Source of the DNA: Litorimonas cladophorae
GTDB taxonomy: Bacteria; Pseudomonadota; Alphaproteobacteria; Caulobacterales; Maricaulaceae
Length of the DNA stretch: 64,000 nt
NCBI RefSeq assembly: GCF_014652455.1
Contig: NZ_BMYV01000001.1
Span: 1,054,001-1,118,000, forward strand
Direction of reading: 5' to 3'
Of the stretch, positions 1 to 64,000 are shown in pieces (position 1 is the first letter of the stretch; each line of letters opens with the position of its first letter). Under the pieces are notes generated by a model. The model searched no databases, was not told where the DNA came from, and was given only the letters and a program-made list of their open reading frames with translations. The position numbers and the translations under genes were made by a program.

Positions 1-37
1 GAATAGTGAGCTGCGCGCTCTCGCGTGTCTGCGCCAT
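1..37 (-). CDS. Possible start of the next gene (partial)
   Basis: An ATG on the minus strand at 37-35 lies 4 bases after the agmatinase stop and opens a frame that stays open to the window edge (peptide begins MAQTRESAQLTI). Only 12 codons are visible, so the product cannot be named. It would be the fourth gene of the polyamine operon if real. Confidence 0.3.
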   Translation of the reverse strand, partial: MAQTRESAQLTI

Positions 38-40
38 AAA

Positions 41-943
41 TTAAGCCCGGCCCAATGCGTAATTCATAATTTTATATGCCAATTTGGCCGCCAAGAAGTC
101 TGGCCCATGAAGTTTTTTTATCGGCGCCAGCTCATTAATGTCTGCACCCACGATTGTTCCGATTTCAGAGGCCGCTTTGATAATCGCCATGGCATCTTCC
201 CAGAATAAACCACCCGGTTCAGGCGTCCCTGTGGACGGCATGAGCGAGCTATCGAAACCGTCCAAATCAAAAGTGAGGTAAATCGGGCGCCCTTTTAACG
301 GTGCAACGATTTCATCCGCATTCCATTTAGCGCGATCTTTGCCCCAATGAATTGTGATGCGGTGCTTGTTCGCCTCGTAAAACGGGATCTCTTCTTTCGA
401 GATATTACGAATTCCGCAAGATACAATCGCGACAGTCGGGTGATCCAGCACGCGCCGAATAGCCGCCGCATGCGAAAAATGTTCTCCTTCATATCCATCG
501 CGAAGATCAGCGTGAGCATCAAAGTGCAGAATGATTAGGTCATCGAATTCCTTCAAGAAAGGCCGAATAGCGCCTGGCGTTATCGAATGCTCTCCGCCAA
601 AAACGAGTGGAAATTTCCCGTCTTTCAACACCGCAGTTGTCATCGCTTCGAGCGTCTTCAGCGTCGTTTCAATGTCAGAGTTATCGATCACAGGCTCTCG
701 CGCAGTCACAAGGCCATAGCGTTCAATCGGTTCACACCAGAGATCCTCGTCGAAGAGCTCAACTTCGTGACTAGCGGCGATCATAGCTGCTGGCCCGGCT
801 TCTGTCCCGCCGCCGTACGAGACCGAAGCCTCTAAACCAAAGGGGATGATAACCGCACCAGCTTCTTCATAAGAAACGGAATGCGCCTCTCCCAAGGAGA
901 GGAAGCCATCTTCAGATTTCAAGAGGGGGAATGGCGCTTTCAT
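41..943 (-). CDS. speB: Agmatinase / arginase-family ureohydrolase
   Basis: A 300-residue ureohydrolase, a cytoplasmic Mn2+ enzyme family that releases urea from guanidino compounds. The metal-binding signatures are visible: GGEHS (His119), HFDAHAD (Asp142, His144, Asp146) and FDLDGFD (Asp226, Asp228), plus the family TGTPEPGG loop near 238-245. I chose the ATG at 943 because it overlaps the stop of the upstream gene in an ATGA arrangement; a longer frame to 994 would run inside that gene. It is the third gene after ornithine decarboxylase and a deoxyhypusine-synthase homologue. The family assignment is secure. The substrate is not: with ornithine decarboxylase in the same operon, agmatine is not the obvious feed, and another guanidino compound or a guanidino-polyamine is possible. 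Confidence 0.85.
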   Translation of the reverse strand: MKAPFPLLKSEDGFLSLGEAHSVSYEEAGAVIIPFGLEASVSYGGGTEAGPAAMIAASHEVELFDEDLWCEPIERYGLVTAREPVIDNSDIETTLKTLEAMTTAVLKDGKFPLVFGGEHSITPGAIRPFLKEFDDLIILHFDAHADLRDGYEGEHFSHAAAIRRVLDHPTVAIVSCGIRNISKEEIPFYEANKHRITIHWGKDRAKWNADEIVAPLKGRPIYLTFDLDGFDSSLMPSTGTPEPGGLFWEDAMAIIKAASEIGTIVGADINELAPIKKLHGPDFLAAKLAYKIMNYALGRA

Positions 944-1968
944 TTCGCGAACATCTTTGCATATTCGCGACGTGGACGGTTTTTCCAATCGCAAGAGTGA
1001 TAGGCGTCAGACGCGAGCAATGGCACGACAGAACCTGCCTCTGCAAACACCATTTGCTCGAGCGTCGTTTGTACTTTGCCCCAACTTGCCGCTTCTTTGA
1101 GTGTTGAAGACGAACACGCGCCATCACGAACATCGGCAACAGAAATCTGGACCGCATATTTATGCATTTCAGCTTCTACACCAAGGATTTCCGCACAGAC
1201 GACTGTGTCTTGGACGAAGTTCTTTGGAACACCTCCACCAATCATCAGCAAGCCGGTTGAGCCAGCCTTAATCTTGACGTCAGTCAATTCACGGAAGTCT
1301 GCAACGCTATCGATGGAAAGGTAATTACCAGGGTTTTCGACCTGATGTTTCACCAAGCCGAACCCGGCCGAGCAATCCGAAAACGCAGGGACGAAAATCG
1401 GGACGTTATAGTCGTAGCATGTCTCAATCAGGCTACCCTTTTTAACCGCATGCGTTTTCAGCCATTTACCCATTTCCCAGATAAATTCCCGAGAAGAATA
1501 GGGGCGTCGCTCTAGGCTGTCTGTGATGTCTTTAATGACATGGTCACAAGCTTGCAGCTCTTCTTCGTCAATATAGGTGTCATAGATCCGATCGATGTAA
1601 AGATCGCGCAATTCATTGTCATCAACTTGGCTATCAGCTTGATAATGCTTGTACCCAAGGGCTTCAAAGAAATCCATGTCGACAATGGATGCGCCCGTTG
1701 AGACGATCGCGTCGACCATACCGTATTTCACGAGATCTCGGTAAACATGCATACATCCGCCCGCAGATGTTGACCCTGCTAACGTAAGAATGACGGAGCA
1801 TTCGGGATCGTTCACAGCCTGTTTAAAAATGTCTGTCGCCCGACCCAGATCACGCGCCGTGAAAGACATTTTGCCCATCGCTTCAATAATTGGGCGGGCG
1901 TCAATTTTCGTAATGTCGAAATGCTCCACTACATTGGAGAGCAATTGTGCTTTTGTATTTTTTGTCAT
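940..1968 (-). CDS. Deoxyhypusine synthase-like protein
   Basis: A 342-residue NAD-dependent aminobutyl-transferase homologue. In eukaryotes and archaea the family moves an aminobutyl group from spermidine to a lysine of eIF5A. Bacteria lack that substrate, so a small-molecule role such as homospermidine formation is likely (inference; plant homospermidine synthase is known to derive from this family). The catalytic-lysine region is conserved: SWGKV (Lys298) corresponds to VSWGKI around Lys329 of the human enzyme, and the preceding HKYAVQI segment also matches. Start at 1968 is supported by GAAGG seven bases upstream; the frame continues further up but into the preceding gene. It lies 10 bp after the ornithine decarboxylase and overlaps the next gene by 4 bp, so the three are surely co-transcribed. 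Confidence 0.85.
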   Translation of the reverse strand: MTKNTKAQLLSNVVEHFDITKIDARPIIEAMGKMSFTARDLGRATDIFKQAVNDPECSVILTLAGSTSAGGCMHVYRDLVKYGMVDAIVSTGASIVDMDFFEALGYKHYQADSQVDDNELRDLYIDRIYDTYIDEEELQACDHVIKDITDSLERRPYSSREFIWEMGKWLKTHAVKKGSLIETCYDYNVPIFVPAFSDCSAGFGLVKHQVENPGNYLSIDSVADFRELTDVKIKAGSTGLLMIGGGVPKNFVQDTVVCAEILGVEAEMHKYAVQISVADVRDGACSSSTLKEAASWGKVQTTLEQMVFAEAGSVVPLLASDAYHSCDWKNRPRREYAKMFAK

Positions 1969-1978
1969 GATATTACCT

Positions 1979-3175
1979 TCAGTCATCCAACAGAATGACG
2001 GTGTGTTGTGAGTGAAATCCGTTAAATTGAGTGGCAAGAGCTTGACCATATGCGCCCAAGTGTCCGACCTCGATCCAATCACCTTCGCAAGTATCTGCAG
2101 GAAGGTGGAAAGGGCCGATCATTGTGTCAGAACTGTCGCATGTGGGGCCGAAAAAGCGGAATCCGATGGTGTTTGCGCAAGGTGCAGGCGGACGATTTCT
2201 GAGGAGTTTGACTGGAAACTTCCAGCCAAACTGACCTGCGTCGAATAATGATCCATAAGTTCCATCATTGAGATATAGGTCTGAGCCTTTTCGAAGCTCC
2301 ACGCGTGTCAGAGTTGAGCCGCCTTCGGCACACAGCGCCCGACCTGGCTCGCCGTAAACGGCAATTGCGTCGAACCCGTGAGCTTTCACGCTTTGTCCGA
2401 TTGCGTCAAAGTAGTCCGACATTGGGGGAATTGGCATTTCTGGATAAGCAACGGGAAAGCCCCCTCCCACATCAATGGAATCCACTTTGACGCCTGCTGC
2501 ATCGACGACCCGGCGAGCAAACGCGATGGCTCTGTCATAATTATTGATGGCCAGGCATTGAGATCCAACGTGAAAACAAATGCCCAGCTTCGCCGCAACC
2601 GCGCGTGCTGAGATCAGTAAGCTGACAGCGGTGTCGTAGTCCGCTCCAAATTTACCTGACAAAGGCATCACTGCATCACCCTTTGGCAAAGCCAAGCGCA
2701 GGTGCAAACTTAGATCTGTTGCATCTTCAGTGGAGTCCAAAATTTTCTGAACCTCATCCGCGTGATCGAAAGAGAAATCTCGGACGCCCAATTCATATGC
2801 CCGAGCAATTGTGGCGCGGGACTTGATCGGATGCATCAAGAATAATTTCGCTGCGGGTAATAGATCCCGAACTAATTCAATCTCGCGGATCGAAGCCACG
2901 TCAAAATCACGGACACCCTCGTCCCATAGAATTTTGAGCAAAGACGGATGCGGATTCGCCTTCACCGCATACATCACTTCACCTGGGAAACCTGACACGA
3001 ATGTCCGCGCAGCCCGCTCAATTTTCCGTGGGTAAAGCACATAGATTTGGTCGTCACCGCGAAAGTCGGCGATAGCGTCTGATGCAGTAACATAGGTCGG
3101 CAATCCGTAAGGTTGGAGTTGCGTAGGTTGCTCGACAGACGGAGCGGTTGAAGCAGCGAGATAGGTATTCAACAT
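1979..3175 (-). CDS. Type III PLP-dependent ornithine decarboxylase
   Basis: A 398-residue decarboxylase of the Orn/DAP/Arg decarboxylase 2 family (alanine-racemase fold), expected to make putrescine from ornithine in the cytoplasm. The PLP lysine lies in YAVKAN (Lys72), the phosphate-binding loop is GGGFPVAYP, EPGR follows, and FGPTCDSSD carries the cysteine (Cys346) that contributes to the active site across the dimer in eukaryotic-type ornithine decarboxylases. Lysine or dual lysine/ornithine specificity cannot be excluded by eye. It is first in the polyamine operon. The ATG at 3175 follows a GGAA at normal spacing and sits below a self-complementary leader with an upstream ORF, described separately, suggesting control after transcription starts. 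Confidence 0.88.
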   Translation of the reverse strand: MLNTYLAASTAPSVEQPTQLQPYGLPTYVTASDAIADFRGDDQIYVLYPRKIERAARTFVSGFPGEVMYAVKANPHPSLLKILWDEGVRDFDVASIREIELVRDLLPAAKLFLMHPIKSRATIARAYELGVRDFSFDHADEVQKILDSTEDATDLSLHLRLALPKGDAVMPLSGKFGADYDTAVSLLISARAVAAKLGICFHVGSQCLAINNYDRAIAFARRVVDAAGVKVDSIDVGGGFPVAYPEMPIPPMSDYFDAIGQSVKAHGFDAIAVYGEPGRALCAEGGSTLTRVELRKGSDLYLNDGTYGSLFDAGQFGWKFPVKLLRNRPPAPCANTIGFRFFGPTCDSSDTMIGPFHLPADTCEGDWIEVGHLGAYGQALATQFNGFHSQHTVILLDD

Positions 3176-3247
3176 GATTGGAATTTCCGAAGAGCCCGGT
3201 TCAAAAAATAACGGGTCAAATTCTAGGAAATGACAAAATCAGGAGTG

Positions 3248-3328
3248 AGATTGTCAGCGGCGAGGTTGGGTCGGCGAGCTTAAGCCCGCACCTCACTACT
3301 GAGTTCCGCGATAGCGGCCTGACAATCT
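3248..3328 (-). promoter_or_regulatory. Structured leader RNA of the polyamine operon
   Basis: On the transcript, AGATTGTCAG (3328-3319) pairs perfectly with CTGACAATCT (3257-3248), closing an 81-nt domain. Inside are CCGC-TATC-GCGG, CTCA-GTAG-TGAG and the near-palindrome at 3289-3274 (eight pairs, one G-U). An alphaproteobacterial leader motif named speF has been described upstream of ornithine decarboxylase genes; whether this element matches it must be tested with the covariance model, as I do not recall the consensus well enough to claim it. Confidence 0.5.
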
Positions 3329-3417
3329 TGATGTTTAGACGACAGGAAGACCTCTCCCAACTGCGCCTGCAGTGAGATGGATGTAGGCTTAAGTCTGTGA
3401 TGCAAGGCCTTGGCCAT
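3280..3417 (-). CDS. Putative 45-residue leader peptide upstream of ornithine decarboxylase
   Basis: An ATG at 3417 opens a 45-codon frame ending in TAA at 3282-3280, about 105 bases before the decarboxylase start. The peptide begins MAKALHHRLKP and ends QAAIAELSSEVRA; it has no recognised domain. A GAGAG lies about nine bases upstream of the ATG. Its last 16 codons or so pass through the base-paired leader, and the stop codon falls in the centre of the hairpin at 3274-3289. That is the arrangement expected if ribosome position on the small frame controlled the downstream gene. Sequence alone shows only the open frame and the pairing; translation and regulation are inferred. Confidence 0.4.
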   Translation of the reverse strand: MAKALHHRLKPTSISLQAQLGEVFLSSKHQDCQAAIAELSSEVRA

Positions 3418-3779
3418 ACCACTAACTCTCAATTCCCGAACGTCCCCTTTGTGAAAAGGTGGTACGCAAACAAACTAAGACGCTACCGGCGGCTATTAGA
3501 TGATACTTGAGGCACCATCACGGCTGACAGATTTCCCATTCAATCACGCTAAAAAGCTGACTGTTCAGGGCTCGCTGTAGCTCGCTTTATCGTCAAACGG
3601 CGCGCTAAAGCAGAAATAAAAAACCTGCAAGCTTTTTTTTAACGCTTATGAAAAAATACTCACGGGAAAGCGAATGCACTCAAAAAAGAGATAGGTGGAC
3701 GCCGAATGTCTGATATAATTTGAAGCGTCGCCGTCGTTAGCAGACCGCCACGACAATCCTCTCTCTAGGTCAATTATCG
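3418..3779. other. Gene-free interval between polyamine leader and VirJ-like gene
   Basis: No credible coding frame or RNA is visible in these 362 bases. It must hold the divergent promoters of the polyamine operon and the VirJ-like gene. A run of nine T near 3647-3655 is not preceded by a convincing hairpin. Confidence 0.5.
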
Positions 3780-4391
3780 ATGAAATTTACATTGCACCGC
3801 ACGCAGACGACTGAAACCGATCGTTTCGTCTGCATCATCAGTGGTGACGGCCTTCTCAACCCTATCGCGAAAGCGTTGGCCGTCAGATTCGCGGGGGCTG
3901 GCTATGCAGCGGCACGCGTGAAAGCGATCGCGTATTTTTGGGACAAAAGATCTCCCCAACACATGTCCAAAGACCTGCAACGCTATATGCGACGGCGTTT
4001 GAAGCGTGTGCCTACGGCTCAATTCACCTTCGTCGGATACTCCTTTGGGGCTGGCACCCTACCTTTTGCTCTAAATCTACTCTCACCCCGGCTCAAAGAG
4101 CATATTGAAAAGGTGATTTTAATCGCTCCACCGGCACAAGCCGATTTCAAATTTTTCTTCAGAAGTTGGTTTCACAAACCGACGGAAAAGGCAAAAGCGA
4201 CAGCACCTGAAATCCAGCAATTATCGGAAGTAAAACCTGTCCTATACGTCTACGGAGAGGATGACTATGTCGGTGCGCGGGCGTATCTCAAACCTCACAA
4301 AAACCTCGAATTCATAAGCCTACCGGGTGGACATGATCTAAATAAAGATATGGACGGTCTGTTTTTCGCCATCATGAAATCGTCCGGCTGA
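3780..4391 (+). CDS. VirJ/AcvB-like serine hydrolase
   Basis: A 203-residue alpha/beta hydrolase of the VirJ/AcvB family. Agrobacterium AcvB and VirJ are known to hydrolyse lysyl-phosphatidylglycerol. Family landmarks are ISGDG near residue 20, YFWDKRSP at 52-59, the nucleophile motif GYSFG (Ser88) and a C-terminal GGHD with the catalytic histidine. VirJ and AcvB are periplasmic and carry signal peptides; here the protein starts directly with the hydrolase core, and the frame upstream of the ATG reaches a stop at 3738 with no other start, so no signal peptide is encoded. The neighbour, convergent and 18 bp away, is MprF, the enzyme that makes the likely substrate, which supports the assignment. 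Cytoplasmic action is an inference. Confidence 0.78.
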   Translation: MKFTLHRTQTTETDRFVCIISGDGLLNPIAKALAVRFAGAGYAAARVKAIAYFWDKRSPQHMSKDLQRYMRRRLKRVPTAQFTFVGYSFGAGTLPFALNLLSPRLKEHIEKVILIAPPAQADFKFFFRSWFHKPTEKAKATAPEIQQLSEVKPVLYVYGEDDYVGARAYLKPHKNLEFISLPGGHDLNKDMDGLFFAIMKSSG

Positions 4392-4409
4392 GAGGGGCGC
4401 ACCACACCC

Positions 4410-7007
4410 TTATTTCTGAATAATGCCGAGGATACCGCCACTGCTCAATAGCGCTAAATTCCCAAGCGCCACAGGCATGGTGAGTTGGCTTGGGGCCGCG
4501 ATGTAAACAGGCTCCCATTCTGGCGTGAACTTCTGCTTAAACGCTCGAAGGCCTTTGAATCCGTAAAACCGCCCGCCATGTTCAAAAATTAAAGCGCCAA
4601 GTTTCGTCATAAAGGGTGCAAGTTTATCCCCCTCTAAACCAGCCAAGGGTGCCATGCCGAGACTGAAGCGACCGTAACCTTCAGCTTTGGCCCACGAAAT
4701 GATTTCGGTGAACAAGTAGTCCATCAATCCGTTAATTTTAACGTCCTTATAGCGCATCAAATCGATGGATACTTCCGTCTTGCAATGGGTTGTCCATAAG
4801 TTAGCGAAAGCGATGATCTCACCTGCGCGACGCACAACGGCGACAGGTTGACGACTGAGAACATCCCGATCAAACCTACCCAACGAAAACTGCTTCTCTT
4901 TCCCTTGATGAGTTTCGAGCCAGTTTTGAGATACCCTTTCAAGGCGATCCATATCGTCGCTATCCACCGAAGGATACAGGATCTCAAACGCACAACCCTC
5001 ACGGAGGGCGCGGCTTTTGGAATTTCTTAACTCACTCCGCTTTTTACCCTCCATGGTGAAGTCATTTAGCGAAATCAGGGCCAGCTCGCCGATTTTCTGC
5101 AAAGCTAAGCCCGCATCTATGAAATCGGTCAGATCATCACCGCGCACCGCGTAAAAACAGGGCCAAGCATCCCACTGATCCGCCAGCTGACGGAATGTCC
5201 AAATCAACTCTTTGCGCTCGGCTGCCAAGCCAACAGGGTTTCCCATCACGACCCAAGTCCGCCCCTTAACACCATACATCAGAAAGGATTTTCCACTCTC
5301 TGAAAACAGAAATTGCTTATCGCCCATCAAAGCAAGGTTTGCATCACTTCCAACCTTCTCGGCCGTCTGTAGGACCGCACCTACCCTGTCCATCAAACTG
5401 TCATCTGATGCGGCGCGTCTCAGGTTTGGTGCGGGCTGTAACAACCGCCAAAAGCCATAAAAAGCGAAGAGAGTGCCAATTAAGACAAAGGCACGGAAAA
5501 ATCGAGAGACGTCACTTTCCAGCCCAAACTGCCACCAAAGATCAGCCTTATAGGGCTGGTCCAGATAGCTAAAAAAACCGATCCAAATGGCAAACCCAAT
5601 GGTTGTTAAAATAACGCCTAACCGCGGCAAGCTGAGCGGAATGTCGCGAATGCTCCCTTTTCGGTAGAAGGCACCCTTGGACGTGAAAAGACTGAAGCAA
5701 AGCACAAATAGAACAAATGCGCCTTTGGGATCAGCGCCTTTCAACAGGGTGAAAATAGCGCCCGCAAATAGAAAAATGACCGCGAGCGACCAAGCATTTT
5801 TAAGTCGCCGCCTTAGGCCCATTGCGACGATCAACAAGAGACTACCGATAAAACTGGCCGTCAAATGAGAGAATTCCGTGACAGCGAGACTAAACCCCGC
5901 GCCTAAAAACGGGAGGCTCGCAAACGAGTTAGGCGTCGCCGCAGAGATAAGCATTGCGCCGCCCGTTAGAAAAATCAGAACGGCATACAGAGGCGGGGCA
6001 ATAAGTTCGAAGACATCTAGAACTTTCGTACTGCCACGCGCGACTTGCCCTGTAAAAGGACGCGCTTTCATAAAGCCCGTTATGACAGCTGATAAGATAA
6101 GCGGCGTAAAGAAGTAAAGGCCACGGTAAGCGATCAGGGCAACCATCAGGTCGACTGGGTTGGTGTTTACAAATAAAACAAAACAAGTGGCCTCAAAAAC
6201 CCCAATACCGCCCGGCAACCCGCTCAACCGGCCAAGGCTATGGGCGATGACAAACCCAGCGAGAAACCAAGAAAGACTATTACCGATTCCGTTCCCAAGG
6301 CAGACATATAGAGCCCCTGCGGCAGCCAGCCATTTTGCCAATCCAAGCAGGAGCGATATTCCAAAGGAACTTGACATAACCCCCGCAAGGGACGGCTCTT
6401 CAAAACTCAAACGCCGCCTTGAGATTGCGACAGAGGTCGCGCTTAAAATCATGCAGACAACGTAAACGATGAATGAATTGACTTTCAATTCAGAACTGAT
6501 CTCACCTTGAGCCACGATTAAGGACAGAACCAAAAGCGCTATTCCGCTCATAAAAATCGAGAGTTGATTACGTTGGCCCAATCTTGCCAAATCAAGAGGT
6601 GTCATTGACCAAGCACTAAAAAGTCGATCTCGAAGGTCTGGACCTGCGAGGGAGCCCATAGTGGTGATGTTGGAAACTGCATTCGCCACAAATGCCAAAG
6701 CTATGCGTCTGGAGCGAGACATCCTTGAGGGCTCAGGAGCGCCAGTGGCGTCCTCAAAACTGGCTATCCCGAATCCGAGAATCATCAAAACAAAAGAAAT
6801 GGCCAGCGTCGTGAAGGTTAACTGACCCAACGCCTGTACCGTTTCACCATAGGATACCGTCTGAATCTGACGCCAGATCACAAACAGAGACCCGATGAAA
6901 AGGCATACACCCAAAGCGACCGCAAGTGTGGTTTTCCACCGCAAAACGCGGCGTGGCACCTGACCAATCACCGTGTCGGGCTCAATGCCAATTTGAAATT
7001 TTTGCAA
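4410..7007 (-). CDS. mprF: Bifunctional lysyl-phosphatidylglycerol synthase/flippase MprF
   Basis: An 865-residue inner-membrane protein. About the first 530 residues form many transmembrane helices (flippase and TM domain, with the SLGRLSGLPGGIGVFE loop typical of the family). The last 330 residues form the cytoplasmic GNAT-like DUF2156 aminoacyl-transferase domain, with motifs such as VVMGNPVG and GRFSLGMAPL. MprF uses lysyl-tRNA (or alanyl-tRNA) to modify phosphatidylglycerol and flips the product outward, reducing surface negative charge and protecting against cationic peptides. In rhizobia and Agrobacterium the homologue LpiA is paired with AcvB; here the partner is the convergent gene next door. 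Lysine versus alanine specificity cannot be read from sequence. Length and start match the family. Confidence 0.92.
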   Translation of the reverse strand: MQKFQIGIEPDTVIGQVPRRVLRWKTTLAVALGVCLFIGSLFVIWRQIQTVSYGETVQALGQLTFTTLAISFVLMILGFGIASFEDATGAPEPSRMSRSRRIALAFVANAVSNITTMGSLAGPDLRDRLFSAWSMTPLDLARLGQRNQLSIFMSGIALLVLSLIVAQGEISSELKVNSFIVYVVCMILSATSVAISRRRLSFEEPSLAGVMSSSFGISLLLGLAKWLAAAGALYVCLGNGIGNSLSWFLAGFVIAHSLGRLSGLPGGIGVFEATCFVLFVNTNPVDLMVALIAYRGLYFFTPLILSAVITGFMKARPFTGQVARGSTKVLDVFELIAPPLYAVLIFLTGGAMLISAATPNSFASLPFLGAGFSLAVTEFSHLTASFIGSLLLIVAMGLRRRLKNAWSLAVIFLFAGAIFTLLKGADPKGAFVLFVLCFSLFTSKGAFYRKGSIRDIPLSLPRLGVILTTIGFAIWIGFFSYLDQPYKADLWWQFGLESDVSRFFRAFVLIGTLFAFYGFWRLLQPAPNLRRAASDDSLMDRVGAVLQTAEKVGSDANLALMGDKQFLFSESGKSFLMYGVKGRTWVVMGNPVGLAAERKELIWTFRQLADQWDAWPCFYAVRGDDLTDFIDAGLALQKIGELALISLNDFTMEGKKRSELRNSKSRALREGCAFEILYPSVDSDDMDRLERVSQNWLETHQGKEKQFSLGRFDRDVLSRQPVAVVRRAGEIIAFANLWTTHCKTEVSIDLMRYKDVKINGLMDYLFTEIISWAKAEGYGRFSLGMAPLAGLEGDKLAPFMTKLGALIFEHGGRFYGFKGLRAFKQKFTPEWEPVYIAAPSQLTMPVALGNLALLSSGGILGIIQK

Positions 7008-7104
7008 CGGATCTGGTCCTAGATGAGACGAAGTTTAGATTGTAGTCTTTTCGTAGAGTCTAGTGAAATGGAAAAGAGCGAAAAACCGCTATTCCCCGAG
7101 GCAT

Positions 7105-7128
7105 GAAGCGGGACATATGTCCCGTTTC
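7105..7128. promoter_or_regulatory. 24-bp palindrome between hlyD-like gene and mprF
   Basis: CGGGACATATGTCCCG (7109-7124) is a perfect 16-bp palindrome, extended by four more pairs (one G-T) to 24 bp. It lies 19 bp beyond the stop of the HlyD-like gene and about 100 bp upstream of mprF. No T-run follows on either strand, so it looks more like an operator or transcript-end stem than a standard terminator. Confidence 0.45.
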
Positions 7129-7146
7129 AGGAAAGCCTACCGGCCA

Positions 7147-8454
7147 TTATTCCCGGGCCGCTTTGCGCATCGTCGCGTTTACCGGTTCCAGAAGATACTC
7201 GAGGAAAGTTCGCTTCTCTCCGGAAAAGATAAAGGCCTCGATAGGCATTCCTGGAAGCAACGGTGTGGTCAATTCTCCGAGCTTTTCTTCCCCGATCGTG
7301 ATTTGCGCTTCATAATATGAATACCGTCCATCGGCTGAAGTTTTCAGGTCCGCGCTAATATCGGAAATCGTGCCGGCGAGAAGCGGTGAATCCCAAGCCT
7401 TGAGGCCAGAGAGACGCGCTTCCACAGACAAACCTTCATAGACTGAGTCTCGGTCAGAAGGCTGTATTTCGGCCGTCGCGATCAAATCCTGATTGTCAGG
7501 AACAATTTCTAGAATAGTTTCTCCAGGCCGCACGACAGCGCCCGCATTTGAAAACGCTAAATTGAGAATTTCACCCGACTGCGGTGCGTAAAGAATGGTA
7601 CGATTGACCACATCTTGCGCAGAGATCAGTCTCTCCCGATTGCTCAATATCTCGGCACGAGCCGCTACCAAATCAGCACTTAGTTGTTCTGTAAACTGAG
7701 CTCGCGTCTGTATGATTTGCTGGGTAATTTCGTCGGCCTGCGCAACGGCTGTGTTCTGCTCAGACTTCAAGCGAGCAAGATCTGAACTGAGTCTGGCCTC
7801 ATCACGTTCCAATCCAGAAAGATCAAGTGCGCGGATAAGGCGTTGCTCCAGCAATTTTTGACTACGCTCAACGTCGGCTTGCACCAAATCTCTGGCTCTA
7901 CGTGTGCTTTCGATCTGTGCCTCATGGTTTTCAGCGCGTTGCAATAAACCTGCACGTCGGCTTTCCAAGACGTCGATATCAGCTTTGATTTTGCCTCTTT
8001 GCTGTGCAAAAAATTCGTGTTGCCTAGAGCGCGTTGTCATCAACACATTTTCTGGGACAATATCCTGCTCCAAATCGCGAAAAATCAATTTAGATTTGTT
8101 CGATAAAAGCGCCTCGAGACGATCGATTGTCGCCTCTGCATTTGCAAGCTCTTTTGCGATTTGGTCACGCCCTGCGGCGACACTGACATCTGTCAAAATC
8201 ATAAGCGGCGCGCCTGTCTCAACAACGTCGCCTTCTCGGACAAGGATCTCCTGAATGATCCCGCCTTCGAGATGTTGAATCGTTTTCCGATTATTTTCGA
8301 CGGCGACCGTCCCATAAACGATCACGCCTTCTGCGAGAGGGGCTAAACTAGCCCAAACAAGAAATCCACCAAAGGCAAATGTACAAATTAGGGCACCCAA
8401 TTTGATGGTTTTACTTTTCCAGAGCATAGAATAGATATCAGACGACGACACCAT
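7147..8454 (-). CDS. HlyD-family type I secretion periplasmic adaptor
   Basis: A 435-residue membrane-fusion protein. One N-terminal transmembrane helix (about residues 18-38) is followed by the barrel and lipoyl half-motif (HLEGGIIQEILVREGDVV near 82-99), a long coiled-coil hairpin of about 200 residues, the second lipoyl half and the C-terminal beta-barrel (VRPGETILEIVP). It bridges the inner-membrane ABC exporter and the outer-membrane channel. The ATG shares one base with the stop of the ABC gene (TAATG), indicating translational coupling. It is the last of four genes in the secretion operon headed by the giant cadherin-like protein, the probable substrate. Confidence 0.93.
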   Translation of the reverse strand: MVSSSDIYSMLWKSKTIKLGALICTFAFGGFLVWASLAPLAEGVIVYGTVAVENNRKTIQHLEGGIIQEILVREGDVVETGAPLMILTDVSVAAGRDQIAKELANAEATIDRLEALLSNKSKLIFRDLEQDIVPENVLMTTRSRQHEFFAQQRGKIKADIDVLESRRAGLLQRAENHEAQIESTRRARDLVQADVERSQKLLEQRLIRALDLSGLERDEARLSSDLARLKSEQNTAVAQADEITQQIIQTRAQFTEQLSADLVAARAEILSNRERLISAQDVVNRTILYAPQSGEILNLAFSNAGAVVRPGETILEIVPDNQDLIATAEIQPSDRDSVYEGLSVEARLSGLKAWDSPLLAGTISDISADLKTSADGRYSYYEAQITIGEEKLGELTTPLLPGMPIEAFIFSGEKRTFLEYLLEPVNATMRKAARE

Positions 8455-10178
8455 TACGCGGCCCCCTCTTTTGCGCTCGTCGCGATCTGTCGTGGGTGCG
8501 CCATGGTCGCCATATAGTCTTGTGTTGAGACCATTTTCAGGGACCGGTTATCGAGCAAGAGCACATTATCGGCCAAGGATAAAAGCCGCATATCATGCGT
8601 TGCAAAAATTAGGATGTTACCATTCGATTTCATCTCTGCGAGACCGCGTTGTAGGCCTAATAATGAGGCACGATCAAGATTGGTACCAGGTTCGTCTAAT
8701 ACGAGAAGAACCGGGTCGCGGTATATAGCTCTCGCTAACCCGACCCCCTTTTGTTGTCCCTGCGAGAGATGGCTTCCACCTGGCCCGACACGCGTGTCGT
8801 AACCTTCAGGCAGTCGCAAAATCATATCGTGAAACCCAGCTTTTTGCGCGGCGCCCATTATGTCTTCTGGCGTACCATCCGAGAAACGACTAATGTTTTG
8901 CGCGATCGTTCCGGGCAAAAGCTCGACATCTTGTGGCGCATAGCCAATATATTTCCCTCGGTCACCAGCATCCCAGTTGTGCATGTCTCGGCCTCCGAGC
9001 CTTACACGCCCGTCTAATGGCTCCCACGCCCCGACTATCGTTTGTAACAAGGAGGTCTTTCCAGAGCCACTAGGGCCCAGAATTGCGATCGACGCGCCCG
9101 CTTTAAGGTTGACGTTGAACTTTGGCAGGAGCGCCGCGTCCGATCCGGGACTTGCAATCATCAAGCTTTCTATCGATAAGTCGGCGTCTGGCCGCAGCAT
9201 CGGCGTGAAATCCCCGTCAGACGCGCCAGATCGTGCCATAGTATCTTCTAGACTAAACCATGCGCTACGCGCACGAATGAGTTGACGCCACGCGCCCAGA
9301 GCTTGATCAATTGGCGCTAGAGCACGCCCCATTAAGATAGAGCCTGCGATGATTGCGCCTGCAGACATTTCCAATTGCAGAACCAGAAAGCCCCCTACGC
9401 CCAAAGCCGCGACTTGAAGCATTTGACGAAGACCCTTCGCCTGAGCACTGAAAAACGTTGAGCGACCCAAGCCATCCATAGTCATCTTACTCGACTGTTT
9501 TCTATAAGACATCCAGTTCGACAAAAGCGGTGTCACCATCCCCAAGCTGGAGATGACAGAGCGGTTACGGCTAATCTCATTTGCAAAATTATTCGCCACA
9601 GTTTCTGCCTGCATTGCCTCCTCGACCGATTTGCGTGAAGATAGCTCGGTAAAAACGGTAATCAAAATCAGTACAAGTCCCCCAATAACTCCGATCCATC
9701 CGATAATGGGATGAACTAGGAACATCGCCAGCAGAAAAAGGGGCGTGAAGGGCAAATCAAAAAACGGTAACAACAAGCCGTGTCGCAGGAAGTTTTGTAC
9801 CGTCGACAAATCCGCCAGCTTTTTCGGCAGAAGTTGAGGGGAATTTTCATCGCGAAAACTGGACATGAAGACAACTGGGCCATACTCGTTTTGAATTTGC
9901 TCAGACATCAACGCCAGTGTCTTCCGCCGCGCCGCTTCTGCGAAGCCGTAGACGCTCAACAACCCGATAGCGGCAATACTCACCATAATCAGAGTCTCTA
10001 CCGAACCAGATGACAACACGCGATCATACACTTGAAGCATATAAAGCGGTGACACCAGCATCAGTAAATTTACCACGAGTGAGAACAGGAGCGTCACAAC
10101 GATGTATGGTTTCACCGATGACTTATTTAGCGCCCAGTCAACTGTACCAGTTTTATTAGAAAACGTTTCGGTGCTCAT
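8454..10178 (-). CDS. Type I secretion ABC transporter (PrtD family)
   Basis: A 574-residue half-transporter: six-helix membrane domain (about 25-310) followed by the nucleotide-binding domain. Walker A is GPSGSGKTS, Walker B LLVLDEP and the H-loop FATHD. The signature is LSQGQQKG, an altered form of LSGGQ that is common in this family. There is no N-terminal C39 peptidase or C39-like domain, which places it with the PrtD/AprD exporters rather than HlyB or LapB. Its ATG overlaps the tolC-like stop by 4 bp. It should energise export of the adhesin encoded at the head of the operon. Confidence 0.93.
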   Translation of the reverse strand: MSTETFSNKTGTVDWALNKSSVKPYIVVTLLFSLVVNLLMLVSPLYMLQVYDRVLSSGSVETLIMVSIAAIGLLSVYGFAEAARRKTLALMSEQIQNEYGPVVFMSSFRDENSPQLLPKKLADLSTVQNFLRHGLLLPFFDLPFTPLFLLAMFLVHPIIGWIGVIGGLVLILITVFTELSSRKSVEEAMQAETVANNFANEISRNRSVISSLGMVTPLLSNWMSYRKQSSKMTMDGLGRSTFFSAQAKGLRQMLQVAALGVGGFLVLQLEMSAGAIIAGSILMGRALAPIDQALGAWRQLIRARSAWFSLEDTMARSGASDGDFTPMLRPDADLSIESLMIASPGSDAALLPKFNVNLKAGASIAILGPSGSGKTSLLQTIVGAWEPLDGRVRLGGRDMHNWDAGDRGKYIGYAPQDVELLPGTIAQNISRFSDGTPEDIMGAAQKAGFHDMILRLPEGYDTRVGPGGSHLSQGQQKGVGLARAIYRDPVLLVLDEPGTNLDRASLLGLQRGLAEMKSNGNILIFATHDMRLLSLADNVLLLDNRSLKMVSTQDYMATMAHPRQIATSAKEGAA

Positions 10179-11509
10179 TGGAGGGCCCCTGTAAGACTCT
10201 TTAAGGTCAGACCCTGCCGGAAATAATTATGGCGCGTACGTATCTCCGCTAATCGCGCTTCTTCCAAAGCCAATCGAATGTCGACCATTTCTGGCAAAGT
10301 GCGGATATTATTTTCATACCCCGTTTGCGCGGCGTCAAATTCGACAGTTCGGAATTCGATAACAGCTTGGCGCCGCCCCAGCTGTGCGCTGAGCAATAAC
10401 GCTCTTCTATGCGTTGAGGTAACTTGTTCCTCCAGCATTTTACGTTCCTCATCGGCCCGAAATTCCGCGCGGCGCGCCTCGGCACGCGCACGATTTGTTC
10501 GCGCTGAAAGGGCTGAGCCCGTGAAGATCGGTACTGAAGCATCAAAACCAATCCGCTCCCTTGCCTCTAAGCCGTCAAAACGACGGTCCGTTGTCAGAGA
10601 GCTAATCCCGACTATTTCTATCACCGGCAGGCGCGACCGACTTTGGCGTTCGGCTTCCAGGTCAAGTTTACTCGCAGTGCGAGTCAGAGCTTGAACCTGA
10701 GCGTTGCCGACAAGCGCATCGCTTAGGTATGTTTGCGATGTTTGTCCGCCCGACAGAACATCAACACCTTTTTCTACACTTGCGCGTGCATCTGGACACG
10801 GGAGGCCATCAGAGCGTGTGGAAATTCGAAGGCGCGAAATCGCCTGCTGCTGTTCAAACTCCAGCTCATAACGATCAGCTTCAGCATCCGCACCTTCGGC
10901 TGAAATCTCGGCCACCTCGGAACGGGTGGCACCTCCGGACTCAAGCGCAATTTCTAATGCGGAGAGTTCTTGGGAGAAATAATCGGCGCGTTCAACCGTC
11001 GCCATCAAGCGCTCTGATGCATCCAGCCAATCTATGTATGCTAAACCTGCCTCAAGTCTTGCCCGTGCCTCCGCGCTCAGGACGAGGCTTTCTTTCGCTA
11101 ATATCTCTTGTTTGGCCGCCTCTTTCGCTAAACGGGAATCCCCGAAATCAAAAACACGTTGCGAAGCTCGCAAACCGATTTGGTTTTCAATCGCTGAGTT
11201 CACGAGCCCTTCATCCCCGATACCTGATCGGGTAAAAACGGATATCTGCGGGCGGCGCAATGACTTGGCTTCCGTAAGCCCTGCCCGCGCGGCTTCCAAA
11301 TCCGACTGCGCTATGGAGACGCTTGGGTTATTTGCGGCCGCCAAACGAAGCGCCGTTTTGAATGAGAGGCACGAGCTTGTGGAGGATGTTTGACCCGTCA
11401 GGACGACAGGCTCAAACTCGTCTTGATCCTGCGCCCCGGCAGATAGCGGGCAAACCAATGCGATAAGTAAAACCAGCCTTGCGACATTATTCAGCACTCT
11501 AAATGTCAC
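10175..11509 (-). CDS. TolC-family outer membrane efflux protein
   Basis: A 444-residue outer-membrane channel subunit. A Sec signal peptide (about residues 1-26, ending GAQ) precedes two long alpha-helical repeats of the OEP type, with coiled-coil stretches at about 60-220 and 260-430 (for example FKTALRLAAANNPSVSIAQS near 50). It forms the outer-membrane exit duct for the type I secretion system. It begins 57 bp downstream of the giant adhesin and overlaps the ABC gene by 4 bp, so all four genes read as one operon. Confidence 0.9.
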   Translation of the reverse strand: MTFRVLNNVARLVLLIALVCPLSAGAQDQDEFEPVVLTGQTSSTSSCLSFKTALRLAAANNPSVSIAQSDLEAARAGLTEAKSLRRPQISVFTRSGIGDEGLVNSAIENQIGLRASQRVFDFGDSRLAKEAAKQEILAKESLVLSAEARARLEAGLAYIDWLDASERLMATVERADYFSQELSALEIALESGGATRSEVAEISAEGADAEADRYELEFEQQQAISRLRISTRSDGLPCPDARASVEKGVDVLSGGQTSQTYLSDALVGNAQVQALTRTASKLDLEAERQSRSRLPVIEIVGISSLTTDRRFDGLEARERIGFDASVPIFTGSALSARTNRARAEARRAEFRADEERKMLEEQVTSTHRRALLLSAQLGRRQAVIEFRTVEFDAAQTGYENNIRTLPEMVDIRLALEEARLAEIRTRHNYFRQGLTLKSLTGALQ

Positions 11510-11565
11510 AAATAACCCCGTAAACTTTCACCCAATAGACAATCATGACCCTGATTTAGGCACGA

Positions 11566-14500
11566 TTATCCGTCTATTGCGGCCCCGCTGTCTTGAACCA
11601 TAAGCAGGTCAGCAATGAATTGCATCTCCATAGCGTTGATATCTTGTTCAAATAACGCCTGTTCCGGCCCTATCTCAGCGGTAGGCGCATTCTTGAAGAC
11701 CAGTTCAGCGGGAAATATTTCTTCGGCAGTAAAGGTTTCGAGGCCATTTGCTGTCAGATCAATCACATCATCGTCTTCTACGCTAAAACTTGAGAGCGCA
11801 GGATCACCCGTTTTAACAGTTCCACTCTCATCCTCTGGCATATCATCCACAGTGATCGTGATGTCCTGCGTTACCGTATTCAAACCATCAAATACCTCGA
11901 CTGTGACGTCATAGACATTGTCACCATTTGCATCGAGGGGCGTTTCAAAATCTGGGGCTACGACAAATTCAATGTCACCAAAAAATGAACCAGGGCCGTC
12001 TAAGCTCGTCGCGACTGTAAAGAATGCCGCGTCGTCGCCGCTGAGGCTGATCGTCAACGTGTCACCGAAGTCGTTGAAATCATCGGCAGCAATGACTGAA
12101 CCAGTGAAAACATCGCCTTCGGGAGTAGTGCCATTATTTACAGTTAAGTCAGGCGGTGTATTCACGTCGTTCACGCGTACAAAGAAGGTTTGCGTAGTAG
12201 TGTTACCGCCATCCGAAGCCGTTACCTCGACTTCATACTCGCCATCGGAATTGGCGTCGGTCAAGAATGTGGCATCTGTCGTATAAGCAAAAGCCAGCGT
12301 GTCAGCATCAGGTCCGATCAATGCAAACTCAATGTTATCGTCACCACCCGTAATCTCGAAAGTCACGTTGTCACCGTCGGCATCCGTCGCAAACAAAGAG
12401 GTCACCGTGGTTTGCCCCTCATCGATAGAAAGAGAAGGTTCTGTAACAAATACGGGAGCGTTTGCACTTATCGGTGAGTCGTCGAGATCACCCACCGTTA
12501 TCGATAAGTTATCGCTAACGGTATTGACCCCATCGGAAAGCTCAACCGTCAATTCGTAAACATTGTCACCATCCGCATCCAAAGGCAGCTCAAAGTCTGG
12601 TGCGGCGACGAACTCAATCCTCGCCTCAACGGTGCCAGGATAGGTATATGAATTCACGAACTGGAATAGCAAAGCATCAGGGCCAGAAAGCGACAAGGTT
12701 AAGACGTCATTGAAATCGCGATAATCACTACCGTTTACAAAGAGCGCCGGATCGACTTCGTTCTCATAGGTGAACCCGTCTGATACGGATAATGTTGGCG
12801 TGAAGTTCACGTCATTTATCGTAATTTCGAAAAGTTGCGTCGTTGTATTATCGCCATCGAATGCTGAGATTTCGACTTCAAAAACGCCGTCACCATTAAA
12901 ATCATTTAAGAAATCGAATTCAGGTGCAAAATTGAATGATAGCTCGTTCCCATCGATACCGCCAAGTGAGAATTCAAACCGGTCATCACCGCCAGCCGTG
13001 ATTTCATAAGAGATTTCATCCCCATCCACGTCTGTCGCTTCTATAAGCCCAACGACGGCTATTCCCTCATCTATCGACAGCGCTCTTGGTGTTACGAACG
13101 CTGGTGGTGCACCGATTTCTAAGACATCGGTAACGGTGACCGCAATGCTATCCACAAAAGTGTTCACGCCATCTGAAACAATTAGTTCTACTAGATAGAC
13201 TCCGTCACCATCGCTATCTGTTGGCGACTCGAAATCAAGTGGCGAGACAAGATTTAGGTGCCCTGTAATAAAACCTGGGCTTGAAGATACAGCGGAAAAA
13301 TCGAACGCGGATGCGTCCTCTCCGCCTAAGGTTACAGTTAAGTCATCAAAATCAGGATAATCGGAATAGCTAAAGGACGTCGTCAGAACTTGGTTTTCCG
13401 GAACGAAAATATCGTCCGACTCTGTTTGTCCCAAGCGATCCAGGAAAGGTGCGAAATTCACATCTGCGACTTCGACAGACAAAATCTGCTCGGTGACATT
13501 TCCAGTGCCATCATCAGCCAGGATCAACAAATTAAAGATATTGTCGCCTGGTTCACCCGCGTTATCGAATAAAAGTGGCCCGCTATGGGAGACTTCGCCC
13601 GTCCGATAATCGATATAGAAGCCAGCGGTCTGGGGATCATATGGCAGAGAATATGTCGGAGTTTCACCGTCAACATCGGTCGCACTCACCTGAGTTACGA
13701 AAAAGTCATAAGCTCCATCAAGATCTATTTCGCGGACTTCATCCACGACGAGTGAATTCGGGCTCACAAAGACAGGTGCGTTGGCACTTTCAAATACATC
13801 CCGCACAGTTACCGCGATGGTCTCAGTCGTAACGCTAGTCCCATCAGACGCAGACACCTCTAGGATGTAGATATTGTCACCATCAGAGTCTGTCGGATTT
13901 TCAAAATCGGGAAGTCCAATGAATTCAATCGTACCCTGAGAATACCCATCATACCCAAAGCTATTAATCAATTCAAAAGCTGCGGCATCCTCACCACCCA
14001 AACTGAGTGTAACAGAGTCTAGATCGAAATCCCGACCAGAAACGAAGAACGACAAACTCTCGTTCTCATCTCCCGAGTAAGTTGGAGAGACGCTAACTGT
14101 TGGCGCAACATCAATATCAGTGACCTCAATCGTGATCGTCTGTGTGGTCTGATTGCCTGACCCGTCATCAGCCGTCACTTCGACTGTATAGACATTATCC
14201 GCAAAGTCGTCGGCTTGATTAAACCGAGGCGGATTATAGAAATTCAATTCGCCAGTATAGGAATCGACGTAGAAAAAATACTGATCCTCGCCGCCCGTAA
14301 CAGAATATGTCGGCGTTTCCCCGTCCAGATCATCTGCACTAACAGTAAGTACAAATGTGTTCGTCTCTTCAACTATGGAGGTTGTGGCCGTCGTAAAGAC
14401 GGGTGCGTTAGCAGACTCAAATACATCGGCTACAGTAATAGAAACTATTTCCGTGACGATGTTAACGCCGTCAGTAACGATAACCTCTATCTCATAAACA

Positions 14501-17500
14501 TTGTCGCCGTCGGCGTCCAAGGGGGTCTCAAAGTCTAATGGCGCGATCAGTTCTACAGAGCTAAAAGCATAACCAGAATAATTATAACCGCCAGTCAAAG
14601 TGAAGAATTCAGCGTCGTCTCCCCCTAGCGATAGGGTAAGCACTTGGCGGTCATAATCCTCACGGGCCGTCACTGAAAATGATAAACTCTCATTCTCATC
14701 GACGACTCTTGTTTCGGGAACCGAGAGCGTCGGAGCCACATCTACATCTAAGACCTCAACAGTTATAGATTGGCTTGTTTGGTTACCCGACCCATCGTCG
14801 GCGGTCACTTCGACAGTATAGAAATTATCGTTATAGCTGTTGTCAGGCTGATTAAACCTCGTTTGTTGGCTAAACGAAAGTTCGCCCGTAACAGGGTCGA
14901 CCGCAAATCTGAATCCGTCTTCTCCACCCGTGATGGAATAAATCGGAAGCTCACCATCGGCATCCGTCGCATTAATCGTTGAAATGCTGTCTTGGCCCTC
15001 ATCAACGGAAAGAACTGTCGGCGTGGTAAAGACCGGCGCATTCAAAGTTTCGAAGAGATCTTCTACAGTGAGCGAAATCGTATCCGTGACAATATTCACA
15101 CCATCAGTAACGGAAATTTCCAACTCGTAGACATTGTCACCATCGGCATCCAATGGGGTCTCAAAGTCCAATGGCGAAATCAGTTCCAATTGAGCGGTAG
15201 AATACCCATTATAATCCGTAAAAATCGTCAGGGAAAAGAGGTCTGCATCCGCACCGCCAAGGGACAGCTGCAGTAGTGAATCGCTATCTCGATCACTCGC
15301 AGACACAAAAGTGGAATAGGTTTCATTTTCAATAATTGTGACGAAGTCTGGTATCGTAAGAGTCGGAACAAGGTTTACATCCAAAACCTCGATCGTGAAA
15401 ATCTGAGCGGTCTGGTTTTGCGACCCATCATCAGCCGTAATTTCGACCTCATAAATATTACTCTCCGGAAAATATGGATTAAATTCAGGCGGGGTATATA
15501 TGAAGTTTAGATCACCAGTTTCGCTGTCAATTCCGAACAGATAGGAACTCGCCCCACCCGTAATTGAGTAAGCAACGGCCTCCCCATCTGCGTCATCTGC
15601 ATTAATAGAGGCAATAAAAGCCTGAGCCTCATCAACGGTCAGAGACGTTGGTGTCGAAAAGATTGGCGCATTCGCGCTTTCGAAGAGGTCTTCCACAGTC
15701 ACGCTATAGGTTTGCGTCACGACATTGACGCCATCCGACGCGACAACAGCTAATTCGTAAACATTATCACCATTCGCATCGCGCGGCATTTCGAAGTCAG
15801 GTGGAATTATAAAGTTGAGTGCCCCAGCTGCGTATCCGCCGCTATTACTGGAGAATTGAATCTCGAATAAATCGGCATCATTACCTTCCAGTGAGATAGT
15901 TAGCTGTGCATTGTCATAATTATCACGCACTTGGAAAGATAATGGCGCCGACATATCATTCTCGAATATTGTCGCGTCGGTCTGGCCGTTGGAAAAGAAC
16001 TCAGGTGCGACGTCAGCATTTAAAAGCTCAACGGTGATAGTCTGGGTCGTTTGGTTTGAGGAACCATCGTCAGCCGTTACTTCAACTTCGTAGGTGTTAT
16101 CACCAATCGGATCAAAAGCTACAACGCGACTGAACCCTAGCTCACCCGTTTGATCATCTATGTCGAATACGAACTGATTTTCGCCGCCCGTAATCGAATA
16201 AGTCGGTATCTCGCCATCTGCATCTGTTGCAACGACAGTCAGGACAGTCCCTGGTCCTTCATCCACAACGACGGCGTTAACGGATGTGAAGACAGGTGCA
16301 TTCTCGCTTTCGAAAACATCACGGACCGTGACCGTAATTGTCTCCCTAACAGTGTTCACACCATCAGAAGCTACCACGTCAACGGTGTAAACATTATCAC
16401 CGTCACCATCAGTTGGATTTTCGAAGTCTACAGGTTGAAACTCGATTTGCCCGCTGGCGTAGCCCAACGAAGTATAACCGTTGACGAGACCAAAGGCCGC
16501 CTCATCCCCACCCTGCAAAGTCAAAGTAATTAGCTGATCGTCAAAACTCTCTCTTGCAGACACGGTAAATGAACCCAGTTCATTTTCGTCAATAACGATC
16601 TCTGTTTGCACGTCTATCGTCGGGGCAACGTCGACATCAATAACTTCAATGGTAATTGTTTGAACCGTTTGATTAAACGAACCGTCATCGGCGATAACGT
16701 CAATTGTGTAGATGTTGTCGTAGGAACTATCCGGCTGATTGAAATCAATGGGATAGGCAAAGCTTAGCTCGCCCGTCGCCGAGTCGAGGTCAAAAAAGTT
16801 TGCGTCATTTTGCGAATTAGCAAGAGAATATGTTAGCGTTTCTCCATCGGCGTCATCCGCATTGATTGTCAGGACCGTGGTCTGCCCCTCCTCAACAATT
16901 ACCGAATTCGGAGTAGAGAAAATTGGCGCATTTGCGCTCTCGAACAGATCCAAAACCGTAAACTGTATCAATTCCACAGTCTCATTTAATCCGTCAGAGA
17001 ATGTGATCTCCACCTCGTAAACATTGTCAGCATCAGAGTCGTCTGGCGCCTCAAAATCAAAAGATTGATTTATCCTAAGGTCGAAACCTGTTTCTCCAAA
17101 AGACGTGGTGTACTCAGGCGTTACTGAAAAGAACGCTGCATCTGCGCCCCCTGTGATAGTTGCCGACACAACATCAAAGTCGAGATCCGTCGCAACAATA
17201 ACTTCACCATAGCCAGCTATATTGTTTTCAGAAATATTGCGGTCCGTGGCCCCCACTGGGACGGTCGGCGCAAATTCGAGGTTGGTTACAGCAATGTCAA
17301 ATGTTTCAAGCGTGAAGTTTGTCCCGTCGAATGCAGCAATCGTAACATTGTAAACATTGTCGAGATTAGCGTCGAGCGGCGTAGAGAAAGACAAAGCGTC
17401 ATTCAGCATCAGCTCGCCTGTCAACAAATCGATCGAAAACAAGCTAGCGTCACCCTCGTCAGGAGAGATAATTGAATAAAGAATATCCGCACCCTCTGGA

Positions 17501-20500
17501 TCGATAGCGCTAATTTGAAAAGATGCTTCCCCTTCAAATTCATCGACGTTGAACGATATGTCGCTCGTGAAGACAGGACTCTCCCCGCCCTCAACCAAGT
17601 TCAGATTAAACATCTGCGTGGTTGTGAAATCGCCATCAGAAACGGCAATCTCAACCTCGTAAACACCGTCGCCATTTGCATCCGTAGGCGCGTCGATACC
17701 GAACAAATCTGCGAAACCAATCAATCCCGTATAAAATTGGGCCCCAAATGAGTTTGCCACAACAAAGAGATCAGCATCCGCACCGCCCACGATCTCAAAA
17801 GTGAGGTTTTCAGCGAAAGTTGGAATCTTGATCCCATTCTCATCAATTTCGAAACCAGAAATGCTGATGTAAGATCCATCTTCATCCGCCGCTCGGAAAG
17901 CAAACAAACCGTTTGAACTGGCCAAGTCTGCCGCCGCATTTATAGAGGGGGCGAATTCATTGACATCTGTGACTGTGACATAGGCATCCTGATGGGTTAC
18001 AAAATCGCCATTTATCGCCACCACGGAAACATTATAGCCGAGAGCTTCCAAGTCTTCGACCGTATCCGCGTCCGCAAGCACGCCGTTTAAGCTTTCTGTG
18101 TTGAAGATTGCTTCAAAATCTGGTGCGACAATGAAGCTGACGAGACCAGTGTCTTGGTTTATTGAGAAAAGTTCTGCATCCTCGCCTTCAAGCAAATAGC
18201 TTGTCCCCTCTCCAAGAGACGTCGCCACAAATGCAGACGTTGTATTTTCATCAACAAAAGCGAGTGTTTCGCTGAGCCCTTCGAATTGCTGTCCGCCAAA
18301 TAAAACGAGTGCTGAAGCAGACCCGTTGGGTTGTCCGAATAAGCCAACAACTACATCGTCAACACCGTCGCCATTGACATCCCCAGCCGCCGAAAGGCCA
18401 TCTCCTAGACGGTTTCCGACGAGTGTTAGACCCTCTAGCGCGCCAAGATCGCCTAAATTCACCACCGATTGGCCGTCGTCATTTAAGGCCCCGACTTCGT
18501 CACCGCCGAATATAATCGTGGAGAAACTTAAATTCGCGGATGTTATGATGACGTCGGCGAATCCGTCATTATTAAAATCCCCAATACCTTCGGCTCGGAA
18601 ACCCGCAAAACTCCCAGGAAGGCCGCTCAAAAGAACGCCCTGATCAGCTGTAAGCGTCGAGACATCTAATAATAATCCCCCTTCGCCGTCATCTGACCCA
18701 AATCCTGTTTCATCGCCAAAGATAACGTAGGCTTCGCCAGTTCCACTCCCAAATGAGTCGGAGGCACCGACCAAAACATCATTAAACCCATCGCCGTTGA
18801 AATCACCAATGCCAGCCACGGATATGCCAACAGTTGTAGGGCTAGCGTCCGTGCCAATAATTTGAATTCCTTCAGACGCAGAAAGTTCTGCGAGGGAAAG
18901 AACGGATAAGCCTGAACTGTCTGGCGTGCCCGAACCGTCAGGACTACCAAAGATCACATAAGCTGCGCCCTGGCCCGTTGGATCACTCAAACCAAAATCA
19001 TCTATGCCGTCAGAATTAATATCGCCAACCGCGGCGACTGTGAATCCAAGAAAGTACCCTGATGAAGCATTTGTGACGAGAAAACCTTGATCTGCCGTAA
19101 GGTTTGATAAGTCTACAACGTGCCGTCCATCTGCCGCGGTTTCGCCAAGCGTCTCAGTCGTACCATAGACGACAAAAACGCCACCGTCTGAAAGATAATC
19201 TGTATCGGAGAGGAGGAGGTCTGCGATGCCGTCCCCATTAACGTCTCCAGCATCAGACACGTCATATCCCAGTCGACCAGAGTCTTCACCGCCCACAAAT
19301 ACAAGTCCCTGCGCCGGCGTTAGAGCGGATAAGTCGATGATTTGTTGACCGGTTTCATCCGTTTCGGCAAAGTCACCCTCTTGACCGAAAATGATGTAAG
19401 AGGCACCCGCATTTGGAGCGAACAGGTCTACACCCGTCGCACCGATCACAAAGTCATCAATTCCGTCACCATTAAAATCACCAGCCGACGAAACGGGGCG
19501 AAGGTAATCACCACCGGCTTCCCCTGCTACCAAAAACCCGTCCTCGGCTGCCAACGTATCAAGATTGATGGTTGAAACTCCATCGACCGAAGTTCCAAAG
19601 CCGCCCTCCCCGCCGAAAACAACAGCAACTAAACCTGAGTCTTCACCATTGGCATCCGCTTCACCAATACCGACCAGAATATCGTCAAAGCCGTCATTGT
19701 TCACATCGCCCGCATCTGAGACGATTGGCGCAAAGTTTTGTCCGTCGATCTGCAAGACGATAAATCCGCTATCCTCCCCAATGCCGTCTTCAAGGACAAA
19801 CGGCGCAGAATTCTCTTCGAAATACCCCCCAGGATTATACCCATATTGCTCCGCGAGAATTGCAGCTTCAGATAAGTTTCCGGCCGCATCCGTCGCTGTA
19901 GCAGACAATGTATCTCCCCTAAGGCTCGCGCTTGATGTGGAGAGGAAGTAGGCCCCATCTGTATCGGCTATCGCTGTCCCCAATGAGGTGGTCCCATCGA
20001 AAATTTCAACGGTTGAACCAGCCTCTGCCGTACCTGTTATGGCCGGCAAGAATTGTACAGAGCCGCCATCGCCGTTTTCACTGGCCGTGAAGATGTTGAC
20101 CAAACCTACGGAGAGAATAATGGGCGCATCTGGGGCTGTGTCGTCAACGTCCGCTACAGAGATGGAGACGGCTTCAATGTTAATTAATTCACCATCTGTC
20201 GCGGTGACGGTTACATCATAGACATTGTCACCATCTGCATCGGCAGGCGCTTCAAAGTCTGGGGTCTCGATAAAGGTGACAACACCTGCCGCCGCATCAA
20301 TGGCAAAGAGGGCCGCGTCGGCGCCGGACAGAGCATAGCTCAGCGCATCGCCATCAACATCGGTCGCGGTGGCGGTGAAAGCAGCGGTTTGATTCTCGGC
20401 AGCTGTGAAAGCTGGACCACTGGTGACAACAGGCGCTTCGTTCACATCGGTGACTGTAATCGCCACGTCTTGAGAGCTCGACAACTCACCATCCGTTGCG

Positions 20501-21750
20501 GTGACGGTTACATCATAGACATTGTCGCCATCTGCATCGGCAGGCGCTTCAAAATCTGGGGTGTCGATAAAGGTAACAACACCTGTCGCCGCATCAATGG
20601 CAAAGAGGGCCGCGTCGGCGCCGGACAGAGCATAGCTCAGCGCATCGCCGTCAACATCTGTGGCGCTGGCAGTGAAAGCAGCGGTTTGATTCTCGGCAGC
20701 TGTGAAAGCTGGACCACTGGTGACAACAGGCGCTTCGTTCACATCTGCAACCGTGATCGCCACATCTTGTGACGTTGAGAGTGTCCCATCCGTTGCGGTG
20801 ACGGTTACATCATAGACATTGTCACCATCCGCATCGGCAGGCGCTTCAAAATCTGGGGTGTCGATAAAGGTGACAACACCTGTCGCCGCATCAATGGCAA
20901 ACAGCGCGGCATCGGCGCCCGACAGAGCATAGCTCAGCGCATCGCCATCAACATCGGTCGCGGTGGCCGTGAAAGCAGCAGTTTGATTCTCGTCGACGGT
21001 AGTAGCCTCCACCACGGAAATGACAGGCGTTTCATTTTCGTCGGTCACTGAAATGTTGACAGTCTGGGAGACTTGTTCAGCGCCGTCTGAGGCCGTTACT
21101 GTCACGGTGTAAGTGTTGTCCCCATTCGCATCGGCTGGTGATTCGAAATCGGGCGCACCATTAAACGTAACGACACCCGTCGATCCATTGATTGTGAAGA
21201 GACCTGCGTCTGTGCCTGAGAGCGTATAGGTCAGAGAGTCATTATCGGCGTCTGTTGCAGTCGCTGTGAAAGCGGAAGTTTGGTTTTCTGAAGCTGTCGT
21301 CGTTAACGGGGAAGAGAAAATAGGAGCATCATTACTCTCACCTTTCGACAATGCGAAGGCACCGGTGCCTGCTGCAGCGGCACCAGCCGCTGCAATCGCA
21401 ACCGTACTGATCGCAGCAGACCCGATTGTGAGGCCAGCAGCAGCAATCGCGGCTTCTGCGACAAAAACTTGTCCGCCGACGATGGCGACTTCCGCCGCCG
21501 CAAAGGATACCGTTTCACCGCTTGCCAATAGGACTTCGACAGTTCCGTCAGCTAGGGATGTGATGCTCTTGAAATCTTTGATTGAATTAGCAGCTTGGAA
21601 ACCATCCGGGACAACCTCCACGCCAACGTCCTGCGCATTCGCTGGCCCTGCAATCCCCAGAAGCGCAAGGGCCGCTAGGCTCACTCCACTCAGGCGGGCT
21701 TTATACCCACTCAATGCTTTCTGATTACCCGAAAAAAAGCTGCGCGTCAT
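11566..21750 (-). CDS. Giant cadherin-repeat / FG-GAP surface protein, probable type I secretion substrate
   Basis: A 3394-residue acidic repetitive protein, very likely an adhesin or surface fibre. GGGAG lies five bases before the ATG at 21750. Residues 1-42 look like a Sec signal (basic start, SLAALALLGIAG, then ANAQ). An Ala/Gly-rich hydrophobic stretch follows (about 90-135). Then come four cadherin-like repeats of 99 residues (about 140-535), an Ig-like domain (about 540-640), and seven FG-GAP repeats of the form GDxNxDGxxD (about 670-1140), enough for an integrin-type propeller. About 2150 residues of further cadherin-like repeats end each time in a form of VTVTDVxE. The last 90 residues are non-repetitive (DDDVIDLTANGLETF, then an Ala/Leu-rich tail) and may hold the secretion signal. 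I see no RTX GGxGxD nonapeptides. Calcium binding is expected from the DxNDN-like linkers. Confidence 0.9.
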   Translation of the reverse strand: MTRSFFSGNQKALSGYKARLSGVSLAALALLGIAGPANAQDVGVEVVPDGFQAANSIKDFKSITSLADGTVEVLLASGETVSFAAAEVAIVGGQVFVAEAAIAAAGLTIGSAAISTVAIAAAGAAAAGTGAFALSKGESNDAPIFSSPLTTTASENQTSAFTATATDADNDSLTYTLSGTDAGLFTINGSTGVVTFNGAPDFESPADANGDNTYTVTVTASDGAEQVSQTVNISVTDENETPVISVVEATTVDENQTAAFTATATDVDGDALSYALSGADAALFAIDAATGVVTFIDTPDFEAPADADGDNVYDVTVTATDGTLSTSQDVAITVADVNEAPVVTSGPAFTAAENQTAAFTASATDVDGDALSYALSGADAALFAIDAATGVVTFIDTPDFEAPADADGDNVYDVTVTATDGELSSSQDVAITVTDVNEAPVVTSGPAFTAAENQTAAFTATATDVDGDALSYALSGADAALFAIDAAAGVVTFIETPDFEAPADADGDNVYDVTVTATDGELINIEAVSISVADVDDTAPDAPIILSVGLVNIFTASENGDGGSVQFLPAITGTAEAGSTVEIFDGTTSLGTAIADTDGAYFLSTSSASLRGDTLSATATDAAGNLSEAAILAEQYGYNPGGYFEENSAPFVLEDGIGEDSGFIVLQIDGQNFAPIVSDAGDVNNDGFDDILVGIGEADANGEDSGLVAVVFGGEGGFGTSVDGVSTINLDTLAAEDGFLVAGEAGGDYLRPVSSAGDFNGDGIDDFVIGATGVDLFAPNAGASYIIFGQEGDFAETDETGQQIIDLSALTPAQGLVFVGGEDSGRLGYDVSDAGDVNGDGIADLLLSDTDYLSDGGVFVVYGTTETLGETAADGRHVVDLSNLTADQGFLVTNASSGYFLGFTVAAVGDINSDGIDDFGLSDPTGQGAAYVIFGSPDGSGTPDSSGLSVLSLAELSASEGIQIIGTDASPTTVGISVAGIGDFNGDGFNDVLVGASDSFGSGTGEAYVIFGDETGFGSDDGEGGLLLDVSTLTADQGVLLSGLPGSFAGFRAEGIGDFNNDGFADVIITSANLSFSTIIFGGDEVGALNDDGQSVVNLGDLGALEGLTLVGNRLGDGLSAAGDVNGDGVDDVVVGLFGQPNGSASALVLFGGQQFEGLSETLAFVDENTTSAFVATSLGEGTSYLLEGEDAELFSINQDTGLVSFIVAPDFEAIFNTESLNGVLADADTVEDLEALGYNVSVVAINGDFVTHQDAYVTVTDVNEFAPSINAAADLASSNGLFAFRAADEDGSYISISGFEIDENGIKIPTFAENLTFEIVGGADADLFVVANSFGAQFYTGLIGFADLFGIDAPTDANGDGVYEVEIAVSDGDFTTTQMFNLNLVEGGESPVFTSDISFNVDEFEGEASFQISAIDPEGADILYSIISPDEGDASLFSIDLLTGELMLNDALSFSTPLDANLDNVYNVTIAAFDGTNFTLETFDIAVTNLEFAPTVPVGATDRNISENNIAGYGEVIVATDLDFDVVSATITGGADAAFFSVTPEYTTSFGETGFDLRINQSFDFEAPDDSDADNVYEVEITFSDGLNETVELIQFTVLDLFESANAPIFSTPNSVIVEEGQTTVLTINADDADGETLTYSLANSQNDANFFDLDSATGELSFAYPIDFNQPDSSYDNIYTIDVIADDGSFNQTVQTITIEVIDVDVAPTIDVQTEIVIDENELGSFTVSARESFDDQLITLTLQGGDEAAFGLVNGYTSLGYASGQIEFQPVDFENPTDGDGDNVYTVDVVASDGVNTVRETITVTVRDVFESENAPVFTSVNAVVVDEGPGTVLTVVATDADGEIPTYSITGGENQFVFDIDDQTGELGFSRVVAFDPIGDNTYEVEVTADDGSSNQTTQTITVELLNADVAPEFFSNGQTDATIFENDMSAPLSFQVRDNYDNAQLTISLEGNDADLFEIQFSSNSGGYAAGALNFIIPPDFEMPRDANGDNVYELAVVASDGVNVVTQTYSVTVEDLFESANAPIFSTPTSLTVDEAQAFIASINADDADGEAVAYSITGGASSYLFGIDSETGDLNFIYTPPEFNPYFPESNIYEVEITADDGSQNQTAQIFTIEVLDVNLVPTLTIPDFVTIIENETYSTFVSASDRDSDSLLQLSLGGADADLFSLTIFTDYNGYSTAQLELISPLDFETPLDADGDNVYELEISVTDGVNIVTDTISLTVEDLFETLNAPVFTTPTVLSVDEGQDSISTINATDADGELPIYSITGGEDGFRFAVDPVTGELSFSQQTRFNQPDNSYNDNFYTVEVTADDGSGNQTSQSITVEVLDVDVAPTLSVPETRVVDENESLSFSVTAREDYDRQVLTLSLGGDDAEFFTLTGGYNYSGYAFSSVELIAPLDFETPLDADGDNVYEIEVIVTDGVNIVTEIVSITVADVFESANAPVFTTATTSIVEETNTFVLTVSADDLDGETPTYSVTGGEDQYFFYVDSYTGELNFYNPPRFNQADDFADNVYTVEVTADDGSGNQTTQTITIEVTDIDVAPTVSVSPTYSGDENESLSFFVSGRDFDLDSVTLSLGGEDAAAFELINSFGYDGYSQGTIEFIGLPDFENPTDSDGDNIYILEVSASDGTSVTTETIAVTVRDVFESANAPVFVSPNSLVVDEVREIDLDGAYDFFVTQVSATDVDGETPTYSLPYDPQTAGFYIDYRTGEVSHSGPLLFDNAGEPGDNIFNLLILADDGTGNVTEQILSVEVADVNFAPFLDRLGQTESDDIFVPENQVLTTSFSYSDYPDFDDLTVTLGGEDASAFDFSAVSSSPGFITGHLNLVSPLDFESPTDSDGDGVYLVELIVSDGVNTFVDSIAVTVTDVLEIGAPPAFVTPRALSIDEGIAVVGLIEATDVDGDEISYEITAGGDDRFEFSLGGIDGNELSFNFAPEFDFLNDFNGDGVFEVEISAFDGDNTTTQLFEITINDVNFTPTLSVSDGFTYENEVDPALFVNGSDYRDFNDVLTLSLSGPDALLFQFVNSYTYPGTVEARIEFVAAPDFELPLDADGDNVYELTVELSDGVNTVSDNLSITVGDLDDSPISANAPVFVTEPSLSIDEGQTTVTSLFATDADGDNVTFEITGGDDNIEFALIGPDADTLAFAYTTDATFLTDANSDGEYEVEVTASDGGNTTTQTFFVRVNDVNTPPDLTVNNGTTPEGDVFTGSVIAADDFNDFGDTLTISLSGDDAAFFTVATSLDGPGSFFGDIEFVVAPDFETPLDANGDNVYDVTVEVFDGLNTVTQDITITVDDMPEDESGTVKTGDPALSSFSVEDDDVIDLTANGLETFTAEEIFPAELVFKNAPTAEIGPEQALFEQDINAMEMQFIADLLMVQDSGAAIDG
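12450..16950 (-). repeat. Two-domain cadherin super-repeats of about 209 residues
   Basis: Within the giant gene, the segment coding for ESANAPxF recurs at about 13780, 14400, 15035, 15664, 16290 and 16925, spacings of 622-635 bp, with two longer units (about 656-674 bp) toward the C-terminus. Each unit holds two distinct cadherin-like domains: type A, ending VDVAPT, and type B, ending DVFES or similar. DNA identity between copies is moderate, so these are older than the 297-bp units near the start of the gene. Confidence 0.75.
20201..20995 (-). repeat. Near-identical 297-bp tandem repeats
   Basis: The string GCGGTGACGGTTACATCATA starts at 20201, 20498 and 20795, an exact 297-bp (99-codon) period. 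The copies differ at few sites over most of their length. A fourth, more divergent unit follows to about 21290. Each encodes one cadherin-like domain, so gain or loss of a unit keeps the frame. Confidence 0.9.
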
Positions 21751-21908
21751 TGTCGCTCCCAATATATTGCAACCTCAAGCTTCTGACGAGAATATTGCTA
21801 TATGCAAGGAGTTTTTAATAAAATCTGGGGAACCTTAACTGAAGTTAGAAAGATCAGAGAATGCTGTCTCCGGAGCGCTTCTTTTTTTTGACAAGGCGCA
21901 GATAGGGT

Positions 21909-21989
21909 TTACGACATTAAACCTGACGGAGCACATGCAGCCAAGATAACTGCCGCACCCAGCAAAGAAAACACGGGGATTCTGACCAT
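21909..21989 (-). CDS. Tiny putative lipoprotein (26 residues)
   Basis: The ATG shares one base with the stop of the YeeE-type gene above it (TAATG), and the frame ends in TAA at 21911-21909. The peptide is a hydrophobic signal followed by a lipobox, ILAAC (Cys19), leaving a mature tail of only eight residues. Placement and the clean lipobox suggest a real gene at the end of the YeeE operon, but so short a frame could arise by chance. No family is recognised. Confidence 0.45.
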   Translation of the reverse strand: MVRIPVFSLLGAAVILAACAPSGLMS

Positions 21990-22405
21990 TATGTTCTCGC
22001 TTTGAGGAATCTATATGTGAAGATCGTAGCGATCATCGTCCCGACAAAAATATAGGCGTTCAGACCCGCAAAACTCGCACCCGCCAAGGCAGGACCTGGG
22101 CAAAGACCTGCAAGCCCCCACCCAGCGCCGAACAGAGCCGCCCCGACGAGAAGCGGCGCATCGATATCTTTGCGAGTTGGCAGACGAAATTTTTCATCAA
22201 AAAGAGGTTCGCTGCGCTTAAGTACAATACGATAACCGACAAGGGTCACGAGAAGCGCCCCGCCCATCACGAATGCAAGACTTGGATCCCAATTCCCTGT
22301 GATATCCAAGAATGAGATAACTTTTTCAGGGTTGACCATTTGGGACACTGTTAGACCCCCGCCAAATAAGAGGCCTGCGATGAAAGTCGAAACGGGAAGC
22401 CGCAT
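21989..22405 (-). CDS. YeeE/YedE-family membrane protein, second half
   Basis: A 138-residue inner-membrane protein with about four helices, one half of a split YeeE/YedE (DUF395/DUF6691) sulfur-compound transporter. The conserved cysteine motif is GLAGLCPGPAL near 103-113. I chose the ATG at 22405 because it begins one base after the stop of the companion half; an in-frame start 42 bases earlier would overlap that gene. YeeE (TsuA) of other bacteria imports thiosulfate. In BigR-type operons such paired halves are usually assigned to sulfur-compound export or import without direct proof, so the direction here is unknown. Confidence 0.85.
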   Translation of the reverse strand: MRLPVSTFIAGLLFGGGLTVSQMVNPEKVISFLDITGNWDPSLAFVMGGALLVTLVGYRIVLKRSEPLFDEKFRLPTRKDIDAPLLVGAALFGAGWGLAGLCPGPALAGASFAGLNAYIFVGTMIATIFTYRFLKART

Positions 22406-22406
22406 C

Positions 22407-22832
22407 TTACAACCCTCCAAAGCTGCGCATAATGAGGACCGTGACAATACCGGTGGTCATAAAAGTGAGCGTCGCTAGCAGGGATCGCATGGACAGTCGC
22501 GCATTCCCGCAAACACCATGCCCGCTCGTACAGCCGTTTCCTAATTGCGTGCCGACACCGACAAGCACGGCAGCCAGTATTAACAACGGCCCCGTTGTTG
22601 GAAATTCTATCTCAAGACGTGAGGGTTGAAAGAAACCAACAATCAATGGGGCGAGTATCAGTCCCGCAAGAAAGGTCCACCTCCATGATTTATCACCTTT
22701 GTCCGCGTTGAGCGCACCGCCCAAAATACCACTAATACCGGCAATGCGACCAGCACTGGCCATAAGCCAAACGGCTGACAGCCCGATCATGGCCCCGCCA
22801 ATGGCGGCTGAATATGGCGTAAAATTTTCCAT
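22407..22832 (-). CDS. YeeE/YedE-family membrane protein, first half
   Basis: A 141-residue inner-membrane protein with about four helices and the family signature GNGCTSGHGVCG near 95-106, whose cysteines are thought to relay thiosulfate or another reactive sulfur species. It is immediately followed by the second half of the transporter and preceded, 67 bp upstream, by a peroxiredoxin read in the same direction. The group diverges from the peroxiredoxin-regulator-dioxygenase-SQR operon, so it is probably controlled by the same repressor. Confidence 0.87.
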   Translation of the reverse strand: MENFTPYSAAIGGAMIGLSAVWLMASAGRIAGISGILGGALNADKGDKSWRWTFLAGLILAPLIVGFFQPSRLEIEFPTTGPLLILAAVLVGVGTQLGNGCTSGHGVCGNARLSMRSLLATLTFMTTGIVTVLIMRSFGGL

Positions 22833-22899
22833 TTGTTGTCCTAAAAAATGCCCCCTGACAGAGAGGAAAATGTCAGGGGAAGCCTAGTTGTAAGGGGGG

Positions 22900-23529
22900 T
22901 TAGCTGATGGATGTATACCGCAGATAGGGCCGGATTTCGTCGAAGCCTTGCGGAAACTTTTTAACCGCATCCTCATTTGAGACAGACGGGGGAATAATAA
23001 CTTTGTCGCCGACTTTCCAATCAGCTGGCGTCGCAATCCCATTCTTGTCGCCAGCTTGTAACGCATCAATCACACGTAAAATTTCATCGAAGTTTCGCCC
23101 GACGCTCATAGGATAGGTCATTGTCAAACGAACCTTCTTGTCAGGGTCAATAATAAACACCGATCGAACAGCCGCTGTATCGCTTTCATTTGGATGGATC
23201 ATATCGAAAAGTTGCGCAATTTTGGTGTCTGCATCCGCCACGATAGGAAATATCAGCGTCGTATTTTGCGTGTCATTGACATCATCAATCCACGCCAAAT
23301 GCTCTTTAACGCCATCAGTTGAGAGGCCGAGGGGTTTGGTGTTGCGTTTAGCAAATTCGTCCGCGAGCTGAGCCGTACGGCCCATTTCAGTCGTGCAAAC
23401 AGGCGTAAAATCGGCTGGATGAGAAAAGAAAAAGCACCAACTATCGCCAATCCAATCGTGAAAATCGATCTCACCAGTTGTCGTCTCCACGGTAAAATTG
23501 GGAGCGACGTCTCCAATACGCAAACTCAT
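22900..23529 (-). CDS. Peroxiredoxin (1-Cys, Prx6-like)
   Basis: A 209-residue thiol peroxidase. The peroxidatic cysteine is Cys45 in HPADFTPVCTTE; there is no evident resolving cysteine in the C-terminal half, which fits the 1-Cys Prx6 subgroup, as does the long C-terminal domain (PADWKVGDKVIIPPSVS). Cytoplasmic. It would reduce peroxides formed during sulfide and persulfide oxidation, or persulfides themselves (inference from neighbours). It is transcribed divergently from a second, distinct peroxiredoxin and heads the operon with the YeeE halves. Confidence 0.92.
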   Translation of the reverse strand: MSLRIGDVAPNFTVETTTGEIDFHDWIGDSWCFFFSHPADFTPVCTTEMGRTAQLADEFAKRNTKPLGLSTDGVKEHLAWIDDVNDTQNTTLIFPIVADADTKIAQLFDMIHPNESDTAAVRSVFIIDPDKKVRLTMTYPMSVGRNFDEILRVIDALQAGDKNGIATPADWKVGDKVIIPPSVSNEDAVKKFPQGFDEIRPYLRYTSIS

Positions 23530-23598
23530 TGTAAAATTCCTTTTTCAGCTACCGATACGATCTAATTGTCAGCTCCAATTAAGACGTGGAAAGAATTT

Positions 23599-23660
23599 AG
23601 TCAATATACACTTTACGTAATTTTATTATTGATTTTGTATAATGTATTTTATAGAAGCGG
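23599..23660. promoter_or_regulatory. AT-rich divergent control region, candidate repressor site
   Basis: The 160-bp gap between the two peroxiredoxin genes contains a very AT-rich tract with alternating TA steps (for example ATTTTATTATTGATTTTGTA near 23620). BigR operators are AT-rich, so this is the natural place for the local ArsR-type repressor to act on both transcripts. I could not define a clean palindrome. Confidence 0.3.
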
Positions 23661-23689
23661 AGAAATATGACTAGCCGTTGGAGAACATT

Positions 23690-24385
23690 GTGACATTACC
23701 TGAAAATCGCGCCCCTTTTGATGGTATGGCTCCAAGTGCGAACGTGGGACCTAAGCTCGACGAGCCTGCCCCATTATTTACCGCACGGACAACGCTAGGC
23801 ACGTGCGCTCTCGAGGATTATCGAGGGCAATGGGTGGTCCTGTTCTCACACCCCGCCGACTTCACACCCGTTTGCACCTCTGAATTTATTGCTTTTCAGA
23901 ACGCGTTGCCGGAATTTGAAGCGTTAAATTGCGCTTTGATTGGCCTGTCCGTCGACAGTGTGTATTCCCACATTGCATGGCTGGAGAGCATTGAGGCAAA
24001 ATTTGATGTCAAAATCACGTTTCCTGTGATCGAAGATGTCTCCATGGCCGTGTCCACCGCATACGGCATGATCCACGAAAGGTCTTCGAGCACGGCAACG
24101 GTGAGGTCAGTGTTCATCATTGACCCCAACGGTATATTGAAAGCCCTTACGCATTATCCCTTAACCGTCGGTCGCTCGGTAAATGAACTTTTGCGCCTCT
24201 TGAAAGGCCTCCAGCTTTCTGAACGAGAGAGCGTGGCCATTCCCGCGGAATGGCAGCCGGGCGGTGAGGTTTTGTACAATGCGCCCTGCCTTTTTAACGA
24301 TGCCATTAAAGCACACGATGGTCAGGCATGGTATTTTCGCAAAGTTGCAAATGACACAGGTGAGCAGGATGAGGTGACCTCATGA
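23690..24385 (+). CDS. Peroxiredoxin (second copy, AhpC/TSA family)
   Basis: A 231-residue peroxiredoxin starting at a GTG (23690) that has TTGGAG six bases upstream; a TTG at 23678 is also in frame but overlaps that ribosome site. The peroxidatic cysteine is Cys62 in HPADFTPVCTSE, and a further cysteine (NAPCLFND) lies near the C-terminus. About 20 extra N-terminal residues precede the domain. It is only moderately similar to the divergent peroxiredoxin. The stop overlaps the regulator start by 4 bp (ATGA), so it belongs to the sulfide operon. Persulfide or peroxide reduction is the likely job; which one is unknown. Confidence 0.88.
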   Translation: MTLPENRAPFDGMAPSANVGPKLDEPAPLFTARTTLGTCALEDYRGQWVVLFSHPADFTPVCTSEFIAFQNALPEFEALNCALIGLSVDSVYSHIAWLESIEAKFDVKITFPVIEDVSMAVSTAYGMIHERSSSTATVRSVFIIDPNGILKALTHYPLTVGRSVNELLRLLKGLQLSERESVAIPAEWQPGGEVLYNAPCLFNDAIKAHDGQAWYFRKVANDTGEQDEVTS

Positions 24386-24837
24386 GCTTTAGCGAGGACA
24401 TGATAGCAAAGGCCCCGCAGGTCGCGGCCCAACTCAAATTACTGTCCAACCCTAATCGTTTAATGATTGTTTGCCGCCTCTTAGAGGGCGAACTATCCGT
24501 CGGCGATATTGAGGAAGAGTTGGGAATACGTCAGCCGACCCTCTCGCGTGAACTTGGTCATCTTCGCGATGCGGAGATAATTTCCCCTCGCCGCCAGTCA
24601 AAAGTCGTTTTTTACTCTCTAACAAGCTCCCCCATGCGCAATTTAATCGAAGCTATTTGCGAAGCAAGTGGTGGCGGGTCGCGAAATCGTCAAAAACTAG
24701 GCGTCCCAGCAAGAGGCACGAAGGGCCAAAAAGCGATTGCCTTCAACCCCCGTCCCAAATTCACAAAATCCGGATCGCCCTCTTCAGAAGATCGCGGCTA
24801 CAGCGTTTTCGCCTCCACCAAAAAACAAGGAGTTTAG
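24382..24837 (+). CDS. ArsR-family regulator, BigR/SqrR-like
   Basis: A 151-residue winged-helix repressor. The DNA-binding helix-turn-helix covers about residues 38-62 (LSVGDIEEELGIRQPTLSRE). Two cysteines, Cys31 in MIVCRLLEGE and Cys93 in EAICEAS, sit where BigR and SqrR have the pair that forms a di- or tetrasulfide link in response to persulfide. In those proteins this releases operon DNA. The tail beyond residue 95 is basic, low in structure and longer than in typical BigR. It is flanked by a peroxiredoxin (4-bp overlap) and a persulfide dioxygenase (2-bp gap), the expected target genes. Confidence 0.85.
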   Translation: MSFSEDMIAKAPQVAAQLKLLSNPNRLMIVCRLLEGELSVGDIEEELGIRQPTLSRELGHLRDAEIISPRRQSKVVFYSLTSSPMRNLIEAICEASGGGSRNRQKLGVPARGTKGQKAIAFNPRPKFTKSGSPSSEDRGYSVFASTKKQGV

Positions 24838-24839
24838 TC

Positions 24840-25709
24840 ATGGCACACAAACCAGAAGTCATTTCCTTTTTTGACGAGCCCACAAATACCGTCACCTATA
24901 TCGTTGCAGATCCTGAAACTAAGTCCTGCGCAATTATCGATTCTGTTTTGGATTATGACGCCAGCTCAGGACGAACGAAAACGACGTCTGCGGATGAGGT
25001 CATTGATTTCATCAAGACCAGCGGTTTGACCGTGCAATGGATTTTGGAAACGCATGCCCATGCCGATCATTTCTCAGCCGCACCTTACCTGCAAAAGCAA
25101 ATTGGCGGCGTAATCGCGATTGGGGAGCATATTCCCGATATTCAGAAGGTGTTTGGCGGATTGTTCAACACCGGTGAGGAATTTAAGCAAGACGGGAGCC
25201 AATTTGGGCGTTTGTTCAAAGACAATGAAAGATTCAAAATTGGCAACCTTGATGCTGAAATCATTTACGTGCCAGGACATACCCCCGCTTGCGTCGCTTA
25301 TCACGTTGGCGATGCCGTTTTTGTTGGCGACACGCTTTTTATGCCCGATTATGGCTCAGCCCGCTGCGACTTTCCGGGCGGTGACGCAGGAACCCTCTAT
25401 GACTCGGTTCAAAAGCTTTATGAATTGCCTGACGAGACCCGCATGTTTCTTTGCCATGATTACAAGGCAAAAGGACGAGACTACTATGCTTGGGAGACTA
25501 CGGTCGGTGATCAAAAGAAAAGCAATATTCACTTGAACACATCCGTCACGCGCGACGCGTTTATCAAAATGCGCACAGAGCGCGATAAAACACTTAGCAT
25601 GCCAAAGCTTATATTGCCCTCTATTCAGGTAAACATGCGGGCTGGTGAGCTGCCCGAACCGGAAGAGAATGGTGTCCGCTATCTCAAAATCCCCCTTAAT
25701 TCTGTTTAG
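24840..25709 (+). CDS. Persulfide dioxygenase, ETHE1/Blh type
   Basis: A 289-residue metallo-beta-lactamase-fold enzyme that oxidises glutathione persulfide to sulfite. The full HxHxDH motif is present (His72, His74, Asp76, His77), with further ligands His147 (PGHTP) and Asp164 (VGDTLF); the insert GGDAGTLYDSVQKLYELPDE and the HDY motif (LCHDYKAKGRD) match the Blh/ETHE1 subgroup. AAGGAG lies eight bases before the ATG, which begins just after the regulator stop; a longer frame from 24657 runs inside the regulator and is rejected. Blh of Xylella and Agrobacterium carries an N-terminal DUF442 domain; here that domain is attached to the next gene instead. Confidence 0.9.
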   Translation: MAHKPEVISFFDEPTNTVTYIVADPETKSCAIIDSVLDYDASSGRTKTTSADEVIDFIKTSGLTVQWILETHAHADHFSAAPYLQKQIGGVIAIGEHIPDIQKVFGGLFNTGEEFKQDGSQFGRLFKDNERFKIGNLDAEIIYVPGHTPACVAYHVGDAVFVGDTLFMPDYGSARCDFPGGDAGTLYDSVQKLYELPDETRMFLCHDYKAKGRDYYAWETTVGDQKKSNIHLNTSVTRDAFIKMRTERDKTLSMPKLILPSIQVNMRAGELPEPEENGVRYLKIPLNSV

Positions 25710-25718
25710 GCCACTGTC

Positions 25719-27428
25719 ATGAATCTCAAACCTCTCCACGAGTCCCTCTCTGTTTCGGAACAAATCAAGCTTGCTGACCTCAAACTGATCGCAGCTGATG
25801 GGATAAAGACCATTATTAACAACCGCCCCGACGGTGAAACGAAAGGACAACCGCGTTCAGAAACTTTAGCTAAACGCGCCAAAGAGCTTGGCCTAAGCTA
25901 CCATTACATTCCGGTGAACCCAGGCGGAATGACCGATGCTAATGTTGCTGATTTTGCAACTGTCATGACAAATAGCGAAGGTCCAGTTCTAGCGTTTTGC
26001 CGCACAGGTACGCGCTCAACAACGCTTTGGGCCAAGTCGCAAAAAGGACGTCTTCCCGCCGATGCCATCATCAAAATAGCGTCGAGCGCTGGCTATGATT
26101 TATCGGAAATGAAATCAGTCCTCACAACCACCAACAATCAAAATACAAAAACCGTAGAGGAAAAGGGGGCGAATATGCCGGGGGTGAACGCTCCAAATCT
26201 ATCGCATGAAATCGTTATTGTTGGCGGCGGATCTGCAGGCATTGCAACAGCAGCCAGTTTACTTAAACGAAAGCCTTCGCTCGACATTGCGATTATTGAA
26301 CCGAGAGACGAGCATTTTTATCAGCCAGGCTGGACGATGGTTGGCGGCGGCGTTTTCAAGCCCGAGAAAACGCGCCGTAGGATGAAGGAACTTATGCCCA
26401 AAGGCGTTAAGTGGATTAAAGCCTCGGTCGCGACCTTTGATCCCGACAATAACGCGGTGACCCTCGCGGATGGGCGAAACGTTGGATATGAGATGTTGGT
26501 CACGGCACCGGGTCTGCAGCTCGACTTTGAAAAAATTGAAGGCCTGACTGAGACACTGGGTCAGAATGGCGTCACCTCCAACTACAGATATGATCTCGCG
26601 CCCTATACATGGAAGCTCGTGCAGGGCTTAAAATCAGGCACCGCAATTTTCACGCAACCCCCAATGCCGATTAAATGCGCGGGCGCGCCGCAAAAGGCCA
26701 TGTATCTCTCGGGCGACCATTGGCTACGCACCGGCGTATTGGACAAGATCAATATCAAATTTTGCAACACGGGCGGCGCCATCTTCGGCGTCAAAGCCTT
26801 TGTCCCTGCGCTCATGGAATATGTGAAACGCTATAATGCCGAACTTAATTTTGGCGAGACCCTCGTGAAAGTTGACGGTCCCAAGCAAACAGCCTGGTTT
26901 GAGAAGACAGATGCCGATGGCAAAAAAAGCCAAGTGGAGCGCGAGTTCGATATGCTTCATGTCTGTCCGCCGCAATCGGCTCCAGATTTCATCAAATCCA
27001 GCCCGCTTGCGAATGATGCTGGTTGGGTCGATGTCGATCAGCACACTTTACAGCATAATAAATACGCCAACATTTACGGACTGGGTGATGCAGGATCGAC
27101 ACCTAATGCCAAGACGATGGCCGCGGCACGTAAACAAGCGCCAATTGTTGCCTCAAATATCATTTTCCAAATGGAGGGGAACAACTCGCGTGCCAATTAT
27201 GACGGATATGGCGCATGCCCTTTAACAGTCGAAAAAGGGAAAGTTGTACTCGCTGAGTTCGGCTATGGTGGAAAATTATTACCATCTGTGCCCGTCTGGA
27301 TGATCAACGGAACAAAGGCCACGCGGGCTGCATGGTTCATGAAGGATCACCTCTTGCCTAGCGTATATTGGAACCAAATGCTCAAAGGTAAAGAGTTTCT
27401 CGCAAAACCCGAAATTACCTTAGATTAG
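25719..27428 (+). CDS. DUF442 sulfurtransferase-like domain fused to sulfide:quinone oxidoreductase
   Basis: A 569-residue fusion. Residues about 1-125 are a DUF442 (phosphatase-fold, rhodanese-like) domain with the CRTGTRS loop near 90. A linker leads to a FAD-dependent sulfide:quinone oxidoreductase from about 160: the dinucleotide fold IVGGGSAGIATAAS, the YQPGWTMVGGG segment, and the cysteine motif PIKCAGAPQK. That last motif resembles type II SQR including the mitochondrial enzyme. SQR oxidises sulfide at the membrane surface, passes electrons to quinone and the sulfur to an acceptor. The fused DUF442 could receive or hand on that sulfane sulfur before the dioxygenase acts (inference). 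The second cysteine of the catalytic pair is probably VCPP further on. Confidence 0.9.
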   Translation: MNLKPLHESLSVSEQIKLADLKLIAADGIKTIINNRPDGETKGQPRSETLAKRAKELGLSYHYIPVNPGGMTDANVADFATVMTNSEGPVLAFCRTGTRSTTLWAKSQKGRLPADAIIKIASSAGYDLSEMKSVLTTTNNQNTKTVEEKGANMPGVNAPNLSHEIVIVGGGSAGIATAASLLKRKPSLDIAIIEPRDEHFYQPGWTMVGGGVFKPEKTRRRMKELMPKGVKWIKASVATFDPDNNAVTLADGRNVGYEMLVTAPGLQLDFEKIEGLTETLGQNGVTSNYRYDLAPYTWKLVQGLKSGTAIFTQPPMPIKCAGAPQKAMYLSGDHWLRTGVLDKINIKFCNTGGAIFGVKAFVPALMEYVKRYNAELNFGETLVKVDGPKQTAWFEKTDADGKKSQVEREFDMLHVCPPQSAPDFIKSSPLANDAGWVDVDQHTLQHNKYANIYGLGDAGSTPNAKTMAAARKQAPIVASNIIFQMEGNNSRANYDGYGACPLTVEKGKVVLAEFGYGGKLLPSVPVWMINGTKATRAAWFMKDHLLPSVYWNQMLKGKEFLAKPEITLD

Positions 27429-27465
27429 TTTCAGGCGATTATTTAACGCGCCAAGCGGGACGACG

Positions 27466-29211
27466 ATGTCTATGAAAATTTCCAATTATTTCCCAATTTT
27501 GGATTGGGGTCGCACATATAAAGGCGAGACATTTGTCAATGATGGCATCGCTGCCATCATTGTTACAATTATGCTCATCCCGCAGTCGTTGGCCTACGCT
27601 CTACTCGCAGGCCTGCCGCCCCAAGTCGGACTCTACGCCAGTATACTGCCCCTCGTCGCCTATGCTATTTTTGGCACAAGTAAGACACTTGCTGTCGGTC
27701 CCGTTGCTGTCATCTCATTAATGACAGCCGCAGCGGCTGGTAAAATGGCAGCTCAAGGCTCTCCCGAGTACCTAGCCGTCGCCATCCTGTTGGCCCTCAT
27801 TTCGGGCATTATGCTGCTGGTCATGGGCCTGTTCAAATTGGGCTTCATCGCGAATTTTCTAAGCCACCCCGTAATTTCGGGTTTTATTACCGCCTCAGGT
27901 ATTCTGATTGCGGTTAGCCAACTCAAACATATTTTAGGCGTGAAGGTTACAGGGCACAATTTATTGGAAATCGGGCAATCCCTGATTTCGCAAGTTCCTA
28001 ACACGAATGTTCCTACGCTCATTATTGGCGCGCTATCAACCGCGTTCTTGTTTTGGGTTCGCGGAAACTTAAAACCTCTACTAATCAAAGTCGGCTTATC
28101 TGAAAAGCTTGCAGGTATCGGAACGCGCATTGGCCCCGTTATCGCAGTCGTGGTGTCGATACTGGCCGTGATCGTTTTGGATCTTGCCGATAAGGGCGTA
28201 AAAATTGTGGGTGATATACCTAAAGGTTTGCCGCCTATTGCCGCGCCTGAATTTGACATGGGCCTCTGGATAAGCCTCTTAGGATCGTCCGTCATCATCG
28301 CTATTATTGGGTTTGTGGAATCCGTTTCCGTTGCCCAAACGCTCGCCGCTAAGAAACGTCAACGTATCGAACCAGATCAAGAATTGATTGCTCTTGGCGC
28401 GTCAAATATCGCGTCCGCCTTTTCAGGTGGTTATTCCGTGACAGGTGGTTTTGCGCGCTCCGCAGTTAACTTCGATGCGGGTGCAGAAACACCCGCCGCT
28501 GGCGGTTTCACGGCTATCGGCATTGCGTTAGCGACCTTATTTTTGACGCCGCTACTGTTCTCACTTCCTATCGCAACACTTGCCGCAACGATCATCGTTG
28601 CCGTTCTTTCGCTTGTGAACATCCCGGATATCAAGCAGGCGTGGAATTATTCTAAAAGTGACTTTGCGGCAATGCTCGCAACGATATTGCTGACCCTCGC
28701 TATTGGCGTAGAAGCTGGCGTCATGGCCGGCGTCATTATCTCCGTCGCGATGTTTTTATATCGGTCCTCCCGCCCTCATTATGCGATAGTCGGACAAGTT
28801 CGCGATACGGAGCATTTTAGGAACGTAGAGCGTCATGATGTGGTCACAAGCCCGCGGGTTATTACAATGCGCGTGGACGAGTCGCTTTACTTTGCCAATG
28901 CGCGTTTCTTGGAGGACGCAATTTACGAACGCGCGCTGGAAAATAAAAAGGTCGAGCACGTCATCCTGATGTGCTCCGCGGTGAACGATATTGATCTGAG
29001 CGCTTTGGAAAGCCTTGAAGCGATTAATGAACGGCTCAAATCTGCCAAAATCTCCTTTCATCTCTCTGAGGTAAAAGGCCCTGTCATGGATAAATTGCAA
29101 AAATCACATCTGCTGCATGACCTGACAGGCGAAGTATTCTTAAGCCAGCATGACGCTATTAAAAAAATATGTGGCAATGCTTTCGATACCGAAATTGAGT
29201 TCCATCTCTGA
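27466..29211 (+). CDS. SulP-family anion transporter with STAS domain
   Basis: A 581-residue inner-membrane transporter: about 14 helices over residues 20-440, including the SulP signature region (LIPQSLAYALLAGLPPQVGLYASILP), then a cytoplasmic STAS domain (about 455-560). SulP proteins carry sulfate, bicarbonate or other anions. Within this operon export of sulfite or sulfate produced from sulfide, or sulfate uptake, are both possible. The gene follows the SQR fusion by 37 bp on the same strand. Confidence 0.88.
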   Translation: MSMKISNYFPILDWGRTYKGETFVNDGIAAIIVTIMLIPQSLAYALLAGLPPQVGLYASILPLVAYAIFGTSKTLAVGPVAVISLMTAAAAGKMAAQGSPEYLAVAILLALISGIMLLVMGLFKLGFIANFLSHPVISGFITASGILIAVSQLKHILGVKVTGHNLLEIGQSLISQVPNTNVPTLIIGALSTAFLFWVRGNLKPLLIKVGLSEKLAGIGTRIGPVIAVVVSILAVIVLDLADKGVKIVGDIPKGLPPIAAPEFDMGLWISLLGSSVIIAIIGFVESVSVAQTLAAKKRQRIEPDQELIALGASNIASAFSGGYSVTGGFARSAVNFDAGAETPAAGGFTAIGIALATLFLTPLLFSLPIATLAATIIVAVLSLVNIPDIKQAWNYSKSDFAAMLATILLTLAIGVEAGVMAGVIISVAMFLYRSSRPHYAIVGQVRDTEHFRNVERHDVVTSPRVITMRVDESLYFANARFLEDAIYERALENKKVEHVILMCSAVNDIDLSALESLEAINERLKSAKISFHLSEVKGPVMDKLQKSHLLHDLTGEVFLSQHDAIKKICGNAFDTEIEFHL

Positions 29212-29334
29212 TGCCCCCGAAATCGACTGATCTTAGCTGGCTGGCACACGCGTCTGACGGCGTCTTCGACTTAGTAAAAAGAAATCGTCTAATGGGCGAG
29301 CAGGTCTACACAAAAAGTAGAGGTTTATAAATTT

Positions 29335-30696
29335 ATGTTTATCGAAAAAATCAAGACAGATGGGCTTGCTCATTTCTCATATATAGTTGGCGATAGCGGG
29401 AGCGCCGTCGTGATCGACCCGCAACTCGACATAACTAAATATATGGAGATTGCACGGGCCAACCATTGTCAGATTCAAACCGTAATCGAAACCCATCGAA
29501 ATGAAGACTTCATTTCTGGCGCTTATGCTTTGGCAGCGAAAACAGGAGCTGAGGCTTTACACGGACCTAACCCTCAGCAACCGATTGACTATGCTCGCAC
29601 AGTCCTTGAAGGCGAAGAAATCTTTGCGGGCAACCTAAAGCTCAAGATTTTGGAAACGCCCGGTCACACGGATGACTCGATCTCAATCGCTTTGTATGAC
29701 TTATCCCACGAAGACGGCGCCGCTGGAGTTTTTACGGGCGACACGCTTTTTGTTGGAGATGTCGGCAGAGCAGACTTTTACCCCGAGCGCGCCGAAGAAA
29801 TGGCGGGCATGCTTTACGATAGTCTACAAAAGCTCTTGGCATTGGGCGATCAAGCTATTCTTTATCCCGCGCATGGTGCTGGCTCCGTCTGCGGTGCGGG
29901 AATGGCCGACAGAGAGTTTTCAACAATTGGACATGAGCGAAGAAACAATGACCGCCTTAAGATAGAAACTCGCGATAAATTCATTAAAGCCAAATTGACT
30001 GAGCATCATTACAAGCCGCCCTATTTCAAGACAATGGAACGCCGGAATGTTTTTGGAGCCGCGGCATTAGATCCTTCGCCAAATCTACCAGCACTCAGCT
30101 ACGACACTTTGCGGAATAAGGCTCCAAAACACTTGATTGATGTGCGTCCTGTCTCGAGCTTCTTGGCCGCGCATATTCCAGGCTCCATCAGTTTGCCTGT
30201 TGCCATGATTTCTTCATTCGCAGGCTGGATGATGAACGAGAGCGATACGATTGGATTAATATGTGACGCGGAGCAGGAGGCATCCGACGCCGCGCGTCAT
30301 TTAAACCGTATTGGGTATTCAAATATTGTTGGCTTTTCCAAGAATATGGTCGGAATCGCCGCCGGTGGTGCTCAGATATCTTCGGTGCCCATCATTGACA
30401 CCGAAACAGTTCTTCATCGACTGCAATCCGACGAGGTTTGGACATTATTGGATGTCCGTTCACTAGACGAATTTCAGACTGCGCATATAAGGACTGCGCA
30501 ACATTGCTACGTGGGCGAAATTCTTCAAGATCCTCAGGCGTTGACGTTCGTCGGACCTGTTACAGTCATGTGCGGAAGTGGCGCGCGAGCAACGGTCGCA
30601 GCCTCACGACTGCAACAAGCTGGTATCACTGACATCGACGTTTACTACGGCTCCTATGCAGCATGGACGGCATCGGGCGCGAATTATGAAGCCTAA
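29335..30696 (+). CDS. MBL-fold persulfide dioxygenase fused to two rhodanese domains
   Basis: A 453-residue protein. Residues 1-225 are a metallo-beta-lactamase domain with an altered motif, THRNEDF: His54 is kept but the later positions are Asn56, Asp58 and Phe59. His111 (PGHTDD) and Asp136 (TGDTLF) remain. In human ETHE1 the single iron is held by the residues equivalent to His54, His111 and Asp136, so a mono-iron dioxygenase site is intact while the second site is lost. A first rhodanese domain (about 260-350) has a weak LICDAEQ loop; the second (about 360-450) has the active CGSGAR loop. This resembles CstB-type dioxygenase-sulfurtransferases. A possible product is thiosulfate. Confidence 0.82.
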   Translation: MFIEKIKTDGLAHFSYIVGDSGSAVVIDPQLDITKYMEIARANHCQIQTVIETHRNEDFISGAYALAAKTGAEALHGPNPQQPIDYARTVLEGEEIFAGNLKLKILETPGHTDDSISIALYDLSHEDGAAGVFTGDTLFVGDVGRADFYPERAEEMAGMLYDSLQKLLALGDQAILYPAHGAGSVCGAGMADREFSTIGHERRNNDRLKIETRDKFIKAKLTEHHYKPPYFKTMERRNVFGAAALDPSPNLPALSYDTLRNKAPKHLIDVRPVSSFLAAHIPGSISLPVAMISSFAGWMMNESDTIGLICDAEQEASDAARHLNRIGYSNIVGFSKNMVGIAAGGAQISSVPIIDTETVLHRLQSDEVWTLLDVRSLDEFQTAHIRTAQHCYVGEILQDPQALTFVGPVTVMCGSGARATVAASRLQQAGITDIDVYYGSYAAWTASGANYEA

Positions 30697-30758
30697 AAAT
30701 TTATAAAAACAATTTCTAACTTACTCCCCCACACACTCTTTAAAATAGAGATTTTGAC

Positions 30759-32174
30759 ATGGACCCCTCAGTCAGCGAACTCGCCATAAACCTAGCAAGA
30801 GCTCAATTTGCCTTTACGGTTTCTTTCCATATCATATTCCCAGCCTTCTCGATTGGCCTTGCCAGCTACCTGATGGTGCTGGAAGGCCTGTGGCTGAAAA
30901 CTGGAAACAACACCTATCTAAAGTTATTTAAATATTGGCGGAAAATCTTCGCCGTCGCTTTTGGTATGGGGGTCGTCTCTGGCATTGTGATGGCTTATCA
31001 ATTTGGGACAAATTGGAGTGTCTTTTCGGACAAAGCCGGACCAGTGATTGGACCGCTCATGGCCTATGAGGTTTTGACGGCCTTTTTCCTAGAGGCTGGA
31101 TTCTTAGGCATCATGTTATTCGGTATGGGGCGAGTCTCTAAACGGCTACATTTCATGGCGACGATCATGGTCGCATTCGGAACTTTAATATCGGCCACTT
31201 GGATCTTGTCAGTGAACAGCTGGATGCAAACGCCTGCGGGATTTTCGATCAATGAGGTAGGCCAGTTCGTCCCCGAAAACTGGATGGAGATTATATTTAA
31301 TCCAAGTTTCCCTTATCGTCTGACACATATGGTGCTCGCGGCCTACCTGACGACAGCATTTGTTGTCGGCGCTGTCGGCGCTTGGCATCTGCTCAAAGAC
31401 AAGTCGAACAAGGAGGCTCAAAAGATGTTCTCAATGGCGATGTGGATGGCCGCGATTGTAGCCCCTCTGCAAATCATTGCGGGTGATTTTCACGGCATTA
31501 ACACGCTTGAGCACCAACCCGCGAAAGTCATGGCGATGGAAGGTCATTTTAAAAGTCATGATCATGGCGCCCCGCTCTATTTGTTCGGCATTCCGGACCA
31601 AGAAAACCAAAAGCTCAAATATGCGATCGGTATTCCAAAAGCCTCATCGCTTATCCTCAAGCATGATTTAAACGCGCCGCTCGCGGGTTTAGATACCATT
31701 CCTCGTGCAGATCAACCGCCTGTGGCCATCGTCTTCTGGAGCTTTAGAATTATGGTCGGTATTGGCATGATGATGTTACTCGTCGGCGTGACCAGCCTGT
31801 TCTTGCGGTTGCGCAAACGACTTTACGAAGCCAAACTATTTCACAGATTTGCCCTGATCATGGGACCAAGCGGTTTCGTCGCAGTTCTGGCGGGATGGGT
31901 CACGACCGAAGTCGGTCGCCAACCTTTTACAGTCTACGGCTTACTCCGGACCAGCGAGTCCATTGCACCTGTAGAAGCCCCCGCAGTTGCAGCCTCGCTT
32001 TTGGCTTTCATCATTGTCTATTTCGCTCTCTTTGGAGCGGGAACTTATTACATTATCAAAATGATGAGCAAGACACCTGGCCACCTCGATAAACTGCCGG
32101 GCACTGTCACGCGAACTGCGGGTATAACGCCCGCAGCTTCACTGGACCCCGATGCTATGAACCCTGAGGAATAG
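30759..32174 (+). CDS. cydA: Cytochrome bd-type quinol oxidase subunit I (CIO type)
   Basis: A 471-residue, nine-helix subunit carrying the three haems and the quinol site. FTVSFHIIFPAFSIGLA holds the N-terminal haem ligand; GRQPFTVYGLLRTSE is characteristic of the family. The periplasmic Q-loop is short (about residues 250-330), as in cyanide-insensitive oxidases. E. coli bd oxidase is known to resist sulfide, unlike haem-copper oxidases, which explains its place after the sulfide genes. It lies 62 bp after the dioxygenase fusion on the same strand, so co-transcription is plausible but a promoter in the gap is possible. Confidence 0.95.
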   Translation: MDPSVSELAINLARAQFAFTVSFHIIFPAFSIGLASYLMVLEGLWLKTGNNTYLKLFKYWRKIFAVAFGMGVVSGIVMAYQFGTNWSVFSDKAGPVIGPLMAYEVLTAFFLEAGFLGIMLFGMGRVSKRLHFMATIMVAFGTLISATWILSVNSWMQTPAGFSINEVGQFVPENWMEIIFNPSFPYRLTHMVLAAYLTTAFVVGAVGAWHLLKDKSNKEAQKMFSMAMWMAAIVAPLQIIAGDFHGINTLEHQPAKVMAMEGHFKSHDHGAPLYLFGIPDQENQKLKYAIGIPKASSLILKHDLNAPLAGLDTIPRADQPPVAIVFWSFRIMVGIGMMMLLVGVTSLFLRLRKRLYEAKLFHRFALIMGPSGFVAVLAGWVTTEVGRQPFTVYGLLRTSESIAPVEAPAVAASLLAFIIVYFALFGAGTYYIIKMMSKTPGHLDKLPGTVTRTAGITPAASLDPDAMNPEE

Positions 32175-32184
32175 GAGAGACGCT

Positions 32185-33186
32185 ATGTTTGAACTACCAA
32201 CAATCTGGGCTGGCCTCTTGGCATTAGCTATTTTCATCTATGTTATTCTCGACGGTTTTGATCTCGGTATCGGCTTAGTGTTCCCATTTTTGGAAACAGA
32301 TAAATGTCGCGACGTTGCCATGAATTCTGTTGCACCCGTTTGGGACGGAAACGAAACTTGGCTTGTTTTGGGCGGCGGGGGTCTGCTTGCAGCCTTTCCC
32401 TTAGCATATGCTATCGTTCTACCTGCGCTATACGCACCCTTTATCGTTATGATTTTAGCCTTGGTATTCCGCGGAGTCGCATTTGAATATCGGTGGCGTG
32501 ACAAAGCCCATGAGAAGACGTGGGACCGCTCATTCTTCTTTGGATCACTTCTTGCAACCTTTAGCCAAGGAATTGTCCTAGGGGCCTTCGTGCAAGGCAT
32601 AGACGTTGAAGGCCGTGCGTATGCGGGCGGCTGGTGGGATTGGTTCACACCTTTTTCATTGATGTGTGGCGTCGCGCTCACTGCGGGTTACGCGCTCTTA
32701 GGCACCACATGGCTCGTTATGAAGACCGAGGGCATTCTGAGGGACAGAGCTTATGCTATTGCCAAACCCATGGCGATTGCGACCTTAGCCTTTATGGGAA
32801 TTGTAAGTCTTTGGACGCCATTTCTCTCACCCGAAATCGCTGAGAGGTGGTTTACATTTCCGCAGCTTCTCTTTGTTCTGCCGGTACCGACATTAGTCTT
32901 CATTTTGGCTGTCGTGCTCGGATGGGGCATAATCAAACGCAAAGACAACGTTCCATTCTTGGCAACAATAGGCATATTTCTTTTGTGTTTTGCTGGATTG
33001 GGGATTGGCATCTCCCCCTATATCGTGCCGCGCGCCGTCACTATCGCGGAAGCGGCAGCGCCGGATAAGAGCCTCATGTTTATGCTCGTTGGCGCGCTCA
33101 TTCTTCTTCCAATGATCTTGGCGTATACGGCCTATGCCTACTGGGTCTTCAGAGGAAAGGTCGATCCTGAAGCGGGGTACCACTAA
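32185..33186 (+). CDS. cydB: Cytochrome bd-type quinol oxidase subunit II
   Basis: A 333-residue membrane protein with eight to nine helices; the start contains DGFDLGIGLVFPF and WDGNETWLVLGGGGLLAAFP, both typical of CydB/CioB. It stabilises the haem subunit and completes the oxidase. It follows cydA by 10 bp with a GGAG ribosome site and shares one base with the small gene after it. Confidence 0.95.
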   Translation: MFELPTIWAGLLALAIFIYVILDGFDLGIGLVFPFLETDKCRDVAMNSVAPVWDGNETWLVLGGGGLLAAFPLAYAIVLPALYAPFIVMILALVFRGVAFEYRWRDKAHEKTWDRSFFFGSLLATFSQGIVLGAFVQGIDVEGRAYAGGWWDWFTPFSLMCGVALTAGYALLGTTWLVMKTEGILRDRAYAIAKPMAIATLAFMGIVSLWTPFLSPEIAERWFTFPQLLFVLPVPTLVFILAVVLGWGIIKRKDNVPFLATIGIFLLCFAGLGIGISPYIVPRAVTIAEAAAPDKSLMFMLVGALILLPMILAYTAYAYWVFRGKVDPEAGYH

Positions 33187-33335
33187 TGCTTAAGTTTAAA
33201 TTTCTGGAAGAAAAAGACACCCATATTGAAAAGACGGGACCAAAGGAACTCCTATGGTTTGTCGCCCTTTGGGCACTTGGCTTCGTCACAATCACGATCG
33301 TCGGGGCAATTATAAAACTTTTCTTGAGGACGTGA
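33186..33335 (+). CDS. DUF2474-like small subunit of bd oxidase
   Basis: A 49-residue single-pass membrane protein whose ATG shares a base with the cydB stop (TAATG). A charged N-terminal segment (residues 1-20, ending TGPKELLWF) is followed by one helix (about 23-47). Position, length and the GPKELLWF entry to the helix match the DUF2474 proteins found after CIO-type cydB genes, the counterpart of CydX. It probably stabilises the oxidase. Confidence 0.75.
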   Translation: MLKFKFLEEKDTHIEKTGPKELLWFVALWALGFVTITIVGAIIKLFLRT

Positions 33336-33336
33336 A

Positions 33337-33507
33337 ATGAGCGAACGATTATCTCAGTCTCGCTTTAATCCCATGAGAGCCATTCGCTATATCAAAGACC
33401 ATAAAAAAGAACTTTTTTGGGTCTGGATAACATATCAGTGCATCAAGGGCATGACGACCTTGACACTGATATGGATCCCACTTTGGCTAGTTTGGCGAGG
33501 TCAATAA
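33337..33507 (+). CDS. Small membrane protein following the bd oxidase genes
   Basis: A 56-residue frame beginning one base after the DUF2474-like stop. A basic amphipathic N-terminus (RYIKDHKKELF near 17-27) leads into one Trp-rich membrane helix (about 28-53). I do not recognise a family. Tight spacing to the oxidase genes and positive-inside topology suggest a real accessory protein rather than a chance frame. Confidence 0.55.
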   Translation: MSERLSQSRFNPMRAIRYIKDHKKELFWVWITYQCIKGMTTLTLIWIPLWLVWRGQ

Positions 33508-33529
33508 GGCGAATAATTCAAACATCGAA

Positions 33530-33559
33530 AAAATGGCCCGGACCTGGCCGCGCCATTTT
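33530..33559. terminator. Bidirectional terminator between cyd genes and TonB receptor
   Basis: AAAATGGC (33530-33537) pairs with GCCATTTT (33552-33559), with a GC-rich interior and A-run/T-run flanks on both strands, between convergent genes. Confidence 0.6.
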
Positions 33560-33567
33560 CTTAGGGC

Positions 33568-35664
33568 CTATCTCACATAGCTCAGCCGAAGAAAAACACC
33601 ACGCCCTGCGCCGGGGATACGTTCCCCGACTGGGACATCGCTGAATCCATTGCGGTTGTAACCTGAGAGGTGATCGGCGTAGGTTTTGTTTAAGACGTTC
33701 TCAATACCTCCAGATAACTTTACGCCATCTTTGATCTGCCAATCCCCATAGAAGCTCAGTAAAGAATATCCGGCCGTCCGTTTTTCGCTATTGGTAAGGG
33801 AGACATTGTTTTGTTTTGCGTGAGCGCGCCCCTCTATTGTCGCGGACCAATTTTCACCTTTATAAGACATACCAACGGTTAGATTAGGCGACGAAATGCG
33901 GTAAAGATTGTCCTCAATATCACGCCGCGTGCCTTTGACATAATTCGCAACAGCGTCAACGCGGATTGGACCGTGAACATTAAAGCCCGTATCCATATCG
34001 ATCCCAATTAAATGCGCATCAACATTGCGCCAACGCAGCGGTGTCGCATCACCGTTCACAGACGCAATCATCTCGACAGCGCTGTTTATAACGCCGACGG
34101 TCTCGTCAAAGGGGGTGCCCTGAATAAAATCGTCTATAGATCGAATATATGCGGTGGGCCGAAAATAGGCGCGTTCATTTGCATAATCAAAGCCACCTTC
34201 GGCAATCCAGGCTGATTCTTTTTCAAGATTGAGATTGCCGACATAGATATTACCATCGGCTAGACCACCGCTGGCATTAATTGGCAGCCAGCCATAACGC
34301 TGTATATAGCCTGGCATTTGTTGTTTATGGGCAAGTGTCGCCCGCCAGCTTATGCCCGCCTTACGGGGCGTCCATAGGCGCAGGACAGCGTCAAGCGTCG
34401 TGCCGTCTCCTGAACGCTCCGCGCTGTTAAAAGCCGCAGCAAGACCCCGAGGTCCGATAGGTAGCGTGACCCCAAGGGTCGCCTCACCCGCGCTGTAGCT
34501 ATGCTTATCAAGCCGCAAGCCTAACTGCATGTTGATTCTGCCTGTCGCACCGTCCCATTGCCCAAAACCGCCAATGCGGTTCATAGCAATGTCTGGAAAG
34601 GGCGTGACCGAAAAGGCGGCAGAATTGGGGTTCGTTATCACCACATCATGCTCAGATTCTTGGACGTCAACACCGAAAGACAAACGCCCGCCGAAGCGAT
34701 CAAATGCAACAGATACATCGCCGCCAAACGTCTTGGCATCTGCAAAGGTCGCACGCTGGCCCATGGCGGCAGGCGCAGGGCGAAGAGAGAAGTTGTCCAT
34801 TAAATGAGCGACATTGCTGTAATTAATATTCGCCTTGAACTGAATTTCGCCTAAACCATTTTCATAGCCAACCCTCGCAAAATCAGTGTCAAAATATTGA
34901 ATATCCATTGGGAATGGCGGGTTACCCGATGGGTCCGTATTCTGTCGCCTTAGGTCGAACGAAAACGCGCCCAGATCTGTTTTCACTCCGGCCGAGAGGC
35001 CATAGACTGCGCGCTCAAAAGCTGTGCCGCCAATTGTTCCGTTACCAAATTTTGTATCGGTCGCCTCTTCATACGCGCCTAAGACGTTGAAACGCCAAAC
35101 CTCTGTTGACGCACCGATGACACCGCCAACAGAGACGCTGCTATTAACACTCCGTCCTCCGATCATAAGGTCATAGCCCAGCTCAGCTTTTTTTAACTCT
35201 TTATAATCAACACGCTTAAAGATGGCGTCCGCCCCGCCGCCTAGTCCCGGCCCTTTGGACACAGGACTTACGCCGCGATCAATGACAACGGTATCAACCA
35301 GAGGCGCGGGCGCATAGTGATAAACAGGGTCCATGAGGTTTGGTCCACCAGACGCAAAACCTTGGCCATCGACGCGCAGGTTTAACCTTTCGCCAAAAAG
35401 ACCGCGATATTGCATTTGTCCTGAAAGCTCACCATTACCGATGCGCGCACCACCAGGCGTGCGCGCCGTCAGATATGTAATATCGCCGCCTTGTAAGGGC
35501 GCTCTATCAGGCGAAATTTTCCTTTCATTTACGTCATCGGACCGCTTCCCGGTCATGATAATCACATCTTCAAGTGCAGATTCGGAGAGTTGAGCATTGG
35601 CAGGCATAGCCAATGCAATTGTGGCCGCCCCCAATAAGAGGCAGCATATACGTTGGGATTTCAT
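33568..35664 (-). CDS. TonB-dependent receptor, probably copper (OprC/NosA-like)
   Basis: A 698-residue outer-membrane receptor: signal peptide (residues 1-25, ending NAQ), plug domain (about 35-170) and 22-strand barrel ending in the usual aromatic-rich strand (FLRLSYVR). The plug has the order QYRGLFGERLNLRVDGQGF and a GPGLGGGADAIF segment, and the barrel start has HLMDNFSLR, features I associate with OprC/NosA copper receptors; this is recognition, not alignment. The upstream DUF2946 protein, often adjacent to such receptors, supports it. Copper specificity is therefore probable, not certain. Confidence 0.72.
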   Translation of the reverse strand: MKSQRICCLLLGAATIALAMPANAQLSESALEDVIIMTGKRSDDVNERKISPDRAPLQGGDITYLTARTPGGARIGNGELSGQMQYRGLFGERLNLRVDGQGFASGGPNLMDPVYHYAPAPLVDTVVIDRGVSPVSKGPGLGGGADAIFKRVDYKELKKAELGYDLMIGGRSVNSSVSVGGVIGASTEVWRFNVLGAYEEATDTKFGNGTIGGTAFERAVYGLSAGVKTDLGAFSFDLRRQNTDPSGNPPFPMDIQYFDTDFARVGYENGLGEIQFKANINYSNVAHLMDNFSLRPAPAAMGQRATFADAKTFGGDVSVAFDRFGGRLSFGVDVQESEHDVVITNPNSAAFSVTPFPDIAMNRIGGFGQWDGATGRINMQLGLRLDKHSYSAGEATLGVTLPIGPRGLAAAFNSAERSGDGTTLDAVLRLWTPRKAGISWRATLAHKQQMPGYIQRYGWLPINASGGLADGNIYVGNLNLEKESAWIAEGGFDYANERAYFRPTAYIRSIDDFIQGTPFDETVGVINSAVEMIASVNGDATPLRWRNVDAHLIGIDMDTGFNVHGPIRVDAVANYVKGTRRDIEDNLYRISSPNLTVGMSYKGENWSATIEGRAHAKQNNVSLTNSEKRTAGYSLLSFYGDWQIKDGVKLSGGIENVLNKTYADHLSGYNRNGFSDVPVGERIPGAGRGVFLRLSYVR

Positions 35665-35736
35665 TATATTCTCTTCAGGTCTAAAGTGGGCACATAGCCC
35701 TAAGGCTGCGCAGAAACGCGCAGGATGGAAGTTACT

Positions 35737-36174
35737 TTAGAGGAAGATTGGTGGCGCTCTGGACCCCGTGGGTGGCCCCTGAGCCTTTTCAACGAGGCCA
35801 ATCTCAAAGGCCGCATAAATCGTAGACTGCGTCCGTGAAATACGCGTGACAGCGATGTGCGCTGGCGATGGAAGCCCAACAGATGACAGCGTGCATTTAT
35901 CACACTGACCGCTGTTTGGCTCTTCGTCGCCACTTTCTTCCCCCAGCAATTCAGCCAGCTCTTTAAGCGCTAAAGCGGCGCTCGGGCTTACTGTTTGACC
36001 TGAGGGCGAGCATAGTAACGAAGAGAGATGCAGATTGCTGGGCGCTGCATATGAAAGTGCGCTCGGCAACAAGAGCTGCAAGCAAATAAACAGTCTCGCA
36101 CAGAGATGTGCGGTGTCTCGAGTCACACGATTCAGCATCGCGACTGCTATAGACAGTAAGTACGGCGTCTGCAT
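35737..36174 (-). CDS. DUF2946-like protein upstream of copper receptor
   Basis: A small secreted or membrane-anchored protein with a hydrophobic N-terminal segment (LFICLQLLLPSALSYA), a CxxC-type pair (GQCDKCTL) and a C-terminal RAPP. These features fit DUF2946, a family commonly placed next to copper TonB receptors and presumed to handle copper. Start is uncertain: ATG at 36174 (145 residues) or 36138 (133 residues) are both possible and neither has a strong ribosome site; the frame runs on to 36330 but the extra residues do not look coding. It precedes the receptor by 72 bp. Confidence 0.55.
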   Translation of the reverse strand: MQTPYLLSIAVAMLNRVTRDTAHLCARLFICLQLLLPSALSYAAPSNLHLSSLLCSPSGQTVSPSAALALKELAELLGEESGDEEPNSGQCDKCTLSSVGLPSPAHIAVTRISRTQSTIYAAFEIGLVEKAQGPPTGSRAPPIFL

Positions 36175-36428
36175 TATCTTTATTGTCGCGGTGCAAGCTA
36201 TAAAGAGCAAGATACCGCCATATCTTTCGCGCGGAACGCCTTCAGATAAGTCACACAATTTACCCGTCCCAAAGTCAAAATTCTTTATCGAAAGTACAGG
36301 ATCCGAAAAAGCGAAGGCTATCCTGTCCACGGACGTATCATCTGAAAACCGTATAGTCCGAAAGTCTCAAGGCGTCCTTCTCCCAGACTGTATAAACTTA
36401 GGAGAAGTATAACTATCGGGTAGAGCTC

Positions 36429-38020
36429 ATGGAAAACTACAAAGACGTTTATTCAGATTGGCAATCGGATTCGGATAATTTCTGGTTGAATGCTGCTAAG
36501 GAAATTGATTGGATCACCTCGCCGTCGCAAAGCTTCGATCCTGACTGTGGGGTGTATGAGCGTTGGTTCCCTGATGCGATTGGTAATACTTGTTACAATT
36601 GTTTGGACCGTCATATTATTGCGGGACGCGGTGACCAGGCCGCCCTCATCTATGACAGCCCTATGTCGGGCCGAAAGCTCACCTACAGCTACAACCAACT
36701 CTTCGATAAAGTCACCGCGCTCGCATGGGTTTTACGAGACTTAGGGGTCGTAAAAGGTGATCGCGTCATCATTTACCTCCCCATGATCCCAGAGGCCGCC
36801 TTTGCAATGCTGGCCTGCGCGCGCATCGGCGCTATTCATTCTGTTGTTTTTGGGGGTTTCGTGCCTAAAGAGCTCGCCACACGCATTGATGATGCAAAGC
36901 CGAAAGTCATAATGAACGCCTCTTGCGGATTAGAACCAAAGCGTACGATTGCCTATAGACCCCTTTTGGATGAAGCAATTGATATTGCCGATCACAAACC
37001 TGATCATTTTATCATATATCAACGACCGGAATGCACCGCTGCTCTCGATAAAATGCGCGACAAAAGTTGGCAGACCGTTGTCTCTGCCGCGCCTACGGTA
37101 GACACTCGTCCTGACTGTGTGGCGGTAAAAGCGACCGATCCATTATATATATACTCTATACGTCTGGCACGACGGGAGAACCCAAAGGTGTGGTCCGCGA
37201 CAATGGTGGACATAGGGTGGCGCTCAAATGGAGTATGGGGAATATTTACAACACCGACCCTGGTGAAGTCTATTGGTCGGCATCGGATGTCGGATGGGTC
37301 GTGGGGCATAGTTACATCGTTTACGGTCCCCTTCTCCAAGGTTGCACAACAATTTTGTTTGAAGGCAAACCTGTGGGAACGCCTGATGCGGGTACGTTTT
37401 GGCGCGTTATAGAAGAACACAAAGTATCCACTTTATTCACCGCGCCCACAGCCCTTCGCGCGATTAAGAAACAAGACCCCGGAGGAAAGCATCTCGAGCT
37501 TTATGATATTTCTTCCTTGAAGACGTTGTTTCTTGCGGGTGAACGCGCGGCCCCCGACACCATACAATGGGCAGAAAGCAAACTTTACGTTCCGGTCATC
37601 GATAATTGGTGGCAAACCGAGACGGGCTGGCCAATCGCATCAAATCCTATGGAGATAGAAAAGTTGCCCGTGAAATACGGATCGCCGTGTCTGGCCATGC
37701 CAGGATACGACGTTCAAATTCTTGCCGAAGACGGCACAGAATTAGGTCCAAATGAGCTGGGTGCGATTTGGATAAAATTGCCATTACCTCCAGGCTGTCT
37801 CCCCACACTTTGGAAGAAAAATGAGCGCTTTAAAGAGAGCTACTTATCGACATTTCCAGGCTATTATGAAACGGCCGATGCGGGGTTCATCGATGACGAC
37901 GGATATATATCCATCATGTCCAGAACCGATGATATCATCAATGTTGCGGGTCACAGGCTGTCGACTGGCGGAATGGAAGAAGTTCTTTCCGCCCATCAAG
38001 ATGTGGCTGAACCATGCTGA
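36429..38020 (+). pseudogene. prpE: Propionyl-CoA synthetase, frameshifted and truncated
   Basis: Clear similarity to PrpE-type acyl-CoA synthetases, from NFWLNAAKEIDW through IYLPMIPEAAFAMLACARIG, the P-loop YTSGTTGEPKG, ASDVGWVVGHSYIVYGPLL and PLPPGCLPTLW to NVAGHRLSTGGMEE. Two lesions are visible. A (TA)5 run at 37144-37153 shifts the frame just before the P-loop; one TA fewer restores it. The coding match then stops at VAE (38009-38011), about 100 residues short of the normal end, so the C-terminal domain with the catalytic lysine (SGKMLRR in intact homologues) is gone. The first lesion could be a reading error; the second cannot. No functional enzyme is expected. Confidence 0.85.
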
Positions 38021-38105
38021 GCGTCCTGATCACCTTTCCAGGCAATAAAAAAAACAGCCCCAATACATAGGCCGTTGTCACGGCGATTATGAGCCATACG
38101 GGCAT
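38012..38105 (-). pseudogene. Relic of a PutP-like sensor histidine kinase start
   Basis: An ATG at 38105 begins MPVWLIIAVTTAYVLGLF; if one T is added to the T8 run (A8 at 38047-38054) it continues FIAWKGDQDAQH. That is the start of the transporter-like sensor kinases commonly encoded after actP-type genes. The match ends where the truncated prpE begins, so a deletion apparently removed the ends of two convergent genes. The identification rests on about 30 residues. Confidence 0.5.
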
Positions 38106-38174
38106 AGTTGATCCTTACACCTCGACTATGTGCATTAATGGGTATGATGGCAATGTCGCCGATAGTCGTACGCT

Positions 38175-38207
38175 AAAAAAAAGGCCGCGCCTCTCGGAGA
38201 CGCGGGC
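38175..38207 (-). terminator. Rho-independent terminator after actP-like gene
   Basis: On the minus strand CCCGCGTCTC and GAGGCGCGG form a nine-pair stem with a CGA loop, followed by CC and eight T. It lies 27 bp past the symporter stop. Confidence 0.8.
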
Positions 38208-38233
38208 AGTTAGTTGGCGTTTTTGGAGGACGC

Positions 38234-40012
38234 CTATTCGGCGGGAGCCATGCCGCCCTCTGCCATGCCATGGGATTTCCGTTGACCCGGGATACGAATA
38301 TCCTGAACGAGATCTTGGATTTCCTGTGGGGGAGCGGTTGTCATCAGAGACACGACAACACCTACTGCCGTCGAGAGCCACATGAAGGCAAAACCAATGC
38401 CTTCTGGCGAGACGCCGAACCACCAGCCTGCTGCCGTACCGCCCATGAACTTAAAGTACACGATGTACATCGAAGTCGTGATGATACCGACAAGCATGGT
38501 CGCAATGGCACCTTCACGATTCATCCGCTTCCAAAAGATACCTAGGAATATGACGGGAAACAGAGAGGCCGCAGCCAGTCCGAAGGCGAAGGCGACCACC
38601 TGCGCTACAAAGGGCAGTTGCGAGGCGTATATCCCGGTCAGTCCGGCACAGACTACGGCCACTGCGGCCGCTATTCGTGCCACCCTCATCTCTTCTTTCT
38701 CTGACATATCTGGCTTAAAGGTTCGCTTCATCAGATCATGACTGACCGCCGAACTAATCACCATAAGGAGACCCGCCGCTGTTGAAAGCGCAGCAGCAAG
38801 ACCACCTGCGACAACAAGGCCGACAACCCAGTTTGGAAGCTTAGCAATCTGCGGATTAGCAAGCACAAAGATGTCGCGGTTTGGAACGACTTCGTTCTTA
38901 ATCCCATCTGGTGCATCTGGACCACGATATTGCATTACGCCATCACCGTTCAGATCATCATATTTAAGAAGACCTGTTTTTTCCCAGCTTTTATACCATT
39001 CTGGAACAGGCTTTTTACCATCCGCTAAAATTTCAGCGGCACGTTGGTCATAGTTTTCGGCGTCCGTGATATAGACAGCTTCATTGACAGTATCGACGAA
39101 GTTCATCCGCGCGAAGGCGCCAACAGCAGGTGCAACTGTGTAAAGCAGCGCAATGAACATCAACGCCCACCCGGCAGATTTACGCGCGGCTTGCGCTGAA
39201 CTCACCGTGAAAAAACGAATGATAACATGCGGCAGACCCGCCGTACCAAACATCAAGGCCGCTGTAATACAGAAGACATCTAACTTGGATTTCGTCGTCG
39301 ACGTATACTCAGTAAAGCCTAGATCGGTGACGACCGTATTGAGCTGATTGAGCATGCTGACGTCGGTACCAGCGGCGTTCCCAATGAAACCTAGCTGCGG
39401 AATAGGATTGCCCGTAATCGCAAGAGACATAAAGATTGCTGGGACCGTATAGGCAAAGATCAGCACCACATATTGCGCTACTTGCGTATATGTAATGCCC
39501 TTCATTCCGCCCATAACAGCGTAGACGAAGACAATTGCCATACCGATCAGAATACCCGCGTTGTATGAAACGCCGAGGAAGCCCGAAAAGGCCACGCCGA
39601 CACCCTTCATTTGCCCCGCAATATACGTGAAGGAGACAAATAACGCACAGACAACTGCGATAACGCGCGCGACCTTGGAGTAATAGCGATCTCCCACAAA
39701 GTCCGGCACCGTAAATTTGCCAAACTCTCTCAGATATGGCGCGAGGAGCAAGGCCAACAGCACATAACCGCCGGTCCAACCCATAAGGTAGACGGAACCG
39801 CCATAGCCAAGAAACGCGATCAGGCCTGCCATAGAGAGGAATGACGCGGCGGACATCCAATCCGCTGCTGTGGCCATTCCGTTTATGGTCGGGTGAACAT
39901 CATGACCGGCGACGTAAAACTCTTCCGTCGAACCGGCTTTAGCCCAAATTGCGATGCCAATATAAATACCAAAGGTCAGGACGACCCAAAAAATTGTCCA
40001 AGGATCAACCAT
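38234..40012 (-). CDS. Sodium:solute symporter, ActP/MctP-like (VC_2705 subfamily)
   Basis: A 592-residue inner-membrane symporter with about 13 helices. TAADWMSAASFLSMAGLIAFLG (residues about 48-70) is the conserved sodium-site region of acetate-type SSS transporters, and an insert of about 75 residues (310-385, DLNGDGVMQYRGPDAP) typical of the VC_2705 subfamily is present. Acetate, propionate, pyruvate or lactate are the usual substrates. It follows the DUF4212 partner by 3 bp, and stood beside a propionyl-CoA synthetase and a sensor kinase, both now broken, so short-chain acid use was the probable theme of the locus. Confidence 0.88.
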   Translation of the reverse strand: MVDPWTIFWVVLTFGIYIGIAIWAKAGSTEEFYVAGHDVHPTINGMATAADWMSAASFLSMAGLIAFLGYGGSVYLMGWTGGYVLLALLLAPYLREFGKFTVPDFVGDRYYSKVARVIAVVCALFVSFTYIAGQMKGVGVAFSGFLGVSYNAGILIGMAIVFVYAVMGGMKGITYTQVAQYVVLIFAYTVPAIFMSLAITGNPIPQLGFIGNAAGTDVSMLNQLNTVVTDLGFTEYTSTTKSKLDVFCITAALMFGTAGLPHVIIRFFTVSSAQAARKSAGWALMFIALLYTVAPAVGAFARMNFVDTVNEAVYITDAENYDQRAAEILADGKKPVPEWYKSWEKTGLLKYDDLNGDGVMQYRGPDAPDGIKNEVVPNRDIFVLANPQIAKLPNWVVGLVVAGGLAAALSTAAGLLMVISSAVSHDLMKRTFKPDMSEKEEMRVARIAAAVAVVCAGLTGIYASQLPFVAQVVAFAFGLAAASLFPVIFLGIFWKRMNREGAIATMLVGIITTSMYIVYFKFMGGTAAGWWFGVSPEGIGFAFMWLSTAVGVVVSLMTTAPPQEIQDLVQDIRIPGQRKSHGMAEGGMAPAE

Positions 40013-40015
40013 GAT

Positions 40016-40300
40016 TCACCCCTCAATCCCGAATTTCTTCTCGTATTGGGTCATCTTGCGGCAATAGACCACGATGAGCGCTAAGAAGACATATATTGCG
40101 CCGTTCTGGGCGAACCAGAAACCCAGCGGTGCGCCACCGATAGAGAAATTATCTAGCGCCTCTCGAAATATGATACCCGCGCCGTAGGACACGAGAAACC
40201 ATACGACCAACAGCGATATGGTAAGCCGTAAGGTGGCCTTCCAATACCCTGCTGCGTCATGTGTATTTGTTGGTTCCAAATCTACCTCCCCTTTTTGCAT
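40016..40300 (-). CDS. DUF4212 small subunit of actP-like symporter
   Basis: A 94-residue protein with two membrane helices (about 25-47 and 62-82). WFLVSYGAGIIF and PLGFWFAQNGAIYVFLALIVVYC match DUF4212, the putative sodium/substrate symporter small subunit that regularly precedes ActP-type genes. It starts the two-gene operon and ends 3 bp before the large subunit. Confidence 0.9.
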   Translation of the reverse strand: MQKGEVDLEPTNTHDAAGYWKATLRLTISLLVVWFLVSYGAGIIFREALDNFSIGGAPLGFWFAQNGAIYVFLALIVVYCRKMTQYEKKFGIEG

Positions 40301-40408
40301 TTATTGCATTTAGTTCGCGAAAATTATGAATCGCGAGCGTTGTGAGTTTAACTCGCATCGACACTGCCAAATTGGAAATGGAAAGGTAGGGAGACTTTAG
40401 TCTAAGAC

Positions 40409-40588
40409 CTAGTGACGCGCTTTGCGTTCTTTCAAACCCGCATGGATTAAGAAGCCTGCAAGCAAAAACCCGCCAACAATGTAAACTTCGCGTAGACCCA
40501 ACCCAGGCTCGCTCAACGCTTCAAGGCCGCGCACGAAAAATATCGCAGCGATCAGCAGTCCTGAAGCAATAAAGAGATGAGCTTTCAT
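40409..40588 (-). CDS. Small hypothetical membrane protein
   Basis: A 59-residue frame from the ATG at 40588 with two predicted helices (MKAHLFIASGLLIAAIFFV and YIVGGFLLAGFLIHAGL) and a basic tail. The frame extends to 40651 but the extra residues read poorly. No family recognised. It stands alone between the symporter and siderophore genes. Confidence 0.45.
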   Translation of the reverse strand: MKAHLFIASGLLIAAIFFVRGLEALSEPGLGLREVYIVGGFLLAGFLIHAGLKERKARH

Positions 40589-40803
40589 ACGCAAAGTTTC
40601 ACCACTAACCATAAGCGGGTCAAGGAAATATACCTTAGACTTTAGTCTCAATGAAATTTTGTTGGACTGAAATTAGGCCTATAGGGCCCAGCGCAATGCC
40701 CCCTCAAATTGAAGCACACGGCCCGTTTCCTCGCGTTATCAAGCGGCTTTACAGCCTGGCGTTTTGGCGACGGCTAACATAGGTACGCATTGGGCTATTG
40801 CAC

Positions 40804-42093
40804 TCAACGAAGAGCTGTCAACGCTCCTGCTAGCCCACTAATTACCAATCCAATCCAGAAGATTACAGCCAAATACCCCGCCAACGCGGGATAAAAACCT
40901 ACTGCGACAAATGTGCCGAATAAGAGTATGGGTGCGCCCCAGATGAAACCTTTCCAGGCACCTTGTAATCCGTCCGCCGCGCGGCCTTTATTGCGGCGTT
41001 TTAGGAAATAGATATTCATACCTGCCGATATGATGAACATGAGGCATATCCCGAAGAAACCAAATGCTATTTTTACGGGCATTCCCCCAAACTGTCCGAA
41101 GTGAACCTTGTAAACAGAATCAGCAACCTGCTGGCCAATGGTGCCATCTGCAGAACCTGTCGTATCAAGGAAGTCGCCCTGCCCGTTAAAATTATACTTT
41201 TCAGCATAGATCAAACGACGCGGATGCGCCGCCATGATTTGCAAATATTGTCCAGCTGTCTGAGGGTCGTGCAATATCACATATACGACTGGCTTGTCGG
41301 GATGCTGTTCAGCCATATATTCGAGTGCGAGGTCTATACGTGCTAAGGGCGCGACCGCTGCATCTACGACAGGCTCGGCCCCGTAGACGGGCGAATAGAC
41401 AGCCTCCCTATCTCCGTCATATTTTAACGGGGCCAGCGCAGCGATTGAAAATACGGCCAAGCCAATCATTGCGCCACTCAGAGAATTTGAGATGTGAAAC
41501 GGCGCGGTCCAAACACTCAAGCGATTGTGCAAGTCGACCTGTTTGATCTGTTCCGACTTGGACCGCCGAAATGCGAATGCGTCTTTGAAAACGCGAGGAT
41601 GCGCAATGAAACCCGTTATCGACATCGCGAATAAGAAAACGCCAAAGATGGCCACCACGATCATGCCAAAGGATTTTGGAAGATGCAGGTAATAATGTAG
41701 ATCAATCAGGAAATTGCTCCACGGGTGCGCTGCCTTGCCAGACATTACCCCCTCCGCATTGACATAGGTCTCCTTATTGTCTGTCTCGACTATCGCGCGG
41801 TCATATTGCGCGGTTGGCATATGAATATAGAGATGCGCTGTCTCTGGCTCGGCAAGCATCCCATTGGCAGCTGTCACTTGGGCTGCTGCAGGTGAAAGAA
41901 AACTGACGCTAGGCTCGCCGCGTTGCTCGATGCGGTGAATTTCATCTTTAAAGACACTCACGGTCCCCGAGAGGCAAATGATGTAGAGTACGGCGGAGAT
42001 CGCTATGCCAAGCGTGGCATGCGCAGACAATGCTCTCTTGACCAAGGATTGAACCGGAACTTTCGGGATTTCAGTAAGCGTTGCGTCGAGCAT
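40804..42093 (-). CDS. PepSY-associated transmembrane protein (PiuB-like)
   Basis: A 429-residue inner-membrane protein with four main helices and PepSY-type extracytoplasmic segments (about 45-130 and 235-310). The start has HATLGIAISAVLYIICLSG; LHYYLHLPKSFGMIVVAIFGVF and KVHFGQFGGMPVKIAFGFFG carry the histidines typical of this family, proposed to reduce ferric siderophores at the inner membrane. It is third in an operon behind a TonB-dependent siderophore receptor, separated from the preceding gene by 7 bp. Confidence 0.88.
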   Translation of the reverse strand: MLDATLTEIPKVPVQSLVKRALSAHATLGIAISAVLYIICLSGTVSVFKDEIHRIEQRGEPSVSFLSPAAAQVTAANGMLAEPETAHLYIHMPTAQYDRAIVETDNKETYVNAEGVMSGKAAHPWSNFLIDLHYYLHLPKSFGMIVVAIFGVFLFAMSITGFIAHPRVFKDAFAFRRSKSEQIKQVDLHNRLSVWTAPFHISNSLSGAMIGLAVFSIAALAPLKYDGDREAVYSPVYGAEPVVDAAVAPLARIDLALEYMAEQHPDKPVVYVILHDPQTAGQYLQIMAAHPRRLIYAEKYNFNGQGDFLDTTGSADGTIGQQVADSVYKVHFGQFGGMPVKIAFGFFGICLMFIISAGMNIYFLKRRNKGRAADGLQGAWKGFIWGAPILLFGTFVAVGFYPALAGYLAVIFWIGLVISGLAGALTALR

Positions 42094-42100
42094 AGTAATC

Positions 42101-42685
42101 TCAATTTCCGATCATGATGATTGCAAGGCTGGGCAGTGCTAACCCTAGGCACATGACAAGCTTAAGGGTCTTGTTTTGTGATGTGAGAGACAGTGCGCTC
42201 AATCCCGCCCAAAGGATTGGAAACAAGAACAGCGCAATGACCAACGCATTGGATGCGTGCACGCCAGATTGCCAAAACACCTCGTGAAGGCCCATCGCCA
42301 CCAAGAACGCGAGCGCTCCGCAGCCAAGGCTAACCCACAGAGCCAAACCAATACGTTTCGCAATTACGTGGCTGTTCAGTTTGAGTTTAGCCTGCACACG
42401 GCGTTTAACGGGCTTTGGTGGCTTCGCCGGCTTGCGATCCTTTGAAGCTTGGTAAGCGATCAAGCCTAGCGCCTGAATGATGAAGACCATTACGCCAAGC
42501 GCGACACCTCGGTCTTTACCGCCTGAGAATGTCCAGAGGATTAAGGCTAAGGCAATGGCGAGCCAACACCCCCAAACTAGCAGGGTTCGCTTTTGGGCTG
42601 ACCGCCAAGCGCGATAAAGCCCGAACACTCCTAGCCCACTCAGACCAGTGCCGATTACACCATGTATAAATTCGAATAAGGTCAT
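42101..42685 (-). CDS. Membrane protein of siderophore-uptake operon
   Basis: A 194-residue protein with about six helices in two groups of three separated by a basic linker (KPAKPPKPVKRRVQ near 85-98). I do not recognise the family with confidence; proteins of this size and topology often accompany PepSY/TonB-receptor operons. It lies 51 bp after the receptor and 7 bp before the PepSY gene, so a role in iron acquisition is inferred from context alone. Confidence 0.7.
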   Translation of the reverse strand: MTLFEFIHGVIGTGLSGLGVFGLYRAWRSAQKRTLLVWGCWLAIALALILWTFSGGKDRGVALGVMVFIIQALGLIAYQASKDRKPAKPPKPVKRRVQAKLKLNSHVIAKRIGLALWVSLGCGALAFLVAMGLHEVFWQSGVHASNALVIALFLFPILWAGLSALSLTSQNKTLKLVMCLGLALPSLAIIMIGN

Positions 42686-42736
42686 AAAAAAAGGGGCGGC
42701 CTCCTCTGATTTGAGAAAGCCACCAGTCTAAGGGAA

Positions 42737-44887
42737 TTAAAAACGGTAGGCTGCGCGGGCGACAACGCTGCGGGACTCGCCAGGAAAACAATCACCACGC
42801 GTCAAACAGGTGCCGAAGTAATTTTCATTGAGAAGGTTTCGGGCGTTAAGCGTCAGACTGATTTTTTCAAAATCATAGCCAATAAGACCATCAACCAATG
42901 TCGCACCATTCGTCTCAACTAGAATAGGCGTCGGCGCAAAACTATTGGCGGCAAGGAACGCTTCGCCTTCGCTCTCGTTGCCACCGAAGTAACGAACACC
43001 CGCGCCTAGACGGATACCTTTTAGCGCTCCGGATGAAGCGTTCCACCCAACCCAAGCGGCCGCTTGTGTTTCTGGAATTGATGAGAACTTAAGACCATTC
43101 GGATCTTCTGTGTCCAGCGTACTGAAACTACCCCGAACATCAAAGTCCCCAAGGAACGCCCGGCCCTCAAATTCGAAACCCTGAACGTTCGAAACGCCCT
43201 CTTGTTGAGATGCTGCATTCGGGAGACCTGCGGGGTTTGCGAGATTGCTTTGCTCGATATCGAAGTAAGCTGCTGTGAAGTAGATTGGCAGATCAGGCGC
43301 TTTGTATTTCAGGCCAACTTCAAACTGCTCGCCCTCTTGCGGCTCAAGAGCATCACCCGTCACACCGTCATTACCAATGACAGGCTCAAATGACTCAGCA
43401 TAATTGACATACGGGTTAAGACCGAACTTTGTTTTGTAAAGCGCCCCAAAACTTAGCGAGACGGCATTGTCGTTTTGGGTGGTCGTCCCGTCGTTGTTTT
43501 TCAGGTCATCGAAACGAATTCCTGCTGTCAGCTCTAAGTCACCGACACTGATGTAATCGTTCAAGTAAAAACCAGTGAATTCGATATCACTAGAAGTAGC
43601 CCCTCTTGCGGCATCAAAAATCGTATCTGTTGGGATTTCAGAACCGTCGTAAACAGGGTTGAAGAGATTAAAGGTCGTGGGCAATGCGTAAAGATATGAG
43701 GCGGCTTGGTCAGTGCTAACGTCTTGTCGATTTATTCCGCCAAGAACCTCATGCTGTAACGCGCCTGTCTCAAATTTCGCCCTCATGCGAGTATCAATCG
43801 CGAACTGGGTGGAGGATGCTGGCGCATCATACCAAGAGCGCGCCGCCGCATCACCATTGGATAAAACGCGAGGGTTTCCCGCTCCTAAGAACGCAACCCA
43901 TGTTTGTTTATAGTCAGCAGAGTTATCTCGTGCGCGCGCAGTTGCCTCGAATGTCAGGCTCTCGTTGATTTTATGTTCGACGAAGAGCGTCGCGGAGACG
44001 CTCTCTGTATCGTAGGTGTTGAAGTTGGGGTCACCCACATAGAGACTTTCGCCGACGGAATCAGTGGGGGCATTCGCACACACATTGGTTTCACTAATTG
44101 AGACATCGCCAGACTGGCATCCCGTTACAGAAAGAGGAAGAAACTGATGCGCTGTGTCGCTTTCGCGGTTTGTATAATTCACCAACGCGGTAATGCGCGA
44201 GCGTTCACTCTCGAATGTGACGGATGGCGCAAAAATTATCGCATCATCATTCACAAAATCGACCTGAGTACCGCCATCTCTATAGACGCCAACTAAACGC
44301 CCCGTAATGGACCCGTCGCCTGACAAATCGACGCCGTAATCACCTGCCAATTGGTAGCGGTCATTCGTCCCAATATCGAAAACGACCTCGCCGCCAAGAG
44401 CCTCTTTAGACGCGCGCTTCGATACCGTGTTTAATATGCCGCCGGGGGAACCTGAGCCATACAGAACAGATGCTGGCCCCTTTAGAACTTCGACTTGCTC
44501 CAACGTATAAACATCAGAACGCGCATTATTGTAAAACCCAAAGAGGACTTGCACGTTATCAAGATACTCTGGGACATCTAGCCCACGGACACGCGGGAAG
44601 TCGCCGCGTGTTGAAAAACCAAATGTGTCGCCAACAACCCCAGCGGTATACCCAAGCGTATCGTCGAGCGTTAGCGCGCCAATATCGATGAAGTCCTCAT
44701 CCGTAATAACACTGACAGAGCGCGCCGTTTCCAAAATAGGTATCTCTGATTTGACCGCACCGAAGGTTGAAACCTGCCCCGTTACGACAATGACGTCTTC
44801 ATCTGTATCTTGGGCAAATGCTGACGTTGGCAGACCACACGTTGTGGCGAGTGCCGTCCCTAATAGTACTGCGCATTTGGAGTTCAT
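42737..44887 (-). CDS. TonB-dependent siderophore receptor
   Basis: A 716-residue outer-membrane receptor. The ATG at 44887 gives a normal signal peptide (MNSKCAVLLGTALATTCG, cleavage after AFAQ); the frame extends 16 codons more without improving it. Plug motifs include DVIVVTGQ near the TonB box, ARSVSVITDEDF, and VEVLKGPASVLYGSGSPGGILN, typical of FhuA/FpvA-type siderophore receptors; the last strand ends ARAAYRF. Likely substrate is a ferric hydroxamate or other siderophore. Two Fur-like sites lie upstream. It heads an operon with two inner-membrane proteins. Confidence 0.92.
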   Translation of the reverse strand: MNSKCAVLLGTALATTCGLPTSAFAQDTDEDVIVVTGQVSTFGAVKSEIPILETARSVSVITDEDFIDIGALTLDDTLGYTAGVVGDTFGFSTRGDFPRVRGLDVPEYLDNVQVLFGFYNNARSDVYTLEQVEVLKGPASVLYGSGSPGGILNTVSKRASKEALGGEVVFDIGTNDRYQLAGDYGVDLSGDGSITGRLVGVYRDGGTQVDFVNDDAIIFAPSVTFESERSRITALVNYTNRESDTAHQFLPLSVTGCQSGDVSISETNVCANAPTDSVGESLYVGDPNFNTYDTESVSATLFVEHKINESLTFEATARARDNSADYKQTWVAFLGAGNPRVLSNGDAAARSWYDAPASSTQFAIDTRMRAKFETGALQHEVLGGINRQDVSTDQAASYLYALPTTFNLFNPVYDGSEIPTDTIFDAARGATSSDIEFTGFYLNDYISVGDLELTAGIRFDDLKNNDGTTTQNDNAVSLSFGALYKTKFGLNPYVNYAESFEPVIGNDGVTGDALEPQEGEQFEVGLKYKAPDLPIYFTAAYFDIEQSNLANPAGLPNAASQQEGVSNVQGFEFEGRAFLGDFDVRGSFSTLDTEDPNGLKFSSIPETQAAAWVGWNASSGALKGIRLGAGVRYFGGNESEGEAFLAANSFAPTPILVETNGATLVDGLIGYDFEKISLTLNARNLLNENYFGTCLTRGDCFPGESRSVVARAAYRF

Positions 44888-44918
44888 CGTCTCATCCTTA
44901 TCAACATAGTTTCTGCAG

Positions 44919-44935
44919 TTGCGAATTACTTGCAA
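44919..44935. promoter_or_regulatory. Candidate Fur-type site 1
   Basis: TTGCGAATTACTTGCAA is an imperfect inverted repeat 32 bp upstream of the receptor start. It shares GAATxACTxGCAA with a second site 43 bp away and resembles alphaproteobacterial iron-regulator boxes. Confidence 0.45.
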
Positions 44936-44961
44936 CTAGTGTTAGGCGGTCATTAGTGTAA

Positions 44962-44978
44962 ATAAGAATGACTCGCAA
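44962..44978. promoter_or_regulatory. Candidate Fur-type site 2
   Basis: ATAAGAATGACTCGCAA aligns with site 1 over its right two-thirds. It lies just upstream of the divergent gene at 44997, so both genes may answer to iron. Confidence 0.4.
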
Positions 44979-44996
44979 GTGCAAAAAGGGAAAAAG

Positions 44997-45530
44997 ATGT
45001 CACCATTCATTGAAAATATGTCGATTACTGACTTGGGGTTTGGAGGCGGGTTTTCCCTATGGGGCTTTAGAGCCATCGCATCTGGACGGGGTCATTGCTG
45101 CAAACTCAAACACGGTTTTGAGCGAGCTTTCGTAGCAAACAACAAAGCCGTTAGGCAGGCAGAAGGCTCAACAGTTGGAAAGCGTGCCCTGTCAGCCTTG
45201 ATGACCTTTTGCCATCAAATGGGAAATACTGGGAGACGAACGATCAAAATATCCGAGTCAGGAACTATGCGCATCACGCGCCATGAACTGAGCATCATAG
45301 CCGCCCTCGCCCATGCTCAAGCTGGGAACAAAGAGAAATGCCAATCAATCCTGCCGTGGCTTTTGGGAACAGCCAACACGCGCTCAACTTATCAAGCTGC
45401 ACAAGTCTATGGCGTTATTTGCGCTGACGCAGGTATCTACATCAACGCTCCGAGACTGAGACTATCACAGCCTGTCAGTTCTTCAGTCCGGCAATCAGAA
45501 AACATCCAGTTAACCCGACTTCTTCATTAG
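44997..45530 (+). CDS. Hypothetical protein divergent from siderophore receptor
   Basis: A 177-residue soluble protein with no signal peptide. The ATG at 44997 has AAGGG about six bases upstream. It has a helical N-terminal region (FSLWGFRAIASGR, AFVANNKAVRQ), a central segment TIKISESGTMRITRHELSIIAALAHAQ and several cysteines (two adjacent near residue 34). The layout recalls DUF6628-like proteins of sphingomonads, which is tentative. Its position, back to back with an iron-receptor gene and sharing the control region, suggests iron-linked expression. Confidence 0.6.
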   Translation: MSPFIENMSITDLGFGGGFSLWGFRAIASGRGHCCKLKHGFERAFVANNKAVRQAEGSTVGKRALSALMTFCHQMGNTGRRTIKISESGTMRITRHELSIIAALAHAQAGNKEKCQSILPWLLGTANTRSTYQAAQVYGVICADAGIYINAPRLRLSQPVSSSVRQSENIQLTRLLH

Positions 45531-45745
45531 CTTTCGACACGACTGAACACGATTCAGAGCCTGTAAATTTCCTCTGACCTTCGGCCTTACATAAAAACGG
45601 GATATCTAAGAAAACCGAGCTCCTTTGCACTTTGTGCAAACCGAAAAATTAAAGAAAGAATATTAGTGTGCACACTCAAACATGCCTGTGCATACCTAAA
45701 ACAATGTGCAGACAATGGCTTAAGCCATTAGCATTACTAGGAAAA
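45531..45745. other. Gene-free chromosomal flank with palindromes
   Basis: No coding frame is visible. Three inverted repeats occur: TTTGCAC-TTT-GTGCAAA (45626-45642), AGTGTGCACACT (45665-45676) and AATGGCTTAAGCCATT (45714-45729). TGTGCA or its close forms recur four times between 45636 and 45710. Before the island arrived this was the sequence immediately downstream of the tRNA-Leu gene, so one of the stems may be its transcript end. Confidence 0.45.
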
Positions 45746-45764
45746 TGGTGCGGCCGAGAAGACT
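45746..45764. repeat. Attachment-site copy distal to the tRNA
   Basis: TGGTGCGGCCGAGAAGACT, identical to the last 19 bases of the tRNA-Leu gene including CCA (on the opposite strand). Flanking bases differ from the tRNA beyond this point. Confidence 0.88.
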
Positions 45765-45925
45765 GAAATCTCTTCATTATTTTCAATGAATACAATGACT
45801 TATGGCCATGCGCAAGGCATTTGTTATGCAATGTGGGAATGAAATGTGTAGCAGTGGATAGGATGTAAATAACTTAAGAGTAGGCTTCAACCCATCACCA
45901 GCGCTCCCATTAGGATACGCTCGGG

Positions 45926-47797
45926 TTAACTAGCAACAACGCCTGCTGCAGCCAACATATCGAATAGCGGTTTAGTATTTGACCGGACACTGGAAGTCGT
46001 AGTAATAAACAATCGTTCGCGCGCCCTTGATACGGCGACGAAAAAAGCGAGCCTTTCCTCTTCCATATTTGCTTTATAGAAAAACGAGCTATCCTGTAAC
46101 TCCAAGAAAATTATCGTATGAGCCTCTAGGCCCTTACTTTTATGAACGGTCATCAGGCGAACTTGGTTTTTACCCCTATACTCATTTATCACATCTATCC
46201 ATGAAACAGGTTTCTGGCCGCATTCAGTTAGGTACTCACTTATGGCTAGCTTAATTTCTCGATATCTTTCAAGGTTTGCGTACTCGCTCGACATACGACG
46301 AACGTTATCCTCTCCAAAACATTCGACTAAGTTTTCCAAAACCTCACTAAAATCGACTTCCCTAGGCAATTTACCAGCGACAAAGCCCTTAAAGAGTTTT
46401 ACCGAGGATCTCACGGACTGTTCAATTTGGTAATCTGTCGCTTCCCTGCCCATACGCAATCCCATTGGAACACCAATAAGGTTTAGTACTCGCTGATAAG
46501 GAGAGTCGTCTCGGTCGCCCACCGCCATCTGAGTTAATGCACCTACAAGCTCTGCAAGAGGTTCACTCATAAAGTCTTGAATGGATATACCGTTGAAAGT
46601 GCGCGCTTCGTTCCTGAGAGTTAATCCAGATTTCTCAAATTCTTCTTTAAGGTCAGGTTCAAATTCGTTGGCTTTTTGCCTTACGAGCAATATGAAGTCA
46701 TTCTGATTTAACGGGTTTTGACCTTCTTGAGTTTGCTTGGCGATAAATGTTGCCAATGATTTGGACTGCGTCTCCTTATTGTCAAAATTGATTATACTAT
46801 CCGTTATTTCGGGTAGGTCGTCAGACACACGCGCACATGTCACTTCCATTGCCGTTGGTTCAATTATACGGGCCATCGAGTTGATGATCGCAACTATTCT
46901 CCTATTTGAACGAAAATTAGTTGTCAGCGGAATTGACTGTGCGGCGAAGTCTTTAATGAATTCTTGGAAGCGATATGGCGTTGCGCCCGCAAAAACCATA
47001 ATCATCTGTTTTATGTCGCCAACAGCTGTAAGGTTGGACGTAGAACCACAAAATGCTTCTTTTAAAAGTGCATATTGTAATGGCGTAGTATCCTGGAATT
47101 CGTCCAAGAATACATTTGAATAGGTTTGTTGCAAAGCTGCTTTGATAGACGGATTATGATGGATGATTGTGGCCGCAAGAGTTGAAATCATTCCAAAAGT
47201 TAATTTGGAAGGATTAGAATCCATACAACTCGTCCACCACTGAATTGATGCGGCTTGTGCGCCATTTTCTGGTTCGGGTCGTACTAATGGCAAAGTCCCA
47301 CAGGCACGGCCAAACTTAGCATGTAAATTTTTAATTTGTTCCCCGTTAAACCGTTCCTCACTAAAGGGCGGGTCTAGACTTAAATGATTGCCAAAATCTG
47401 ACCAATCTCTCCAACTTGGAAACATTATCTGATAGTCACGAGAAGGTCTGCACCATTCAGGCAGACTTCCGCCAAATCGATCTACTATGCCTTTAGCAAA
47501 TGCATCAAAAGTTTTACTGTCAAGCCTATCGCTCAAACCTTCACCAACACGCTTCTCAACTCGTTCTTTCAAATTTGTAGCGGCATCTCTTTTAAAGCAA
47601 ATAGCCAGTATTTTACGAGGCGAGACGCAAGTATTTGTCTCCAATAAGAACGATGCACGTTGAGCTAATAGTTCAGTTTTACCGGCTCCCGGCCCTGCAA
47701 GTATTGCTGCATTCATTTGCCCTTTTACAGCATTCATAGTGGCTGCATCTAGCTGCATTCCGTCCGCAGGGGTCCATTCCTCGCCCGCCGTTATCAT
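45926..47797 (-). CDS. UvrD/Rep-type superfamily 1 helicase (GajB-like)
   Basis: A 623-residue helicase. Walker A is LAGPGAGKTELLAQR (about 36-50), Walker B VFLDEFQDT, followed by the LTTNFRS motif and, near the C-terminus, VRLMTVHKSKGLEAH and FFVAVSRARERLFI. It overlaps the OLD nuclease gene by 4 bp (ATGA). In Gabija systems a UvrD-like GajB works with the OLD nuclease GajA; class 2 OLD nucleases in general are linked to such helicases. This one is longer than Bacillus GajB (about 494), with the extra length in the 2A/2B regions. It is last in the defence operon. Confidence 0.85.
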   Translation of the reverse strand: MITAGEEWTPADGMQLDAATMNAVKGQMNAAILAGPGAGKTELLAQRASFLLETNTCVSPRKILAICFKRDAATNLKERVEKRVGEGLSDRLDSKTFDAFAKGIVDRFGGSLPEWCRPSRDYQIMFPSWRDWSDFGNHLSLDPPFSEERFNGEQIKNLHAKFGRACGTLPLVRPEPENGAQAASIQWWTSCMDSNPSKLTFGMISTLAATIIHHNPSIKAALQQTYSNVFLDEFQDTTPLQYALLKEAFCGSTSNLTAVGDIKQMIMVFAGATPYRFQEFIKDFAAQSIPLTTNFRSNRRIVAIINSMARIIEPTAMEVTCARVSDDLPEITDSIINFDNKETQSKSLATFIAKQTQEGQNPLNQNDFILLVRQKANEFEPDLKEEFEKSGLTLRNEARTFNGISIQDFMSEPLAELVGALTQMAVGDRDDSPYQRVLNLIGVPMGLRMGREATDYQIEQSVRSSVKLFKGFVAGKLPREVDFSEVLENLVECFGEDNVRRMSSEYANLERYREIKLAISEYLTECGQKPVSWIDVINEYRGKNQVRLMTVHKSKGLEAHTIIFLELQDSSFFYKANMEEERLAFFVAVSRARERLFITTTSSVRSNTKPLFDMLAAAGVVAS

Positions 47798-49839
47798 GAT
47801 TGATTGTCAACGACTAATGGCACGTCCAAAGCGATATTCAAAATTTGCGCGCAACGCTCGAATAAGGTCTTCAAGGGGGGCGGACATCCATCCTTGACTT
47901 GCTGATCGGTCAGAGTCGACAAAGCTTCGATATGCGCCACAGGTTTGCTGCCTTTTTTAAAAAGTGCGTCGTAGATGGCCAACTCTGTTGGTGTTGGAAC
48001 TAGGTTTGGGGGATATGCCTGCACCCCCTCTCCACTTTCGCCAAACACACTTTTGTCATAACCACCGGGAGGTAAAGGGGTTGGTAATGATGCAATGCCA
48101 CTGTAAGCACTAGGATAGGCGGACAGCATCATCATATCTAGGTCTAACGGCGAAGAAAAATAGACGTTGTTCTCTTGCAGCCAATTCCACCACGCTTCCG
48201 CTTCAGTTTTATTTTGGACAATCAAGTTCTTCCAAGCTTGAGCATCCGTTGGCTTCACAAAGGACGGGTGAGTTATGCCATTTTGCTCAAGTTGATCGAC
48301 AGCATACTTCAATCGATAATGCCCCGCTTGGTAACGGCCCAGATCATAATCAAGCAAGGTTACAAAAGGAGTTTGAAGGTCAAAAAGCAATTTCCAAAAA
48401 TGATTTACATGACGCCCTCCCAATGGGACGAATGAAACGAATGCAGGGTCAAGCTCTAAGTCTTTATGAAACGCCTTAGCGAGCTTAGGGATAACAATTT
48501 CTTCGGATCGCCCCTCTCCCAAAATCACCAATTTAGCAAAGTATAACTCTGGGTGGCTCTTCACTGCTTCATAAATAAACTTATTTGCAACATCGGTTGT
48601 GACGGGCAATTTTATAGGCTTAATGCACGAAACTTGTTTCTCTATATCCTGCCTTACATGCCTCACTTGGGTGGGCTCAACCCTCGCCAAAGCACTTGCC
48701 GAATGGGATGTTAAGATGCCCATGGCCTTATCATGAGAGGCTAAGCTCTTCATTAAATTTATCATTCTCGATAAGTAAAATGGCGCTAAGTGATTTTCAG
48801 GTTCCTCAAGAGCAATGATAGTGAACCATGGCCGAAGCATCGCAATCTCTTTGAACCCTGACTTTGGGCCTTTTTCCAGTGCGCTATCCATTTTCAGCAA
48901 AGTGGCGACTAACGCTATATAAAACAGCGAGGCCTGCCCCTCACTCAGTTCATCAATAGCGTGGTCTTTACCTGCTGGCCCCGGCCCTAAAGATAGAGTC
49001 AAGTCACGTAGTGCTTTTTGGATTTCCCTTGATAAAACCGTTAATTTAGCAGATTGTAAGTGTTTCCCATCAAACAATTGCGTCCAGTAATCTGACAACT
49101 GGTCTGTGACAGCTTTGATAGCAGGCATGGAGTCAAACAAACCTTGCAAATCCTTCCATTGGGTTTCCATCGGTTTCCTGCCACCTTCCCAGTCACCAAA
49201 CTTTTCGAGCCAATTCAAAAGTTCTTTCAGAGCGGTTCTTACGATCGCGGCACCATCGCGAGTTGCAGGTAAATATCTAAGTTGGATACGTTGTCTTTGA
49301 TTAGACGACATTGGAATCTTGGCTATGTCCTCCTCGCCAAACGGAACTGGGTCTAAGGTAGTTATCCAGTAAATTTTCTGTTCGATGTCATCTTCATCTA
49401 GCCCACAGGTCCACTTGGCCTCCAGCCTAATTCTAGCCTTAAGAGGCTCACCGACGCCCGCAGTTGACATTGCGTTGAATACATCCGGGATGGAATCTAA
49501 GTTACTTCCGTCTCCTAACAACTCTGGGAAAGCCAAAGTTACGTCAATCATGATCTCCTTTGAAGAAACATATGATAAGGTGGGCTGAGTGGCTTCGTCA
49601 GTTGGTTGCTCTACCGGAGCGACGCCCGCAATCTCCTTAGGCCCAAAATGGACATCTTCCCGTGTTAATCGCCTGTCATGAGAATTGGTGCCGAATAGCC
49701 GTTGCAAGGCCTTTATGATCGTCGTCTTACCTGCGCCGTTTGACCCTACGAAAACTGTTAGGTCTTTTTCAAAGGTACATTCTTCTGGGGTATTCCCAAA
49801 ACAACGAAAATTTCTCAGAGTTATACTCTCAATATGCAT
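47794..49839 (-). CDS. OLD-family ATP-dependent endonuclease (GajA-like)
   Basis: A 681-residue protein. The ATPase domain starts at once (MHIESITLRNFRCFG, Walker A VGSNGAGKTT), with the signature region LSEGQASLFYIAL and Walker B TIIALEEPENHL, then a switch histidine (LTSHS). The C-terminal TOPRIM nuclease has VILGEGRSEE and TLLDYDLGR. I prefer the ATG at 49839, which has GTGGA before it and opens the conserved domain; the frame continues to 49920. With the adjoining helicase it forms a Gabija-like pair. GajA is known to cut phage DNA when nucleotides are depleted; that mechanism is not shown here. Confidence 0.85.
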   Translation of the reverse strand: MHIESITLRNFRCFGNTPEECTFEKDLTVFVGSNGAGKTTIIKALQRLFGTNSHDRRLTREDVHFGPKEIAGVAPVEQPTDEATQPTLSYVSSKEIMIDVTLAFPELLGDGSNLDSIPDVFNAMSTAGVGEPLKARIRLEAKWTCGLDEDDIEQKIYWITTLDPVPFGEEDIAKIPMSSNQRQRIQLRYLPATRDGAAIVRTALKELLNWLEKFGDWEGGRKPMETQWKDLQGLFDSMPAIKAVTDQLSDYWTQLFDGKHLQSAKLTVLSREIQKALRDLTLSLGPGPAGKDHAIDELSEGQASLFYIALVATLLKMDSALEKGPKSGFKEIAMLRPWFTIIALEEPENHLAPFYLSRMINLMKSLASHDKAMGILTSHSASALARVEPTQVRHVRQDIEKQVSCIKPIKLPVTTDVANKFIYEAVKSHPELYFAKLVILGEGRSEEIVIPKLAKAFHKDLELDPAFVSFVPLGGRHVNHFWKLLFDLQTPFVTLLDYDLGRYQAGHYRLKYAVDQLEQNGITHPSFVKPTDAQAWKNLIVQNKTEAEAWWNWLQENNVYFSSPLDLDMMMLSAYPSAYSGIASLPTPLPPGGYDKSVFGESGEGVQAYPPNLVPTPTELAIYDALFKKGSKPVAHIEALSTLTDQQVKDGCPPPLKTLFERCAQILNIALDVPLVVDNQS

Positions 49840-50038
49840 ATTAGAATCCACGTTAACACAAAAGTCTGTCACCATTGAATCGACTATGCTTATGGTTGTA
49901 GATAGAGGTGCTGCCTCCATATTTCAATTAAGGGCAATAAACAATTTAGCCAATGGCCGCTTTGCACTAAACCGCCGAAAGACAACCTGTGTGTAAGCCT
50001 TGGTAGATTTTAAGTTTATTGAACCAAATAAGCAAAAG

Positions 50039-50806
50039 CTAACTTCGGGCAATAATCTTGCCGTGGGCGTAACTTTGCGCCTCTTTATACAGAATAATAT
50101 ATCCAGGAAGGTGAGTTGCCTGCCATCCAGCAGGCAACAACGCGATCAAGGCCTTCAAAGTATCGCTTACGCTCAAACCCGAAATATCAGTTGTCAAAAC
50201 TGTGGCTTCCAAGTCTGACACGTTTGGTTTCTTTCCTTCAAACCGTAAGAGGAAAGGCAGTTCGCTTTTTAAAAGTTTAACCGCTTCTTTTACTGTCAAC
50301 CCGGCTGAGAGCGGAGTGGCTACAAGGCCATTCAAACATATTGGATAAAGAACATTAAAATGGTCAGGTTTGTACTTGGTCGTGTCGCGCTGACGTCCTG
50401 GGTCGTTAGAACCAAATCCGCTATTGTTCCAAGGTGGCACTTTTCCATCGACCATGTAATGCTTAATCAGCATACTTTCCAGTTCCATTGCCGAGAACAC
50501 CAGAACTTGAACGGCTTTAAATGTCACGCGACCGCCTGTTAAGTTGCTGCGCGATAGAACAAGGTTAGCGTGGCGTAACAGGCGTCTTTGCAAACCAGCC
50601 TCATTATCAGTTTTGCCGATATAAACTAAATTGCCATCTAAAAAGAGCTGATAGACGCCCTGACCATTTGGGATTCCTGCAGTGATTTTTGGTGTCAATT
50701 CTGCTGTTTTCATTCCGTCGAGGCAGGTGATCAACTGCGCAATGAGCGCATCTGTCAATGCAAATTCAAATTGTCTGAAACCAGGCTGTTGAATCCCACC
50801 ACTCAT
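50039..50806 (-). CDS. GIY-YIG restriction endonuclease, Eco29kI-like
   Basis: A 255-residue endonuclease of the GIY-YIG superfamily. The core residues expected from Eco29kI are visible: Tyr52 (GVYQLF), Tyr62 (LVYIGKT), Arg75 and His79 (RRLLRH), Glu110 (MELES) and Asn127 (PWNNSGFG), followed by the NDPGRQRD motif of the family. R.Eco29kI cuts CCGC^GG; whether this enzyme shares that target is not known. The extra 80 C-terminal residues are not part of the core. The ATG comes one base after the methyltransferase stop, so both are made together. The family match is by motif reading. Confidence 0.85.
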   Translation of the reverse strand: MSGGIQQPGFRQFEFALTDALIAQLITCLDGMKTAELTPKITAGIPNGQGVYQLFLDGNLVYIGKTDNEAGLQRRLLRHANLVLSRSNLTGGRVTFKAVQVLVFSAMELESMLIKHYMVDGKVPPWNNSGFGSNDPGRQRDTTKYKPDHFNVLYPICLNGLVATPLSAGLTVKEAVKLLKSELPFLLRFEGKKPNVSDLEATVLTTDISGLSVSDTLKALIALLPAGWQATHLPGYIILYKEAQSYAHGKIIARS

Positions 50807-50807
50807 T

Positions 50808-51992
50808 TTAGGTATTTGCCTCAGCTAATGCAGTGCTGACGCTTGAAGTCACAGCCGCGCCCAATTTAACAGGGACTGCGTTGCCGAGTTGGCGCATAGC
50901 CTCCGACCATGTTCCAGAGATTTCAAAATTGTCAGGAAAGGTTTGCAAACGTGCACTTTCACGAACAGTAAAATAACGAACCTTACCATTTGCATACCTA
51001 AGCATATTCTCACCACCAGGAACGCCGTGAACTCCCGCCTTAAGAGCCTTGGCAGGTAAGTCGAGCGGTGAGCCAGTATGGCCAGGATAACTGCGAGCGC
51101 CTTTTTGTAGCTTATGGTTCAAGATACTGGAGTGCGCTTTCTGTGTTGGATTAGGCAAATCATTCAAAGCCTCTCTGACAGTTTGCCAAGCGGCTAAAGA
51201 ATTGGGTTCGAGGTCACGCTCACGCATACGCTCTACTGACTTAGAAATTTGAGGGGACAGTGCGAGCTGTCCCTTAGCAAGGCCGTGTCGCTCTTCATAT
51301 GCACCGCTCGCAATATCAACCAATAACGCATGCTTACTGTGTGTCGCGTGAGGGAAGTGCCAATTTATTCCTAGGTCGGCTCTGAACCCCACAAAGAAAA
51401 CCCTGTGTCTTTGCTGCGGCACACCATAGTCGGCTGCGTTTAATACTTGTGTCACAACGCGGTAATCATCGGCATTATCAGAATGACCCGTATGGTGGCT
51501 TTGAAGCCTGGCAAGATGCTCCGCCCAATCTTCACCCTCTTTGGCAGTCAGTTGCGGATGACGCATCTGGAGTGTGATGTATTCAAAATAGGGCTGAAAT
51601 GATTCACGTGTTAGACCTCTGACATTCTCAAAAATAAATGCCTTAGGTCTCGTCTGCCGTACTGCCCGCACTGCCTCTGGAAACATATCACGGTTATCAG
51701 CGTGCGCTTGGTGTTTTCCCCCCATCGAAAATGGCTGACAAGGCGGCCCTCCTGTAACGAGGTCAACATTACCTTCAAACTCGCTAAAATCTTCTTCCCT
51801 AACATCACGGCCAATCTTTTTGGGCCAAGCTTTCAGCGTTCCATCTGCACCGTCACGATTGAGAGCGATTGTATTGCGACAATCTTTATTCCACTCGACG
51901 ACTGCGACAGGGTCAACGCCCGACTGTTTAGCCCCAAGGCCAAGTCCAGCAGCGCCAGCAAAAAGCTCAATTGATGTAAGGCGATTGGCCAT
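50808..51992 (-). CDS. DNA cytosine-5 methyltransferase
   Basis: A 394-residue type II modification enzyme. Motif I is ELFAGAAGLGLG (residues about 9-20), motif IV GGPPCQPFS with the catalytic cysteine, motif VI FENVRGL, motif VIII QRHRVFFVGF, and motifs IX-X LQTFPDNF and QLGNAVPVKL. It protects host DNA from the endonuclease that follows immediately. Upstream, 460 bp without a gene hold a set of GGTGTCAC repeats which may regulate it. No controller (C) protein gene is seen. Confidence 0.93.
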   Translation of the reverse strand: MANRLTSIELFAGAAGLGLGAKQSGVDPVAVVEWNKDCRNTIALNRDGADGTLKAWPKKIGRDVREEDFSEFEGNVDLVTGGPPCQPFSMGGKHQAHADNRDMFPEAVRAVRQTRPKAFIFENVRGLTRESFQPYFEYITLQMRHPQLTAKEGEDWAEHLARLQSHHTGHSDNADDYRVVTQVLNAADYGVPQQRHRVFFVGFRADLGINWHFPHATHSKHALLVDIASGAYEERHGLAKGQLALSPQISKSVERMRERDLEPNSLAAWQTVREALNDLPNPTQKAHSSILNHKLQKGARSYPGHTGSPLDLPAKALKAGVHGVPGGENMLRYANGKVRYFTVRESARLQTFPDNFEISGTWSEAMRQLGNAVPVKLGAAVTSSVSTALAEANT

Positions 51993-52453
51993 GTTTTTCT
52001 CCCAATTGTAAAAGACTGCGATTTGACCCTTTTGACAAGGTTTGATTTCTCACAATCCCACAAATTTTACTGTGAACAAATATAGAACATTTATCAACCA
52101 AATTTGCGTCAAAACCAGTGCCAGACGAAAGTATTTTCTCATAAATTACAGTTGTAACCCGAGATAATGCGTAGGCCTCATGCAAGGTGTCACCCCCATT
52201 TTTCCTAAGCATAGCAAGGAATAACGCCAAAACGGTGACACCAGGCCTCTTGGCAGTGGTGTCACGAAAAACGATGTGCAGACAATGCGTTAGCATGGGG
52301 ATGACACCACCCCCTTTTATCTTGCCTTCCGCGCCTTCCACCCGCGCCCTGCCTCCATCGCACCTATCGCGCAACTTCTAGAAGTCCCGCAAACTTCGAA
52401 CTTCCACCAGCTTTTCGAATGATATTTTCTAATCAAAATGCTATAGTTTGGGC
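51993..52453. other. Gene-free control region of the island with four GGTGTCAC repeats
   Basis: No coding frame is credible. Four copies of GGTGTCA(C/T) occur in alternating orientation at 52186-52194 (+), 52234-52242 (-), 52258-52265 (+) and 52300-52308 (-), the first pair making a perfect 9-bp inverted repeat. The segment lies between the methyltransferase (left, minus) and a small ORF (right, plus), so it should contain both promoters. Confidence 0.6.
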
Positions 52454-52639
52454 ATGACAAAAACAGCTACACCCCGCCTGCTTTCATTTTCCGACCTCAC
52501 ACATGCCCGCCGAATAGCGGCCCAACTTGTTGAAACTTTGGGTGATGAATACTGGCCAGCTTTTGACTGCCTCGACCGCGAGTTGGAGAGCCGTCGCGGG
52601 CGTGAAAACCGCCTCCAAAACGCACTCTCGGCAAACTAA
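52454..52639 (+). CDS. Small island protein of unknown function
   Basis: A 61-residue, probably helical protein: THARRIAAQLVETLGDEYWPAFDCLDRELESR reads as two amphipathic helices. Small proteins with this GDEYWPxFxxLxxEL pattern are frequent in alphaproteobacterial genomic islands, usually near integrases; no function is known to me. ATG at 52454 is preferred over the TTG two codons earlier. There is no strong ribosome site. Confidence 0.6.
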   Translation: MTKTATPRLLSFSDLTHARRIAAQLVETLGDEYWPAFDCLDRELESRRGRENRLQNALSAN

Positions 52640-52744
52640 ACTCTTACGGATAGAACCGCACGGCGGGACTGCTGGAGCCGCCCACACGAGTGCAGGCAGG
52701 CGCGCCGTGCTTGCCGCGATAGCGGCAAAAGAACACTATGAATT

Positions 52745-53228
52745 TTATTGCTTCATGTAGTTTAAAATGAATTCTCGTTGCTCCACAGTATCAGGAACAG
52801 TCACGCCACGAGCATCACTTACGCTCTTGATTGCTTCCGCAGCATCCATTCCTAGCTCTTGTAATATGCAGCACGATAACAAACCCGCTCGACCAATTCC
52901 CGCGCGGCAATGTATTGCTAAACTCGCTTCATTTTTCAAAAGCTCCGCTGATTTAAGTGCTAACTGTTTAAGTAAATTCAGATCAGGCAAGCCGCGATCA
53001 CGTATCGGAAGTCGAGTAAAACCAATGTTAGCTTTGGCGCAAAAAAAACTCTTCATCCAATAGGTTTAGCTCATCTATTTCATCACTTCGCAGCAAAGAA
53101 ACAACATCAGTAAGCCCCACCGTTTTATAGTGTGCAATATCATCCTCCAGCCATTCCCCTGATGGTTTTGGCATAATAAAGAGGCATCCAGCAGGACAGT
53201 TTGCGATTAAGTATAGTGATGGTTTCAT
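52745..53228 (-). pseudogene. Protein tyrosine phosphatase-like gene with frameshift in a T8 run
   Basis: The N-terminal part (from ATG 53228, MKPSLYLIANCPAG) and the C-terminal part (to 52745) join into one protein of about 160 residues if the run of eight T (A8 at 53041-53048) is read as seven: LLDEEFF then continues CAKANIGFTRLPIRDRGLP. The active-site loop HCRAGIGR (Cys-x5-Arg) is intact in the second part. Dual-specificity-like phosphatases of this size occur in islands; the substrate is unknown. As written the gene gives only a 66-residue fragment. The lesion could be a sequencing error, genuine decay or slippage-based switching. Confidence 0.75.
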
Positions 53229-53393
53229 AGGTCTCTTGCTGTAGTTTGATTTAGTAAGGCGCGTCGGGCGGTTACCCTCAACCGCTACTGGGTGGACGAT
53301 TTTACGACCCAAGTTGTCACCGATATTGCTTGATTACTGGCGCGCTTGCGTAAGTTAACTACCTTTACCCTAAGGCGAAAGGGAATTCGCAGA

Positions 53394-54776
53394 TTATGCA
53401 CTAGCAACAAAAGGAAAGCCCGCGAGTAGCTCTGGTGTGACGGGATGGGTTATCTTTTGCAGCTCGTCTCTGCGGTACCTTAGCGAGCCTCCATCGCCGT
53501 AATAAGGGCGTGGGTTTCGGTGTCCCATGAGGGTGCAGCGCAAGCCGTAGTCCAGCCCTGCCTCCAACATTCTCTTCTCAAAGCTGTGCCGAAAGCTGTA
53601 AATGCGGTGGTTAGAACTCGGCAAAAGGCCGCGCGATTTGAACGCCTTTTGCAGCGTTTGCGAAAGTAAATAGCCGCGATCTCGGTAGTGTGGGAAGCCG
53701 TCGCGGGCGTGTTTCATAGCCTCTAGGCTTATGCCTAAAAGCGGAATTTCTCGAATTGATGCCTCTGATTTCAGTTGCCTTTCAGCCGTTGAACGGATGC
53801 GAATATGCGGCACTTCATCGTCCAGACGGATGTTTTCTGGCAAGATATTCGCCAGTTCGCTGGGCCTGCACCCTGTCTCGATTAGGGCCAAACAAAGCAA
53901 AGCGGCCTCGCGTTTTAGCCCTTCAAAGACATTCGGTTTCATGATGCTTTCGCGCACAAAGCTATTCGTAAACGGTTTCACTTGCTTCATCTTCTTGGCC
54001 GAAAAGCGCAAATTTCGGAACGGGTTTTGGCGGTCTTCCTCGCCCACATGTTCAAAATACATTCGGTAAAGCTTGCGCAGATTGCCCAAGTCTCTATTGG
54101 CGCTGCTTCCGCTTAACGGCTTTGCCCCGTTCTTGGGATACACCTTGTCAGCCCAAAATTTATAGACCTTGCGTCCGTGCTCGCGGTCAATCTTGCGCAT
54201 ATCGACGTCGCCATTGAGCTTCACAAAGTTAGCCACGGCGCGCCGCTTTACCTTCTCGTATGTGGCGCGTTGCTCTGGCGATTTCCCCGCGACCTCGTCC
54301 AAGGCAATCTCGGTTAAGTATATTTCGAGTGCTTTGGTAATCGTCACTTTATCGGGTTTCACCGTGCCAATCAGCACGGGTGCGGCGCGCTCTATATCTA
54401 CTCTCTGGCGGGTCTGTAGCGCCTCTAGGTGCAATAAACGATATGCCAGCTCTTCATAGTTGTGAGGTTCTGTTAGCTCTTCTACGGGCTTGTAGGTGAA
54501 GCCCATCGCGCTTGCATCCTGACGGGCTTGGCGCAGGGAGCGGTCAACACTGGGGCGCGTGAAAGTGGATGGATTCAGCTTGTGCCATTTGGCGTTGTCG
54601 GCCTCTACGCACATATCACGGCGCTTCCGAGCCAGACTCACACTATCAGTTTCAAGCGAGCGCGAAATAATCGTCTGGCCCATTTGACTAGCTACAAGGT
54701 TTGGAACGCGGCGGACATAGTACCAGACCTCCCCGCGAAGTTTTAGGTATTGGTTAGGGCGGCGTATCGTTTTCAT
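53394..54776 (-). CDS. Tyrosine recombinase (phage-type integrase)
   Basis: A 460-residue site-specific recombinase. The N-terminal segment (RPNQYLKLRGEVWYYVRRVP) is a DUF6538-type arm-binding region, followed by a SAM-like core-binding domain (about 130-260) and the catalytic domain. Catalytic residues are visible: Arg in ETGCRPSEL, Lys in the RSTAERQLKSEASIREIPL hairpin, His-x-x-Arg in IYSFRHSF, and the nucleophile Tyr in PYYGDGGSLRYRR or nearby after LMGHR. It starts 180 bp from the tRNA end in which the island is inserted and should catalyse integration at the 19-bp core. Confidence 0.93.
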   Translation of the reverse strand: MKTIRRPNQYLKLRGEVWYYVRRVPNLVASQMGQTIISRSLETDSVSLARKRRDMCVEADNAKWHKLNPSTFTRPSVDRSLRQARQDASAMGFTYKPVEELTEPHNYEELAYRLLHLEALQTRQRVDIERAAPVLIGTVKPDKVTITKALEIYLTEIALDEVAGKSPEQRATYEKVKRRAVANFVKLNGDVDMRKIDREHGRKVYKFWADKVYPKNGAKPLSGSSANRDLGNLRKLYRMYFEHVGEEDRQNPFRNLRFSAKKMKQVKPFTNSFVRESIMKPNVFEGLKREAALLCLALIETGCRPSELANILPENIRLDDEVPHIRIRSTAERQLKSEASIREIPLLGISLEAMKHARDGFPHYRDRGYLLSQTLQKAFKSRGLLPSSNHRIYSFRHSFEKRMLEAGLDYGLRCTLMGHRNPRPYYGDGGSLRYRRDELQKITHPVTPELLAGFPFVASA

Positions 54777-54952
54777 GGGCGTTCTCCCGATGGCCGCACC
54801 TCTTGGGGTTAGAGGTTAGGTGCACTCATTTGTGGTACAGATTGTGTACCAATTTGTGCATCAGGACACGAAAACAAGTAAAAGTAGTTACAAGTTTCCA
54901 CAGGAAACCTAAACAATTACAAGGACTTACGTGTCCATTGTCAGAAGAAATT

Positions 54953-54971
54953 TGGTGCGGCCGAGAAGACT
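54953..54971. repeat. Attachment-site copy within tRNA-Leu
   Basis: Same 19 bp as at 45746-45764. It contains the acceptor-stem 3' strand, discriminator base and CCA, plus part of the T arm. Confidence 0.9.
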
Positions 54972-55039
54972 CGAACTTCCACGGGTGTTACCCCACAGCG
55001 ACCTCAACGCTGCGCGTCTACCAATTCCGCCACGGCCGC
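54953..55039 (-). tRNA. tRNA-Leu (anticodon GAG)
   Basis: An 87-nt gene with encoded CCA. The acceptor stem GCGGCCG pairs with CGGCCGC, the D arm has AATTGGTAGA, the anticodon stem CAGCG/CGCTG encloses TTGAGGT (anticodon GAG), a long variable arm (class II) follows, and the T loop is TTCGAGT. It decodes CUC/CUU. The 3' end serves as the island insertion site and was restored by the incoming copy. Confidence 0.95.
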
Positions 55040-55260
55040 ACATTAAGGTTGGCGCGCAATAGACAGCCCCGCACCAAATGTGAAGCGAAAAATACCAAGA
55101 CACTGCAAACTGTTTAGATCACCCCAAATCGCGAGCTCTGTGCACCTTTGGCGATGGGCTGCCGGATAGCGGCTCTGTCAACATCCATCCGGAAATTCAT
55201 CCTATGTCGCCCGTAAAATTCGGCTTATACACGGTCCCAACACAAACTTGGAGCTGTCCC

Positions 55261-55734
55261 ATGAAAGCGCTATTTCTGATCCCTGCCCTATGCGGCACGT
55301 TACTCCTGGCAGCGTGCAGTGAGACCACGACACTCGAAGCAGAAGGTCCGGCCGCCGTTAAGGCGAAAGCCGAGAAGATACAGGCCAAGGCGGCGAATGA
55401 AGTGTCGACGAAAGACGTGGGTGAGCTGATCGATTATTTCGGAGACGAGGCTGAAGAAATCACCGTCGTCTTGAAAAAGGTCGTCGATGGCCCGACAGCT
55501 GAGGCCGCTATCGCAGACGTCCGCGCAACAATTCCACGTCTAAACGCAACGCTCGAAGCCTTCCAAAATCAGGATATGTCCGACATGAAGGCGAGCATTG
55601 CGATGCTAAAGAAGATGCCTGCCATGTTAGAAAAGCAAAGCCAGTTGATCACAGAAGTGAAGCGAATTTCGGAAATCCCAGAGGCGCGTGCCGTATTGGA
55701 AAAAGAATTCGATGAATTGGACCTCTTCAAATAA
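55261..55734 (+). CDS. Putative lipoprotein
   Basis: A 157-residue protein with a lipoprotein signal ([19 protein letters not shown], lipobox LAAC at 16-19) and a mature helical domain rich in Ala, Lys and Glu (coiled-coil-like, about 30-150). GGAG lies seven bases before the ATG at 55261; the frame starts earlier at 55204 but that would bury the signal. No family recognised. lipB follows closely, its coding similarity beginning almost at this gene's stop. Confidence 0.78.
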
Positions 55735-55814
55735 CCAATTCGATTTACAGCTCCGACCCCGTTGTTTGGGAGGTCGCGTCAGACCGTGTCCCTTACCCAT
55801 TTGCACATGAGCGT

Positions 55815-56393
55815 ATGCAAACCCGCGCCGCTGCGATTGCGGCGGGGGACGCGGATGAACTGGTTTGGCTGCTTGAGCATCCACCGCTTTATACAGCTGG
55901 GACATCCGCCAACCCCGCGGACCTTGTAGCTCCTGATCGGTTTGAGGTTCACAAGATTGGCCGTGGCGGGCAATACACCTATCACGGGCCTGGACAACGC
56001 GTCGGCTACGCCATGCTGGACCTGCGCAAACGGGGGCGCGATGTGTCTGCATTTGTACGCGGTTTAGAGCAATGGATTATCGACGCATTGGCGGAGTTTG
56101 ATGTATCCGCAGAGCGGCGGTGCGGGCGCGTCGGTGTTTGGATTGTCAGACCTGACGGGCGCGAAGAGAAAATCGCAGCGATCGGCGTTCGTTTGAAAAA
56201 ATGGGTGAGCTTTCATGGGATCAGTATTAATCTGAACCCTGACCTCTCGCATTTTGACGGAATCGTGCCCTGCGGCATTCGCGAACATGGCGTGGCGAGT
56301 CTGGCGTCTTTGGGGCGTGACGTGTCGATGGAAGAATTGGACGTTGCGCTAAAATCCAGCTTTGAGCGTATTTTCAGCCCAACAAAATCCTAG
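55815..56393 (+). CDS. lipB: Octanoyl-[ACP]:protein octanoyltransferase
   Basis: LipB moves octanoyl from acyl carrier protein to lipoyl-dependent enzymes. From the ATG at 55815 it is 192 residues: [12 protein letters not shown], the [14 protein letters not shown] core, the catalytic lysine region [12 protein letters not shown] and the catalytic cysteine in [13 protein letters not shown]. LipB proteins are normally 20-30 residues longer at the start, and codons just upstream continue the family pattern in frame ([18 protein letters not shown], 55761-55814). Yet between the in-frame stop at 55713 and 55815 there is no ATG, GTG or TTG; only ATT (55716, 55743) and ATA (55731). The true start may be non-standard, or a base change has occurred. 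Confidence 0.9.
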
Positions 56394-56432
56394 GCCAAGC
56401 TGATAAAGCTGATCACAAATTTTTCCGCAAAA

Positions 56433-56458
56433 AAAGGCCCACCGAATGGCGGGCCTTT
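56433..56458 (-). terminator. Terminator between convergent lipB and DUF805 gene
   Basis: AAAGGCCC(A)CC-GAAT-GGCGGGCCTTT forms an 11-position stem with one mismatch. In the minus direction it is followed by a seven-T run, so it ends the DUF805 transcript and may also act on lipB. Confidence 0.8.
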
Positions 56459-56482
56459 CGCAATCATTTTTCAAAGTGCGAC

Positions 56483-57025
56483 CTAGGAGTCGCCCGTTGT
56501 CGCTGGACCGAATTGGTTGTCATGCGCATCTGATTTGTTGAACATATTGATCAAGAAGGCAGCTATACCTGTCGCAACAAGACTAGCAATAGCGCTAGGG
56601 ATAGCAGCTTGCTTTGCGAGAGCGGGGCCAAACTCGTCGGTGATCTCTTTGGTGATCTCCATAATCTCTCCAAAGCCTGTAGCACCTGCCATACGGGCTT
56701 CCATCGCGAGCTTCATTTCAGCTTCGGCGGCACCTGGCATCACCGCGCCAAGGATCATTGAAATAACGATCACGATTACAAGCCACAGCAGGAACCAAAC
56801 GATACTCATCCAACCTGATTTTCCTGCATCATGGCTACGCTTGATCAGTAAGAAGAAAGACGGAATAATTAGTAAAAACGATACGTAGCCCAAAAGCTGA
56901 GATATTTGAAAACTGAACAAGCCAGTCAAAGATATAATTGCACTGATGGCGGCAAGGACCATCATGCCTTTCATGAAGGCGGCGGGACCAATACGGCCCG
57001 ATGGTGAAAATAGTAGGTTACCCAT
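56483..57025 (-). CDS. DUF805-family membrane protein (first)
   Basis: A 180-residue inner-membrane protein with four helices. The start LLFSPSGRIGPAAFMKG is the DUF805 signature, followed by IPSFFLLIKRSHDAGKSGW. A loop of about 50 residues (100-150, acidic) separates helices three and four. Function of the family is unknown. A second DUF805 gene sits 73 bp upstream on the same strand, probably a duplication. Confidence 0.88.
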   Translation of the reverse strand: MGNLLFSPSGRIGPAAFMKGMMVLAAISAIISLTGLFSFQISQLLGYVSFLLIIPSFFLLIKRSHDAGKSGWMSIVWFLLWLVIVIVISMILGAVMPGAAEAEMKLAMEARMAGATGFGEIMEITKEITDEFGPALAKQAAIPSAIASLVATGIAAFLINMFNKSDAHDNQFGPATTGDS

Positions 57026-57098
57026 AAGAATCTCTCCCTCTTATTGTTTAGCAATAAGAGATTGACGTAATCTTACAAAAAAGCAAGAAAAATCGAAC

Positions 57099-57617
57099 CT
57101 ATTTCGATATTGGGGCGCCGTAGCGATTTGTATCTGCATCGGGTTTTGCGAGCCCTAACCAGAGCGTGAATCCCGCTAAAAGCGCCACAATTGTGAAGCT
57201 CAAGATGGCTTCACCTTGCTTTTGTCGCGGTCCAAATTCGGCGTTAAGGCGTTCTACGACTTCTGGGGGTGGCGGATTATCCTGAGTATATTCGCTAAAG
57301 GCGGCAAAATATTCGGCTCCACCATATACGAGCATGACAATGATCATGGCTGCGAGCATCGCGCAAATGAGGCCAGTGACGGGCCAAAGTGTCCGACCAA
57401 TGTCGTGCAGGCGTTTACCATAAACACTATAGGCGATCTGCAAAATCACAAATGGAAAGGCCAATACGGCAAAGAAACCCGCCATAGAACCGCCCAGCGC
57501 ATTAATCAGTAAACCATAACCGCTGAAAATCACGACAAGCCCGACTATACCGATCAGATAATCTCGGCGTCCGATACGTCCACTGGGGGAAAACAGAAGT
57601 TTGATTAAATTTGGCAT
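57099..57617 (-). CDS. DUF805-family membrane protein (second)
   Basis: A 172-residue paralogue of the adjacent gene with the same layout: LLFSPSGRIGRRDYLIG at the start, AYSVYGKRLHDIGRTLWP centrally, and an acidic-proline loop (DNPPPPEVVERLNAEFGP) before the last helix. It precedes the other copy in the same direction. Divergence between them is considerable, so the duplication is old. Role unknown. Confidence 0.88.
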   Translation of the reverse strand: MPNLIKLLFSPSGRIGRRDYLIGIVGLVVIFSGYGLLINALGGSMAGFFAVLAFPFVILQIAYSVYGKRLHDIGRTLWPVTGLICAMLAAMIIVMLVYGGAEYFAAFSEYTQDNPPPPEVVERLNAEFGPRQKQGEAILSFTIVALLAGFTLWLGLAKPDADTNRYGAPISK

Positions 57618-57696
57618 AGTCGCGGTTTACCGCCCAATTCGCGCGGCGCAAGCCCTACGACCTGTATCGACCCGCTCCGCGACGAAAATGCCGCGG

Positions 57697-59577
57697 TTAA
57701 CCCCCTGTATCTTGAGCCGCGTCTTGCGTTTTATTGAGCGTATCCATGAGCAATGCACGGTGCCTGTCAGAGCGCTCTGCCAGAGCCGCGATATCGTCGC
57801 GCATTTCGTAGGTCTCCTCCGCCATCTTAAAATCCAAGGCCAGGAAATCTTTGGCCAGACGCGCGGAACGGATATCATCGAAATCCAAGAGCGTTAGAGC
57901 CTTCTCGCCCATCGCCAGCGCCCCACGAATTGTTTCTCGTTCAACGTAATCAACCTCTTCGGCCAACAGATCGAAAAGATGCGTTCGACCCCGCGCGCGT
58001 GCGAGAATTTTAAGATGCGGAAAGCTATGCTTGATCGCCTTCACCGCCGTCGTCACGGCCTCGCGGTCATCCATCGCGACAACCACAATTCGCGCGTCAT
58101 CGGCGCCGGCGATGCGCAGGAGGTCCATATCCGTCCCGTCACCATAGTAAACCCTGTGACCAAATTGCTTTAGAAATTCAATGTGGTCGCCGTCTTTATC
58201 GATAATGGTTGTTCCGATATTTTGGGTCTGTAGCAAGCGACCGACGATCTGACCGACCCGCCCGAACCCTAAAATCAGCACAGGGTTTTGATGGTTCTGC
58301 GGCCCCTCACCTGTCGTGGCCGCTGTGCGCAATCGCGGCGCGATCAATTTGTCATAAGCCAGCACAAGGATCGGCGTCAGCGCCATGGAGATCGCAACGA
58401 CAGCATTGAGGAAACCGCCTGTTTCAGGACGCAGAACACCCTCGGAAATCGCAAACTGGAACAAAACGAACCCGAACTCCCCTGCCTGACAGAGAAGCAC
58501 CGCGAAAAGGATCCTAGGCGACAAATCCAATTTAAATATTGTGCCGATTGCGAATAAAATCGCAAATTTCAGAATGAGCAAGCCGCTCACAACGCCCAAA
58601 ATTTCCAACGGATATTGGGCAAGCGTTTCGAAGTTTAAACTCATACCCACGCTGATGAAAAACAGCCCAAGTAGCAAGGCTTTGAAGGGTTCAATGTCGG
58701 ATTCTAACTGATGGCGATATTCACTATCGGCTAAGACGACTCCTGCGATAAAGGCCCCTAAAGCTGAGGACAGGCCCAGCCAATTCATCAGCAGTGCGGC
58801 GCCAACCACCAGCAGCAAAGCAATCGCGGTAAAGGTTTCGCGGACCTTTGAACGTGCAATCAAGCGAAATACGGGTCGCAACAGCAGCCGCCCAGAAAGG
58901 ACCATCCCGCCAAACACCGCGAAAATGGCGACAGGTAACCACATACCCTCGGGCTTTGGAATGCCGCCAGACACAGCCCCATGGTCGGACGCCCCGCCAT
59001 GATCGCCTGCATAACTCGGAACCTGTGACGCCTCTTGTCCAAGGTCGACCCCTGCCCCCCAAACCGCGAGAAGCGGCAGCGCCGCGATCATCGCAATGAC
59101 AATAACATCTTGGAACAAAAGAACCGAAAACCCGGATCTTCCCTCAGGGTGCCCCATAATTGATCGGTCTTGCATGATTTGAATGGCAATCGCGGTGGAA
59201 GACAATGCTAAGGCCATGCCGATCACAATGGCTTCAGCCGTAGGTACATCGAGGGCTATTGCGATCGCTGTAATCGCGACAACTGTCGCAAAGACTTGGA
59301 TGCCCCCCAGCCCTAACAGGCGCGTTCGCATCTCCCATAACGCCTTAGGCTGGAGTTCTAAACCGATGAGGAACAGCATCATCACGACGCCAAATTCAGA
59401 AAAATGCAGGATGGTCTCAGGTTCTGCGATCAAGCCCAGAACGTGAGGTCCGATCAATACACCCGCGATAAGATACCCAATCACTGACCCTAATCCGGTC
59501 AGTTTGGAAATCGGAACCAGAACGCAAGCGGCAGCTAAAAAAACGAAAACGGAAAATAAAAGATCAGTACCCATCAT
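57697..59577 (-). CDS. CPA2-family cation:proton antiporter with RCK domain (KefB/KefC-like)
   Basis: A 626-residue inner-membrane protein: about 13 helices (residues 1-405) with ILIGLELQPKALW-type and SSTAIAIQIMQDR motifs, then a cytoplasmic RCK/TrkA-N domain starting LILGFGRVGQIVGRLL (about 430-545) that binds NAD(H). The family exports K+ in exchange for H+, in E. coli under glutathione control. An unusual loop of about 35 residues with several His, Asp and Gly (GDHGGASDHG near 200) interrupts the membrane domain. No KefF/KefG-type ancillary gene is adjacent. ATGs at 59577 and 59574 are equally possible starts. Confidence 0.92.
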   Translation of the reverse strand: MMGTDLLFSVFVFLAAACVLVPISKLTGLGSVIGYLIAGVLIGPHVLGLIAEPETILHFSEFGVVMMLFLIGLELQPKALWEMRTRLLGLGGIQVFATVVAITAIAIALDVPTAEAIVIGMALALSSTAIAIQIMQDRSIMGHPEGRSGFSVLLFQDVIVIAMIAALPLLAVWGAGVDLGQEASQVPSYAGDHGGASDHGAVSGGIPKPEGMWLPVAIFAVFGGMVLSGRLLLRPVFRLIARSKVRETFTAIALLLVVGAALLMNWLGLSSALGAFIAGVVLADSEYRHQLESDIEPFKALLLGLFFISVGMSLNFETLAQYPLEILGVVSGLLILKFAILFAIGTIFKLDLSPRILFAVLLCQAGEFGFVLFQFAISEGVLRPETGGFLNAVVAISMALTPILVLAYDKLIAPRLRTAATTGEGPQNHQNPVLILGFGRVGQIVGRLLQTQNIGTTIIDKDGDHIEFLKQFGHRVYYGDGTDMDLLRIAGADDARIVVVAMDDREAVTTAVKAIKHSFPHLKILARARGRTHLFDLLAEEVDYVERETIRGALAMGEKALTLLDFDDIRSARLAKDFLALDFKMAEETYEMRDDIAALAERSDRHRALLMDTLNKTQDAAQDTGG

Positions 59578-59603
59578 ATTCTCCGATTATGGTATGCGAT
59601 CGC

Positions 59604-60017
59604 TCAGACTTCGCCCAGCGTCGTTTCAATGATGTTCCCATGTTCCATGATTTTGTGAACTGGGCATTTATTGGCGATTTCGACCAAACGGCTTCGCGCA
59701 TCCGCGTCTAAATCACCTCTTACAAACAGCACCCGCTTAAAGACGTTGTGCGTTTCGTTATCGGTCGTTTTGCGCAAGCTATGTGTGACTGTGACGGAGA
59801 TATTCTCAACGTCCCATTTTTTACGTCCCGCATACATGCGCAAGGTGATAGCGGTGCAACTGCCCAAAGAGGCGCAAAGATATTCAAACGGTGAAGGTCC
59901 TAAATCGGCGCTGCCATAACTCAGCGGTTCATCCGCATATAATTTATGCCGACCATTTTCGACATCCAGCGTGTATTTTCCACCAGGACGTTCTGTGACT
60001 GTTACAGGTGAAGCCAT
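59604..60017 (-). CDS. OsmC-family hydroperoxide-reductase-like protein
   Basis: A 137-residue OsmC/YhfA-type protein with the two conserved cysteines: CASLGSCTAITLRMYA (second Cys about 53) and ANKCPVHKIME (about 119). The family reduces organic hydroperoxides or binds persulfides and other thiols. Its ATG shares a base with the ATP12 stop (TAATG), putting it at the end of an operon with rluA-type and crcB genes. Confidence 0.9.
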   Translation of the reverse strand: MASPVTVTERPGGKYTLDVENGRHKLYADEPLSYGSADLGPSPFEYLCASLGSCTAITLRMYAGRKKWDVENISVTVTHSLRKTTDNETHNVFKRVLFVRGDLDADARSRLVEIANKCPVHKIMEHGNIIETTLGEV

Positions 60018-60733
60018 TATAAGATCTCCAAAATTCCGCCCAAGGCTATTGTTTCGGCCCGCAGCGCATTCGTGATGTCGGCTTGCTGTTCATCTTCGCC
60101 CCAGAGTTCAATCTGATAATCGGCGTCGACGCGTGAAATATCGAATGCGGCCTCAGCAGATAGCACCCCCTTGAGAACCGCTAAGGATAAGACGACCGAC
60201 CCGTAAACCGCGATCAAATGCACAAAGAGCGTCAGTCGCACATCATCAAGCTGTCGTGCGAATGCCTCGACAGCGTCCAAACTCCCCTCAGGTTGATCGA
60301 TAGCTTGCAAAGCGTCAGTTACATTTAGGGTTATGCCCTGCGCTGCCGCCCAATCCTGCCAAACGTCCCACGCCGCGCTTTGGCGTTCCTTAAGAATACG
60401 AGGGTTTGGAGCGCGGTAACTAATTAGGTCTGTCGCCGCATATCGCCGCGCTTCGGCGAACAAATCTTCACGTCGGCTTGGCGTTTGTTCGGTGGCCACG
60501 TTGAATAAACGGGTCAGTGGCATCAGGCTCGGATTGATACGTTCGTCTTGGGCTTCCCACTCCCCAGCCACACGCTGCGCCAAGGTCTTCGTTGGGAAAG
60601 TCAGAAGAAGTTTACCGGGCGTCCGAATTTGCCGTCCATCCAGCAACACCCGCCAAGCAATCGCATCATCTTCGACAATTTTGTCGACGGTGACAGACTC
60701 GTAAAAACGCTTATTCAGTCGGCCCTTGCTCAC
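60017..60733 (-). CDS. ATP12-family F1-ATPase assembly chaperone
   Basis: A 238-residue protein matching ATP12, which binds the F1 alpha subunit during ATP synthase assembly in mitochondria and alphaproteobacteria. LNKRFYESVTV and WRVLLDGRQIRTPGKLLLTFPTKTLA open the domain; MPLTRLFNVA and DLISYRAPNP are conserved segments. The ATG overlaps the pseudouridine synthase stop by 4 bp. ATP synthase genes are not in this window. Confidence 0.92.
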   Translation of the reverse strand: MSKGRLNKRFYESVTVDKIVEDDAIAWRVLLDGRQIRTPGKLLLTFPTKTLAQRVAGEWEAQDERINPSLMPLTRLFNVATEQTPSRREDLFAEARRYAATDLISYRAPNPRILKERQSAAWDVWQDWAAAQGITLNVTDALQAIDQPEGSLDAVEAFARQLDDVRLTLFVHLIAVYGSVVLSLAVLKGVLSAEAAFDISRVDADYQIELWGEDEQQADITNALRAETIALGGILEIL

Positions 60734-61719
60734 ATCAAGTCTTCCCAGTCGACAACGTCATTGCTGGGATCAAACCCGAGCGTCATGAAAGCGTTCTTCA
60801 TATGTGGAGGCATTTCAGCCGTGAATTTAAGCGGGGGCTTCCCTTCACGCGGAAGCTCTAAAGAGCGTGCATGAAGATGAAGGCGATGTGCCAAGCCGCC
60901 TGGTGCGGGTCGATCGGTCAAATATCGCGGGTCACCAGCAATTGGTGCGCCAAGGAGCTGCATATGCAAACGCAATTGATGGGTTCGCCCCGTCAAGGGC
61001 ATCATGGCGACCCAAGCGGCCTTTTGCCCAGCTTGGCTGCGCACGTCATAAAGTGTCCGCGCATGTTTTGCGCCCTCGTGACCGTGACGCACAGCCATCA
61101 TGACCTCTTTGCCTTCGTTCACATTGCCAAAGCGATTGTCCAAACGGCCTTTGGCCATATAACCTTTAATCTCGCCTGAGATCGGACGCGGCACACCATT
61201 GGTAATGCCCCAGTAGATTTTTTCGGCGCGACGGCTTTGAAACGCCCGCCCCGCCCATTTGGCCGCCGCCGCCGTTTTGGCAATGACAAGAACGCCAGAC
61301 GTGTCGCGATCAAGACGATGGACCAAGCGACAGCCTTCGCCCAAGGCGGGCAACATGCCATCAACGTGACGGGCCGTCTTTGTACCGCCCTGCACAGCCA
61401 AGCCAGCAGGCTTGTTCAACGCAATTAGCTCCTCATCCTCGTAAATGACAAGCGAGCGGATTAGTTCTGCGTCAGCAGCAGGGATGGGTGGCGGACCTTC
61501 CATATCCGATGGATCAGGCAGCGGCGGCACGCGCACAATTTGACCGCCCTCAATCCGCACATTGCCTTTTGCACGTTTGCCATCCAGACGAATTTCGCCC
61601 TTTCGCAACAGCTTTTCGACTTTCCCATGCGGGATATGTGGAAACTGACGTCTGAACCAACGATCAAGTCGTCCGCCCGCATCATGATCTGGAATCGTAA
61701 TTTTCTGAACGCCGCTCAT
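60730..61719 (-). CDS. RluA-family pseudouridine synthase (RluC/RluD-like)
   Basis: A 329-residue RNA-modifying enzyme. An N-terminal S4 RNA-binding domain (about 5-60, HGKVEKLLRKGEIRLDGKRAKG) precedes the catalytic domain with the HRLDRDTSGVLVIAKT motif (catalytic Asp about 137) and TGRTHQLRLHM. RluC and RluD act on 23S rRNA; S4-containing alphaproteobacterial members like this are usually assigned as RluC. The exact rRNA position cannot be told. ATGA overlaps with the genes on both sides place it in a four-gene operon starting with crcB. Confidence 0.9.
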   Translation of the reverse strand: MSGVQKITIPDHDAGGRLDRWFRRQFPHIPHGKVEKLLRKGEIRLDGKRAKGNVRIEGGQIVRVPPLPDPSDMEGPPPIPAADAELIRSLVIYEDEELIALNKPAGLAVQGGTKTARHVDGMLPALGEGCRLVHRLDRDTSGVLVIAKTAAAAKWAGRAFQSRRAEKIYWGITNGVPRPISGEIKGYMAKGRLDNRFGNVNEGKEVMMAVRHGHEGAKHARTLYDVRSQAGQKAAWVAMMPLTGRTHQLRLHMQLLGAPIAGDPRYLTDRPAPGGLAHRLHLHARSLELPREGKPPLKFTAEMPPHMKNAFMTLGFDPSNDVVDWEDLM

Positions 61720-62096
61720 GCCGTCCCCCGCATTAGAATTAAGCCGAGTGCAACGGCGAGGATAGATAAGAGGACAGACGCGCTAACATATCCAATAAAC
61801 GGCCCATAAGCCTTCATTTCGATCATGCGCATCGCCTCCAATGAAAAGGCTGAAAACGTTGTAAATCCACCTAGAATGCCGACACCCGCAAACAGACGTA
61901 TGGTATCTGCATGATCCGGCGTGTCGCGAATGAGCCAACCCACAAGAAGGCCCATTAGCAACCCACCCAAAACGTTACAGAACAAGGTCCCGACCGGAAA
62001 GCCCGCACCAAACCAACGCGATGCCGCAAGGCCAATACCGTGTCTGGCACTGGCACCCAAGGCGCCGCCCAACGCAACTGTCAAAAATGAACTCAT
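61716..62096 (-). CDS. crcB: Fluoride exporter CrcB/Fluc
   Basis: A 126-residue, four-helix membrane protein that works as a dual-topology dimer to let fluoride out. GGALGASARHG and the GGFTTFSAFSLE motif with the phenylalanines of the fluoride path are intact. It is the first gene of the crcB-rluA-ATP12-osmC operon. The upstream sequence does not match what I know of the fluoride riboswitch. Confidence 0.93.
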   Translation of the reverse strand: MSSFLTVALGGALGASARHGIGLAASRWFGAGFPVGTLFCNVLGGLLMGLLVGWLIRDTPDHADTIRLFAGVGILGGFTTFSAFSLEAMRMIEMKAYGPFIGYVSASVLLSILAVALGLILMRGTA

Positions 62097-62134
62097 GAGC
62101 GCGTCCTACCCGCGGGGCGGCGCTAGGCCAACCT

Positions 62135-62209
62135 AAAAGGGGCCCCAATGTCGGCGCTGCGCAGTGTTCACCTTGGCGTCAGCGCCCTCACGTGGCGAGA
62201 GCCCCTTTT
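62135..62209 (-). terminator. Nested hairpin after the protease gene, upstream of crcB
   Basis: AAAAGGGGC (62135-62143) pairs with GCCCCTTTT (62201-62209), and inside GGCGCTG (62153-62159) pairs with CAGCGCC (62180-62186). In the minus-strand transcript it starts at the protease stop codon and ends in CCCCTTTTAGG. It could terminate the protease message or shape the crcB leader. Confidence 0.5.
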
Positions 62210-63614
62210 AATCTTGCGGTGGCAAATAGCGGATGGGCAGCGCGCCAATACGACCATCACGGTCAACTTGGACGTCCCAAACTGTGTCAAAAGGCTCAGA
62301 TTTCAACAGGGATTCAAGCTGCCGCGTCGAAGATATATCGCTGTCATTGACGTTCAGAATAAAGTCCCCCGGACGGAGACGATTATAATTTGCCGCCGAC
62401 CCACGACGGACCTTCAACACCATGACGCCCGACAAATAGGGATCAAAGCCCAGCTCTTCGCCCAAGGCAGGGCTCATATTGACGACCACTGCACCGTTAA
62501 ACGGATGCACGCCTTCCAGCGCCCGTTCGTCGCGCTTTGGAGATTCTTGCGGTGTATCCACACGGACGCGCGCGACACGATTGGCCCCATTACGCACATA
62601 TTCAACACGCGTAACTTCATCCCGTCGCAGTGTCGCAAGCTTAAACCGCAAACCACTGTCGTCATTGATATCGGTTCCGCCAACAGACAAGATAACGTCG
62701 CCTTTATCTAAGCCTGCTTTTTCAGCCGGACCGCCGATCAAGATCTCGTTGATCACCGCGCCGCGTGCACGGTCCAGCCCCAAGGCGGCCGCCATGGTCG
62801 CATCGACACTATTCGTACGTGCGCCAATCCAAGGGCGCACTATTCGACCTTCAGAGAGGGCCGAGTCGATCGCCCGTTCAACAAGCTCAGACGGAATGGC
62901 GAAACCAATCCCATTTGATCCACCTGAGCGTGAAAAAATGGCGGTATTCACGCCAATCAACTCACCCTTGAGATTGACCAAAGCGCCCCCGGAATTGCCA
63001 GGATTAACGGCTGCATCGGTTTGAATAGCGCTGGAAATATCAGATACATTTGTTCGACCCAGCGCCGAAATTATGCCCGACGTCACGGTCTGACCCACGC
63101 CAAAGGGATTGCCGATAGCCAGAACGATATCGCCAATTTCTGGCTCGGTTTCGCCACCCACAAGCAAAGTTGGCATTTGCTCACCCTGTGTATCAATCCG
63201 CAAAACGGCGAGATCGGTTTCTTCGTCTTGCGCGATAACTTTCGCTTCAAATTCGCGACGGTCATTTAAGACGACCTTCAGCTCATCCGCGCCTTTGACG
63301 ACATGGGCGTTCGTCACAATAATGCCGTTGCTGCGAACGATTACACCCGAGCCCAGGGAGTTTTCAACGCGGCTACGCGGGGCGCGCTGCATCCCAAACA
63401 TCTGATCAAAAAAGGACGACCGACCACGAGTTTGCACAGTTCGAGACGTGAAAATATTGACCACCGCTGGCGCGGCTTGTTTGACAACGGGCGAATAGGA
63501 CAGCTGAACTTCGACTTGGGAACTTGGAACGACTCGCGTGACCTGATCTGCCGACGCGGATGGCGATGTCAGAAGCGCCGTTGCGGCAAGAAGAGAGGGC
63601 AATAATTTTTTCAT
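62208..63614 (-). CDS. DegP/DegQ-family periplasmic serine protease (Do family)
   Basis: A 468-residue periplasmic quality-control protease. Signal peptide MKKLLPSLLAATALLTSPSASA; the trypsin-like domain has the triad His in VTNAHVV, Asp in ETDLAVLRI and Ser in NPGNSGGALVN. Two PDZ domains follow (about 270-360, with GPAEKAGLDKGDVILSVGG, and about 385-465, with the GDFILNVNDSDI segment). I chose the second ATG (63614), two codons after 63620, to give a standard basic signal start. The outer-membrane and secreted proteins in this window are possible clients. Confidence 0.93.
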   Translation of the reverse strand: MKKLLPSLLAATALLTSPSASADQVTRVVPSSQVEVQLSYSPVVKQAAPAVVNIFTSRTVQTRGRSSFFDQMFGMQRAPRSRVENSLGSGVIVRSNGIIVTNAHVVKGADELKVVLNDRREFEAKVIAQDEETDLAVLRIDTQGEQMPTLLVGGETEPEIGDIVLAIGNPFGVGQTVTSGIISALGRTNVSDISSAIQTDAAVNPGNSGGALVNLKGELIGVNTAIFSRSGGSNGIGFAIPSELVERAIDSALSEGRIVRPWIGARTNSVDATMAAALGLDRARGAVINEILIGGPAEKAGLDKGDVILSVGGTDINDDSGLRFKLATLRRDEVTRVEYVRNGANRVARVRVDTPQESPKRDERALEGVHPFNGAVVVNMSPALGEELGFDPYLSGVMVLKVRRGSAANYNRLRPGDFILNVNDSDISSTRQLESLLKSEPFDTVWDVQVDRDGRIGALPIRYLPPQD

Positions 63615-63726
63615 GCACACAACATAGGAGCACCCGCCCCGGGGTTCAAAGGGGCGGGCGCAGAATCTTGACCTATTGTAATCACATCCAGCGATGACAG
63701 GACCAAGTTCGGATTCTCAGTTTTAA

Positions 63727-63999
63727 CTATTCCGTTTCGTCAGTTGAGGAGAAGACAAAGGACGAACGAACAGAGACGTTCGAACGTTCACATTTGGCCT
63801 GCGCCGACTCGCCCCGATCAGTTTGATTGTGATAGCGATAGTCCCTGTTCAATCGATCAAGAATGGCGATACAATTTTCAACCTTTTGCGCAGCGGTTGC
63901 CGCCGGATTATTGCGACGGAATTCCGCCTGTAAGGCACCTGCTTTCATGCGGCGCGCTTTGGCTTTGCGGGTTCGAATATCGACAGAACTGTCGGCCAT
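63727..63999 (-). CDS. Small hypothetical protein
   Basis: A 90-residue, basic, soluble protein whose ATG is one base from the window edge. The first half is rich in Arg, Lys and Ala and helical (RTRKAKARRMKAGALQAEFR); the second half is Ser-rich and polar. No family recognised. Its upstream context is outside the window. Confidence 0.6.
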   Translation of the reverse strand: MADSSVDIRTRKAKARRMKAGALQAEFRRNNPAATAAQKVENCIAILDRLNRDYRYHNQTDRGESAQAKCERSNVSVRSSFVFSSTDETE

Positions 64000-64000
64000 C

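Follow-up and report, generated by a model that had tools for sequence, protein, structure and literature searches.

The 64-kb stretch of DNA analysed here (the window) carries on its minus strand a polyamine operon, in which a leader is followed by a decarboxylase gene, a gene of the deoxyhypusine-synthase (DHS) family and a gene for an agmatinase-family hydrolase. The features of this region, in the order of transcription, are:

3602-3630, minus strand: promoter-like stretch TTGCAG ... TAGCGC, a weak candidate recognised by eye
3471-3595, minus strand: conserved 5' RNA domain of about 125 nt, modelled as a three-way junction (covariance model R1, pair counts)
3418-3490, minus strand: predicted alternative pairing of 3490-3472 with the initiation region 3435-3418, enclosing a variable hairpin (MFE, duplex test)
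3426-3430, minus strand: GAGAG, resembling a Shine-Dalgarno sequence, of the small frame (sequence)
3280-3417, minus strand: leader peptide gene of 45 codons and a TAA stop, with the conserved core at its C-terminal end (28 codons; tblastn, profile, pN/pS)
3255-3301, minus strand: hairpin around the stop codon of the small frame (folding against shuffles, conserved CGG codon)
3231-3256, minus strand: hairpin of TGACAA (3256-3251) with TTGTCA (3236-3231) (folds)
3183-3231, minus strand: hairpin over the ribosome-binding site of the decarboxylase (folds)
1979-3175, minus strand: PLP-dependent decarboxylase of the alanine-racemase fold type, probable ornithine decarboxylase (ODC) (Pfam, NCBIfam, solved relatives)
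940-2082, minus strand: deoxyhypusine-synthase family gene, above the cut-off of the NCBIfam 1,9-bis(guanidino)-5-aza-nonane synthase (567.6 bits against 500); this is the longest frame and the true start probably lies further in
41-994, minus strand: agmatinase-family hydrolase, above the cut-off of the agmatinase model TIGR01230 (204.7 bits against 174.3)

The decarboxylase scored below every NCBIfam equivalog cut-off, and its best solved relatives were lysine/ornithine decarboxylases. By these sequence comparisons it is probably an ODC, with ornithine and arginine both as candidate substrates; the assignments of the neighbouring genes leave both in play, which bears on the guess at a ligand given below. 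The DHS-like gene adjoined the decarboxylase in 14 of the 15 loci of the peptide-bearing clade and in 22 of the 27 examined loci of the other decarboxylase clade, and the third operon gene was present in 11 of the former 15, these loci being short. Going by the NCBIfam name of the second gene, the "ODC" and "deoxyhypusine synthase" genes could form an agmatine-based homospermidine route. In Thermus, an agmatine-coupling enzyme is described as making such a guanidopolyamine en route to homospermidine (PMC10981699). On the plus strand, the divergent neighbour of the leader (3780-4391) gave a Pfam match of the VirJ-type alpha/beta-hydrolase kind and lies beside an LPG-synthase-domain gene (4410-7007).

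The promoter-like stretch aligned by eye with a CTTGC-N(~17)-TWAAT pattern of the relatives, and it weakly suggests a transcript start just 5' of the RNA domain. No sigma-70-type site came out of a consensus scan of 3100-3800, and no intrinsic terminator was found on the strand of the leader in the same interval, where one terminator-like site lay on the opposite strand.

The small frame starts with ATG (3417-3415), ends with TAA (3282-3280) and encodes 45 residues. When these were used as a tblastn query (E 0.1 or better), matches were obtained in 13 of 137 genomes of the same family, the window's own included. The frame lay just upstream of the decarboxylase in 12 of the 13; in the other (L021) the contig stops shortly after the small frame and no decarboxylase was found. 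A profile search of 398 genomes of the order added three loci in a second family, and the same three, each upstream of the decarboxylase, were obtained from all 62 genomes of that family searched. This gave 16 distinct peptide loci, 15 of them upstream of the same decarboxylase.

The 28-codon C-terminal core was open and free of indels at all 16 loci. Its pN/pS was 0.375 in frame against 1.08 and 1.29 in the other frames, a value reached by none of 300 column permutations, and third codon positions were the most variable (mean entropy 1.15 against 0.56 and 0.53). An earlier, sequence-only reading of this DNA had proposed a 45-codon frame with its own start in the leader of the polyamine operon. 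The purifying selection on the core upholds that proposal, including the synonymous bias by which it was to be checked; no orthologue breaks the frame within the core, and one locus (L018) is without the ATG. The frame 3417-3280 is a genuine conserved gene.

Conservation was uneven along the peptide. Residues Q19, F24, L25, S26, E38 and R44 were invariant in the 14 rows of alignment A2, and the N-terminal third varied among loci. The tail after R44 also varied (RA, RAA, RAL, RG, RE or RAAPA), as did the stop codon (TAA, TAG or TGA). The codon of R44 was CGG at 16 of 16 loci, so that part of the C-terminal conservation is conservation of RNA. In L079 and L081 the Shine-Dalgarno sequence of the small frame was GAGGAG. 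Profile scans gave no match of the peptide to a family or a solved structure below E 0.03, and none on plasmids.

The distribution of the peptide followed that of the decarboxylase. In the window's family a decarboxylase was found at E 1e-60 or better in 60 of 137 genomes; the peptide was present in all 12 whose enzyme was at least 55% identical to that of the window and absent from the remaining 48 (51% identity or less). The second family had a decarboxylase in 39 of 62 genomes, the peptide occurring in the three at 64-65% identity and in none of the 36 at 53% or less. Over both families, 15 of 15 genomes with a decarboxylase at least 55% identical carried the peptide, against 0 of 84 with a less similar one; the genome of L021, with its cut contig, has the peptide and no decarboxylase over the 55% limit. 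The peptide is thus strictly associated with one decarboxylase clade. Named carriers were Hellea MAGs (Hellea being placed in Alphaproteobacteria, Maricaulales), Algimonas arctica, a Marinicaulis MAG and uncultured relatives; the locus of A. arctica (L075) was identical to L022, from a genome of the window's genus. Within that genus, a decarboxylase (E 1e-60) was found in only 4 of 17 other genomes and the same four carry the peptide, which makes the distribution of operon and leader patchy.

Among 289 genomes of the class, only the window's own matched the peptide profile clearly. Nine weak class-wide matches (E 0.006-0.045; L054-L062) were discarded, as no decarboxylase was present in the fetched loci, and two further weak matches, G061 (E 0.012) and L087, had no operon gene in theirs. 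A 23-base match in the window's own genome, considered as a second copy of the leader, fell in a stretch without one.

Strict association with one clade and strong purifying selection could also be expected if the 45 residues formed a free protein that acts in trans, its target being for example the decarboxylase, in the manner of an antizyme, and the AlphaFold2 model of the peptide is a single helix. That model is of low confidence (mean pLDDT 70, pTM 0.31) and comes with no family match; moreover, the N-terminal third is unconserved, the stop codon is built into an RNA hairpin and the frame always lies in the leader wherever genes are visible. A trans-acting role is accordingly regarded as very improbable.

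The RNA domain at 3595-3471, upstream of the frame, is conserved. Near-invariant blocks lie between hairpins that vary in sequence and length. The pairs of the junction are P1a (3594-3591/3482-3479), P1b (3585-3583/3491-3489), P2 (3581-3575/3530-3523) and a set of CCC/GGG pairs (3570-3568/3537-3535), and its variable parts are P2b and P3 (about 3519-3499). P2b hairpins were observed in all 14 loci looked at, L079 being outside these folds. A conserved core with varying peripheral hairpins, as seen in the alignments, is the arrangement that riboswitches have. The sequence-only reading had confined the leader to 3176-3417: what it placed there, a leader peptide and a stop hairpin, stands, while the extent was too short. 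The conserved leader begins near 3595, and its strongest RNA element, upstream at 3595-3471, had been missed.

In 12 sequences, the junction model paired 98.3% of cells against 92.4% in shuffles, with 14 double-change cells against 5.6 and a covariation score of 0.153 against 0.079; none of 500 shuffles was as high on any of these three measures. The pairs with double changes (4 against 3.4; 250/500 shuffles) and the pair types (8 against 8.3; 406/500) were not above shuffles. Sliding the junction partners lowered pairing to 27-41%. All of the double changes fell in P3, which covaried at four of four pairs. P1a, P1b and the CCC/GGG pairs never vary, and covariation therefore says nothing on them. 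The RNAalifold covariation term on alignment A3 was about zero and slightly unfavourable (+0.13), and four domain sequences folded alone were barely more stable than shuffles (z -0.10 to -1.85).

Covariance model R1 scored the window at 127.5 bits and matched all but one of the 16 peptide loci (44.6-131.5 bits), 12 of the 15 matched loci having been in the model itself; L079, L017 and L022 lay outside the model alignment (A4) and were searched with R1. The locus missed was L023, which has the peptide without a recognisable RNA domain and was excluded from all RNA-domain work; the domain of L079 is shortened. Over the 289 genomes of the class, R1 found the window's genome and one weak match in an apparently unrelated coding stretch. 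Over the 137 genomes of the family it found 12 strong matches (E 2e-12 or better) and one weak one, and over the 62 of the second family three strong ones (E 2.3e-10 or better) and three weak places; searches of more than 40 genomes were strictly filtered, so that weak relatives of the domain could be lost from these counts. Every strong match in the three sets was a peptide locus. The weak matches L101, L113 and L117-L119 were set aside, having no operon gene in the fetched loci. Scanned against Rfam, the window region and two relatives had no matches beyond implausible ones below threshold. A second small frame within the RNA domain, starting ATGGGAAATCTG, was also rejected on inspection by eye, its ATG being absent in L017, L022 and L082 and its ends differing.

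The strand 3490-3472, which comprises the 3' strand of P1 and what follows it, can pair with the initiation region of the small frame (3435-3418). The segment UCUUGGUUUU, directly 3' of the junction, pairs there with the stretch bearing the Shine-Dalgarno sequence. This pairing is predicted to exclude P1, so that the junction and the hidden start would be mutually exclusive. The outer helix reached at least 9 bp in 13 of 15 loci. Pairing was stronger with a locus's own arm than with permuted arms (means of -9.4 and -8.1 kcal/mol; 0 of 5000 permutations), a difference to which L082 and L018, the latter with an assumed start for want of an ATG, contribute much. The own arm beat the mean of the arms of other loci in 10 of 15 loci and did not in five. 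Whole-leader folds placed the junction-closing strand against the initiation region in 13 of 15 loci; the pairing was partial in L081 and L082, and L018 and L022 keep the strand in the domain. Forcing P1a cost 5.9-13.9 kcal/mol over the 15 loci, a cost at which the junction would not be favoured without a ligand. The duplex of the window (-22.2 kcal/mol) was matched by none of 500 shuffled sites and none of 42 other gene starts, and across the loci, 8 of 15 have a duplex that ranks among the best 5% of shuffles and 7 do not. On the duplex and fold results together, the predicted two-state picture is well supported for the window and about half of the loci.

These predictions bear on a different role for the 5' RNA, namely that of a binding site for a protein or a small RNA, or of an element for structure or stability, through which the small frame would be regulated while the RNA alone senses nothing. 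Such a role would suit the absence of a known ligand and the weakness of P1 against the alternative helix, and the speF element of Agrobacterium is reported to have bound none of the pathway metabolites tried (PMC1273637). A conserved unpaired core between freely varying hairpins is, on the other hand, the pattern of known aptamers, and the association with one pathway is narrow; an RNA that senses nothing is therefore considered quite unlikely.

The small frame ends in a conserved hairpin, which surrounds the stop codon. In the window, a 6-bp inner stem with one G-U pair (3289-3284/3279-3274) holds the TAA at its loop, and outer pairs follow at 3296-3290/3266-3260 and 3301-3298/3258-3255. Every one of the 16 loci has a stop zone that folds more stably than its shuffles (z -0.08 to -4.20, with a mean near -1.8 and several single-locus values close to zero), in agreement with the hairpin at 3289-3274, centred on the stop codon, that had been read from the sequence. 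A CCCGC-like arm was observed by eye 3' of the stop in 14 of 16 loci, the exceptions being L021, where it precedes the stop, and L022, where it lies in another register. In L012, L013 and L017 the stop stem is longer, with additional bases in both strands that are complementary. When only the short arms were shuffled, a test that is powerless for single loci, the result was not significant.

The sequence-only reading had closed a domain around this hairpin with a 10-bp stem. In the window, 3328-3319 (AGATTGTCAG) is perfectly complementary to 3257-3248 (CTGACAATCT), and as a Watson-Crick helix of at least 10 bp arose in 3 of 300 dinucleotide shuffles of 3176-3417, the pairing is unusual. The other 15 loci have no helix longer than 5-8 bp between these zones, which is no better than shuffles, and the 10-bp stem recurred in none of them. 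That reading had named two losses among orthologues as counting against it, that of the frame and that of the closing stem; the stem, present in the window, is without conservation and was rejected as a conserved element. Its 3' arm is taken up by the TGACAA/TTGTCA hairpin, found in close relatives only. The hairpin over the decarboxylase ribosome-binding site pairs ATTTCC (3231-3226) with GGAAAT (3188-3183) and CCCG (3215-3212) with CGGG (3198-3195), and was similar in close relatives and not family-wide.

It had further been supposed that ribosome occupancy would remodel the leader. Simulated ribosomes at the stop or on the core gave no consistent opening of the ODC ribosome-binding site in 14 loci (L079 and L023 were left out, and decarboxylase starts outside the window were chosen by us for the downstream folds and for this simulation), and opening of the ODC start by ribosomes was thereby ruled out as a family-wide rule. 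Between the two frames, C outnumbers G in 14 of 16 loci, a bias that would suit Rho and proves nothing.

In arrest peptides, conservation is concentrated in the C-terminal part near the stop. The window's peptide could likewise be the sensor itself, with its nascent chain arrested by ornithine, arginine or a polyamine in the logic of SpeFL or TnaC and the RNA tuning initiation. This would fit a sequence that is conserved mainly over its last 28 residues, up to the stop, and variable in its N-terminal third, as well as a stop codon set in a conserved hairpin. Less easily fitted are the residues after R44, which vary in number and kind before any of three stop codons; this variable tail speaks against arrest exactly at the stop codon. 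The constant CGG makes some of the C-terminal conservation a matter of RNA, and the RNA domain is conserved beyond what mere tuning would need. Sensing by the peptide is thus thought unlikely, without being negligible.

The reading that we favour is a two-stage cis-regulatory leader, in which a riboswitch-like RNA gates a leader peptide that controls the polyamine operon. It is held tentatively, at just short of an even chance, because the mixed results of the arm permutation and of the duplex shuffles were counted fully. In the first stage, the RNA domain, with which the transcript probably begins, would adopt either the three-way junction or the alternative, in which its 3' strand covers the Shine-Dalgarno sequence and the start codon of the small frame. 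The small frame would be freed for translation by a signal that stabilises the junction; a metabolite of the arginine/ornithine/polyamine pathway is the likeliest candidate. In the second stage, ribosomes translating the 45-codon peptide would reach and open the hairpin holding the stop codon, and from the end of the small frame they would decide whether transcription and translation continue into the decarboxylase, either through Rho or through a change of structure, in the way described for Salmonella orf34-speF. The ribosome may be slowed by the 28 conserved C-terminal residues. The ligand, the stalling, the part of Rho and the direction of the response are what we infer from the arrangement of the leader. 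The stronger claim, that this is a new riboswitch class which binds a metabolite of the arginine/polyamine pathway and switches on a leader peptide that licenses the operon, is possible and more doubtful. Its ligand would perhaps be a guanidino compound, a guess based on the bis-guanidino-azanonane synthase and agmatinase genes of the operon.

Several known leaders share parts of this design. The mgtL/mgtA system combines a structured leader, a short leader peptide and Rho. The window's leader likewise joins structure with a short peptide, Rho being only proposed here, but signal, peptide and genes are others, and its RNA precedes the small frame, whose start it is predicted to cover. The SpeF decarboxylase belongs to a fold family other than the alanine-racemase type of the window's enzyme. 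Nevertheless, the context of SpeFL/orf34 is shared, with a small frame, conserved in its C-terminal part, upstream of a probable ODC gene. In Salmonella, translation of orf34 is described as blocking Rho and unfolding a structure that hides the start of the enzyme; a hairpin lies downstream of the stop, and the peptide has 34 residues with two consecutive Arg codons (PMC6386406). Like orf34 (SpeFL of E. coli), the window's frame encodes a short peptide, belongs to the long, structured leader upstream of an ODC gene and has a hairpin at or after its stop. An effect of its translation on both transcription and translation of the enzyme, as for orf34, is a likeness by proposal only. The window's peptide differs in having 45 residues and none of the consecutive Arg codons reported for orf34, in line with what the sequence-only reading had said of SpeFL, and its leader is alphaproteobacterial and preceded by an RNA domain predicted to cover the peptide start. 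The resemblance to orf34 is one of logic, not of membership. The spermidine riboswitch, described as a SAM-I variant (PMC10853860), is also an RNA leader of polyamine-related genes, but its aptamer is of the SAM-I type, and no SAM family was among the Rfam matches up to E 10 in the window region and two relatives.

The alphaproteobacterial speF element is described as a long conserved RNA near the putative transcript start, upstream of a COG0019 decarboxylase (PMC1273637). The window's leader also precedes a COG0019-type decarboxylase in alphaproteobacteria, the same kind of place, and the sequence-only reading had connected it with that motif; it might then be a divergent member of the Rfam family (RF00518). 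No match to RF00518 was obtained in 3100-3800 at E up to 10, nor any in the window's genome, and R1 in turn missed six RF00518 loci, whose decarboxylases were 30-34% identical to that of the window. Sequence and structure model thus differ in both directions, membership was rejected and the connection was dropped. The description of RF00518, as far as it goes, is one without a conserved peptide (PMC1273637), while the window's leader has one. Already disfavoured, a divergent speF element is the least credible of the explanations, to the point of being barely worth entertaining. The six RF00518 leaders (L063-L068), four of them above Rfam's cut-off, share a conserved block, AGCAACGACGG...GGGCTTTTTTGGTCTC...GAAGAGGC; a conserved peptide inside them was considered and discarded, as indels in the block break the frame and argue against coding.

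No description of the window's leader was recognised in the open-licence full-text literature searched, and no family of Rfam 15 matched it. Peptide-leader control of polyamine genes has been worked out in enterobacteria, and the ligand of the alphaproteobacterial speF RNA was, as far as its 2005 description goes, not known. In the window's independent and compact leader the two ideas come together: the RNA is structured, and it can cover the start of a conserved peptide gene. With its defined strands, its peptide core and its natural variants, one locus without recognisable RNA and one with a shortened RNA, polyamine sensing in these bacteria becomes directly testable.

Additionally, the leaders of the other decarboxylase clade were found to carry a different short frame. 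In L036-L053, from the window's family, a frame MPDWVN with a strong Shine-Dalgarno sequence (GGCGGAGG) lies at the start of the decarboxylase. It was observed in 17 of the 27 examined loci of that clade and in 0 of the 9 among them from the second family. Eleven of these 17 loci have it as a closed frame of 12 codons, MPDWVNxxQGV[TS]; it is shorter in two and runs on in four, so the block of nucleotides may be of greater importance than the frame itself.
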